Positions 1-38,390 of a stretch of DNA of 38,390 nt are shown in pieces. The position numbers were made by a program, and so were the translations under genes. How positions within the stretch are numbered: the first letter of the stretch is position 1; each line of letters begins with the position of its first letter. The notes under the pieces are model-generated. The model was not told the origin of the DNA and did not search any database. It saw only the letters and a list, made by a program, of their open reading frames with translations. The stretch is from IMG/VR virus record IMGVR_UViG_3300047497_000259, positions 1 to 38,390 of that record, one strand, 5' to 3'. This DNA comes from a virus.

Positions 1-1254
1 TCAAGCTGTTTGCTTTGACGGCATGACCGTGGGACGTACCGATGTTATCGGCCTGCGTTTGTTCTCAGACACCAGGCGAATCCTCGCCCGTTCCGCCTGC
101 TCGCTGATATGGGTGTAGTGTTCGCTCATTCGCTGTGTGACGTGGCCAGCTCGCTTCATGATGATCGCGATCGGTACACCTGCCTCCGCTAGTCGAGTGA
201 TAGCTGTGTGCCGCATGCCGTTGAGTTTGAACCATGGCAGCCCCGCTGCAGCGCGGACTGCCTGGAAAGGTTTCCGAAGTCCCGTATCGCCCATCGGCCT
301 CTCATGGTCATACGTGCGGCTGTTGCCATTGCTGTGCACGCAGAATGGAAACAGGTGGTGATTCGGTCGCGTACCGCCGCCGAGTTCCTTCGCGCGCTCA
401 ATAAGCCGCTCAAGAGCATAGAGGCAATCCGGGTCCTCAATGGCGACCGTGCGGCGCCGGTTCTTGTTCTTTCCGAATTTGCGGTTCACGCTGAGCGACC
501 CGAAGGTGAGGTTGATATCGCCGATGCGAATCGTGCGCATCTCATCTGAGCTGAAAGTTACGTGCAGCGCGACGAGCGCGTACCACCAGACGGGATACCA
601 TTCGGGGTTGCTGGCAGCGGTGGAGAGGAAGTGGTCCTGCTCTTGTGGAGAGAGCGCGGGTTCGATGTCGCCGTCGTCGACCTGATAGCGCTTGTAGGCA
701 ATAGCGAGCTCGGGTGTCCAGCTGCCGGTCATCGTCATTAGCTTCTTTAGGACACTAATCTCTGCGTTGATCTTGGCTGCGCCAGCAGGAGACGGGACAG
801 GTTCGCGGCCTTTTTTATTGCCAATCACCCGGGTGAAGCCGTCGCCCATGGACCGTTTGCGTTGGTACTGACGGATGTGGCCGAGGTGTATCTCGTTGAG
901 TGGTAGCTCACCAAAAAAGATGCCGAGGGTTTTTAGGTAGCTCTGGTAGTCGTCGTAGGTGCGTTTGCTGATAAAGCGGATGGGAGACGGCGTTTCTGGG
1001 GCCTTGCAGGATGCAAGAAACACACCTGCGGCCTCGGTGAAGCGCATAGAGGCAGAGAGCGGAACATCGAACATGGGGCGGTCCTGGAGACATGCACGAC
1101 AGTTGATATGGCCTGGCGTGTGTCGTTCGTGGGTTTCGTGTCGTTCCGTCACCGTAGCACGGTAAGGTTGCGCGCCATCTTGTTGATGATGTGAATAAGC
1201 ACCTAAGTCGTTACTAACAAATTCCTGATGTGGTGTAACCCGAACGTCAGTCAT
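1..1254 (-). CDS. int: Tyrosine recombinase (phage integrase)
   Basis: Catalyses site-specific integration and excision of the phage. With the ATG at 1254 the protein has 417 residues: a Cys/His-containing N-terminal arm, a SAM-like core-binding domain (about 70-170) and a catalytic domain. Visible catalytic residues are Arg240 (SDEMRTIR), Lys262 or 264 (KFGKNK), Arg348 (NGMRHTAITRLAEAG), His371 (AGHVTQ) and the nucleophile Tyr380 (EHYTHI). The first position of the usual HxxR box is Asn345 instead of His. I chose 1254 because AGGAAAG lies about 11 bases upstream; the frame stays open to 1416, but starts at 1290 and 1416 have no ribosome-binding site and would run through the operator palindromes. 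The TGA stop is the first triplet of the window. It is divergent from a ribbon-helix-helix gene that probably controls it. Confidence 0.95.
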   Translation of the reverse strand: MTDVRVTPHQEFVSNDLGAYSHHQQDGAQPYRATVTERHETHERHTPGHINCRACLQDRPMFDVPLSASMRFTEAAGVFLASCKAPETPSPIRFISKRTYDDYQSYLKTLGIFFGELPLNEIHLGHIRQYQRKRSMGDGFTRVIGNKKGREPVPSPAGAAKINAEISVLKKLMTMTGSWTPELAIAYKRYQVDDGDIEPALSPQEQDHFLSTAASNPEWYPVWWYALVALHVTFSSDEMRTIRIGDINLTFGSLSVNRKFGKNKNRRRTVAIEDPDCLYALERLIERAKELGGGTRPNHHLFPFCVHSNGNSRTYDHERPMGDTGLRKPFQAVRAAAGLPWFKLNGMRHTAITRLAEAGVPIAIIMKRAGHVTQRMSEHYTHISEQAERARIRLVSENKRRPITSVRPTVMPSKQTA

Positions 1255-1287
1255 GGGCCGTTGTCTTTCCTGTTGAGGAGTAAGAAC

Positions 1288-1320
1288 CATGTTTTGTATT
1301 ACAACGTAATACAAAACATG
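1288..1320. promoter_or_regulatory. Perfect palindromic operator (copy 1) between int and RHH gene
   Basis: A perfect inverted repeat with 15-base arms (1288-1302 and 1306-1320) around the spacer AAC. Its inner 21 bases (1294-1314) share the core GTATnACAACGTnATAC with a second site centred 35 bases away. It lies in the int/RHH divergent interval, just upstream of the int start at 1254. Repeated palindromes of this kind are typical binding sites for dimers of ribbon-helix-helix regulators, and the adjacent gene encodes one. The assignment of that protein to this site is inferred. Confidence 0.75.
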
Positions 1321-1328
1321 AGTCCTTG

Positions 1329-1349
1329 ATGTATGACAACGTGATACAT
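1329..1349. promoter_or_regulatory. Second operator copy overlapping the RHH gene promoter
   Basis: ATGTATGACAACGTGATACAT is an almost perfect palindrome around the same AAC spacer as the site at 1288-1320, with one mismatched pair. Its centre (1339) is 35 bases from the other centre (1304), about 3.3 helical turns. It overlaps a possible -10 box (TACATT, 1345-1350) directly upstream of the ATG at 1358, so a bound protein would block that promoter. Autoregulation is the simplest reading. Confidence 0.65.
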
Positions 1350-1357
1350 TTTTCCCT

Positions 1358-1552
1358 ATGAACAAAGACAAGGTTGTGCCGCTCAGAGTCAACGTGAAGG
1401 AAGATGCTCTGATCAATGCTCTCCAGGAGGAGCTGCACCTACCATCCCGAAGCGAGGTGCTGCGTCAAGGCCTTCATGCGCTGAACGACAGACTGCACCC
1501 GCCGTCGCAAAAGTCTGGGCTACCTGTAAAGGCATCCCAAACCCACGAATGA
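1358..1552 (+). CDS. Ribbon-helix-helix (CopG/Arc-type) transcriptional regulator
   Basis: A 64-residue protein with the ribbon-helix-helix layout: an N-terminal strand (VPLRVNVKEDAL), helix 1 (INALQEELHL), a turn, and helix 2 (SRSEVLRQGLHALNDRL), then a short polar tail. Such proteins bind DNA as dimers through the paired N-terminal strands. The gene is divergent from int and sits directly behind two copies of a palindromic operator, so it probably represses its own promoter and perhaps int. No Shine-Dalgarno precedes the ATG; a -10-like TACATT lies 8-13 bases upstream, which suggests a leaderless transcript. It could alternatively be an antitoxin-type regulator, but no toxin gene is adjacent. 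Confidence 0.75.
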   Translation: MNKDKVVPLRVNVKEDALINALQEELHLPSRSEVLRQGLHALNDRLHPPSQKSGLPVKASQTHE

Positions 1553-1579
1553 CACACGATGGACACATAAGCTATCGGG

Positions 1580-1774
1580 ATGCCGCCGAAGGTAAAGCGC
1601 ATTCATGTCACGCTGCCTGATCGTCAGTACCGGATGCTAAAGAAGCTGAAGGATGAACTGGGTCTCGATCAGAGCGGTATCGTACGCCTGGCGATATCCC
1701 GACTCGCTCAGGACGAGGCCGAGCGGCTGAAAAAGCGGCCACCTGCGCCGCTTACTTCTCCTGTCGTGGAGTAG
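1580..1774 (+). CDS. Second small ribbon-helix-helix protein
   Basis: A 64-residue basic protein starting MPPKVKRIHVTLPDRQY, then two helices (RMLKKLKDELGLDQSGIV and RLAISRLAQDEAERL). This is the strand-helix-helix pattern of CopG/MetJ-type regulators. It follows the first RHH gene by 27 bases on the same strand, so the two may be cotranscribed and could act on the same or related operators. There is no clear ribosome-binding site. Its 3' end overlaps by 23 bases the 3' end of the convergent membrane-protein gene at 1752-2027. Target unknown. Confidence 0.65.
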   Translation: MPPKVKRIHVTLPDRQYRMLKKLKDELGLDQSGIVRLAISRLAQDEAERLKKRPPAPLTSPVVE

Positions 1775-2027
1775 GCTGATTGTCCTGCGAGCAGGGGGAG
1801 TCGCATACCTTATTGACTCCAAAGGCCGCGACGATCTTGTTGATGGAGTAGGGAGAGATCATCCAGGCGGCGAGCGCGGTGAGATCCATGGCATTCGGTA
1901 GGGCGTGATTGTGGCGCACGATGTGGATGAGCACCCAGCATCCGGTTGCCACAGTCGCAGCAGTGGCCCATCGCGCAAAGCTCGCGGATGGGCCACTGGA
2001 GAATATGCCGCTAATGTACTTGAACAT
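1752..2027 (-). CDS. Small membrane protein, holin-like candidate
   Basis: 91 residues with two likely membrane segments: about residues 19-38 (ARWATAATVATGCWVLIHIV) and about 48-68 (MDLTALAAWMISPYSINKIV), with a polar C-terminal tail. It is the last gene of the leftward lysis cluster, three bases after the stop of the preceding membrane-protein gene and without its own strong ribosome-binding site, so it is probably translationally coupled. Small proteins with two membrane segments in lysis cassettes are often holins or holin regulators. That function is inferred from size and place, and I did not recognise a named family. Confidence 0.55.
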   Translation of the reverse strand: MFKYISGIFSSGPSASFARWATAATVATGCWVLIHIVRHNHALPNAMDLTALAAWMISPYSINKIVAAFGVNKVCDSPCSQDNQPTPRQEK

Positions 2028-2030
2028 TAT

Positions 2031-2330
2031 TTATTGAACGGTCTGCGTCGAGTTCGCAGCGGGTTGTCCACCGTTGGTACTCGTTGCTGCGATGGACGTG
2101 GAGGTTGCGGATGCGAGCGAATCGCTCGTACCCGAGGCTAGATGGCCACCGTTCTCGAGAGCGTGGATCTTGTTCGCGATTCCGGCCTCAAGCTGGAGGC
2201 CTTTGCCCCACGCGGCATCGAGGACGGACTTCAGAAGTGCGGCGACGGTCTCCTTCTTACGCTTGGCGTAGAAGTAAGCGGCGACGGCGATGAGGGCGAA
2301 GGGTGCGAGCAGGATGATGGCGATATGCAT
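2031..2330 (-). CDS. Small single-pass membrane protein of the lysis cluster
   Basis: 99 residues: an N-terminal hydrophobic segment (IAIILLAPFALIAVAAYFYA), a KRKK basic stop-transfer, an amphipathic helical region and a Ser/Thr/Ala-rich low-complexity tail. A good ribosome-binding site (AAGGAG, 7 bases before the ATG) supports the start. The topology suggests an inner-membrane anchor with a long tail, as in holin accessory or spanin-type proteins, but no family signature is visible. It lies between a spanin-like candidate and a holin-like candidate. Confidence 0.5.
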   Translation of the reverse strand: MHIAIILLAPFALIAVAAYFYAKRKKETVAALLKSVLDAAWGKGLQLEAGIANKIHALENGGHLASGTSDSLASATSTSIAATSTNGGQPAANSTQTVQ

Positions 2331-2372
2331 GGTGTAGCTCCTTTTGAGGTTGCGTACAACGTTGCCTAAGCG

Positions 2373-3077
2373 CTACGGCAGCAGCGAACAGGCAACGACG
2401 CCTGTCCCGGCTCCGATGGCTGAAGCTTTGCCGGAATTCTGCGGCGAAAGCTTCGATCCGGCAAATCCGCCCACAAATGCGCAACCGGTGTACTTCGCGA
2501 CAGTGAGGAAGCGCTTGAATTTCGACCCACCTTTGGCCGCGGCTTCCCAGCTCGCGGATGAGGCTTTGTAGGCGTTGGTCTGTGTCACCTGGTCCGCAAA
2601 GTCGGCCTTGCACACGCCAAGATCTGAGGTAGTCGCGGCGCAGGCGATCTGGTCTTTCGCGATCTGCTCCACCTGATCGCCTGTCAGCAATGCAACGGTG
2701 GGAGCGTTCGGCACCTGCGACTGCATGGCGGCAGGAAGATCCTTGGTTGCGACAACGGGTATGGAAGACTGCGACGCGGCCGGCTGCCCTGCCACAGCTA
2801 CGGGCGCCGGAAGGTAGTGCTCGATGACCTCTACGGCCTGCTGCGGCGTCTGCACTGCTGCAGCTTGCTTTACAGCGTCGGCGTCGACCTGCACCTGCGC
2901 GGCATCGCGCGTCTTGATGGAGACAGCCGCCGCATCAGCGACCTTCTTGTCGGCGGCAGAATCTGCCTCGGCATGGACGCGAAGGTCATGCTCTCGCACC
3001 CAGCCAGCCACGAACACGGCACAGAGCAGGACGAAAACGATGGTCGCGATGATCTCGCGCTTACGGTCGGTGGTCAT
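2373..3077 (-). CDS. Membrane-anchored protein, spanin-like candidate
   Basis: About 234 residues: an N-terminal membrane anchor (IIATIVFVLLCAVFVAGWV), a long Ala/Asp/Lys/Gln-rich helical stretch (about 30-90), a Pro/Val-rich segment, a domain with two cysteines, and a Gly-rich hydrophobic C-terminus (CAFVGGFAGSKL). The start at 3077 is preferred over the GTG at 3083 because AAGGAG ends 5 bases before it. Position directly after the lysozyme gene and an anchor-plus-helix layout resemble Rz-type inner-membrane spanins. The protein is larger than typical Rz and has no clear partner lipoprotein, so the call is tentative. Confidence 0.5.
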   Translation of the reverse strand: MTTDRKREIIATIVFVLLCAVFVAGWVREHDLRVHAEADSAADKKVADAAAVSIKTRDAAQVQVDADAVKQAAAVQTPQQAVEVIEHYLPAPVAVAGQPAASQSSIPVVATKDLPAAMQSQVPNAPTVALLTGDQVEQIAKDQIACAATTSDLGVCKADFADQVTQTNAYKASSASWEAAAKGGSKFKRFLTVAKYTGCAFVGGFAGSKLSPQNSGKASAIGAGTGVVACSLLP

Positions 3078-3086
3078 GGTCACTCC

Positions 3087-3689
3087 TTACGACTGCGCTG
3101 CGAGAAACTGAGCCCTCGTCCACTTGTTACGTAACGCGAACGACTGAAGCGTGATGCAACGTCCGCAGTCGTTCGCGGCGGTGACAAAGTCGGGCGGCGT
3201 CTGCGAGAGCGCGGCGAGCATCTTGCCGTACACATGCACTCCGGTCGCCTTATCTGCGCCGTTGGCAGCGCGCCCCACGCCGAGATTGAAGGCCATATCG
3301 AGCAGCGCCATCTTCGCCGGATCGGGCAGCGCGACGTACCAGGGGAAGGCATAGGTGAGCTGCTCGTCGAAGCCGTCGATGCGCTGGCTCAGCAGCTCGT
3401 CGATGTCCTCATCTGCGAGGACTAGAGACTCATATTCGTAGTAGAAACCGGGCAGATGGCCCTTCTGCATCGCGGCCACGCGGCGGAAGTCTGCGGCAAC
3501 GGCTGATTCACCCGCAAGGTCTCCAGTGCTCTGGACACGCAGCGGTAGCTTGAGCGCGCTGGCAATGTCGGGAACCATGATGCCGACAGCGATCGTCACC
3601 AACCCAGCGATGTCCAGGATGAAGAACTTGGTGCGGCCCTCGAAGTTGTTGGCCGTGAGCGCGGCGCGATACTGATCCTTGTAAGTCAT
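3087..3689 (-). CDS. T4-type lysozyme (glycoside hydrolase family 24 endolysin)
   Basis: Hydrolyses peptidoglycan at the end of infection. The 200-residue protein carries the GH24 catalytic arrangement near its N-terminus: Glu17 (NFEGRTKFF), Asp26 (ILDIAGL) and Thr32 (LVTIAVG), with the same spacing as Glu11, Asp20 and Thr26 of T4 lysozyme. The C-terminal lobe contains MALLDMAFNLGVG, matching the conserved ALINMVFQMG helix of that family. The His that usually follows GxG in the TIGxGH stretch is replaced (GIMVP). There is no signal peptide, so export through a holin is expected. It overlaps the upstream membrane-protein gene by four bases (ATGA), which marks a lysis operon. Confidence 0.8.
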   Translation of the reverse strand: MTYKDQYRAALTANNFEGRTKFFILDIAGLVTIAVGIMVPDIASALKLPLRVQSTGDLAGESAVAADFRRVAAMQKGHLPGFYYEYESLVLADEDIDELLSQRIDGFDEQLTYAFPWYVALPDPAKMALLDMAFNLGVGRAANGADKATGVHVYGKMLAALSQTPPDFVTAANDCGRCITLQSFALRNKWTRAQFLAAQS

Positions 3690-3997
3690 GGGAGTCGTGT
3701 GCCTCCGGATATCAGCAGCCCGATGATGCGCTGCTGAGCTTCCTTGATGTCCTTCAGGTCGTCCGAGACGTGAGTCTGGTCGGAGGTGTATTGGTCCCGA
3801 CGAATGCTGTTCTTCTCGAGGCCGTTGATGCGAGCTTCGTGGTTGGCTACGCTGCCTTTGAGCTCGGTAATGCTCGTCTCAATGGCCATGTAGGTTGAGA
3901 CACACACAACCAGCACCGCGACGACGGTGCGGACGTTCAGCTCTTTGCCAAGGGAACTGAAGAAAGAGGAGGTGTCGTCGGGTGCGTGTTGCGTCAT
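3686..3997 (-). CDS. Membrane-anchored coiled-coil protein of the lysis cassette
   Basis: With the ATG at 3997 the protein has 103 residues: a short polar N-terminus, one membrane segment (about 24-40, VRTVVAVLVVCVSTYMAI), a coiled-coil-like region (about 42-90, ELKGSVANHEARINGLEK and onward) and a short Gly-rich end. The frame is open to 4177, but the extra residues are Arg/Ser-rich and look non-coding. The stop overlaps the lysozyme start (ATGA). A single anchor with a coiled coil resembles XhlA-type or other holin-associated proteins. It is a candidate holin or antiholin; no catalytic motif is visible. Confidence 0.6.
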   Translation of the reverse strand: MTQHAPDDTSSFFSSLGKELNVRTVVAVLVVCVSTYMAIETSITELKGSVANHEARINGLEKNSIRRDQYTSDQTHVSDDLKDIKEAQQRIIGLLISGGTRLP

Positions 3998-4094
3998 GTG
4001 CTCAGGCCTCGGAGTCGATCTCTGTGTCCGTAAGGTTGATAGCCTTGCGGACATGAAAGGGTCAAATCGACAGCTAAATAGTCGGTAAGCAGCG

Positions 4095-4304
4095 CTAGTT
4101 TGCGATGATCCCTGCAAGCACCTGAGGTACCACGCAATCGGCGTAGCCCGTGGCATTGGGGTGCAGCCAGCCGTCAAAAGTCATCGTCGGGACGTTGAGC
4201 GGGTTGAGGCCGCTGCGGTGGTACAGGTCGATGTAGTCGATGCGCTTGTCCTGGTTGCGTTGGTTGGCGCGCATGGCACCAAAGACGGCGGCCAGGGAGA
4301 ACAC
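4095..4304 (-). pseudogene. C-terminal relic of an SGNH/GDSL hydrolase
   Basis: The translation ends with TFDGWLHPNATGYADCVV, the DxxHPN block that supplies the catalytic Asp and His of SGNH (GDSL-type) esterases, but no GDS or GxND block exists upstream. The same frame stays open upstream of the annotated ATG to a TGA near 4408 and reads plausibly (for example PPSLVVEVFSLAAVFGAMR), so the coding frame continues into the gene 4181-4642 with a one-base phase change. I read it as the 3' remnant of an older tail-fibre tip, or the second half of a frameshifted gene. It cannot be an active esterase by itself. Confidence 0.55.
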
Positions 4305-4642
4305 TTCGACGACCAGGCTGGGCGGGAATTGAAGTTGTTGTTCGGCAATGTGCCGCTTGGCGCGACCGAACAGATTAGGAATAGCGTCTCGCTTCCTGTT
4401 TCCGGCCCCTCACAGAGCGTGATGCGATTTGCCTGATCACCACGAAGACCCGCAGACGGCAAGATCGTAGGAGAACCCTGCACAGTTGCCGGAGCGGCTG
4501 GATTTGCCATATTAACGAGGGAGGCAGAAAGCGTTCCCCCAAACAGGTGCATGAACCGAAGACCACTGGGAACCGCTGGCGCGAATACGGGTGCGGGGTT
4601 TTGCGCGAGGGTTAGATCGAGAATCGAATCAACAAGAATCAT
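4181..4642 (-). CDS. Hypothetical tail-associated protein, probably frameshifted
   Basis: 153 residues beginning MILVDSILDLTLAQNP. The N-terminal two thirds look like real protein, with a beta-rich stretch (NRITLCEGPETGSETLFL) that could belong to a jelly-roll or LamG-like fold. From about residue 108 the sequence turns into Ser/Thr/Pro/Arg-rich translation typical of a wrong frame, while another frame over the same DNA gives the SGNH C-terminus described at 4095-4304. The likely event is a one-base indel around 4320-4360, or a sequencing error. It lies downstream of the tail fibre gene in the same direction. Confidence 0.45.
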   Translation of the reverse strand: MILVDSILDLTLAQNPAPVFAPAVPSGLRFMHLFGGTLSASLVNMANPAAPATVQGSPTILPSAGLRGDQANRITLCEGPETGSETLFLICSVAPSGTLPNNNFNSRPAWSSKCSPWPPSLVPCAPTNATRTSASTTSTCTTAAASTRSTSRR

Positions 4643-4654
4643 TGTCGTAGCTCC

Positions 4655-4870
4655 TTAGAAGGTTCCGTTGAAGGTTGAAGTCGTGAGTTGGAAAGCCACA
4701 CAGAAGTTGTTCTGCGGGTATGGGAGGCCGGTCAGACCAGCGATGTCGTAGTTCGTACCCGCTGCCATACCGTTAGCACCCGCACCGCCGCCAGCAGGAA
4801 CGCTGTCCAAATCGGGAGCAACATAGATGTCTTCAGATTCCAGCGTGTTACTGTCTGCAAGATTGCCCAT
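4655..4870 (-). CDS. Small hypothetical protein, possibly the 3' half of a split gene
   Basis: 71 residues, acidic and Gly/Ala/Asn-rich (MGNLADSNTLESEDIYV, then LDSVPAGGGAGANG). No family recognised. The frame is open upstream of the ATG and reads LNDADAVVVHNG just before it, which looks coding. The preceding ORF (4882-5028) stops 11 bases upstream in another phase. Either these are two coupled tiny genes, or one small virion protein gene interrupted by a one-base frameshift near 4900. No ribosome-binding site precedes this ATG, which favours the second reading. Confidence 0.4.
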   Translation of the reverse strand: MGNLADSNTLESEDIYVAPDLDSVPAGGGAGANGMAAGTNYDIAGLTGLPYPQNNFCVAFQLTTSTFNGTF

Positions 4871-4881
4871 GCCGTTGTGAA

Positions 4882-5028
4882 CTACAACAGCATCGGCATC
4901 GTTGAGCCGGTGAAGGGGTTGGTGGGAGCGGCGACGATGTTGTTCATGTCGAGCTGTATCTGCTTTGGCGCGGGGGATGACGGAAGCGCGATGATGCTCG
5001 CTCCGTTATATGAGCCTGTGATTGCCAT
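4882..5028 (-). CDS. Small hypothetical phage protein (5' half of a possible split gene)
   Basis: 48 residues from MAITGSYNGASIIALP to a TAG at 4882. The start at 5028 has AAGG about 11 bases upstream. The pattern LPSSPAPKQIQLDMNN followed by VAAPTNPFTG resembles the opening strands of short minor virion proteins in which a Pro-rich motif precedes SPFTG, but that is only a resemblance. The protein ends abruptly after PFTG, and an alternative frame continues as the gene at 4655-4870. Confidence 0.4.
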   Translation of the reverse strand: MAITGSYNGASIIALPSSPAPKQIQLDMNNIVAAPTNPFTGSTMPMLL

Positions 5029-5046
5029 GAAGATCTGCCTTGTGGG

Positions 5047-5080
5047 GAAAAGAGGAACGGCCACCCGGAGGGCAGCCGTT
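5047..5080 (-). terminator. Candidate terminator after the tail fibre gene
   Basis: On the minus strand, six-base arms AACGGC (80-75) and GCCGTT (61-56) enclose a second CCC/GGG stem with a TCC loop, and are followed by CCTCTTTTC. It lies between the tail fibre stop (5088) and the next start (5028). Stem plus T-run fits a weak intrinsic terminator or attenuator. Confidence 0.45.
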
Positions 5081-5087
5081 GTGTTGC

Positions 5088-7382
5088 TTAGAGGTGAGCG
5101 GTAACAGCACCCAAGATGGTCGCGCCGTAGTAGCCCGTCATTCCTGCGGCACCGAGAGCGGGATGGATTCCATCTTGCGTGCGAGCCGAAGCCGTCAGCG
5201 CATTGACGCCGCTGACCTTCGTCATATCAATCACCGGATCGTGAAAGTAGTTGCTCGCGATGTCTACAGTCGCAGCAGCGGTGGCGAGAGACAGAGGCAA
5301 AGTTGAGGTTGCGGCGAAACCTGCGCCGTCATACTTCGGCATACAGGTGACCCACAGCACAGTCATGTTGGGATTGGCTTCGTGAAGAGTCTCGCCAACC
5401 CAGCGCATATTGCCGTACTGAGTGTTCGCGTTGGTTGCGTCACCGAACGCACCGAGCGGATACGCCTGATCGTTTGTGCCGAGTGCGAGGACAAGCAACT
5501 CAACTGGCGCGAGAACCTGAGCTAGTGTTTGCCCAAGAGCTTCACCACCCCAATTCAATCCACCTGTTGTTTGTCCGCTCTGCAAGTAACCGCCCTGAGC
5601 GCAACCACTCTGGGCGCTTACAGCAACGCCAGCGTCATACGTGCCAAGTGCTGAGCCGGGGGTGACAGTCTGAAAGCCTTCAAACGCCTGCACGAAAGAG
5701 CGACCGGGTCGTGCATCCTGCACCTGCTTGGTGAAACCGCGTTCCCAAAGAAGCTGCTCCCAACCCACGCCGAAGTTCGACGCAATCGAGTCACCCCAGA
5801 TGCCGATCTTGCGACCGAGCAGATAGGGCACGTAGTCATTAGCACTCTTGCCATACGGAAGAAGGTGATTAGGCAGTGTGGTTCCGTGCATGAAGATGCA
5901 GGAGCAAAACTGCGTGTTATTAGCGTTGGCGTCCGGCGTCCAGAAGTTTGTGTTTCCGTTCACCGACCACTGACATCCTTGCGAAGCGGTGAGGTTGCTA
6001 CCACTGAAGCGGATATAGGCCGCATCCGCAGGCATCGTGATGATGTAGCCGTTGGGAAGCCCTGTTGAGGGCAGCACGTCCACGCCGGGGCCGGGGTAGA
6101 CCGCGCCGGTTACGTTTCCGACCATGATCACGTTGTCGTTAATATCGTGAATGGTGTAGATAGCACCGCCGTATTCAGCGATCACAGCCGTTGGCTGTAC
6201 AGGGATCGCCGGAATGTTCGGGAAGCCAATGATGTATGGCTCACCGGCGATCACAGGAATCTTCGCGGTGTACTGATACGACGAAGGTTGTCCAGTGGCA
6301 ATCGTTCCGTTGCCTACTAGATAACCTCCGTAGGTCATAATCTGAGGCCCAATCAGGTTCTTCGCGGTGGAAAAATCGTTTAGAGCGCGGATGCTGCTGT
6401 AGTTGCGATCGATACGTGCGCCCACAGCTGCCACAGCCGCGTTTGTGGCAGCGATAGCAGCGTCGATAGCCACCGTGCTCGCAGGAGCGAAAGGCATCCA
6501 CGCGGGCATCGTCGAGCCGTTCACGATCTGGCATGTTGCAGGAGTAGCACTGTTGAGGGTCCAAGCGACGAAGGCCGCGTTGGCTGGGATCGCGATGGGC
6601 GTGTTGGCGGGAATCGCTGCGCCGGTGCTGTTTGCGAAGTTGCTTACATATGCGCCGCTCTGGTCGTAGAAGATGACCTCGCCACCCGCCCCATAGACCA
6701 ACGGCGCATTACAGATCATGAAGCCGCCGGAGTTGGCAGCCATCTTGCCAGTGACAACACCATTCGGGTAAGTGCCTCCACCAGAGAGTGAACCGTCCGA
6801 GTTGTAGTAGTAACCCGATTGGATCAACGATGGATCAAGCAGATTGGTGATCGGCTGCGTCGCGCGAATGGCGGCAAGCTGGGGCAAGGATGCTATGCCA
6901 GGAGCACCGGTAGCTCCATGCAGCGATGCCAACCAGTCGGCCTCGTCTAGAGTGCCACCATCCGATTGATAGACCTGATACGCAGATAATCCCTGAGGGC
7001 CGGGCTGGACTGGTAGCTGCGGTGCGAGGTTGGGTACGTAGGTGTCGAGGTTGAGGGGCTGGCCTTTGGTCTGCACCTTGGTATACACGGTGATGCGGCT
7101 GCCTGCACTGTCGTAGATCGTGATGCGGTAGCAGATGTCCGGCACACCAGTGGCCGAGGTGTCGGCGATCTGACTTCCGACTGGGATGCCACCATTGGCG
7201 ATCGGCAAGACCGCCGTCGTTGCAGAGGTGATGATGCCGCCGCTGCCTCCGGCGGGGACGTTGATGGGGATATCGTTTGCGTCCGTAGGGAGCACAGACA
7301 AGCTGCCTTCCGCGAGCAGATTGCCTAAGGCGTCCTGGATGCTTGCTGCTGTGATGGGCACGAAGCCCGGCTTGATCGACAT
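5088..7382 (-). CDS. Tail fibre/tailspike protein with C-terminal SGNH hydrolase domain
   Basis: 764 residues. The N-terminal ~120 residues form a beta-rich domain (VPITAASIQDALGN and onward) suited to attachment at the tail tip. Next comes a short collagen-like linker with GPQG and GATGAPG and the segment AYQVYQSDGGTLDEADWLAS, seen in many fibre linkers, then a long beta-structured middle. The last ~240 residues are an SGNH (GDSL-type) esterase: block I IGIWGDSIASN with the Ser nucleophile, block III LALGTND, and block V TQDGIHPALG with the Asp/His pair. SGNH domains on phage tails typically deacylate host surface polysaccharide during adsorption. The gene follows the J-like tip gene in the same direction. 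Confidence 0.8.
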   Translation of the reverse strand: MSIKPGFVPITAASIQDALGNLLAEGSLSVLPTDANDIPINVPAGGSGGIITSATTAVLPIANGGIPVGSQIADTSATGVPDICYRITIYDSAGSRITVYTKVQTKGQPLNLDTYVPNLAPQLPVQPGPQGLSAYQVYQSDGGTLDEADWLASLHGATGAPGIASLPQLAAIRATQPITNLLDPSLIQSGYYYNSDGSLSGGGTYPNGVVTGKMAANSGGFMICNAPLVYGAGGEVIFYDQSGAYVSNFANSTGAAIPANTPIAIPANAAFVAWTLNSATPATCQIVNGSTMPAWMPFAPASTVAIDAAIAATNAAVAAVGARIDRNYSSIRALNDFSTAKNLIGPQIMTYGGYLVGNGTIATGQPSSYQYTAKIPVIAGEPYIIGFPNIPAIPVQPTAVIAEYGGAIYTIHDINDNVIMVGNVTGAVYPGPGVDVLPSTGLPNGYIITMPADAAYIRFSGSNLTASQGCQWSVNGNTNFWTPDANANNTQFCSCIFMHGTTLPNHLLPYGKSANDYVPYLLGRKIGIWGDSIASNFGVGWEQLLWERGFTKQVQDARPGRSFVQAFEGFQTVTPGSALGTYDAGVAVSAQSGCAQGGYLQSGQTTGGLNWGGEALGQTLAQVLAPVELLVLALGTNDQAYPLGAFGDATNANTQYGNMRWVGETLHEANPNMTVLWVTCMPKYDGAGFAATSTLPLSLATAAATVDIASNYFHDPVIDMTKVSGVNALTASARTQDGIHPALGAAGMTGYYGATILGAVTAHL

Positions 7383-7405
7383 GCATAGTCATAGGCCGGG
7401 CTTCG
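7361..7405. repeat. Inverted repeat straddling the tail fibre start codon
   Basis: Perfect 11-base arms CGAAGCCCGGC (7361-7371) and GCCGGGCTTCG (7395-7405) flank a 23-base loop that holds the ATG at 7380-7382. In the leftward mRNA this places the fibre start codon in the loop of a GC-rich hairpin. On the plus strand the second arm is followed by ATTTTC. It could tune fibre translation relative to the tip gene, or act as a weak bidirectional terminator. Confidence 0.55.
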
Positions 7406-7421
7406 ATTTTCAGTCAAAACG

Positions 7422-10400
7422 TTAGTTTCCATCGAATGGCAGGTCCGGCAGCGTCTTGAAGTTGTGAGTCCAGACGCCGTCGACGACGAGGTACTCGTGC
7501 GACGGTCCTTCGAGCTCGAGATACAGGACCTCGCCGGCTGTTTCTATGCGCGTAGCGATCATGGGCTGCATACCGGCGACCGTGTCGACACGCGAGCCCT
7601 CTGGGATGTTCTGCACCCATATGTGACGGCCGCTGTCGGTGAGCATGGGCAGCGAGCCCGAGCACTCGAACGCTTCGTAACCTTCGACCTCGACGCGGTA
7701 GATGTACTCGACGGGCGACCAGAAGGCCTGCCGTACGCGCTCCAGGCCTTCGCGGCCGATGAGGGAGACAGGTGCTCCCGCGTCGAAGAGGCGCTTGACC
7801 TCCTCGTTGGAGATGGCGCCGAAGTTCGAAGGCAGCACGGTGCCGCGCAGCGTGCAGGTGGGCGGAGGAGTGTTGCCTCCGCCAAATCCGCCGCCAGTTG
7901 CGCCCGCAGCGGCCGTCGCAACGCTGAGGCCGGTGGGCGTGAGGGCAACGTGGTTGTCGAGCTTGCAGGTCGCGACCGCGAGCGAATCGAGCGCAGAGGA
8001 CAAGAGCCCGGGTGTGCCGAGCGGCGCGGACGGAGCCGCGATGTGGACTCCGCCCAACACCACATCGTAGTAGAGCGACGCCACGTAGGTAGTGGATGCG
8101 GTGAGGCCGGTGATCGCGACCGAGCCATCTGGGATGACGGTAAACAGGCCGTCTGGCCAGAGGATGACGAGGTTCGTCCAGGTGATTGTGACAGTCGTCT
8201 CAGTCGACGTGTAGGCGATCGTGCCCGTCTCGGTCGGCAGGACCGAGCCTTGCGTGCGGAGCAGGCTGCTCGATCCGCCGGTGAAGATGTCCAGCACTTT
8301 GCCCTGCAGGTCGAGATCGGCCCACGCGCTGGGTGCTGTCTGCGCTGTCGCCGCGGACTCCAGCAGTAGGTGACTCAGAGTGACCGTCGAGCCAACGGGG
8401 AGGTTGAGGCCGTTGCCGCCGAAGGCCACCATCACCGCAACGCCGACGGTGCCCGCGGGGATTTGCATGGCTGCCGTGTTGTAGCGCGTGGTGGTCGGCT
8501 GGACCCCATTGAGCGTTGCGGCGATCTGCACAGTCGTCATCGCGCCTGAGGCGTCCTGGAACCCGATGCCGAGGATGAGCTGGCCGACGTTGGGAGCCGA
8601 GCTGGAGACGCAGCTATCGATCACGTATCCGGAGAGCATGAGGTACTGGCCAGCGATCCACTTGCTTGCAGGGATCACCTGGTACGCAACCTTCTGCGCG
8701 GCTGTGAGCGCGGTACCGGCGACGGTGTAGATCGCTTCGCCATCGTCCTCAAAGGTCGGCGCGAAGGTGTCGCCTGCACGCGGGCTGATGTTCCAGAACG
8801 TGAAGCCGTTCGCGAAGCTCGATCCGAGCAGCAGGTTAGGAGCGATGCCGACGGCGTTGATTGTGACCTCCGGAGCGGTCGTGATGGCCGCGTACAGATT
8901 GTTCGCGTCGAAGCCAACGACGCGATAGTCGTAGCTGTTGCCGACGTAGATCTGTCCCTGCCATGTCGTGGGCGCTCCGGTCAGCCGTGCGACGAGCTGA
9001 GGTAGTCCAGACGTGCCGGTGGGCGTGGCGAAGATGCCGACGCCGACGGTGTCCGGGCCGTTCTTCCAGGACAGGCTGGCGTAGCTTACATAGCTGCCGC
9101 CGACGAGCGTGAAGATCTCCGAGCCAGTGAGGCTGGTGACGCCGGGATTGCTGGTGGTGATCGCCGAGGTCTCACCGATGACGGGCGTGCCGACCGTGAA
9201 GACGTTCGGGTCGTAGTCGATCCACTCGATGGTGCTGCGGAAGTCGGTGGCCTTGGTGATGTTGGTGACGCGCACCAGCTTCACCGATCCGGTCTGGCCG
9301 TAGATGTATTGGCTGTAGTCGTCCGGGGCCTGAGCCAACGGCGTGGAAAGCACCAGCGCACCTGTGGCCGGGTCGATGCTGGCGACGGCTACGGAGTCCA
9401 ACACGTCGGTGTCGTAGAGCTGGTATGCGGCTCCGGCGGTGATGCTCACACCCTGCGGGAGTCCGCTGCCGATCGTGATCACGCCAGCGTCCGAGCCGAG
9501 GATGAGCGCATCGTAGCCATTGACCACGATGCGTGTGACGCGCTGCGCGTTGTCAAAGTTCGAGAGCTGCACCAGGAGCGTCGACGACGTGGGCGCAGTG
9601 ACAACGCCGAGCGTGCCCGAGTAGCGCAGGACCGCCGAGTGCTGCACCATCACCGAGTAGGGCGTGCCGGCCTCGAACGGAATGTCGTCGCGGTCCAGCA
9701 GCAGCCGCGTCGTCGTCGATCCAGGCAGTGTGCGACCGCCCCAACCCCACTGCGGGACATCGTGCTGCAGCGCGATCACGCTGCCAACGCGGCAGGCGAT
9801 GCCATCGGTGTCCGTGCGGAAGCTGCCCGTGCGCAGCAGGAACTGGTTGCTCCGCTGCTTGTAACGCGCGAGATGCCAGGCCTGTGCCGGCGACGTGACG
9901 CCAAGCGCCTTGATGCGAGTGTTCTTCACGACCACGCCGGCGTTCTGCTGGTCGGGGTCCATGTACACGATCGGGTTGTCGCTCTTGTAGTACCGGGTCG
10001 CGTCGGCGAACTGGATCTCGACCTGGTTGGCGCGATCGTCGATCGGGAGCCACACCTCGCTGAAGCTGTCCTGGATGATGTTGCCGACGGTGAACATCTG
10101 CACCGGCGCGTCGACCTCGGCATCGACAAAGACGCCATAATCGAGGCCGATGGGAACGATGGCGGCTCGGCTCATCTGAGCCACGCGATTCACCTGATTC
10201 CAGAGCACATCCTCGTTATCAAAGACGCCGTTGAAGACGTGCAGCCGAATGTTATTTCCGTTGCCGTCGGGGACGAGGGTGTCGTTCAGTTCCGCCCACG
10301 CAACCCACTCGTCGATGTATCGGCGCAGGTTCGCGGGCGTGATGCCGGGCCACGCACCGCCGCCGTAGAGGTCGTCGAGGAACATATCGGCAGCGACGAG

Positions 10401-12035
10401 CGCGGGATTGTCCTCCTCAAAGGCGAGCAGCTCCGCGGGCATCACTCCGGTGTCGACGGTGCGCAGCCCGTGCTCGATGAGCGCGGTGATGGTGAGGCTT
10501 GAGCCGGAGAGCTGGCTGGTGGCCAGCGCGCGCACACCGAGCAGGATCATGTTCGGGTACGTGAGATCGAGCATGGTGATCTCGTTGACCGAGTGAACCC
10601 ACATGTCCTGGCCGATGGTCGGGGACCAGTTATCGCCGAACGGCACATCGTCGTGCAGGCGCGTGCAACCGTACTTGGTGATGCGGACGTCGTACTTGGC
10701 CGGCGGCAGCCCGAGGATCTGCGTGCGGTTGTAGCAGGGCGTCGTCTGCGCCGCTACGAAGTCGACGTAGCCATCCGTCCATGTGAGGACGATGACGTTG
10801 TTCATGTTCACGTCGAGGAGCTGCCACTCGCCGTTGAAGGTCTTTGTGTAGGTGCTGTGGTTGCCGTTGGGTTCGAACGTCTCTACGGTCTGGGTGTACG
10901 TCTGCTTGTCGCCGGGAGTGTGAGGGCCGTCGTCGACGGTGAGGATGATGCCGGAGTTCGGCGGGAAGTCCGTGGCGACGAGGCCCCAGGCGTGAGGCAG
11001 GTAGAGGGAGCCGTCTGGATTCTTGTTCGTGACCGGCGTCGTGGTCTGCGGCTGCAGCGCCGATTGCCAGTTGTTCGTGCCGCTGACGGCGTACTCAACC
11101 TTGTAGGTGATGACGGCCAGAATGATGTTGCCGTCGCTGGTGTTGACGAATATGCCGTCCGTAAACTGGATGTCGACCTGCAGCGCTTGTGTGAGGTCGC
11201 CGGTACCGGGGACGACGACGGGAACGCCCGCCAGGCATTGCGTGTCTTGCGGATAGCCGTTCGAGATCTGATTGAACTGGCCGATCTCGGTCTGGTCGTT
11301 CGTGCCGAGGCGAATGTAGTACTGGCAATTCTGGTAGCTGCTGATGTCCTTTCCGTTGATCTGGATGCCGGTCAACGAGCGCGCAGGGCCAAAGCCGAAG
11401 CAGACGAGGACGTTGATCCACTGATCCGAGCCAGCGATCTCCGTGAAGCTGGAGATGATGTTTCCACCCCAAAGCATCTTGCCGTAGCCCTTGGGGATGA
11501 CAATGCCGGACTGCGCAAGCGATCGAGGCCCGTCAGGATCGTAGCTGGCGGAGCTGGTCTTATTGCTCGCAGCGTTGGGGCCGAGCACGGCCGAGATAAG
11601 CAGGTTGCCGACGATGTTCACAGCGCCAACGAGAATCGCGCTGGCCGTCGCCGAGGAGACACCGACGGTCCACGCGGTAGCCAGGTAGGCTGCAAGACCT
11701 GCACCTGCACCTGACGCGGCCAGCGCAATGGTGCCGGCCAGCAATGCAACGGAGGCCAGTGTACGCATGAGGCCCCCGCCCTTGATGGTCGGAGAGAGGA
11801 CGATATAGTCGCCGTCGCGAGGCGTGATCTCGGACCACAGGGAGCGCGGCCAGATTTCGCCGTTGATGCTGACCTTGACGTTCAGCGCCCATTCGTCGAA
11901 CTCAACGTCTGCGAGATCCTTGCGAACTTCGAGGAAGAGGATCTGCTCGAGCGTCTGCCCTTCGAATTCGATCTCCAAGGTTTCGCGATCGCGTGACGGC
12001 TCAATGGGGTTGGTGATCGTGATGACCTGAATCAC
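7422..12035 (-). CDS. Tail tip protein: I-like beta-grasp domain + J (host specificity) + C-terminal Hint domain
   Basis: 1537 residues from a GTG at 12035 that overlaps the upstream TGA (GTGA); the frame is open further upstream but that part is the shadow of the K and L genes. Residues 1-85 resemble the ubiquitin-like domain of lambda tail assembly protein I and end in IKGGG (86-88). Residues 90-152 are hydrophobic Ala/Gly-rich, as in gpI. The long middle part matches J-type host-specificity proteins: a tip region with GPARSLTGIQINGKDI, TAQSGIVIP-like beginnings of the central barrel domains, then fibronectin-like beta domains. After a GGGFGGG linker the protein ends with a Hint domain (1394-1525) and 12 further residues. 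It forms the central tail tip and contacts the receptor. Fusion of I and J, and the Hint end, are unusual. Confidence 0.85.
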   Translation of the reverse strand: MIQVITITNPIEPSRDRETLEIEFEGQTLEQILFLEVRKDLADVEFDEWALNVKVSINGEIWPRSLWSEITPRDGDYIVLSPTIKGGGLMRTLASVALLAGTIALAASGAGAGLAAYLATAWTVGVSSATASAILVGAVNIVGNLLISAVLGPNAASNKTSSASYDPDGPRSLAQSGIVIPKGYGKMLWGGNIISSFTEIAGSDQWINVLVCFGFGPARSLTGIQINGKDISSYQNCQYYIRLGTNDQTEIGQFNQISNGYPQDTQCLAGVPVVVPGTGDLTQALQVDIQFTDGIFVNTSDGNIILAVITYKVEYAVSGTNNWQSALQPQTTTPVTNKNPDGSLYLPHAWGLVATDFPPNSGIILTVDDGPHTPGDKQTYTQTVETFEPNGNHSTYTKTFNGEWQLLDVNMNNVIVLTWTDGYVDFVAAQTTPCYNRTQILGLPPAKYDVRITKYGCTRLHDDVPFGDNWSPTIGQDMWVHSVNEITMLDLTYPNMILLGVRALATSQLSGSSLTITALIEHGLRTVDTGVMPAELLAFEEDNPALVAADMFLDDLYGGGAWPGITPANLRRYIDEWVAWAELNDTLVPDGNGNNIRLHVFNGVFDNEDVLWNQVNRVAQMSRAAIVPIGLDYGVFVDAEVDAPVQMFTVGNIIQDSFSEVWLPIDDRANQVEIQFADATRYYKSDNPIVYMDPDQQNAGVVVKNTRIKALGVTSPAQAWHLARYKQRSNQFLLRTGSFRTDTDGIACRVGSVIALQHDVPQWGWGGRTLPGSTTTRLLLDRDDIPFEAGTPYSVMVQHSAVLRYSGTLGVVTAPTSSTLLVQLSNFDNAQRVTRIVVNGYDALILGSDAGVITIGSGLPQGVSITAGAAYQLYDTDVLDSVAVASIDPATGALVLSTPLAQAPDDYSQYIYGQTGSVKLVRVTNITKATDFRSTIEWIDYDPNVFTVGTPVIGETSAITTSNPGVTSLTGSEIFTLVGGSYVSYASLSWKNGPDTVGVGIFATPTGTSGLPQLVARLTGAPTTWQGQIYVGNSYDYRVVGFDANNLYAAITTAPEVTINAVGIAPNLLLGSSFANGFTFWNISPRAGDTFAPTFEDDGEAIYTVAGTALTAAQKVAYQVIPASKWIAGQYLMLSGYVIDSCVSSSAPNVGQLILGIGFQDASGAMTTVQIAATLNGVQPTTTRYNTAAMQIPAGTVGVAVMVAFGGNGLNLPVGSTVTLSHLLLESAATAQTAPSAWADLDLQGKVLDIFTGGSSSLLRTQGSVLPTETGTIAYTSTETTVTITWTNLVILWPDGLFTVIPDGSVAITGLTASTTYVASLYYDVVLGGVHIAAPSAPLGTPGLLSSALDSLAVATCKLDNHVALTPTGLSVATAAAGATGGGFGGGNTPPPTCTLRGTVLPSNFGAISNEEVKRLFDAGAPVSLIGREGLERVRQAFWSPVEYIYRVEVEGYEAFECSGSLPMLTDSGRHIWVQNIPEGSRVDTVAGMQPMIATRIETAGEVLYLELEGPSHEYLVVDGVWTHNFKTLPDLPFDGN
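7461..7856 (-). other. Hint (hedgehog/intein) domain at the C-terminus of the J-like protein
   Basis: Residues 1394-1525 of the tip protein. It starts with Cys1394 in TCTLRGTVLP (intein block A), has a middle part resembling block B (EAFECSGSLPMLTDSG) and ends with VLYLELEGPSHEYLVVDG followed by VWTHN (blocks F and G, penultimate His and terminal Asn). The block B TxxH histidine is replaced by Leu. The residue after Asn1525 is Phe, not Cys/Ser/Thr, so full protein splicing is not expected. The size (132 residues) and non-nucleophilic +1 residue fit bacterial intein-like domains that cleave or modify their host protein. Confidence 0.75.
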
Positions 12036-12439
12036 TGAGCACCGCCGATCACGTAGTAGCCGAGGACGCGATGCTCCCAGCGCGAGCCGATCAGGCGCTC
12101 GTTGACGACGGAGCCCGCGGACTCGCTGGCGTGCAGCAGCTTGTAGGGCGTCGAGAGCGTGCCGACGTGGACGCTGCCCGGCTCCATGCCGCGCAGCAGC
12201 ACGACGCAACCCACCTCGGGCTTCGATACGCGACGACAGGGGCCGAAGATGCCGAGCGCCTCGTCGTAGTTGCGGTGGAACTCGCGCAGCGACGAGGAGT
12301 ACTCCGGCACAGGCCTTCCCTGCCGACGCTGCAGCAGGATCGCGAGGCCGAGGCAGTCGTAGGCATCCGGGCCACGAGCTCCGGCGACGAAGGGCTTGCC
12401 GATGAGGTCGGCATAGAGGCGTGGTGACAAAGCGATCAT
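12032..12439 (-). CDS. NlpC/P60 peptidase, tail tip assembly (lambda K-like)
   Basis: 135 residues from the ATG at 12439, which overlaps the upstream stop (ATGA); the longer frame to 12583 is Arg-rich shadow sequence. The NlpC/P60 core is visible: the nucleophile Cys in GPDAYDCLGLAIL and the His in GSVHVGTL. Such phage proteins are cysteine peptidases placed at the tail tip that help in tip assembly or in crossing peptidoglycan. Lambda K also carries a JAB metallopeptidase domain; here that domain is absent, so only the NlpC half is kept. Followed by J through a GTGA overlap. Confidence 0.85.
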   Translation of the reverse strand: MIALSPRLYADLIGKPFVAGARGPDAYDCLGLAILLQRRQGRPVPEYSSSLREFHRNYDEALGIFGPCRRVSKPEVGCVVLLRGMEPGSVHVGTLSTPYKLLHASESAGSVVNERLIGSRWEHRVLGYYVIGGAQ

Positions 12440-13128
12440 GCGACCCCCGCGACGGACGCGCCGTTGGTGTCGATGCCTGGGAAGAACAGACCGCGCAGAG
12501 GCGAGCTGGGGAAATGCGCCTGGCAGCCGGTCGCGCCGTCGATCGTGTGGCTGCACGTCGGCATCGGGCCGGTGTAGCCGCACTGGGCGCTCTTGTACGA
12601 CCAGGCGCAGAAGTTCGGGCGATACATCCAGATGGGAAAGAGGCGCCGCAGCGGGCTGCTGGCACCAAGCTTGAAGGTCACGAGTTTCGCATCGCTGATC
12701 GTCTGCTTGACGGTGAACGACAGCGTGAGATCAGGCTCGCCCGTGGGGTTCGCGAGGTTAACGCCGTAGAGCGTGAGGTTGCCGCCGACGACGCCCGAGT
12801 ACTGCTCGAGCGTGGTCTGCAGAATGCGCATCACGTTCGATACCTTGACCTCCAGCTCCGGCACCTGGCCGTTAGAGCTGGTCTTCAAATCGCCCAGATC
12901 GAAGTTGAAAGGCTGGTACGTCTGTGGGCCGCGACCATCGGCGGCGTCGAAGACGACCGGCTCGTCGTAGCGCGCGAGGTAGATGTACTGCTGCGCGGCG
13001 GTGGGGTCTGCGGAGCCGGGCCACTGGAGGCACATCAGCATCACCCACGGCTCGCCAGAGGCCAGCTTGTGGCGTTCAAGGTTTGCAGCGACGGAGAGAA
13101 CGTGGAAGGCAGGACGCGGATTCGCCAT
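12436..13128 (-). CDS. Minor tail protein, lambda L-like, with a four-cysteine cluster
   Basis: 230 residues from the ATG at 13128 (GGGAGG 4 bases upstream; a GTG at 13131 is the alternative). The N-terminal beta domain contains PVVFDAADGRG and a repeat of strands. The C-terminal part has RPNFCAWSYKSAQCGY, then PTCSHTIDGATGC, giving four cysteines with the spacing seen in gpL-family proteins; lambda gpL was shown to bind an iron-sulfur cluster through such cysteines. It lies between M-like and K-like genes in the conserved order M-L-K-I-J. Role: building the tail tip below the tape measure. Confidence 0.8.
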   Translation of the reverse strand: MANPRPAFHVLSVAANLERHKLASGEPWVMLMCLQWPGSADPTAAQQYIYLARYDEPVVFDAADGRGPQTYQPFNFDLGDLKTSSNGQVPELEVKVSNVMRILQTTLEQYSGVVGGNLTLYGVNLANPTGEPDLTLSFTVKQTISDAKLVTFKLGASSPLRRLFPIWMYRPNFCAWSYKSAQCGYTGPMPTCSHTIDGATGCQAHFPSSPLRGLFFPGIDTNGASVAGVA

Positions 13129-13559
13129 CACACCTCCCTGACTTGGAAGGTGCAGTTTTGCCGGTACTCGCCCTCGTCGTAGCCGCAGCCCTGAATCCAG
13201 CCAGCGTCGGTGAAGGATGGCAGCGTGGAGAACCGGCAGAAGAGCTGCAGCGGCTTCTTCGGGTTGCGCTTGGTGTCGTGCAGAATGAAGATGTTCGCGC
13301 CATAGACGGCGATCTTCTCGACGAAATGGTCGAGTATCTCCTTGTCCTCATTGGTGAGGAAGTCGATGGAGACGCTGTATTGGCGGCGACGGCGCAGGTA
13401 ACGCGCCCTGGTGCTCTCCATGCCGTTTTCGTAGTTGTCCCGCAGCGTAGGGTCGAGCGTGTCCTCCTTCTGTTTCAGAGAAGGGAATCGCGAGAGCTGC
13501 GGAAAGTCAGGAGGCGGCGGCACGACGTGGTTATCGTGCAAAGTGACGGATTCGAGCAA
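13128..13559 (-). CDS. Minor tail protein, lambda M-like
   Basis: 143 residues. Only TTG codons are available near the start (13559), with no good ribosome-binding site, so the N-terminus is uncertain. The C-terminal half (RRRQYSVSIDFLTNEDKEIL, then WIQGCGYDEGEY and a terminal beta strand) is typical for short minor tail proteins at this place. Assignment rests mainly on position: tape measure, M, L, K, I-J is the lambda tail order. The stop overlaps the L-like start (TGATG). Confidence 0.6.
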   Translation of the reverse strand: MLESVTLHDNHVVPPPPDFPQLSRFPSLKQKEDTLDPTLRDNYENGMESTRARYLRRRRQYSVSIDFLTNEDKEILDHFVEKIAVYGANIFILHDTKRNPKKPLQLFCRFSTLPSFTDAGWIQGCGYDEGEYRQNCTFQVREV

Positions 13560-13579
13560 ACCAGCGCAGAATCCATGGC

Positions 13580-14368
13580 ATGCCGCCGCTTATCAGCATG
13601 AAGCTCGACATCGCCGACCAGATCAAAGGCATCGAGGAGCTCGCCGGGACGCAGCTCCCCTTCACGATCGCTCGGTTCCTGACGCTCTCGGCTCAGGACG
13701 GACAGAAGGCCGCGCGCGGGGGCACAAGCGTCTTCCAGCTCCGCAATGACTGGACGAAGCGCAACATCAAGATCACGGCCGCTACGAAGCAGACGTTGAT
13801 GTCAGAGGTCTACACGGACACCGGCAACCAGAAGACCGGGGCTCCGGACTACCTGCCACGGCAGGAGGAGGGCGGCAATCGCGTGCCGCTGGGGGGGCAC
13901 ACCTATCTCGCCATCCCAACGAACTACCTCTACAAATACACGCCGAAGTCCAGGCCAATCCCCGACAACCTGCGCCCCAAGGCACTCCTGCCGCCTGGCG
14001 CGCAGGTTGGGCAACAGTACGCCGGCTCATTCTCGGCTGGCAGTCGTTCCAGCGGTACGAAGCGCCTCATTACCAAGGGGACGATGAAGAAGCTCAAAGG
14101 AAGCGACTTTGCCGCGTTTCTGCAGACGACGAAGAGTGGAACCATCTGCATCTTCGTCCGACACGGAGGATTCGGTTACCACGGCGGCAGCAATGACGCT
14201 GAGCCGTGGTACGTGCTCGTACGCAGCGCGAGGGTAAAGCCTATATTCCCAATGACACAGGAAGTTGAAGCCATCGTCCAGGCCAACCTCGACCGCAACT
14301 TCGACCGCGCGGTAGCCGAGGTCCTCATCAATGAGGCGTTGAAATATGGGCTCAAGGTGCAGTTTTAG
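13580..14368 (+). CDS. Phage tail protein, possibly gpZ/gp10-like, on the opposite strand
   Basis: 262 residues (256 if the ATG at 13598, MKLDIADQIKG, is used). Helical N-terminus (LPFTIARFLTLSAQDGQKA), then FQLRNDWTKRNIKITAATK, a pattern seen in gpZ-like minor tail and tail-completion proteins where aromatic strands follow a helical region; C-terminal helix EVEAIVQANLDRNFDRAVAE. In lambda, Z lies between FII and U; here nothing lies between FII-like and U-like genes. This gene may be the displaced Z, now inverted between tape measure and M. Only 20 bases separate it from the divergent M-like gene, and there is no Shine-Dalgarno. Function is inferred from pattern and context. Confidence 0.5.
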   Translation: MPPLISMKLDIADQIKGIEELAGTQLPFTIARFLTLSAQDGQKAARGGTSVFQLRNDWTKRNIKITAATKQTLMSEVYTDTGNQKTGAPDYLPRQEEGGNRVPLGGHTYLAIPTNYLYKYTPKSRPIPDNLRPKALLPPGAQVGQQYAGSFSAGSRSSGTKRLITKGTMKKLKGSDFAAFLQTTKSGTICIFVRHGGFGYHGGSNDAEPWYVLVRSARVKPIFPMTQEVEAIVQANLDRNFDRAVAEVLINEALKYGLKVQF

Positions 14369-14369
14369 C

Positions 14370-14398
14370 TTGCCAAGTGGAAAAACGGCACTGAAAAT
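14370..14398 (+). promoter_or_regulatory. Candidate promoter of the BRCT moron gene
   Basis: TTGCCA (14370-14375) and GAAAAT (14393-14398) are separated by 17 bases, matching a sigma-70-type promoter in 5 of 6 and 4 of 6 positions. The predicted transcription start is about 14405, only three bases before the ATG at 14408, and there is no Shine-Dalgarno. That predicts an almost leaderless mRNA. Confidence 0.5.
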
Positions 14399-14407
14399 GT
14401 CCCTACT

Positions 14408-14899
14408 ATGCAGAGAATTCACGTTGCAATCACTGGAACGCTAAGCCAACAAAGATCCGTTATGGCTGAACGGATCAATGCGACGACGAACGGTCTCTTC
14501 GTACCGTCAGTTACATTTGAAACGCACTACTTGGTTTGCGAGAAGCATGACTCACAGAAGGCCCTCAAGGCCGCGAAACTTGGGACGGCCATCATTTCGG
14601 AAGCCGAATTAGAAGGGTATCTGGCATCAGGGATATTCCCCTCGACCAAACTGCCTATTGCTCCAAAACATGTGAATAACTTCCCCGACATTCTATGGGT
14701 TGAACATGCGCCCAGGTTATATCTGCTCACGTATTGCGATAGAGACGGAAATAACTCAGTTCGTATGATCGCGGCGACAGGTGAAGGACACACGGCCAAC
14801 AACAAAGAAGCTCGCTGGATCGGCGGATACGACGGACCCACGTTCAAGACTTGGCGGAAAGATCGCATTATTTCGATGCAAAGCGTCGAAAATGAGTGA
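14408..14899 (+). CDS. BRCT-domain protein with WYL-like C-terminal region (moron)
   Basis: 163 residues. Residues 3-75 are a BRCT domain like that of bacterial NAD-dependent DNA ligase: IHVAITGTLSQQRSVMAERI, then TFETHYLVCEKHDSQKALKA and AKLGTAIISEAELEGYL. The second half (about 95-163) has LYLLTYCDRDGNNSVRMI and WIGGYDGPTFKTWRKDRI, resembling the strands and terminal R-x-DRI of WYL sensor domains. BRCT modules bind DNA ends, nicks or phosphoproteins; WYL domains sense ligands or nucleic acid. No nuclease or ligase domain is present. The gene is visibly less GC-rich than the tail genes and runs against them behind its own promoter, the marks of a moron. A role in host DNA-damage response or defence is only a guess. 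Confidence 0.65.
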   Translation: MQRIHVAITGTLSQQRSVMAERINATTNGLFVPSVTFETHYLVCEKHDSQKALKAAKLGTAIISEAELEGYLASGIFPSTKLPIAPKHVNNFPDILWVEHAPRLYLLTYCDRDGNNSVRMIAATGEGHTANNKEARWIGGYDGPTFKTWRKDRIISMQSVENE

Positions 14900-14933
14900 G
14901 CGTGTGCCGTTCGTGGGTGTATGCTGAGTCCCT

Positions 14934-15494
14934 ATGAAAAAACTTGGCCTCTTTATCCTGTGCGTTTTGGCCTTAGCATTCATCGTTTCGACCGGTACCC
15001 GCTCCAGGTCTTCTACCGGCACTGCAAGCGCGGCTACCGCCGTAGTGCCCTCTACTGGATGGGAGTATTCGACCGATAAGGATCGGCTGACAGATAGCGT
15101 TTTCACCACAGCCTGCCTAAAGTCCACGAACAGAATCGGGTTTGCCTTCCCCTATGAGAGCCCAGACGGAAGTTTTGGCCAAGTTTGCTTTCGCAACAAA
15201 GAGGGAAAGCTGGACGGGTATTTTCAGGTAAGCAAGGGCCAACTGATGTGCAACTTCCTGAGTTGCCCGATGCAAACACGCTTCGACGATGGCGCTGTGC
15301 AGACTCGTCACGGGCTCGCGTCGAAAGCGGGAAGCATCGACATCGCGTTTTTTAGTGACGCAAGCGCAGTTTTGAAACAGCTCGAAAAAAGCCACCGGGT
15401 GCGCGTTGCTATGAACTACTACCAGAGCGGACAGAACACTTTTGATTTTTCCCCGCAAGGACTAGACGAGTCGAAACTCGTCGCGAGCCGCTAA
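14934..15494 (+). CDS. Exported protein of unknown function (moron)
   Basis: 186 residues with an N-terminal signal peptide (KK followed by LGLFILCVLALAFIVSTG), a short Ser/Thr/Ala linker and a beta-rich domain starting WEYSTDKDRLTDSVFTTACL. The mature part has paired cysteines (MCNFLSC) and a conserved-looking RVRVAMNYYQSGQNTFDF near the end. I believe similar domains occur in periplasmic proteins linked to prophages, but I cannot name the family. TATGCT lies 9-14 bases before the ATG with no Shine-Dalgarno, so the mRNA may be leaderless. It converges with the tape measure gene, overlapping by four bases. A surface or periplasmic lysogenic-conversion role is possible. Confidence 0.55.
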   Translation: MKKLGLFILCVLALAFIVSTGTRSRSSTGTASAATAVVPSTGWEYSTDKDRLTDSVFTTACLKSTNRIGFAFPYESPDGSFGQVCFRNKEGKLDGYFQVSKGQLMCNFLSCPMQTRFDDGAVQTRHGLASKAGSIDIAFFSDASAVLKQLEKSHRVRVAMNYYQSGQNTFDFSPQGLDESKLVASR

Positions 15495-18079
15495 CCCATC
15501 TGCCCGTTAGCCACCGCGGTTGCGCCGCCCGACGCCTGGTCCTCCAGAATCGTGTGGATGATGAATTGCTTCATCTGGCTGTCGTAGCTAACCTGTGAAG
15601 GCTGCGCCTGCACCGGCTGGCTGCTGTTGTTGATGATGTTCGTGGTGACGTTCGGAGCGCCGCCCCCGCCTGAAGACTTCGCGATCTGCTGCAAAGTTGA
15701 TGTGGGCGAAATGTGGCCACCAACCCCCGGCGTGAATGGCTCCGGACCGTTCTCGCCAACCAAGTACGTCTTACCAGCTTCAACCGGTCCACCAGACGCG
15801 CGGGCACCGGAGAAGAGACTGGACGCCTGCTGGACGCCTTTATCGCCACCTACCGCGCCCGCGATCATTGGCAGCAGCCACTTCTGCTCAGCGAACTTGA
15901 TGGCCATCTGAACTACGTCTTGTTCGATTCCTTTCGCCATCTCGTGGAAGGATGTTTTGCCTTTCACCGTCTCCTCGGCGAGCTTGTCGATCATAGACCC
16001 GATGCCTTTGATGAGTTCTTCCTGTGGCTTCGCATCGATTTTCTTATCGGGCGTGCTGAGCTCTGTGATCTGCGTATGTAGCTGCTTCGACTTGGTGAGA
16101 TACTCCCCACCGAGTTCCTTTGCTAACTCGTCATAGGCAGCGACGAGGACTTTGAGTTGCTCTGCTTCCGCCTTATTCAGAGCATTGATCTCACCTATGG
16201 TCTCTCTCTTCAACCGCGGGTCCTTCTTCGCAGCATCGGCCAAGGCATCCACAGCAGCCTTTTCCTGCTCCGTCGAGGCGGTGATCTGCTTACTTATGTC
16301 CTCGATGCGGAGCTTAGCGGCTGCGATCTGACCTGCATCGCGAATCTGCTGTGCTGCAAGATCTGCACCTGGACCGCCGACACGAATTCGCCCTTGGGCT
16401 TCGAGTTCGTGCTGTCTCGTCAGAAGAGTGATCTGCGCAGCAACACCGCGGCCCTTTTCCTTTTCGAGGTCTGCTGCGGCTTTTAGATTCATCAGTTCGG
16501 CGGATGCCGCACCACCAGCAACTTCTGCGCCATAGGCTGCTTTCAGTTCCAAACTTTTCGCTTGCAGCTCGTTGAGCTTGTCCTGCACTTCCAGCAATTG
16601 TCGCTTGGTCTGATTCTCCTCGCTCGAATTTCCAGACTTATCGCGGTGAAGCAGCTTGTCTGCCTTTTGTTTCTCCTCTAAAGCCTGCAATGCGACTTGT
16701 TTATTTTGCAGGCCCGATATCTCGGCGTCGATCTCGTCCTGCTGCGCTGCCAACTTCATCGCATAGAAGAGCGCATCCGAGATCATCTGCTCCTTGTGGG
16801 CAGCCTCCACCTGCGCGATGATCACCTGATCAGCATTCCGTCGAGCATCGGCTTCGTTCTTACCAGCCTGCGCCAGAAGTTCCGCGAGAGATCTATCGAT
16901 CGCGTCGCCTGATTTCCGTTTTTCTCCCTGCTGCATCAGAGTGGGATCATCGCTGCCACTCTCAGAAGGCTTTGGTGCTGCGTGAGTCGCTTGAAGCTTC
17001 TGAACGAAGGCGTGGTAGTCCGTTTCGGCCTGCTCTCGATCTTTGAGCGCAGCCTTTTCAATGGCAACCTGATCTTTATAGCCCTGCGCAGCGCGCGCGC
17101 GGGCTTCCGAACCAACATCCAAAACGGATGCAATTTTTCGCTCCGTGCCGTTGACCAACGCGCCAAGAGCCTCATACTCGTCGTAAGCCTGCCGGAGGAA
17201 CTTCACCAGGTAAGCGACAGCTTCTGCTACATAGGTGATTGCTCCGCCCGTCCAGTTACCGGCCGCAGCGAAGGCGTTCTCCTTTCCAGTGACGGAGGTG
17301 AGCGCTTCGCCGAGATTGCTAAGAGCTGGCTCTAAACCACTAACCAGCCCTAGTGCCATCCCCTCAAGTGCTCCGTGCAGTTTTACGGAAGCCTGATGCA
17401 GAGCCTCCATTTTAGCGACGCCCTCTTCGTCCAATACAAGACCGAGGGATTGCGCCTCTGCCCTGAACTCCTCAATTCCCGCCTTTCCTTGATTGAGAAT
17501 AGGAATAAGCGCGAGGCCACCTTTACCAAACAGGTCGACAGCAGATGCCGCTTTCAGCGGACCGTCAGCCATTGACTTGAAGCGGTCAGCCACCAACCCC
17601 AGCATCGTGTACATATCGCCGCCAGAGTCTTTTACTTGGCGCTGCGTTATACCTAGCCGCCCAAATGATTCGACGGCTTTCTTTGTACCTTCATCTGCAT
17701 CGCGGATGTCTGTAGAAAACTTCTTGAAGCCCTTCGTTAGAGCCTCAAACTCCACTCCCGTCGACTGCGCCATGTACTTCATGACGGAGAGATTCTGCGT
17801 CGAAATTCCGGTCTGTTCATGGAGGTGCCCGAGTTCTACTCCCAACTCGACCGCACCGCCAACCATCTCCTTTAGTCCTTCGATCGCTTCCCGGATACCT
17901 ATATAGATGCCGACGTTCTCTAAGGTGCTCGCGACTCGCTCCATGGCGTGCTCTATGCCAGAACCTTCCTCCGCCGCCTTGGCACGCGTCTCTGCAAGCT
18001 GCTCGCGCACCATCTCGAGCGCATGCCTCGCGCTCTCGCCGTCGCCCTCAATCTTGATAACGATGTTCTTGCCAGCCAT
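15491..18079 (-). CDS. Tail tape measure protein
   Basis: 862 residues, the longest helical protein of the tail cluster. It sets tail length and is ejected at infection. Seen: an N-terminal helical part (ESARHALEMVREQLAETRAK), the typical early segment GVELGHLHEQTGISTQNLSV with MKYMAQSTGVEFEALTKGFK, a hydrophobic Gly/Ala segment near 230-260, long coiled coils rich in Gln/Glu/Lys (about 330-680), and a C-terminal Gly/Ala part with GGPVEAGKTYLVGENGPEPF, a motif common at tape-measure C-termini. The ATG follows the chaperone stop directly (TAGATG). It converges with the moron gene on the plus strand. Confidence 0.9.
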   Translation of the reverse strand: MAGKNIVIKIEGDGESARHALEMVREQLAETRAKAAEEGSGIEHAMERVASTLENVGIYIGIREAIEGLKEMVGGAVELGVELGHLHEQTGISTQNLSVMKYMAQSTGVEFEALTKGFKKFSTDIRDADEGTKKAVESFGRLGITQRQVKDSGGDMYTMLGLVADRFKSMADGPLKAASAVDLFGKGGLALIPILNQGKAGIEEFRAEAQSLGLVLDEEGVAKMEALHQASVKLHGALEGMALGLVSGLEPALSNLGEALTSVTGKENAFAAAGNWTGGAITYVAEAVAYLVKFLRQAYDEYEALGALVNGTERKIASVLDVGSEARARAAQGYKDQVAIEKAALKDREQAETDYHAFVQKLQATHAAPKPSESGSDDPTLMQQGEKRKSGDAIDRSLAELLAQAGKNEADARRNADQVIIAQVEAAHKEQMISDALFYAMKLAAQQDEIDAEISGLQNKQVALQALEEKQKADKLLHRDKSGNSSEENQTKRQLLEVQDKLNELQAKSLELKAAYGAEVAGGAASAELMNLKAAADLEKEKGRGVAAQITLLTRQHELEAQGRIRVGGPGADLAAQQIRDAGQIAAAKLRIEDISKQITASTEQEKAAVDALADAAKKDPRLKRETIGEINALNKAEAEQLKVLVAAYDELAKELGGEYLTKSKQLHTQITELSTPDKKIDAKPQEELIKGIGSMIDKLAEETVKGKTSFHEMAKGIEQDVVQMAIKFAEQKWLLPMIAGAVGGDKGVQQASSLFSGARASGGPVEAGKTYLVGENGPEPFTPGVGGHISPTSTLQQIAKSSGGGGAPNVTTNIINNSSQPVQAQPSQVSYDSQMKQFIIHTILEDQASGGATAVANGQMG

Positions 18080-18903
18080 CTAGTCGCCTTCCAGCAGGTC
18101 CATCTGCCGCGGTGCTGTGGGCTGCGAAGGCTTGGCTTTCTTCGCCAGCTTCGCAGCCCGGTCCCTCTTCTTGAGCAACTCCTCGACGCGCCGGTTGCCC
18201 GCCTTCATGCGCGCTTCCATGCTGTCGCCATCGGACTCCTCTTCACCCAGCAGTTGCGCCGCGGTGATGACGGTGCCACTCTGTGCGGTCAGCAGCCAGG
18301 ACATCCAGTGCGCCTGTCGGCGATAGTCCGCGTCTACTCGGGCGTAGAACCCTTGTCGTGCGAGGGCAAGTTCTCGCCAGGTGCTGTGCCAGAAATCAGA
18401 GATGGACCAGCCGAGCTGCCCGAGCGCGAACCTTTGCGCGTCGTCGAAGTCATAGCCGCTGCCGGCATCTCCGGTTCCTCGCCTGCGGAACCTTCCTCGA
18501 CTGTCCCGTTCGCGCTCGGCTGGCTGCTCTCGCCGGGCGCCTGCTGTTTTCCCGGCGCGACATAGGTGGCACCGGTGAGCGCCATGACGAGCGCATCGAA
18601 GATCTTCTTCATCGTCCAGGGACGAATCTGCGCGGTCGCAAACTCGAGCGAAACCTCTTCGCGATTCTCGCGTGCCTCAGCCTGCAGGCCTTGCCAGAGG
18701 AAGTAGGGGACCGCTTCAGGGTCTTTGAGCTTCACCTTGACGCTCTTGTCGGGCATCACCTGAACCTCATACAACGCGGCCATGAACAGCGGGCCGTATT
18801 TGTTGGTGAGTTCGAAGGTGGCAATGTGGTCGAAGAAAAGGATGCGCTCACGGTCGAGCTTGACCGGGTGAGCGCCACGCTGGAGAAGGAGGGCGGATGT
18901 CAT
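18080..18903 (-). CDS. Tail assembly chaperone GT fusion, made by programmed -1 frameshift
   Basis: Predicted 274-residue product: residues 1-119 in the frame of the G-like gene, then a -1 slip on GGGAAAA at 18553-18547 into the frame ending at 18082. No stop interrupts the -1 frame after the slip. The fused part includes SGYDFDDAQRFALGQLGW, SISDFWHSTWRELALARQ and GFYARVDADYRRQAHWMSW, which is the compact helical T domain expected here, then a Lys/Arg/Glu-rich tail. In lambda a similar slip gives gpGT, which binds the tape measure and recruits tail tube protein. The isolated ORF 18080-18304 is only the visible end of this T part. Confidence 0.85.
18334..18903 (-). CDS. Tail assembly chaperone, G-like (unshifted product)
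   Basis: 189 residues from the ATG at 18903. Residues 1-112 form the conserved part (VKLDRERILFFDHIATFEL, then PYFLWQGLQ and EVSLEFATAQIRPWTMKKI). From about residue 118, exactly after the slippery GGA-AAA codons, it becomes a low-complexity Ser/Pro/Gly/Glu tail, as expected for a terminator-like extension read only when no slip occurs. Works with the GT form to keep the tape measure soluble before tube polymerisation. Located between tail tube and tape measure, as in all lambda-like tails. Confidence 0.85.
   Translation of the reverse strand: MTSALLLQRGAHPVKLDRERILFFDHIATFELTNKYGPLFMAALYEVQVMPDKSVKVKLKDPEAVPYFLWQGLQAEARENREEVSLEFATAQIRPWTMKKIFDALVMALTGATYVAPGKQQAPGESSQPSANGTVEEGSAGEEPEMPAAAMTSTTRKGSRSGSSAGPSLISGTAPGENLPSHDKGSTPE
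18547..18553 (-). promoter_or_regulatory. Slippery heptamer GGGAAAA for -1 frameshifting
   Basis: In the G frame the bases read G GGA AAA, fitting the X XXY YYZ rule, so P- and A-site tRNAs can re-pair as GGG AAA after a -1 slip. It lies at codons 118-119, at the end of the conserved G domain. Lambda uses GGGAAAG at the same place. Confidence 0.85.
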
Positions 18904-18937
18904 GAAGTGGATGTACTCTCAGTCGATGGAATCGGTC

Positions 18938-19007
18938 AAAAGGGCAACGGGCACCCCTCGGAGAGAAGGGATGCCCGTCACGTTTCAGCGGGGACCAAGC
19001 CGCTGAA
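18938..19007 (-). terminator. Tandem stem-loops after the tail tube gene
   Basis: Two hairpins directly follow the tail tube stop. The first has perfect 8-base arms TTCAGCGG (18984-18991) and CCGCTGAA (19000-19007) with an 8-base loop. The second has 12-base arms (18947-18958 and 18967-18978, one wobble pair) with an 8-base loop, and CCCTTTTGA follows on the leftward transcript. They probably act as a partial terminator or mRNA-end stabiliser that lowers chaperone and tape-measure expression relative to the abundant tube protein. Confidence 0.6.
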
Positions 19008-19009
19008 GG

Positions 19010-19471
19010 TTAGTCGATGCCGAGGCCTGATGCGGGAGCCGTCTGCGCAACGAAGGTGAGCGGGCCGGTGCCACGGAGCGAGACATCGAAGCCGACAACC
19101 TTGCCGACACCGCTGCCCATCGTGACGCCGTCGATGTATGCCTTGCCATATGCCGACTGAAATCCCGTTCCCACCGTGGGGAAGAAGTTCCAGTTCACAG
19201 CTCCGGTCTTGGTGGACATCGGTGCGATGATGTTCGTGGCCTGGCTGGTGTCGCCGTCGATGAAGATGTACTTCGCCTTTGCCGTCCAGTTGTCGGTCGA
19301 ACCGAGGTACGTTTCGTGGCCAGCGTCATCGGTGGTCGTCGCGTCCAGGGTCTTCGCCTTCCAATCGATCGTGAAGTCTGTAAGGCCGACAACCTGTGTC
19401 GACGTGCCTGCGGCGCCTACCTGCGTCTGTGCCAGGTCGCCTGCGATGCGGGTTGGGGTGCCGGTGGGCAT
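19010..19471 (-). CDS. Major tail tube protein (lambda V-like)
   Basis: 153 residues; AGGAGG 8 bases before the ATG predicts strong translation. The sequence has the early TQVVGLTDFTIDWKAKTLDATTTDD stretch (shown in parts: DFTIDWKAKTLDATTTDDAG) common to siphovirus tube proteins, then a beta-rich body and FDVSLRGTGPLTF near the C-terminus, a motif of the tube fold in which the last strands complete the ring. It polymerises in hexameric rings around the tape measure. Position between tail terminator and chaperones, and the hairpins behind it, agree. Confidence 0.85.
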   Translation of the reverse strand: MPTGTPTRIAGDLAQTQVGAAGTSTQVVGLTDFTIDWKAKTLDATTTDDAGHETYLGSTDNWTAKAKYIFIDGDTSQATNIIAPMSTKTGAVNWNFFPTVGTGFQSAYGKAYIDGVTMGSGVGKVVGFDVSLRGTGPLTFVAQTAPASGLGID

Positions 19472-19482
19472 GGTGTTTCCTC

Positions 19483-19911
19483 CTAGTAACTTGCTACGCT
19501 CGGGTCTGTCCGAGAGGTGCTGAATTCAACTTCGTACGTCACGGCAAGGGCAACGGTGTCGAGCTTGCCCTTTTCAAACTCCCACTTCTGTCCAACTTCG
19601 CGGATGACCTTCACGAGGCCTCCGAGTTTGGTATCCGCGAAGAGCGCCTTCTGGCCCTCGACATAAAGCGGGTCGACGATCACATCACACTCATCCACCG
19701 CCTGACCTACGTGCCGAACGACGAAACGGAACTTGCGGTAGATGCTGTCCGTGTCGGTGTAGTCGGGCTGGCCCTCATCCGGAATGACATTGAAGGCAGG
19801 AAGCTGAGCCTCGCTGTAGGCAGAGAACCGAGTACGCGACGCCACCGCTCCGGCTTTGCCGTTGAGCAGCGTGACGACCGCGGCGATGACCTGCGACTGA
19901 ATGCTCGGCAC
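19483..19911 (-). CDS. Tail terminator protein (gpU-like)
   Basis: 142 residues with an alternating helix-strand pattern: an N-terminal helix (SIQSQVIAAVVTLLNG), strands around LPAFNVIPDEGQP, YRKFRFVVRHVG, and a C-terminal strand LAVTYEVEFSTS. This is the layout of tail terminators of lambda gpU type, which cap the tube and join the tail to the head. Its start overlaps the stop of the FII-like gene by one base, and the tail tube gene follows 11 bases later. The family call is by pattern and gene order. Confidence 0.7.
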   Translation of the reverse strand: MPSIQSQVIAAVVTLLNGKAGAVASRTRFSAYSEAQLPAFNVIPDEGQPDYTDTDSIYRKFRFVVRHVGQAVDECDVIVDPLYVEGQKALFADTKLGGLVKVIREVGQKWEFEKGKLDTVALAVTYEVEFSTSRTDPSVASY

Positions 19912-20207
19912 TACGTCCCTTTCAACTCGATACAGACAACAGAACCGTCGCCCTCGGCCGTGACCTCTGCGACCGTGTAGACCGTGCCGTCGACGGTGAT
20001 CGTGTCATCGTTCGTCGGCATCGGCGAGAATGCGTTGTAGGGCAGCCGCACGGCTGGCAACTCTGTCTCTACGCCACCGAACCCGTGTGAGCCGAGCTTG
20101 ATTTCGAGCGGCCGATCAAAGTTGCCTTTGGCGTTGTTGCCGCCAAAGGCGACGGCGACGGAGAACTCGTCGAAGAACACACCGAGATCTTCGTCACCGA
20201 ACGCCAT
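19911..20207 (-). CDS. Head-tail joining protein (lambda FII-like)
   Basis: 98 residues beginning MAFGDEDLGVFFDEFSVAV, with a beta-rich remainder (ELPAVRLPYNAFSPMP, DTITVDGTVYTVAEV, VVCIELKG). The start, with an FFDEFSV element near residue 11, and the small beta-barrel ending are typical of the FII class of head-tail connectors. It overlaps the terminator gene by one base and follows the small gene of the capsid cluster by three bases. Confidence 0.7.
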   Translation of the reverse strand: MAFGDEDLGVFFDEFSVAVAFGGNNAKGNFDRPLEIKLGSHGFGGVETELPAVRLPYNAFSPMPTNDDTITVDGTVYTVAEVTAEGDGSVVCIELKGT

Positions 20208-20210
20208 GGG

Positions 20211-20411
20211 CTACTTATCCTTTTCGACGACGGTTTCATCGTCTTCGGCGAGCTCGGCCTGCAGCCCCGCGACGAGCGTATAGGCGTCGTTCTCGGGGAC
20301 GCGGTAGGTCTTGCCCTTGGTGAGCGGCGTACCGCCCGGTCCTAGGCACGGCATGAGAATCTTGATAGTGCGGAGGTTATTGGTACCCGCCTGAACGGTG
20401 GTGATAGCCAT
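20211..20411 (-). CDS. Small hypothetical protein after the capsid gene
   Basis: 66 residues from the ATG at 20411, which has AGGAG about 10 bases upstream; the longer frame to 20477 runs into the hairpin of the intergenic space. Contains LRTIKILMPCLGPGGTPLTK, YRVPENDAYTLVAGLQAELA and an acidic end. Short proteins at this place in lambdoid genomes (FI-like or connector accessory) are common, but no signature is visible. Structural or packaging accessory role by context only. Confidence 0.6.
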   Translation of the reverse strand: MAITTVQAGTNNLRTIKILMPCLGPGGTPLTKGKTYRVPENDAYTLVAGLQAELAEDDETVVEKDK

Positions 20412-20434
20412 GATTGCGACTCCTGAAGCGAGAT

Positions 20435-20478
20435 GGTGTGGCTGAGCGAAGCGGCGGGGTGCAGCATAGAGCCACACC
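20435..20478. repeat. Stem-loop after the major capsid gene
   Basis: Perfect nine-base arms GGTGTGGCT (20435-20443) and AGCCACACC (20470-20478) with a 26-base loop, between the capsid stop (20487) and the next start (20411). GGGGTG and CACCCC inside the region allow a competing fold. No T-run follows. Likely an mRNA-stabilising or attenuating element downstream of a highly expressed gene. Confidence 0.4.
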
Positions 20479-20486
20479 CCTGGGGT

Positions 20487-22469
20487 TTACTGCGGGATGC
20501 CGTCGAGGTTGACCGAGAAGGCCTGCGGATACAGGACACCGACATCGACGAGGAAGTTCGCGATGATGTTGATGAGCTGCTGGCGCGCCTTCGTGTACGG
20601 GTCGACGATGATCTCCATCGCGCCCCATTCGGCAATCGTGAGCCATCCCCAGTACGCGGCGATGGTGGCGTGGCAGGTGCCGCTTGCCGTGCCCTTGGTG
20701 AGGGTCTTAGGCAGCAGGTTCGACCAGTAGGCATCGTGGCCGTTGACGCGACCCTTGCCATCCTGGCCGTAGGTGAAGGTCGGGAGAGCAATGGTGTTCG
20801 ACAGCTCCGGCGTCTTTGCCAGGTAACCAGCGTTCTCGGGCGTGAACAGATACTTCGCGTCGCCCTGCATATCGGCGTTCGCGACCTGGATGGCCGTGAG
20901 CATGTCGACGCAGGTGCTCTTCGAGATCTGTCCACCGTTGGTGCCGATCGCGATGTTGTGGACGCCCGTGGTACCGAGGACGCCGACGGGAACCGCGCTG
21001 CCGCCCACGTTGAGCGCAGCCTTCTCGATGCCGATGGCAGCCTGTGCGACGAGTGCGTTACGCAGCTTAGCTTCGAGATCGATGGAGCTTTGCTGCATCA
21101 ACTGACGCGACCAGCTCGTCGAGGCCGTCGCTCCGAGAGGGCTGAACGGCACCTGCGCGAAGGTAGGGTCAACGTCTGCGTTGTCGACGCCCGGATTTTC
21201 ACCGACCCAGTTGAAGCCGACATCGCCGGTCATCTTCGGCAAAGCGAAGTTACCGGTGCAACCGCCGAGGAAGTCAGCGCCGAGCTTCGTGAGGCGAAGC
21301 GCGGGACGCAGAATGTCCAGGAAGGTCCCGAGCTCGGTGGCCACGGTAGCACCGCCGCCGGTCGTGGAACCAGGCGAGCCAGCCGTTACCGCGCGCAGAC
21401 GACGCTCGGCTTCGGTGAGGCGAAAGACGGGCTCATTCGTCGGGATGAAGATGCCACCAGTATCGCGACCGAGAGTCTTTGCGATGGTGTTCGAGATCTC
21501 GCGCTCGAGGCCAGCCTCTTCAGCCTTCGTCCCAGCGGGTGCCGAGATCGAACGCATGATGCGAAGAAAGCTGTACTGGCCGCGCTCCTTATCGGACAGC
21601 ACGACAGGGCTACCGGACTGCAGGGCGGGGTTCAACTCGCGCTGCTTGTTGAGGACCATCGCGGCAACGGTGTCGCGCTCGGTGCCTTCACCGATGGCCT
21701 TGTCTGCAACTTCGCGGGTGACGATGTCGGGGTACTGACGGGCGAGGAGAGCGATGCCAGCGGTGCGCTCGCGTTCCTTCTTCATGTTGTCGGCGCCTAC
21801 TTCGATTTCGGGGGGCATATGTCTCTCCTGTATCGGTTCCGGGGTGACCGGAGGGGTTGCCGGTAGGCCTGCAAAGCGCACCGGGTACTGCGGAACTGTC
21901 GAAAGGTCGCGACCAACGCCGACCGAGGGATCTGCTGGGATGGCGACGAAACTTACCTCAACCGGCTCCCAGGAGTCTGCCTCATAGGTGCCGAGGTAGT
22001 TTTCGTCTTCGTCGTCGGTGGGGTCGATGTCGGCGACTCGGCTTTCACTGTGGACGATGTAGCCAACGGAGATGAAAGGAAGCGTACCCTCCCGGACTTC
22101 GGTGGCAGTGTCCTTCCCGAACTGAGTAGAGTTGAATCGGACATTGCCGCTCCCTTTCTTGTCGGTGATCTGACCGTCCTGCAAGATGCCCGCGCGCTGG
22201 TTGATGTCGTGATTCACCAGCACGGAGATACCCTGACTCAGGCGGTCAGTTTTTACCGCTTCGCCAGAGTGCTTGAGGACTTCGTACCACCAAAGGCCAC
22301 CCCAGCTCATGCGCTTCACTGGATTTGAGGAAGAGAATGAGATCGCAACGAGAGTCTGGTCCGCGCCTTCGGCAGGAGCTTCGGCGCGAAGGTCGAACGC
22401 GCGATGTTGCATGGGTAGCTTCGCGGGCAGCTGCTTCTCGAAGCGGGTTTTCAAAGTGGTAGGAGGCAT
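20487..22469 (-). CDS. HK97-type prohead protease fused to major capsid protein
   Basis: 660 residues. Residues 1-190 are an HK97-type (U35) prohead protease: His87 in LVNHDIN, Ser134 in LPFISVGY, and WEPVEVSFVAIPADPSVGVG closing the fold. A Pro-rich linker (204-213) leads to an acidic helical scaffold-like delta region (about 220-290) and then the HK97-fold capsid (SPGSTTGGGATVATELG, TGDVGFNWVGENP, AKYLFTPENAGYLA). The protease normally removes the delta region after shell assembly. AGGAGA stands 4-9 bases before Met218, so free scaffold-capsid can also be made from an internal start. The annotated ATG at 22469 lacks a clear ribosome-binding site. Confidence 0.9.
   Translation of the reverse strand: MPPTTLKTRFEKQLPAKLPMQHRAFDLRAEAPAEGADQTLVAISFSSSNPVKRMSWGGLWWYEVLKHSGEAVKTDRLSQGISVLVNHDINQRAGILQDGQITDKKGSGNVRFNSTQFGKDTATEVREGTLPFISVGYIVHSESRVADIDPTDDEDENYLGTYEADSWEPVEVSFVAIPADPSVGVGRDLSTVPQYPVRFAGLPATPPVTPEPIQERHMPPEIEVGADNMKKERERTAGIALLARQYPDIVTREVADKAIGEGTERDTVAAMVLNKQRELNPALQSGSPVVLSDKERGQYSFLRIMRSISAPAGTKAEEAGLEREISNTIAKTLGRDTGGIFIPTNEPVFRLTEAERRLRAVTAGSPGSTTGGGATVATELGTFLDILRPALRLTKLGADFLGGCTGNFALPKMTGDVGFNWVGENPGVDNADVDPTFAQVPFSPLGATASTSWSRQLMQQSSIDLEAKLRNALVAQAAIGIEKAALNVGGSAVPVGVLGTTGVHNIAIGTNGGQISKSTCVDMLTAIQVANADMQGDAKYLFTPENAGYLAKTPELSNTIALPTFTYGQDGKGRVNGHDAYWSNLLPKTLTKGTASGTCHATIAAYWGWLTIAEWGAMEIIVDPYTKARQQLINIIANFLVDVGVLYPQAFSVNLDGIPQ
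21816..21827 (-). promoter_or_regulatory. Internal ribosome-binding site and start for free capsid protein
   Basis: Within the fusion gene, AGGAGA (21827-21822 on the minus strand) is followed by CAT and then ATG at 21818, codon Met218, exactly at the end of the Pro-rich linker after the protease domain. The product from here would be 443 residues: delta region plus capsid. Its Shine-Dalgarno is better than that of the full-length gene. Confidence 0.65.
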
Positions 22470-22526
22470 CGCGCCATGATGATTACGGGCGATGCCTACT
22501 TTGTGTCAAAACAGCGTCAAACGCAG

Positions 22527-22889
22527 CTATTCCCACTCGGGGATGGCCACCGTCTTGCCCGCGAGATCATGGGTGCAGTCGGGAAGAAACTGCATCATGC
22601 CATCTGTAATGAACGAGTGACAGACGGTGGCGCGGCTGTCGATCTTGCCACCGGGAATCTCCCGCCGATGGTTGATCCAGTCCTGATATTGCTGTTTGCC
22701 TAACTCGGTGAATTCGCTAGAGTGAATGAGCAGTGACGGGCTAAACGTCCGCGCATCGACGCTTCCGTTCCATTGCCATCCTGCTCCGTTCTCGAACTTC
22801 CGACCATTGACGCGAACGGCGTGGCCGCACTTGCAGCCAGGACAGTGGAACACGTACTCGTTATCTGACATCTGGCTGATCTTCGCCAT
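22527..22889 (-). CDS. DUF6527-like small zinc-binding protein
   Basis: 120 residues; GGAGG lies 8-9 bases before the ATG. Contains HCPGCKCGHAVRV, RTFSPSLLI, VCHSFITDGMMQFLPDCTHD and a final AGKTVAIPEW. The Cys/His set (CPGC, H, CH, CTH) and the SPSLL and CHSFI motifs match my memory of the DUF6527 family, which is frequent in phages and has been linked by others to bacterial ubiquitin-like systems. Placed between portal and capsid genes. Its virion or assembly role is unknown. Confidence 0.65.
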   Translation of the reverse strand: MAKISQMSDNEYVFHCPGCKCGHAVRVNGRKFENGAGWQWNGSVDARTFSPSLLIHSSEFTELGKQQYQDWINHRREIPGGKIDSRATVCHSFITDGMMQFLPDCTHDLAGKTVAIPEWE

Positions 22890-22892
22890 GGC

Positions 22893-24509
22893 TCAATCCT
22901 CCAATTCCCCGTCCTCTTCGGACTCTGCTTTGAGCAGCAATCGACGCATCGCCATCAAGGCACGGGTGCCGAACTTCTTCACCAGACGGGCCGCGCCAGC
23001 ATCGGCATTCGCAGCAGGCTGAGCGTCGTCGTCGGCGGTGTCGGCAACGCCCTTTGTATCGGTTCCGAGCTTCACGCCAGACTCGGTGATGTAGTCCTGC
23101 TCGTACTTGATCTCGTCGATGGTCTCCTCAAAGTCGTTGCCGTTCTCGCCCATCTGCTGCGACTTGGTGACATAGCCGTTTTCGTTGGCGAGGACCGCGG
23201 CCTGAATGTCCTTGAGCGGGTCAACCCAAGGCCAGCCGCGGGCATGCCAGTTGGCGTAGCCAAAGTAATCAGAGGGCAGCCCGTCGAGTTTGATGATGCC
23301 CGCCAGCCATGCGTTCTCGAGGAATCGCTCGAAGATCGGCTGGCAGAAGTTATCCTTCATCACGCTCTGCTCAGTCTTCCAGGTATCGCGCTCATCGAGG
23401 AGTCCGGCTCGAATGCTGGAGTAGTTCACGCCCTCGCGATCGTTGGCGAACGCCTCATAGCTGACATCGAGTCCGGCGCCAGCCATGCGAATCTGCGACT
23501 TCATGAAGAAAGGGAAGGCATGCGTCGGGTGTTGTGCATCCCAAGGCTTGAATGAGACGCCGGTAGGCAGTTCCTCAAGCATCCCGGGCTCGGCCTTCAT
23601 GATGAGGTTATCCTCGGCATCGCGCTCGCCCTCGTAGCCGGCGGAATCAGCGGCTCGCTCGAAGAAACCCTGCTTCTCAGCTGCCGTGCGTGCGGCAATA
23701 ACTTCGGCCTCGGCGTACTTGCCAATCATGTGGATGGGGAGCATGGAAGGAGCCATCTCCGGGAAGCCACGGGTCTGCCCAACGCGCTGCTCAACGTAAA
23801 GCTGGATGATGTCACGCGCGTCGACGCGGATACGGAAGCGCGGAGCGCTCGACATCTCATCCGGATGCCGGTTCCACATGTAATAGGCTACCGGCTTGCC
23901 ATACGGGTCGACCTCTACGCCCATGCGCACCTGGTTGCCATTGGGCATCGTGTACAGGAAGAAGTCCGAATCGAGCTGGTCAGGGTCGAAGAACTGCAAC
24001 GCCAGATTGAACGGGTTGCGGTCGTAGGTGACCAACCGGACGATTGCTTCGCCGTCTCTCTTCCACTGCTCCACGGCGAACCGCTGTGCCTGCGACATGG
24101 ACATCTTGCCGGTTACCGTGCAGACCTTTTTGTCGCAGAAGATCTTCCACGCGGCCTCGATCTCAGCATTCAGCTTTTTATTGAGCTTCTTCCCCTTCTT
24201 CATGGGGACCTTCATCTGCAGCGTGATGCCGTCAGGCCCGACAATGTTCTTCTTACACATCCGCAGGTACTTCTGGCCGAGCGGATTATTGGTCGACAGG
24301 CGACGAGCACGAGCACGCAGTGGGCGTAGCTTGCCCCATAGGTCAATGTCTGCCGACGTGTTGTAGATGCCCCAGTCTTCCGTGAGGCGTGACGGACGTG
24401 CGGCTGCGAAGTTGCCGTTGCGCTGCCTTGTGGGCGCCGCAGCAACCGTCGCGCGGGCGAGCATCAGCTCGCTACGGGCGGACGATAGATCAAGGGGTTC
24501 AAGTGTCAT
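22893..24509 (-). CDS. Portal protein (lambda B family)
   Basis: 538 residues. Forms the dodecameric ring at one capsid vertex through which DNA is pumped. Recognisable lambda-portal features: WGKLRPLRARARRLSTNNPL near the N-terminus, NIVGPDGITLQ, FAVEQWKRDGEAIVRL, FDPDQLDSDF, RVGQTRGFPEMAPSM and the region YEAFANDREGVNYSSIRAGL, then WVDPLKDIQAAVLANENGYV. Its ATG immediately follows the stop of the gpW-like gene (TAAATG). Length is normal for the family. Confidence 0.95.
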   Translation of the reverse strand: MTLEPLDLSSARSELMLARATVAAAPTRQRNGNFAAARPSRLTEDWGIYNTSADIDLWGKLRPLRARARRLSTNNPLGQKYLRMCKKNIVGPDGITLQMKVPMKKGKKLNKKLNAEIEAAWKIFCDKKVCTVTGKMSMSQAQRFAVEQWKRDGEAIVRLVTYDRNPFNLALQFFDPDQLDSDFFLYTMPNGNQVRMGVEVDPYGKPVAYYMWNRHPDEMSSAPRFRIRVDARDIIQLYVEQRVGQTRGFPEMAPSMLPIHMIGKYAEAEVIAARTAAEKQGFFERAADSAGYEGERDAEDNLIMKAEPGMLEELPTGVSFKPWDAQHPTHAFPFFMKSQIRMAGAGLDVSYEAFANDREGVNYSSIRAGLLDERDTWKTEQSVMKDNFCQPIFERFLENAWLAGIIKLDGLPSDYFGYANWHARGWPWVDPLKDIQAAVLANENGYVTKSQQMGENGNDFEETIDEIKYEQDYITESGVKLGTDTKGVADTADDDAQPAANADAGAARLVKKFGTRALMAMRRLLLKAESEEDGELED

Positions 24510-25199
24510 TTAGAAGTGGACCGCGACCCGGCGCGAGCGCGGACGCTCACCCCTGTCGAACCTTTCCTGCCGCACTTTGCCCTCGTAGAGGGTGCGCAAC
24601 TGCATGAGCTCAGTGAGACTGAAGCGGCGCAGCATACGTCCGTTGATGGTGTACTCCTGCACACCGTCGCCGCCGCGGTTCGCCAGCATCGCCTCAATGT
24701 TCGCGAGGGCGATCTCGTTGGGCGAGCGCGTGTCCTGTGGCGCCGTGGCATCGAGGATGTCGATCTCGATGAGGACGGTTCCCACATCCAACGTCGTTCG
24801 TTGCCCAGAATTTTGAAGGACTGCCAGCCAGGTATACGTACCCGGCGCCCACAGCTTTGTCTCTGTCGAGGGGATCGCAACGGCGAAACCTTCGCCAGCG
24901 GCGGTCACATCACCCGAGGCGACGACAATGCGGGACGTGGGCGAATTGAGGACGTAATTCAGCGTCCAGCCGTCGGCAGAGTTGATTTTCGGGAACAATC
25001 GCGTCCACGTCAGCGAGTCGCCCGCGATGACGCGGGTTGGCTCGGGTGGAACGACACTACCTCGGACAATGTAGGCTTCGACTGGCACCCTAAGGTGATA
25101 AATGCCATCTCTCAGAATGGTCAAAGAAGCGAGATTTGAGACGATTACGAAGAAATATCTACGAATTCCAGTCTCTGGCGCGAGTTTTTCGATTCGCAA
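24510..25199 (-). CDS. gpW-like head-tail adaptor with an N-terminal beta domain
   Basis: The C-terminal ~55 residues match the gpW family: IALANIEAMLANRGGDGVQE, YTINGRMLRRFSLTELMQL and RTLYEGKVRQERF. gpW fills the head-tail channel between portal and connector. Before it stands a beta-rich Ig-like domain (about residues 48-150, from PPEPTRVIAGDSLTW), not present in lambda gpW (68 residues). Only a TTG (25199) or GTG (25088) can start the frame, neither with a good ribosome-binding site. The TTG would overlap the terminase end by 41 bases. I give the full frame; 25088 is equally possible and starts just before the beta domain. Confidence 0.75.
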   Translation of the reverse strand: MRIEKLAPETGIRRYFFVIVSNLASLTILRDGIYHLRVPVEAYIVRGSVVPPEPTRVIAGDSLTWTRLFPKINSADGWTLNYVLNSPTSRIVVASGDVTAAGEGFAVAIPSTETKLWAPGTYTWLAVLQNSGQRTTLDVGTVLIEIDILDATAPQDTRSPNEIALANIEAMLANRGGDGVQEYTINGRMLRRFSLTELMQLRTLYEGKVRQERFDRGERPRSRRVAVHF

Positions 25200-27141
25200 C
25201 CGACTTCTGTGCAGGCTGCGGTTTTCCGAGAATTACAGGGATGTCGTCATCGGGCTCGCGAGCCGCTTTCTCAGGGGCAGGTAAAGCTGCAAGCGGTTCC
25301 TCGGCCACCTTCTTGGCCATGGACTTCGCCAGGCGCTTCCAGTTCACGTTGAGATCATCGAGAGCGGCCATCGCGTATACACGGCAGTCGAGCACCTCGT
25401 TACGATCGCGCTTCTTCACCCATTTACGGACCGGCGTCATCCCATCCATCTCGGTGATGAGCTTTTCGGCGGTGAGCTGCTCGAAGTACTCCTTGTCGAA
25501 GGTCTTCCGCTCGATAGCGACGCCCTGCTCATTCTTGAACGCCGAGGGGAAGTGGCAATAGCCGGGGCCGATGGTCTCCACCTTCAGGTTGGCGTACAGC
25601 GCTTCCTTGGCAGCATCGATACCGACGATGCGTAGGTCGACGCGGGCGCGGTGAGTTCGTGACTGTGCGCGTGGCTTTGTGAGCGGTACGCCTGTGCCTG
25701 ACTGGCCCTTGCAGGCGTAGATGCGGCGAGGCTGAAGCGGTCGCACGAACTTATAGACCTGCTTCGCATGGAAGCCAGAGTCGACGAACGCCGAAGCAAT
25801 ACGGAGCCGTGCGCCGTTTTCATGGCGGTATCGACGATCGAGCAGTATCTCGCGAAGCTGAGCCCAAAGCTCCGGCAAAGCCGGGTTGCCGCGCAGGATG
25901 ATGTAGTCGAGCGACCATGACTCGTCTTCGACTCCCCAGCCGACGACCTCGCACTCAACGCGATCGGCCTGCACGTCGACGCCGGCCGTGATGACGAGCA
26001 CGCCAGCGGGAGCCTCCGCTTCGTACAGAATGCGCCTGGCATAGAGAGCCGCGTCGCCGACCGACTCGCCGACGATCTCGAAGGTTCGCGCGAGACGAGT
26101 GTTCCAAAAGGCCTTGCGTAGTTGAGGCTGACGATATTTTTTGAGCCAGTCCTGAATGACCGCGGTCCATGACATCCACGGCGAGTACAGAACACTAAGG
26201 TGAAACCCTGCCGTTTTCCCGTCACCGCCACCAGGATTGGTCGCTCGCCACTCTCCCAGGCGTAGCATATCGGGCTTGTCGTCCTCGGTGATGCTGCAGC
26301 CGTTGACGCAGACGTAATAGCACTCTTCCGGTAGGTGTCGCGCGGCACCGGTCTTCGGGCTGGGCCATTTCAGGGATTCCCATTCAATCGTCTGGAATTC
26401 CCCGCATTGTGGACATGGGACGAAGAATTTGCGCTGATCGCTCTCGTTGTAAAGCTTTTCAATACGACTGGCGTTCTTGATGCTGGGGGTGGAGCTGTAT
26501 AGACGCTTGCGGTTCCAAAAGTTGGTGGTACGGGCCTCAGCCAGCGTGATGGGATCGCCTTCAGAACCGGCCGAGGCAGGGTAGCCGTCGATCTCATCCA
26601 TGATGAGGATGCGGACCGGGCGGCTAGCCAATCCGCGGGGAGCATTCGCGCCGGCCAGAGCTAGGAAGCCGCCCGGGAACTGTTTGTTGAGCAGGGTGTT
26701 GTTAGTGTCCCTAGTGCGGGGCGAACCGAAGAGCGGGGTGATCTTTGGCGTGTCACGGATCGCAGTGGCGATGCGCTCCTTCGAAAGATCCTCGGCGTTC
26801 TTTTCCGAGGGCATGACAAAGAGAATCGGGCTAGGGTCCTGATCGACGAAGTACCAGAGAGTGTTGAGCTCGCTGGCGGTCTTACCGAGCTGCGAAGCGA
26901 TCATGTAGACCGCCGTCTCGATATTCGGGTCGTTTACCACGTCCATCATTTCGCGCTGGTAGGGTGCGCGATCGGTGCGCCACGGTCCCGGCTCAGGTGA
27001 ACCCTCACGAGGTAGTACGGCATGTTTGTCAGCCCACTGCGAGACCGTCATCTCGGGTGGCGGAGCGAACAAACTCAACCCCGCGCTCAGCGCGTCGGTG
27101 AGGCCAGCCAAACTCTCAGGACTGGACGTAACGCTACTCAT
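25159..27141 (-). CDS. terL: Terminase large subunit (GpA family)
   Basis: 660 residues. The ATPase domain has an adenine and Walker A-like region (MIASQLGKTASELNTLWYF) and Walker B VRILIMDEIDGYP; PCPQCG and a later Cys pair (CYYVCVNGC) form the zinc-finger-like insertion typical of GpA. The nuclease domain starts with ITAGVDVQADRVECEVVGWG and continues with ASAFVDSGFH and RNEVLDCRVYAMAAL. It cuts concatemers at cos and pumps DNA into the prohead. GGAGG precedes the ATG. It overlaps the TerS end by eight bases. GpA-type terminases usually produce cohesive ends. Confidence 0.95.
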   Translation of the reverse strand: MSSVTSSPESLAGLTDALSAGLSLFAPPPEMTVSQWADKHAVLPREGSPEPGPWRTDRAPYQREMMDVVNDPNIETAVYMIASQLGKTASELNTLWYFVDQDPSPILFVMPSEKNAEDLSKERIATAIRDTPKITPLFGSPRTRDTNNTLLNKQFPGGFLALAGANAPRGLASRPVRILIMDEIDGYPASAGSEGDPITLAEARTTNFWNRKRLYSSTPSIKNASRIEKLYNESDQRKFFVPCPQCGEFQTIEWESLKWPSPKTGAARHLPEECYYVCVNGCSITEDDKPDMLRLGEWRATNPGGGDGKTAGFHLSVLYSPWMSWTAVIQDWLKKYRQPQLRKAFWNTRLARTFEIVGESVGDAALYARRILYEAEAPAGVLVITAGVDVQADRVECEVVGWGVEDESWSLDYIILRGNPALPELWAQLREILLDRRYRHENGARLRIASAFVDSGFHAKQVYKFVRPLQPRRIYACKGQSGTGVPLTKPRAQSRTHRARVDLRIVGIDAAKEALYANLKVETIGPGYCHFPSAFKNEQGVAIERKTFDKEYFEQLTAEKLITEMDGMTPVRKWVKKRDRNEVLDCRVYAMAALDDLNVNWKRLAKSMAKKVAEEPLAALPAPEKAAREPDDDIPVILGKPQPAQKSVANRKTRARDWNS

Positions 27142-27721
27142 CGGCTGCTACCTCCGACGGCGCAGCCGCAGGGTTGATGCGAGAAAGCCTACCGCAAAGG
27201 TCACGGGCGCTGGCCGTGAGAACGGAGAAGAGCTGGTTTCTGTCCTTCACCCCAAACACGCGGCCGATCATGACCGTGGGCCACGCGAGGATTTCGGTGC
27301 GGAGCGAGGCGACGGTGTCCTGCATCATCCGCCCGGCATCGGCGACGGCGACAACCTCGCGGCGGCGGGTCGCAAGATCCAGCTCTTTCAGGTCAGCTTC
27401 AGCAATCGTCTTTCGTGTGAGAGCTGCATCGAAGGTCTCAGGAGGAACGACGAGATCGTCGGTCACAGTGGTGGATTTTTTAGGAGAGGAAACCGGTGTC
27501 AAATTGGATTTCCGCCCGTTTCCGTCCTGCTCGGCCTTCATCTTCACGTACCAAGGGAGCACCTTAGACCACTCAAAGCGCCTGCCTCTTTCATCAGAGA
27601 TTGAAGGCATCCCTTTTTGATTTAGCCAGTTACGGATTGTCCTTGGGTCTACCAGCAGCAGTTCCGCAACGTCCTCGGTGTCGAGAAGCTTGTCGGGATC
27701 GGCCTGGTTGGTCGTCGGCAT
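27134..27721 (-). CDS. terS: Terminase small subunit (Nu1-like)
   Basis: 195 residues: an N-terminal winged helix with a MerR-like helix-turn-helix (LLDTEDVAELLLVDPRTIRN followed by WLNQKGMP), a linker, and a helical assembly region (KTIAEADLKELDLATRRREV) ending with ILAWPTVMIGRVFGVKDRNQ, typical of Nu1-type proteins. It recognises the packaging site on DNA and loads TerL. The ATG at 27721 has no clear Shine-Dalgarno. A 274-base gene-free interval lies upstream, where cos would be expected in a lambda-like genome. Confidence 0.85.
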   Translation of the reverse strand: MPTTNQADPDKLLDTEDVAELLLVDPRTIRNWLNQKGMPSISDERGRRFEWSKVLPWYVKMKAEQDGNGRKSNLTPVSSPKKSTTVTDDLVVPPETFDAALTRKTIAEADLKELDLATRRREVVAVADAGRMMQDTVASLRTEILAWPTVMIGRVFGVKDRNQLFSVLTASARDLCGRLSRINPAAAPSEVAADE

Positions 27722-27995
27722 GGCGGAAACGGAAATGAACTCAATTTGCGCCTGTCGCTAGGCCGACCCCGGGCTGGCGCGTCACCCGCATCGCGTCATG
27801 TTGTGGGAGGACCCGCGACCGCTAGCCCCACCGGATGTATCTACTTCGCTTGCCGATGTACTTACGGTTAGGACTTCTGGATAGACCAGCCGTTGGCCGT
27901 GCTGCCCTCGGGCAAAGCGACGATATCCAAGCCGGCTGGTCGAGTAGTGTATGCACCTTCGAGGCCGATGCGGTCAAACCAGAGAGGGCACAGGC
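27722..27995. other. Gene-free interval upstream of terS, candidate cos/late control region
   Basis: I see no convincing gene here on either strand. It separates the early operon from the packaging genes. It holds ACCAGCCG (27886-27893) and its inverse CGGCTGGT (27933-27940) 39 bases apart, and a short TGCCC/GGGCA hairpin between them. In lambda-like genomes cosN and TerS-binding sites lie just before terS. I cannot identify a nick site or TerS-binding repeats by eye, so cos is inferred from position alone. Confidence 0.35.
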
Positions 27996-28532
27996 CTATT
28001 CCTCGATACGGTCATACAGCGCATACTGGTCGCCATGGTCGATGCCAGCAATGTCTTCGTAGTCCTCGTAGCTCACCAGCGGCAGTACAAGCTGCGACCC
28101 GATCGGCCATGCAATGCCAGCACACGTCAACACCATCGCGCGACGAGCGAACATCACCTTCTGCGTCCACGACCACGCCGCAACTCGCAGTGCGTCGTCG
28201 ATCTCCTGCAATAGCTTCTGGCGCTCTTTAGCGGCATCCAAATCCAACCAGCTACAGGCGGCAGCAAACGAACGTTCCCATTCATCCTTGTCATTCTGAG
28301 AGGGATTGTGGTCAGCGATCCACCAGCGCGCCAGAATGGCAGCATCCGTTTGCACACCAAACCGTGTCTTCTTTGCCTCAGCGACAGCCGTGTTGATGTA
28401 CTTGCGCCACAGCAGCAGCGACGGATCAGCCATCTGACCTTTGCGCGGTGCTGTCGAGGCAGATATGGCACGGGTCAAGGACCGGTTATTCAGGCTTGCA
28501 TTTACCTGGACTTGAGGAATTCTAACTGTCAT
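27996..28532 (-). CDS. Hypothetical phage protein
   Basis: 178 residues from the ATG at 28532, which overlaps the initiator stop (ATGA) and has GAGGCAG upstream. Seen: a basic N-terminal tail (RIPQVQVNASLNNRSLTRAI), MADPSLLLWRKYINTAVAEA, WWIADHNPSQNDKDEWERSF, a helical centre and a hydrophobic stretch LTCAGIAWPIGSQLVLPLV near 140-160, acidic C-terminus. No known family recognised. Being coupled directly behind the replication initiator, it occupies the place of a helicase loader or regulator, but no ATP-binding motif is present. Confidence 0.55.
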   Translation of the reverse strand: MTVRIPQVQVNASLNNRSLTRAISASTAPRKGQMADPSLLLWRKYINTAVAEAKKTRFGVQTDAAILARWWIADHNPSQNDKDEWERSFAAACSWLDLDAAKERQKLLQEIDDALRVAAWSWTQKVMFARRAMVLTCAGIAWPIGSQLVLPLVSYEDYEDIAGIDHGDQYALYDRIEE

Positions 28533-29494
28533 GCCGCTGCCTCGTCTTTCCCTTGCCATCTCACCTGCACCACTTTGCCGAAGTACTTCTGCATCAAGCC
28601 CTCGATGCGTCTTCGGTAGATCGTGAATCCACGCGCCGACATGGCTGGATCATCCGAGCCCAGCACCAGACGCACGTCGTTTTCGCGCCCTTCGGCACTT
28701 TCAAAGTCTTCCAGCGACACTGAGGCGAAGTACTGATCCCACTCGCTGCCACCATCGCGCAGGTTGGGATGTCCTTTGGTTCCAAACGCTAGCGCTGCGC
28801 CGATCAGCGCGATGTGGAGCTCTTTCAGAACACCGTCGAACGCAGCGCGATAACGCGACAGCCCTGGCAACTCAATCGCAGCGCGCCGAAGGGCAGGTGC
28901 AGTCGACGGTGCAGGTTTTTCATCCACAGCTTCCACAGAGAGCGAAGCCACCCCGCAGGGCGGGGTAGGGGTGGGTATGTCTTTCTTTGTTTTTGTCTTT
29001 AAGTCTTCTTCCTTATTAGGCGTACGGAATTCCGTACGCCCCTGTGCGGAATTCCTCACACCCTCGTACGGAATTCCGTACGCCCCCTGTGCGGAATTCC
29101 GTACACGAACTCGCTTAGCCCTCGTACGGAATTCCGTACGCGACTGTGAATCCTGTGGATTCTGTGCATTATCGGCAACAGCATCCTTAGCGTGCGTGAT
29201 GACGTAAATCGGAGGGTCGTTTGGGCGCTTGCCAGGCTCAGCAGAAACCAATCCGAAGCGTTTCAACGTGTCGATGGCATTCTTCGCGGAGTCGACGCTA
29301 ATACCCAGCTTCTCCGCGATGCCGCGAAGCCCAATGCTGGGATTTGCCGAGATCGTGAGCCTCTTCAGTAGGTGATATACACCGAACGCGAAGATGCCGA
29401 TCTCAGAGGCAAGCTGATCCACGAGCTCGTTGTCCGTGATGTAGAAACCGTCCGGTCGGTTCTGCCGTATTTGATGTGTTACTTCCTTGCCCAT
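28529..29494 (-). CDS. Replication initiator protein, lambda O-like, with internal origin
   Basis: 321 residues from the ATG at 29494 (AGGGAG about 10 bases upstream). Residues 1-110 form a winged-helix DNA-binding domain: GFYITDNELVDQLASEIGIF, GLRGIAEKLGISVDSAKNAI and DTLKRFGLVSAEPGKRPNDP. The middle (about 118-165) is a charged linker encoded by palindromic iterons and repeats the residues RTEFRT and RNSAQG. The C-terminal part (from about 205) has a helical and mixed domain (YRAAFDGVLKELHIALIGAA, FTIYRRRIEGLMQKYFG). The layout of binding domain, origin-encoding linker and C-terminal interaction domain is that of lambda gpO. Confidence 0.75.
   Translation of the reverse strand: MGKEVTHQIRQNRPDGFYITDNELVDQLASEIGIFAFGVYHLLKRLTISANPSIGLRGIAEKLGISVDSAKNAIDTLKRFGLVSAEPGKRPNDPPIYVITHAKDAVADNAQNPQDSQSRTEFRTRAKRVRVRNSAQGAYGIPYEGVRNSAQGRTEFRTPNKEEDLKTKTKKDIPTPTPPCGVASLSVEAVDEKPAPSTAPALRRAAIELPGLSRYRAAFDGVLKELHIALIGAALAFGTKGHPNLRDGGSEWDQYFASVSLEDFESAEGRENDVRLVLGSDDPAMSARGFTIYRRRIEGLMQKYFGKVVQVRWQGKDEAAA
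28975..29140. other. Putative replication origin: five iterons plus T-rich unwinding region
   Basis: Three perfect 18-base palindromes CGTACGGAATTCCGTACG (29021-29038, 29065-29082, 29123-29140) alternate with two imperfect versions (29044-29059 and 29089-29104), all centred on GGAATTCC. Centre-to-centre spacings are 22, 22, 23 and 35 bases. Immediately on the downstream side of the initiator gene lies a strongly T/C-rich stretch (about 28978-29018) with almost no G. Iterons inside the initiator gene with an AT-rich element on their downstream side is the lambda ori plan. Confidence 0.8.
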
Positions 29495-29508
29495 TGCCGC
29501 AACGCTCC

Positions 29509-29907
29509 CTAAACTGCTCTGAATCCTGCTTCGTTCTTGATTTTGTTTCGTTCTGCGAAGACCGCTGCTGGCTTTGCCAGGACGCGATGTGCCTCTTCGT
29601 TCTCGCACTCGTCTGCGCTCAAGCCAGCGGCCTCTGCGAGCGCAAGCGTCGTAACACCCACACCACCCAACTCCTGCGCGAGATCGCCCTTAGGACGACT
29701 CCAGATGTAATCAAGCAGTTTGTGAGCCATTGCAAGGTCTACGCCTGTTGTCTGCGCCGTCTCGGCCGCTTCCTCCAACAGTCTGAGACCGCGCTGTGGC
29801 AGCGATATACCTTCTTCAATGCCAAACGCCCTGCGGCACCACGACGCGACTGTTGCCTGTCGTCTATCGCGGTCGAGAATGTGAACCTTCCGTGCGGTCT
29901 TCGCCAT
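29509..29907 (-). CDS. MazG-like nucleotide pyrophosphohydrolase
   Basis: 132 residues from the ATG at 29907 (AGGAC and GGAGAGG upstream). All-alpha NTP pyrophosphatase pattern: RGLRLLEEAAETAQ provides the paired Glu residues, and GDLAQELGGVGVTTLALA provides the second metal-binding helix. Related phage MazG-like proteins hydrolyse NTPs or lower alarmone levels, favouring phage DNA synthesis. It lies 14 bases upstream of the replication initiator gene in the same operon, which suits a role in nucleotide supply or host stress control. Confidence 0.75.
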   Translation of the reverse strand: MAKTARKVHILDRDRRQATVASWCRRAFGIEEGISLPQRGLRLLEEAAETAQTTGVDLAMAHKLLDYIWSRPKGDLAQELGGVGVTTLALAEAAGLSADECENEEAHRVLAKPAAVFAERNKIKNEAGFRAV

Positions 29908-29969
29908 GTACTTTCTGTCCTCTCCTTTTGAGATAGCGAGGGATGGCAAAACCACTCCTCGCTGGGTTG

Positions 29970-30380
29970 TTAGTTTGTTGAGGCTACGTCAGTAACCGCT
30001 TCTACCGGTTTCGCCGTGCCGATGTGAGCAGCCTCGTCGACCTGTGCAACCGGTGTGGCGAGCTCATCAGGCTCATGGCTATCGTGGACCGTGGCTGTGA
30101 TAGCCTCACCGCAGTGAGCGCAGTAGTCGCCAGAGGCATCGGCAGAGAACGGATGAGGATCGTCGACATCGGCCGGGGGAGTTGGCATGGCCGCTTCGAC
30201 GGGTTCGAGCGTCACGGTCAGGGTGAACTGCTCACCGCCAGTGAGTTCAGCTACCAAAGCCGGGTCAGTAATGCTGAGCTTGCCGTCACCATCGACGGCC
30301 TCGAGGACTGCGGTGGACTTCGACACACCAGCGTCGGTGTCGATCTGTATATGTTTCACTTCAAAGACTTTCTGAATCAT
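29970..30380 (-). CDS. Hypothetical acidic protein with a Cys/His motif
   Basis: 136 residues; AAGGAAGG precedes the ATG. Residues 1-65 look like a beta sandwich or barrel (VFEVKHIQIDTDAG, QFTLTVTLEPVEA). Then a Pro/Asp-rich linker, a possible metal site (DYCAHCGEAI with two nearby His in ATVHDSHE) and a low-complexity acidic end. No family recognised. Cotranscribed with the MazG-like and initiator genes. Confidence 0.5.
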   Translation of the reverse strand: MIQKVFEVKHIQIDTDAGVSKSTAVLEAVDGDGKLSITDPALVAELTGGEQFTLTVTLEPVEAAMPTPPADVDDPHPFSADASGDYCAHCGEAITATVHDSHEPDELATPVAQVDEAAHIGTAKPVEAVTDVASTN

Positions 30381-30407
30381 GGAGTCCTTCCTTGGTTGAT
30401 GGAGCGT

Positions 30408-30647
30408 TTAGAAGATGGCAGGAATCTGGGAGTTCGCCAGGGTAGAAACTGTTGGTTCCGCTGAACGCCCACGGAGGATCTCGTGCATCTGATCCAACGT
30501 GAACTGCGAAAGCAGAGCGCGCTTCAAAGCCTCAGCCTGCTGCTGATAGCCCAAGCGCTCTTCGCGCCAGTTGACGCAGTTGTGGCAGTACGGAAGGTCG
30601 TTAGAGGCGGTTCCGACAGCGGGATCGCCGCACTTCGTGCATGTCAT
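30408..30647 (-). CDS. Small zinc-ribbon protein
   Basis: 79 residues from the ATG at 30647, which overlaps the preceding stop (ATGA). N-terminal zinc ribbon CTKCGDPAVGT and DLPYCHNC (CxxC...CxxC), then a helix (EERLGYQQQAEALKRALLSQ) and a Ser/Thr-rich tail. The longer frame starting at 30722 is not supported. Small zinc ribbons in early operons often modify host transcription or DNA enzymes; no specific function can be read. Confidence 0.6.
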   Translation of the reverse strand: MTCTKCGDPAVGTASNDLPYCHNCVNWREERLGYQQQAEALKRALLSQFTLDQMHEILRGRSAEPTVSTLANSQIPAIF

Positions 30648-31057
30648 AAGGCACATCCTTCTGGCCGAGCGGTGACGGCTGCAATCTGCGCCTTGTTCTT
30701 TGCTCCACGCTGACGGCTGCATGCAAGCAGCACAAGGTCGCAGAACTTATTGGCATCCTTCGACGAACAGCGCAGTACGTCTGCCGTCGATGGCAATACG
30801 TCATGCGGTGGCATCGCCTCCACACGCCGCGCCGTACCGGCAAACTCGGCGAAAAGCTCTTCAACGGCGTCATCGAAGACACTGTTCGTCCGGATAAGCG
30901 CAACGGCGTCCCACACATGTTCCAGTGCCTTCGGCACCATCACAACGTCGTTGAGCACCGTCACCTGCAGCGGATGTCGAAGCTCCATGCGGAACTTTAG
31001 GCGACTCGCGTGAGCCTCGTCGCAGCAAAAGATGAGAACGCGCTTACGATTGCGCAT
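30644..31057 (-). CDS. Hypothetical protein with a receiver-like N-terminal fold
   Basis: 137 residues. KRVLIFCCDEAHASRLKFRM resembles the first strand and helix of response-regulator receiver domains, and WDAVALIRT the third strand, but the phosphoacceptor Asp expected after that strand is absent. The C-terminal part has C/H-containing helices (SKDANKFCDLVLLACSRQRG). If the fold is right, it is a pseudo-receiver that cannot be phosphorylated in the usual way. Coupled by one-base and four-base overlaps to its neighbours. Confidence 0.5.
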   Translation of the reverse strand: MRNRKRVLIFCCDEAHASRLKFRMELRHPLQVTVLNDVVMVPKALEHVWDAVALIRTNSVFDDAVEELFAEFAGTARRVEAMPPHDVLPSTADVLRCSSKDANKFCDLVLLACSRQRGAKNKAQIAAVTARPEGCAL

Positions 31058-31665
31058 CAGTTCGACCCTCTGAACTGCGCCACGTTCGGGCAGGTTTCGT
31101 AATGGCTCTTGCAGCCGCTCACGTCATGGGGCATCGGGTCGAAGGCGGCTTTGCGACCCTTTGGCGTCACCCACCACTCGACCTCGCGCAGGCAGGCGGG
31201 GCATGGTCCGCTCTCACAAAACTTGTAGCTGCCATGCTCCATCCCGCGACGGGTGGATGGCAGCGTGACATTCACGCCAGCGGCCTTCTTAGCCGTCTCG
31301 ATGTCCAGTACTTTCTGGGCCTCGGCGGTCTTGATGTTGTGGTCAAAGGTGTGGCGCGGGCAGAATGCGCTGCCGTCCTGCGCCGCGAGGCCACAGACAA
31401 AGACCTCCTGCTTCACCTTCTTGCCGTTCTTCTGTGGAACCAGCTTGTTCTTGGTCAATTGGCAACGTTGAGGCTCACCCATGTTCATCTCCCTGCTTTC
31501 TGCGTAAATCTCGATCGGTGTTGGAGGCTTGCGAACCTCGTCCAGGCGGTTGTGCAGTTCGGCGTCACACTCAGCGCAGACACGGGCAGCGATACCGGCA
31601 ACAGTCACAACGCCGACTCCCGTGTCTTCCTCGCGTAAGTGCTCACACCGCTGCTCTGTCGTCAT
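31057..31665 (-). CDS. Hypothetical cysteine-rich protein
   Basis: 202 residues with ten or so cysteines in pairs: CEHLREEDTG, VCAECDAEL, CQLTKNKLVPQK, VCGLAAQDGSAFCPRH, FCESGPCPACL and CKSHYETCP. Probably two or three small zinc-binding units separated by helical linkers. No enzyme motif seen. It overlaps the helicase-methyltransferase stop (ATGA) and the next gene start by one base, so it belongs to the tightly coupled early operon. Confidence 0.55.
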   Translation of the reverse strand: MTTEQRCEHLREEDTGVGVVTVAGIAARVCAECDAELHNRLDEVRKPPTPIEIYAESREMNMGEPQRCQLTKNKLVPQKNGKKVKQEVFVCGLAAQDGSAFCPRHTFDHNIKTAEAQKVLDIETAKKAAGVNVTLPSTRRGMEHGSYKFCESGPCPACLREVEWWVTPKGRKAAFDPMPHDVSGCKSHYETCPNVAQFRGSN

Positions 31666-34277
31666 GACGCCGTGGCTAACTCCTCTGGCAAAGCTTCCAT
31701 CTCGGGCGTCAAGTCGAAGAGCGTCGGAGTGTTCATCTCACGCTCAGCCATCTCTAGGTACTTGCAGCCGTCAAGAAAGTAGCCGTTGTTCAACTCCGCC
31801 GCCCTGCCCTTGCGCTTCAACTTCAGCGCGCGGTACGGCACCGTCATCAGACCGCCAAACGGGTCGTAGACCGTCTCCCCTGGCTCGGTGAACTGGATGA
31901 TGGCTCGGTCGGCGATGTCGAACTGCATTGGGCATAGGTGCATCTCTTTGCCCTTGGCGTGCTGTGCGCCGTTCAGCGTTAGCATCCGCGTCACGTCGCT
32001 CCAAACCTCGGGGTGCCAGCTCTGTGGCTGCAGCAGCATGAACGTCACCGGCAAAATTCGCTTCGCCTCCAAGGCCTCGCCGAGCTTTACATGGTGCTCG
32101 AAGTCGTAAACATTCTCGAGGTTGTACTGCCGGAAGAGTTTGAAGATGGCGTCATGTGGCAGGGCTGCCAGCTCTTCTGGGGTCAGCAGGCGCTCACCGC
32201 TGGACCGCGTGAAGCCGTGCGCATCCACCTGCCAGCGCGCTCGCGAGTAGCCCGTACCGGGAGCGATCGGCAGATCACGCGAGAAAGGAACCTCTTCCCC
32301 ATCTGCAGTCAGGCAGTTCGGCTTGCTCTTCTTTACCGGTTTGTCGGCATAACTGTTATTGCTCTCGCTGGGCGGTTTGCGGAACAGCAGCAGGTACTCA
32401 GGCATACCGACACCCATCTTTGTGCCGTCCTTGCACTGCTCACTCCAGCCGAGACGATACGTCTGGTTGTTCTCCCGCACCACGTCCGTCACGATGGTCT
32501 TCATGCCCATATAGGCGAAGCCGTGCTTCATGAAGTGCTCGGTGACGCGCATATGGAACGGGTAGACCGTCTGGAAGCCGAGGCCTGTCATGCCGCCCGG
32601 GACAATGCGGTCCTTTACGTGGATAGCGGCGACGCGCCCCGGCTTCAGCGTGCGCAGCAGTTCGGGCGTCAGGAAGTCCATCTGCTCGAAGAAGTGCTCA
32701 TTCGAGTCGGTGTGGCCCATATCCGCGTAGTTCGGGCTGTATTCGTATTGCGTGCTGAAGGGTATGGAGGTCAGCACCAGGTCGACGCTGCCGGTGGCCA
32801 TCTTCTTCGTCTCGGGGATGCAATCGTTGTGCGCGACGACATAGTTCTCGCCGCGGACCTCGACGCGCTCCACGCCCATCGACCGGGACAGCTCTTTCAG
32901 CATGTCGGCGTGGTTCAGGCCGTACTCTCGTATGATTTCGCTCATCTTTTGAACCGTCTCCTCGTATTGAGCCCACTTCTCCAGCAGCCGGCGCTTTACC
33001 TCACGCTCACTCTCTGCGTAGATCACGTCGACAATCACCGGCCGCGGTTGCAGGAACCGGTAGCAGCGATGGATAGCCTGAATGAAGTCGTTGAATTTGA
33101 AGCCGATGCCGACGAAGATCTCGCGGCTACAGTGGCGTTGGAAGTTGCAGCCGGAGCCAGCGATGACCGGCTTTGCGGCAAGGTACTGAATCTCGCCATC
33201 GGAGAACTGGATGATGGCGCGCTCACGCTCGTCGAGGTCCTGCGTACCGTACACGCTCACCGACTGCGGCAGAGCGCGCTCGATAGCATGGCGTTCAGCC
33301 TCGAGATCGTGCCATAGCAGAAAGTGCTCATCCGGCATCTGGCGGATAATCTGCAGCATCTTGCCGACCCGAGCATCAAGAGTGTCGCGCTTCTCACGCG
33401 CGGCCTGCACGACGCCCTTCACGGCGCCGCGGAACATTGAATGCTGGCCGTTGGTCTCCACCGTGGCCACGCTGTGGTCGACAGGAATCTCATGCCAGCG
33501 AACTTCCAGAGCTGGCAGAGTGTAGCCTTCGTCCGAGCAACCAATGTCGGACGGCTTCTGCAGGAATACCGCCCAGGATGCGACCCACAGCCAGAACTCG
33601 CGCACCTTGTGCGGGTGCAGGGTGAGCTGGTCGGCTTTCTCGCTGTTGCGTTTGAAGAAGCGCGTCTTCGCCTGCCCGACATCCATGATGCCGAGGAATG
33701 CGGCATACGCCAGCAGCTCGATAGTCTCGTTAGGGTCAGGGATGGCCGTGGCGACAAAGCGGTAGGCGACCCCTTCGTATACCCGCATGAACTCGCGGAA
33801 CGTCTTTGTGCCGCCGAAGCCGCGCAGTACGCTCGCCTCATCCAGGCTGCACACGTCGAAGGCGGTTGGGTCGAGTTTGCCGTCGCGGATGGTCTCGAAG
33901 TTGGCGAGATACAGGCCTGGCTCCGAGGCATCGTCGATAGAGCGGATGAAGGTGATCTTCAGCCCGAGCATCTCGGCGTCCCGCTTGAACTCCTGCCGTA
34001 CGCCGAGCGGCGCGGTTATCAATCCGCGTTTTCCACCACTCTTCAACAGGAGCAGTCGGCACACCTCAAGCTGAATGACGCTCTTCCCGAGGCCAAACTT
34101 GGCGAAGATGGCGCGGCGCCCGCCTGCCACAGCCCACTGCACAAGCAGCTTCTGGTGCGGCTTCAGGATGGGATTGATCTCATCGAGGGATATAGCGAAG
34201 CCCCAGCGCTGAGGGATAGGCAGTTTGGCCTCAAGGAACTTGCGGTACTTGGTCAGCATTGCAGTCTTAGGGCTCAT
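31662..34277 (-). CDS. SNF2-like helicase fused to N4/N6-type DNA methyltransferase
   Basis: 871 residues. Residues 1-440: superfamily 2 ATPase with Walker A (AKFGLGKSVIQLEV, about 59-72), LDEAS (motif II, 145-149), VATAIPDPNE (motif III), KPVIAGSGCNFQ (motif V) and QAIHRCYR (motif VI). From about 480: a DNA amino-methyltransferase with SVDLVLTSIPFSTQYEYS (motif IV, SIPF in place of the more common DPPY), HVKDRIVPGG, RENNQTYRLGW and, near the C-terminus, TVYDPFGGLMTVPYRALKLK (motif I, SAM binding). Motif IV before motif I indicates the beta class. It may methylate phage DNA against host restriction, with the helicase part moving along DNA. No nuclease domain is visible. Confidence 0.85.
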   Translation of the reverse strand: MSPKTAMLTKYRKFLEAKLPIPQRWGFAISLDEINPILKPHQKLLVQWAVAGGRRAIFAKFGLGKSVIQLEVCRLLLLKSGGKRGLITAPLGVRQEFKRDAEMLGLKITFIRSIDDASEPGLYLANFETIRDGKLDPTAFDVCSLDEASVLRGFGGTKTFREFMRVYEGVAYRFVATAIPDPNETIELLAYAAFLGIMDVGQAKTRFFKRNSEKADQLTLHPHKVREFWLWVASWAVFLQKPSDIGCSDEGYTLPALEVRWHEIPVDHSVATVETNGQHSMFRGAVKGVVQAAREKRDTLDARVGKMLQIIRQMPDEHFLLWHDLEAERHAIERALPQSVSVYGTQDLDERERAIIQFSDGEIQYLAAKPVIAGSGCNFQRHCSREIFVGIGFKFNDFIQAIHRCYRFLQPRPVIVDVIYAESEREVKRRLLEKWAQYEETVQKMSEIIREYGLNHADMLKELSRSMGVERVEVRGENYVVAHNDCIPETKKMATGSVDLVLTSIPFSTQYEYSPNYADMGHTDSNEHFFEQMDFLTPELLRTLKPGRVAAIHVKDRIVPGGMTGLGFQTVYPFHMRVTEHFMKHGFAYMGMKTIVTDVVRENNQTYRLGWSEQCKDGTKMGVGMPEYLLLFRKPPSESNNSYADKPVKKSKPNCLTADGEEVPFSRDLPIAPGTGYSRARWQVDAHGFTRSSGERLLTPEELAALPHDAIFKLFRQYNLENVYDFEHHVKLGEALEAKRILPVTFMLLQPQSWHPEVWSDVTRMLTLNGAQHAKGKEMHLCPMQFDIADRAIIQFTEPGETVYDPFGGLMTVPYRALKLKRKGRAAELNNGYFLDGCKYLEMAEREMNTPTLFDLTPEMEALPEELATAS

Positions 34278-34507
34278 GCCACACGCTCCGTCTCTGCGTC
34301 TTCCATCTCAATGGCTTCGGCTTTGTGGTGGTGCGGAACAAGCTCAGCAAGAATGGGGGCCGACAGCACCTCGCCCATGATGGGCGGTACGGCGTTGCCG
34401 ATCTGCTTTGTCTGGTCGCTCTTGCAGGCCTGTGCGACACCCGTGCTGGTTCCGCCCGCTCCGCAGAAGTGGTCGGCGACGAAGATCGTCTTGGCTTTAC
34501 GGCTCAA
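34274..34507 (-). CDS. Internally deleted C5-cytosine methyltransferase (motif I joined to motif X)
   Basis: 77 residues, where a complete enzyme has about 300 or more. Residues 8-27 (IFVADHFCGAGGTSTGVAQA) are motif I, the SAM-binding FxGxG of cytosine-5 methyltransferases. After about seven residues comes KQIGNAVPPIMGEVLSAPIL, motif X from the extreme C-terminus. The catalytic PCQ motif (IV), ENV (VI), motif VIII and the target-recognition domain are all missing, with the reading frame intact. It keeps ATGA coupling to the genes on both sides, so it is still translated. Inactive as a methyltransferase; a relic or a short SAM-fold protein. Confidence 0.7.
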   Translation of the reverse strand: MSRKAKTIFVADHFCGAGGTSTGVAQACKSDQTKQIGNAVPPIMGEVLSAPILAELVPHHHKAEAIEMEDAETERVA

Positions 34508-34758
34508 AGCGTCACCGCCTTAGCCAGGTACCCCTGCACAAAGAGCCACGCGCCGCATTCCAGGTAGGCATCGGCCATCTTGCCGTCGACGGGGTTCTTT
34601 TCGTTCAGGTGGTAGCGCGCGGCGCGCATCGCGTCGTCGCCGAGAGCGATGGTGCAGCTTGGGCAGAACGCGCGGCGCAGGCGCTTGGTGCGTCCACACA
34701 CACAGCGGGTCTCCCGCAGAGTCTTTCCCATCGCTTCGATCTGGTTTGCGTTTGCCAT
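34504..34758 (-). CDS. Small zinc-ribbon protein
   Basis: 84 residues from the ATG at 34758. RCVCGRTKRLRRAFCPSC is a four-cysteine zinc knuckle or ribbon; the C-terminal half (DGKMADAYLECGAWLFVQGY) is helical. The frame open to 34851 is a shadow of the upstream cysteine-rich gene. Its start shares one base with the stop of that gene, and its stop overlaps the reduced C5-methyltransferase start. No known family. Confidence 0.55.
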   Translation of the reverse strand: MANANQIEAMGKTLRETRCVCGRTKRLRRAFCPSCTIALGDDAMRAARYHLNEKNPVDGKMADAYLECGAWLFVQGYLAKAVTL

Positions 34759-35075
34759 TAGTCGTCGTCCTCTTTGTCGCCAGCGATATCGCAGCAAATC
34801 CCGTAACCGAGGCAGTTGATACACACGTTTTTCGTCCAGCATCCTTGGCATTTGTGAAGGTCTTCAGGTGCGTAAATGCCTTCGCAGATCGTGCAAGGAA
34901 TGCCGTGCTCAACTTCGAGCGCCTTCTTCTCTGTCCCGTAATGCGCAACCATCGCCCTGTGGCGTGGACACATCCCATCGGGTTCAGGGACTCGCTTGCA
35001 TTGCCGATAGAGTTGGTTCGCAACGCCGAAACTGCACTGGGGTGGGGCGGGGGGGGGATGGATAATCTCGCTCAT
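34758..35075 (-). CDS. Cysteine-rich protein with RING-like or treble-clef cluster
   Basis: 105 residues with a Pro-rich start (HPPPAPPQCSFGVANQLYRQ), a Cys/His set around RVPEPDGMCPRHRAMV, and a dense C-terminal cluster CTICEGIYAPEDLHKCQGCW, then CINCLGYGICCD, and an acidic tail. Spacing of CxxC pairs suggests a RING-like or treble-clef zinc fold, although it could be a double zinc ribbon. Role unknown; part of the coupled early operon. Confidence 0.55.
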   Translation of the reverse strand: MSEIIHPPPAPPQCSFGVANQLYRQCKRVPEPDGMCPRHRAMVAHYGTEKKALEVEHGIPCTICEGIYAPEDLHKCQGCWTKNVCINCLGYGICCDIAGDKEDDD

Positions 35076-35515
35076 GCTGCCTCCTCAAACTCTGCTGCCA
35101 GTTGGCCGACGAGCTGTCGCCCGTGGCGTGTCTTCGGGCTCAGGACCCGCGCGCGGCGGATCATGGAGCGTATCTGCGCCCACAACTCGTCGAACGCTTT
35201 CTCCTGGTCCTCATCGCTCACCGTCAGAAAGTAGCCAGCCGGCGAGCCCTTCGCACCCTTGCTGGTTCCGATCGGTATGTGCCACGTCTCGATGAGCGTC
35301 GCGACGGCGTCCGAGAGCATGCGGCGGTCCATGCGCACACCGAGCTGCAGAGCCTTCTCGCGGATCTGCGGCCCGGTGATTGCCTCGTTGCGCCCGAAGT
35401 GCCCATCGTCGCCTTTGACCTCGCCACAGAGCATGTCCAGCACCACGCGCTCACGCGGGGCCAGCTTGCCGCTGAAGCGGGCTTCGAAGATGACTGAGGT
35501 CAGTTCGGGCGTCAT
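35072..35515 (-). CDS. Winged-helix-like hypothetical protein
   Basis: 147 residues from the ATG at 35515, which overlaps the upstream stop (ATGA). Helical pattern with a probable winged helix: LAPRERVVLDMLCGEVKGDD, ITGPQIREKALQLGVRMDRR, MLSDAVATLIETWHIPIGTS, then SPAGYFLTVSDEDQEKAFDE as wing and closing helix. This looks like a DNA-binding regulator or a replication-associated protein. Basic C-terminal helix. No specific family identified. Confidence 0.6.
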   Translation of the reverse strand: MTPELTSVIFEARFSGKLAPRERVVLDMLCGEVKGDDGHFGRNEAITGPQIREKALQLGVRMDRRMLSDAVATLIETWHIPIGTSKGAKGSPAGYFLTVSDEDQEKAFDELWAQIRSMIRRARVLSPKTRHGRQLVGQLAAEFEEAA

Positions 35516-36309
35516 GCCTGCACCGCCGCTGGCTGTTCGCGCCAGATATAGGCGGTGTCGCCCTTGGTTGAGCCGTGGACCTTGAGGCCCATGGCCTTGC
35601 ACTTCTTCCGAATCTCACGGGCCGCTGCCTGCGCCGAGCGCGGACTGCTCTCGCGGTAGGCTATGGCTTTGCCAGCCTCCAAGCCGAACACGCTGCCGAC
35701 GATAGCGTCGAAGCGGCTGGTAGGAGATTTGCGCTTTGGAAGGTTGGCGATGGAGATGACGGCAACGTCGCCAACCTTCGCGAGCACCGGCACAGATGTT
35801 CCATGTGGAACAATCCCGCGGTCGATAGCCGTGGTCAGGAGAGTAGCCATATTCACCGGCTCTGCCTCTTCTTCATCAGAAGTGAGAGCAACTGTCGATT
35901 CCTCGGCGCGCACCTGCTCCACACTCTTCGGGTGCTTCATCTCAGCGGAACGCCAGCGGGAGCCGTCCCTCATCAGCGTGCCTACCTTCACGTAGTAGTG
36001 GGGAGAGCAGCGACCGGTGATGTTTGAACGGCCCATCCTGTTCTCGCAATCGGCCACCGCGCACTTAGGCATATCGCTCTCTATGGGCTGGCGTATGCGT
36101 GTCGCATCGCGCTGCAGCTTCGGCTGGAAGGCTGCGGCGGTCGTATTGCGAATGCTCCGCACGAGGGGAGCGTCCTGCAGTGCAACCCGCGGCAGGTTCG
36201 CAGGCTGAGAGTTCGCGCAGGGTAAACACATCGGGTCGCCGTCGACTTTCATCACAGCGGGGACGGGCTTGCCCTTCTCTCCGCAGGGTTGGCAGTAGAA
36301 AGTAGCCAT
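35512..36309 (-). CDS. Hypothetical protein with two zinc-knuckle segments
   Basis: 265 residues. N-terminal zinc ribbon FYCQPCGEKGKPVPAVMK with CLPCAN; a second Cys/His unit KCAVADCENRMGRSNITGRC followed by SPHYYVKVGTL; then an acidic linker and a C-terminal domain (RFDAIVGSVFGLEAGKAIAY, AAREIRKKCKAMGLKVHGST). DNA binding is possible but not shown. The start at 36309 follows the 87-residue gene by two bases. Confidence 0.55.
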   Translation of the reverse strand: MATFYCQPCGEKGKPVPAVMKVDGDPMCLPCANSQPANLPRVALQDAPLVRSIRNTTAAAFQPKLQRDATRIRQPIESDMPKCAVADCENRMGRSNITGRCSPHYYVKVGTLMRDGSRWRSAEMKHPKSVEQVRAEESTVALTSDEEEAEPVNMATLLTTAIDRGIVPHGTSVPVLAKVGDVAVISIANLPKRKSPTSRFDAIVGSVFGLEAGKAIAYRESSPRSAQAAAREIRKKCKAMGLKVHGSTKGDTAYIWREQPAAVQA

Positions 36310-36311
36310 GG

Positions 36312-36575
36312 CTATCCGAGCTCCGAAGCGCCGCCCGTGCCGGGTGTCGTGTCTTCTGTGCCGCTGCTGAACGTGGAACCGCCGAGGCTGACGACCGCAC
36401 CGTCCTTATGCACGAACGTCGGGTCGCGGTAGTAGTGGAGTTTCAGTTGCCACTTCACCCTCACTCCCGGGCGAAGCAGCAGAACGTACTCCAGCGCCAG
36501 ACTGATGAGCCGTGCCGCTGCCATTCGTGGCGAGATGTACTTCTCTACATCCTTGGGAATCCGTTGCTTTCTCAT
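36312..36575 (-). CDS. Small hypothetical basic protein
   Basis: 87 residues. A very good ribosome-binding site (AAGGAGAG, with 5 bases to the ATG) lies inside the upstream HNH gene. Contains MRKQRIPKDVEKYISPRMAA, a hydrophobic helix (ARLISLALEYVLLLRPGVRV) and WQLKLHYYRDPTFVHKDGA, ending in a Gly/Ser/Thr-rich tail. No family recognised. It overlaps the HNH frame by 170 bases. Confidence 0.55.
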   Translation of the reverse strand: MRKQRIPKDVEKYISPRMAAARLISLALEYVLLLRPGVRVKWQLKLHYYRDPTFVHKDGAVVSLGGSTFSSGTEDTTPGTGGASELG

Positions 36576-36912
36576 CGGGTCTCTCCTTCGCCGGCACGAC
36601 CTTCGCCGGTGTGTGTCTCTGGTAGTGGCAGCGCCAGCACAGCCAGCGCAGGTTCTCTACTCGGTCATCCCGCAACTTCCGCCTGCTTCGGTGGTCAGCC
36701 TCTCCGGCTCTCCATCGCAGACTTCCATCGGGGTACTTCACGGCGTGGAGCGGAGCCTCGCGGTAACAACATTCGCAAAGCCCCTTCTCCCGGTCGTAGA
36801 CCTTGCGGCGTTGCAGCTCCCACGCTTCCCGGGTGTGGCAAATCAGCCTGCCGTCGTCGGTGATGGTGGTTTCTGGCAGCCCCGGTCGGCGAGGCCTGAA
36901 GCGGTTGAGCAT
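36406..36912 (-). CDS. HNH endonuclease-like protein
   Basis: 168 residues. HNH/treble-clef core: LCECCYREAPL, then GEADHRSRRKLRDDRVENLR and WLCWRCHYQRHTP, giving two CxxC pairs, the DH catalytic start, Asn and final His. Phage HNH proteins nick or cut DNA and often assist packaging by terminase. The last ~55 residues overlap the next gene in another frame and are low-quality sequence (Gly/Ser/Ala), so the functional domain probably ends near residue 115. Its ATG overlaps the stop of the 30-residue membrane gene (TAATG). Confidence 0.75.
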   Translation of the reverse strand: MLNRFRPRRPGLPETTITDDGRLICHTREAWELQRRKVYDREKGLCECCYREAPLHAVKYPDGSLRWRAGEADHRSRRKLRDDRVENLRWLCWRCHYQRHTPAKVVPAKERPDEKATDSQGCREVHLATNGSGTAHQSGAGVRSAASPGSEGEVATETPLLPRPDVRA

Positions 36913-37004
36913 TATGAGTACTTAGCGCTCAACCACCACAGGAACCCGAGAACGATCAGCAACACGCCGGTCCAGAACGCGTTGATGATCTCCTTGCGGG
37001 TCAC
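36912..37004 (-). CDS. 30-residue single-pass membrane microprotein
   Basis: A GTG start at 37004 overlaps the beta-helix gene stop (GTGA), and its TAA overlaps the HNH start (TAATG). The product MTRKEIINAFWTGVLLIVLG plus FLWWLSAKYS has a short basic N-terminus, one hydrophobic segment with Trp at its end and a polar tail. Perfect coupling on both sides and an otherwise empty 90-base interval support it as a gene. Function unknown; small phage membrane peptides may act in lysis timing or exclusion. Confidence 0.6.
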   Translation of the reverse strand: MTRKEIINAFWTGVLLIVLGFLWWLSAKYS

Positions 37005-38011
37005 CGCTTCGCCTTCTTCTTCGCCGGAGTCTTCTTAGCGGCTTTCTTCACCGCCTTCTGGGCCTTGCTGATCGCCTTCACCAGCGGCTTTGTGTCGACG
37101 GTGAGCTTGACCGTGAGCTTTTCCGGTTTAGCGTCTTCTACGTCGACACCGCGGAGCTTGCCCCACTCGAGCACCAGCTCCTCAGTCACCTTGGCAGCAG
37201 TGCTGTTCTCTGGCGTCATGCCAGGACGAAGGTGCATGAACCATTGCTCAGCCGGGCTGCTGGGGTTGTGGGGAAGGTTCTTGCATCCACCCTTCTCTAA
37301 CGTTCCAACGAGACATGCGCATGAACCGGAGTAGGTGCTGCCGTCAATCTTGCCCGCGCGTAGCGCCTTCAATAGGTACGGAGCCTCAGCCTTTGCGGAG
37401 TCGAGGATCATGAAGAGGTCTTCGCGGACGTTTGCGCCAGCCAGGCACGCGCCGTCTGGCAACTTAGAGTTCGGGCGCAGATATGTCACGGAGCCGACCT
37501 TCGTTTCTTTCCCGATGCTGGACCCGTAGCCGATGCTGGACCCGTCGCCGATGCTGCACCCGTCGCCGATGCTGGACCCGTAGCCGATGCTGGACCCGTC
37601 GCCGATGCTGGACCCGTCGCCGATGCTGGACCGCGAGCCGATGCTGGACCCGTAGCCGATGCTGGACCCGTCGCCGATGCTGCACCCGTCGCCGATGCTG
37701 GACCCGTAGCCGATGCTGGACCCGTCGCCGATGCTGGACCGCGAGCCGATGCTGGACCCGTCGCCGATGCTGGACCGCGAGCCGATGCTGGACCCGTAGC
37801 CGATGCTGGACCCGTAGCCGATGCTGGACCCGTCGCCGATGCTGGACCCGTCGCCGATGCTGGACCGCGAGCCGATGAACGCAGTTTCTGCCACGTTGGC
37901 GTTTATGTGCTTCCAGCCGCCTCCGTTAGGGTGTTTCACCCAGTCGTCAGACTTTGTACCGTAATGGCGATTGAGAATTTCTTGGGGAACTGTCTCTGTA
38001 GTGACGCTCAT
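37001..38011 (-). CDS. Left-handed beta-helix (hexapeptide-repeat) protein
   Basis: 336 residues from the ATG at 38011 (AAGGAGA about 6 bases upstream). After ~40 residues (VKHPNGGGWKHINANVAETA) come 21 consecutive hexapeptides of the form IGxxSS, with variants IGDGSS, IGYGSS, IGSRSS and IGDGCS, fitting a left-handed beta-helix prism about seven turns long. A cap (KVGSVTYLRPNSKLPDGA) and a C-terminal domain follow (LLKALRAGKIDGSTYSGSCA, CLVGTLEKGGC), then a Lys/Ala-rich basic tail. The C-terminal domain recalls one found after pentapeptide repeats in phage proteins. Acyltransferase active-site features are not seen. Early-operon location argues against a tail fibre; binding or mimicry of a host target is possible. 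Confidence 0.7.
   Translation of the reverse strand: MSVTTETVPQEILNRHYGTKSDDWVKHPNGGGWKHINANVAETAFIGSRSSIGDGSSIGDGSSIGYGSSIGYGSSIGSRSSIGDGSSIGSRSSIGDGSSIGYGSSIGDGCSIGDGSSIGYGSSIGSRSSIGDGSSIGDGSSIGYGSSIGDGCSIGDGSSIGYGSSIGKETKVGSVTYLRPNSKLPDGACLAGANVREDLFMILDSAKAEAPYLLKALRAGKIDGSTYSGSCACLVGTLEKGGCKNLPHNPSSPAEQWFMHLRPGMTPENSTAAKVTEELVLEWGKLRGVDVEDAKPEKLTVKLTVDTKPLVKAISKAQKAVKKAAKKTPAKKKAKR
37513..37876. repeat. Tandem 18-bp repeats encoding hexapeptides
   Basis: About twenty units of 18 bases on the model of CCGATGCTGGACCCGTAG, differing almost only in the last codons (CGTCGC, CGTAGC, CGCGAG, or TGCACCC for TGGACCC). Units are so alike that copy number can change by slippage or recombination, always in frame. 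A larger repeat of several units (containing the CysSer variant) appears twice, which points to recent block duplication. Confidence 0.9.
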
Positions 38012-38087
38012 AAATATCTCCTTGAATTTGCTGAAGCGGACGGGCACGGTGATGTGCTGGAATCGACGGAGGGATAGGCGCATGCCT

Positions 38088-38390
38088 CTACCAGAGCAGC
38101 AAGACAAGGAGCGTCACTGCGAGAATGCCCAGACAGAACTTCCGAGCAAAGGAAGTCAGGGCCTCAGCAAATTCGAGGTCGCGGGTGTAGTCGCTTTCGG
38201 CGTATTCAGGAGTGTGGGTGGGAACTACGACGCAGGGGACGCCTGCGAAGAAGACCTGGCGGCGGTGTCGGTTAGCAAGCGCGTCGGATGCGCCTGCGGC
38301 AAAGTCGCGCATCGCGAGGTTGCGCACCGTCAGGGGCGGCGGCGCAGGCTCAAAGGGTTCTGGATTTGTATTTGTGGTTGTTACGCGTAG
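38088..38390 (-). CDS. Hypothetical membrane-anchored protein (5' end outside the window)
   Basis: The frame is open from 38088 to the right edge, giving at least 100 residues; no ATG is present and the only internal candidate start is a GTG at 38327. Seen: Pro-rich N-terminal part (NPEPFEPAPPPLTVRNLAMR), FAAGASDALANRHRRQVFFA, and a C-terminal membrane segment (FCLGILAVTLLVLLLW). A tail anchor is likely. No family recognised. It is upstream of the beta-helix gene in the same direction, 76 bases apart. Confidence 0.5.
   Translation of the reverse strand, partial: LRVTTTNTNPEPFEPAPPPLTVRNLAMRDFAAGASDALANRHRRQVFFAGVPCVVVPTHTPEYAESDYTRDLEFAEALTSFARKFCLGILAVTLLVLLLW

Follow-up and report, generated by a model that had tools for sequence, protein, structure and literature searches.

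A predicted Hint domain as an optional module in the C-terminal tail of a phage tail-tip protein

The Hint fold is known elsewhere as a domain that cuts or splices its own protein chain, and its predicted presence at the very end of a phage tail-tip protein raises the question of what such a domain would do there. The locus lies in a 38,390-base IMG/VR contig (the window, meaning the whole stretch of DNA analysed here) from a temperate lambda-like siphophage with genes for an integrase, a GpA-type terminase, a portal, a protease-capsid fusion, a tape measure, an NlpC/P60 protein, J and a fibre-like protein. In its body J is a central tail fibre protein of the lambda type (phrog_31, central tail fiber J, E 6e-92), with family matches to TipJ and to Pfam Phage-tail_3 and FNIII-A_GpJ. 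The features discussed below are as follows.

7422–12035, minus strand: gene for the tail-tip (central tail fibre) protein J, GTG start, 1,537 amino acids
7875–7895, minus strand: Gly-rich linker GGGFGGG, J residues 1381–1387, before the Hint domain (translation)
7461–7856, minus strand: predicted Hint domain, J Cys1394–Asn1525, 132 amino acids (AlphaFold2 model, Foldseek, VIA-align)
7854–7856, minus strand: Cys1394, equivalent of the intein position 1 nucleophile (invariant in 8/8; structure alignment)
7650–7661, minus strand: block B SGSL, TxxH-like, His replaced by Leu in the window copy (alignment)
7497–7499, minus strand: block F His1513 (invariant in 8/8)
7461–7466, minus strand: block G His1524-Asn1525, with the Asn1525 codon at 7461–7463 (invariant in 8/8; structure alignment)
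7425–7460, minus strand: 12-residue tail after Asn1525 (FKTLPDLPFDGN, then stop), +1 Phe, +2 Lys (translation)
5088–7382, minus strand: gene after J, encoding a fibre-like protein of 764 amino acids with a GDSL/SGNH hydrolase domain (Pfam Lipase_GDSL_2, E 1.7e-9)

J residues 1–87 (11775–12035) weakly match tail assembly protein I and ThiS, as if lambda-type I and J were fused; a 660-residue protein (20487–22469) combines prohead serine protease (S78) and capsid domains; and an 871-residue protein (31662–34277) matches DNA helicase families over its first part, the second part matching N6/N4 DNA methylase. A hexapeptide-repeat transferase-like protein near the contig end (37001–38107) is possibly encoded by a lysogenic-conversion gene.

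Fold and active-site residues

The initial annotation had placed an intein-like domain of 132 residues, beginning with Cys and ending in His-Asn, behind the GGGFGGG linker, and the J translation agrees with it exactly: the linker is followed by NTPPPT and then Cys1394 (segment ahead of the domain, GGGFGGGNTPPPT). Single-sequence searches with the C-terminal part of J gave no match in Pfam, PHROGs or NCBIfam, and the Pfam intein model PF14890 had no match in the window. Homologues were gathered stepwise from IMG/VR into an alignment of eight sequences (A6), the other seven being 43–52% identical to the window domain. Searched as a profile, the family had a single PDB match, a weak one to the VidaL intein (E 0.018). 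Armadillo-repeat PDB matches obtained with the single sequence (E 1.7e-5, residues 11–76) disappeared with the family profile and were taken as chance.

Structure prediction gave a clearer answer. With the eight-sequence alignment, AlphaFold2 returned a model of pLDDT 87.6 and pTM 0.81, made up largely of beta strands and having a single clear helix; without an alignment the pLDDT was 33.8. Foldseek retrieved 57 PDB matches at E <= 0.001, led by the VidaL intein (6vgv, E 4e-8), and the 50 listed were all intein, bacterial intein-like (BIL) or Hedgehog Hint structures. The same held for VIA-align 2, in which 88 chains reached Z >= 8 and the 50 listed were again all of these kinds; VidaL was best (Z 18.0, 134 residues, 1.8 A), and the BIL domain of Clostridium thermocellum (2lwy) and Hedgehog (1at0) reached Z 16.4 and Z 14.4. 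Model residue 10 (Cys1394) is where the alignments start, at residue 1 of the RecA and MchDnaB inteins and residue 258 of Hedgehog, and model residue 141 (Asn1525) is where they end, at the terminal residue of both inteins. The model thus shows a Hint horseshoe whose predicted ends coincide with Cys1 and with His-Asn, and the proposal of a Hint domain at the J C-terminus, which a different predicted fold would have overturned, stands. A confident model, matches to intein structures and the sharing of the domain by seven other phages argue against a chance resemblance, and we regard the predicted fold of J 1394–1525 and its boundaries as settled.

Although the eight members differ by about half their residues, Cys1, the block-B Ser (at the Thr position of TxxH), the block-F His and the terminal Thr-His-Asn are invariant in all eight. 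Given 33 invariant columns among 132, Cys1, the block-F His, His and Asn would all be invariant by chance with p about 0.003. The block-B His is less constant: the position reads L,H,H,H,M,L,H,H (window first), so that five members carry SxSH and three have lost the His, including the window copy with SGSL. The +1 residue (F,M,W,M,L,Q,M,A) is never Cys, Ser or Thr; +2 is Lys in 7/8 members, and the tails after Asn run to 4–13 residues. The annotation had read Phe at +1 and Leu in place of the block-B His correctly for the window copy. According to a 2014 review, the block-B His is the most conserved intein residue, and of two inteins that lack it one was a pseudogene and the other, Tko CDC21-1, compensated with a Lys (PMC4031507).

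Set against the known classes, the domain has the position 1 nucleophile of the Hint superfamily (Cys1394), and the window has SGSL at the usual, not universal, block B TxxH. The C-terminal His-Asn and a +1 residue other than Cys, Ser or Thr are those of type A BIL domains. Two class 1 intein features are absent: none of the eight members has a +1 Cys, Ser or Thr, and the host site is a Gly-rich, poorly conserved J tail rather than a conserved insertion site. Class 3 inteins were set aside, as Cys1 is present and the F:4 position, by motif alignment, reads Y,A,H,H,C,A,H,R; so were polymorphic-toxin PT-HINT domains, there being no toxin domain and a stop codon 12 residues after Asn1525. A large C-extein made by readthrough into the next gene was also rejected: the frame is the same, but a TAA and two TGA codons intervene. 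By these sequence features the J family appears type-A-BIL-like, with the window copy departing from it in block B.

Distribution, transfer and constraint

Eight phages, none of them cultured, carry the domain at the J C-terminus. A J-body profile recovered 52 related loci, which gave 34 distinct J proteins after removal of near-copies and incomplete J genes; eight of the 34 carry the domain, the relatives having been sampled by pattern scans, so that frequencies are those of the sample. Each of these records has one copy in J and none elsewhere. No relative of the domain was found by tblastn of 50,697 phage and 72,556 plasmid records or in two scans of 84,980 species genomes, and none of the isolate phage records searched has it. 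On the J-body tree its distribution implies at least six gains or losses, a figure stable over bootstraps.

Comparison of J ends shows where the domain sits. L029, the sister of the window by J body, has no such domain and ends in ...GGSGGGGGGGGGGSNPDPILPVGPVRVSTE, and six other Hint-less proteins (L041, L046, L048, L055, L045 and L070) end in a Gly/Ser-rich linker and a short tail. By a simple Gly/Ser count, the domain occurs only in linker-bearing J proteins (8 of about 16, against 0 of about 18 without a linker). In L066, from the same phage as L007, the AQNL after His-Asn equals the AQNL end of Hint-less L070, and a 37-base stretch of DNA shortly downstream is 78% alike, which suggests insertion into a pre-existing tail. 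Between L044 and L045, homology breaks off close to the linker and returns at the stop codon of J, so the domain may carry some tails along with it. The Hint domain is thus a module that J can have or lack, inserted in its flexible Gly-rich tail. It is not essential for J, being absent from close relatives, and its loss or removal is evidently tolerated, since a comparable Gly linker and short tail close many J proteins that have no Hint domain. The location given by the annotation holds, with the qualification that the domain is not a fixed part of the tail tip. In a separate set of Hint-less proteins (L032, L033, L034, L049 and L054), J ends in quite different segments, which marks the J C-terminus as a variable slot in this phage group.

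The suggestion that the domain forms the receptor-contacting end is also in doubt, because a distinct fibre-like protein, with a GDSL hydrolase domain, is the product of the next gene (5088–7382). The N-terminal domain of that protein is common to the gene after J in most relatives; a specific pairing with Hint was rejected, as this domain occurs at 8/8 Hint-bearing loci but also at most Hint-less ones. At L030, L042, L043, L044, L045, L048, L066, L070 and other loci the gene after J begins with an apparent Sec signal peptide (for example MRKLALILPPILCLLFAPVCFSQ), odd for a virion fibre and absent from the window and L004 versions.

The module has moved between J lineages. The L066 J body lies among Hint-less proteins on short branches and is only about 19–42% identical, region by region, to the bodies of L012, L014 and L018, whereas its Hint domain is 63–66% identical to theirs. 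Synonymous sites are saturated, so the transfer was not very recent. In the close pair L014/L018, dN/dS is 0.16 for the Hint domain and 0.13 for the J body, indicating purifying selection on the domain in that one pair. The window and L028 give 0.66 and 0.38, a rough estimate at dS near 0.8 that points to weaker constraint. The window domain also sits on a long branch (0.87, against 0.21–0.24 for its J body) and lacks the Cys of an otherwise conserved RWCS motif as well as the block-B His. The window copy is evolving fast, yet it keeps Cys1, the block-F His and His-Asn. In L008, a near-identical copy of L007, a TGA stands 12 codons into the domain, either a real variant or a sequencing error.

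Proposed self-cleavage and its alternatives

Self-cleavage is the likeliest activity, as the C-terminal cleavage residues do not vary across the family and no member has a nucleophile at +1, without which splicing in the ordinary way is not to be expected. In inteins the block-F His assists Asn cyclisation. We propose that the folded Hint domain would process its own two termini. With the aid of His1524 and block-F His1513, Asn1525 would cyclise and cut off the 12-residue tail; where the N-terminal step works, Cys1394 would form a thioester with the linker, and its resolution by water or a small thiol would release the domain. The product would be a J ending in a Gly-rich tail, much like the Hint-less relatives, which fits the dispensability of the domain. 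In the window copy C-terminal cleavage should still be feasible, and the loss of the block-B His suggests that the N-terminal step may be impaired: slow, compensated or lost.

That J carries an optional, self-cleaving module of the type A BIL kind, which trims the J end, is a reading that we believe and doubt in about equal measure, with the chemistry and the trimming its inferred parts. The Hint fold with correct termini, the invariant residues, purifying selection in L014/L018 and the tails of the Hint-less relatives count for self-cleavage. Against it count the block-B position, Leu in the window and Met or Leu in two other members, and the window copy's long branch, weaker constraint and loss of the RWCS Cys. 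Trimming in particular has no evident reason, so short is the tail that would be removed.

The main rival, tentative and more plausible for the window copy than for the family, is that an intein or BIL domain landed in a dispensable J tail and is now an inert appendage or a plain binding domain. Decay would account for a +1 nucleophile absent in 8/8 and a block-B His lost in 3/8, for the fast evolution of the window copy, for the patchy presence among J proteins and for the nonsense codon in L008. It sits poorly with Cys1, block-F His, His and Asn invariant in 8/8, window included, with the low L014/L018 dN/dS and with the block-B His kept in five members.

Two further readings are less likely. 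Splicing without a +1 nucleophile, in which the tail's freed amino group attacks the N-terminal thioester after Asn cyclisation and joins linker to tail, is improbable: it is the proposed route for type A BIL splicing, but cleavage products dominate in BILs (PMC4031507), and the L066/L070 match in tail and downstream DNA is offset by the L044/L045 tails without clear homology and by the missing block-B His in the window. Still more doubtful is a Hedgehog-like attachment, in which an outside nucleophile attacks the J-Hint thioester and the J end is joined to a lipid, a sugar, a fibre protein or a cell-surface amine. The C-terminal position, the invariant Cys1, the flexible Gly-rich linker and the match to 1at0 (Z 14.4) suit it; a sterol-recognition-like region is missing, with only 12 residues after the domain in the window and 4–13 in the family, His-Asn is kept although attachment does not need it, the window has lost the block-B His, and no partner was identified. 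Its specific form, covalent joining of J's Gly-rich end through the thioester to another virion protein or the cell surface at adsorption or assembly, we consider very unlikely; if true, it would give a phage tail tip with a self-activating chemical linker.

Relation to known Hint systems

The Hint family in J is one in which some members keep and some lack the residue most conserved in inteins, and in which close relatives supply natural pairs with and without the domain. Two questions thereby become testable: whether a phage trims or modifies its own tail tip by self-cleavage, and what becomes of a Hint domain whose host needs no splicing. Protein engineering, too, may gain small new self-cleaving domains from the family. 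No Hint domain in J is described in the open-access literature searched; the phage inteins named there and in the structure matches are mostly in DNA-handling enzymes (terminase, helicase, polymerase, ribonucleotide reductase).

The best match to the J domain by structure and by sequence profile is VidaL, a split intein that splices, whereas the J domain is continuous and has no +1 nucleophile. The Hedgehog Hog domain is likewise a Hint fold at a protein's C-terminal end, with Cys258 aligned to the J Cys, but the J domain has no sterol-recognition region and ends in His-Asn and a short tail. The PT-HINT domains of polymorphic toxins stand close to the C-terminal end of large surface or delivery proteins; the J domain is alike in location and differs in that 4–13 residues follow, with no toxin domain and no Pfam match. 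Type A BIL domains are alike in fold (a solved BIL domain is that of C. thermocellum), in their C-terminal His-Asn, in having no +1 nucleophile and in sitting at a poorly conserved part of the host protein. The J domain differs in its host, a phage tail-tip protein, in lying nearly at the chain end, in having lost the block-B His in the window and two other members, and in being known from sequence and a model.
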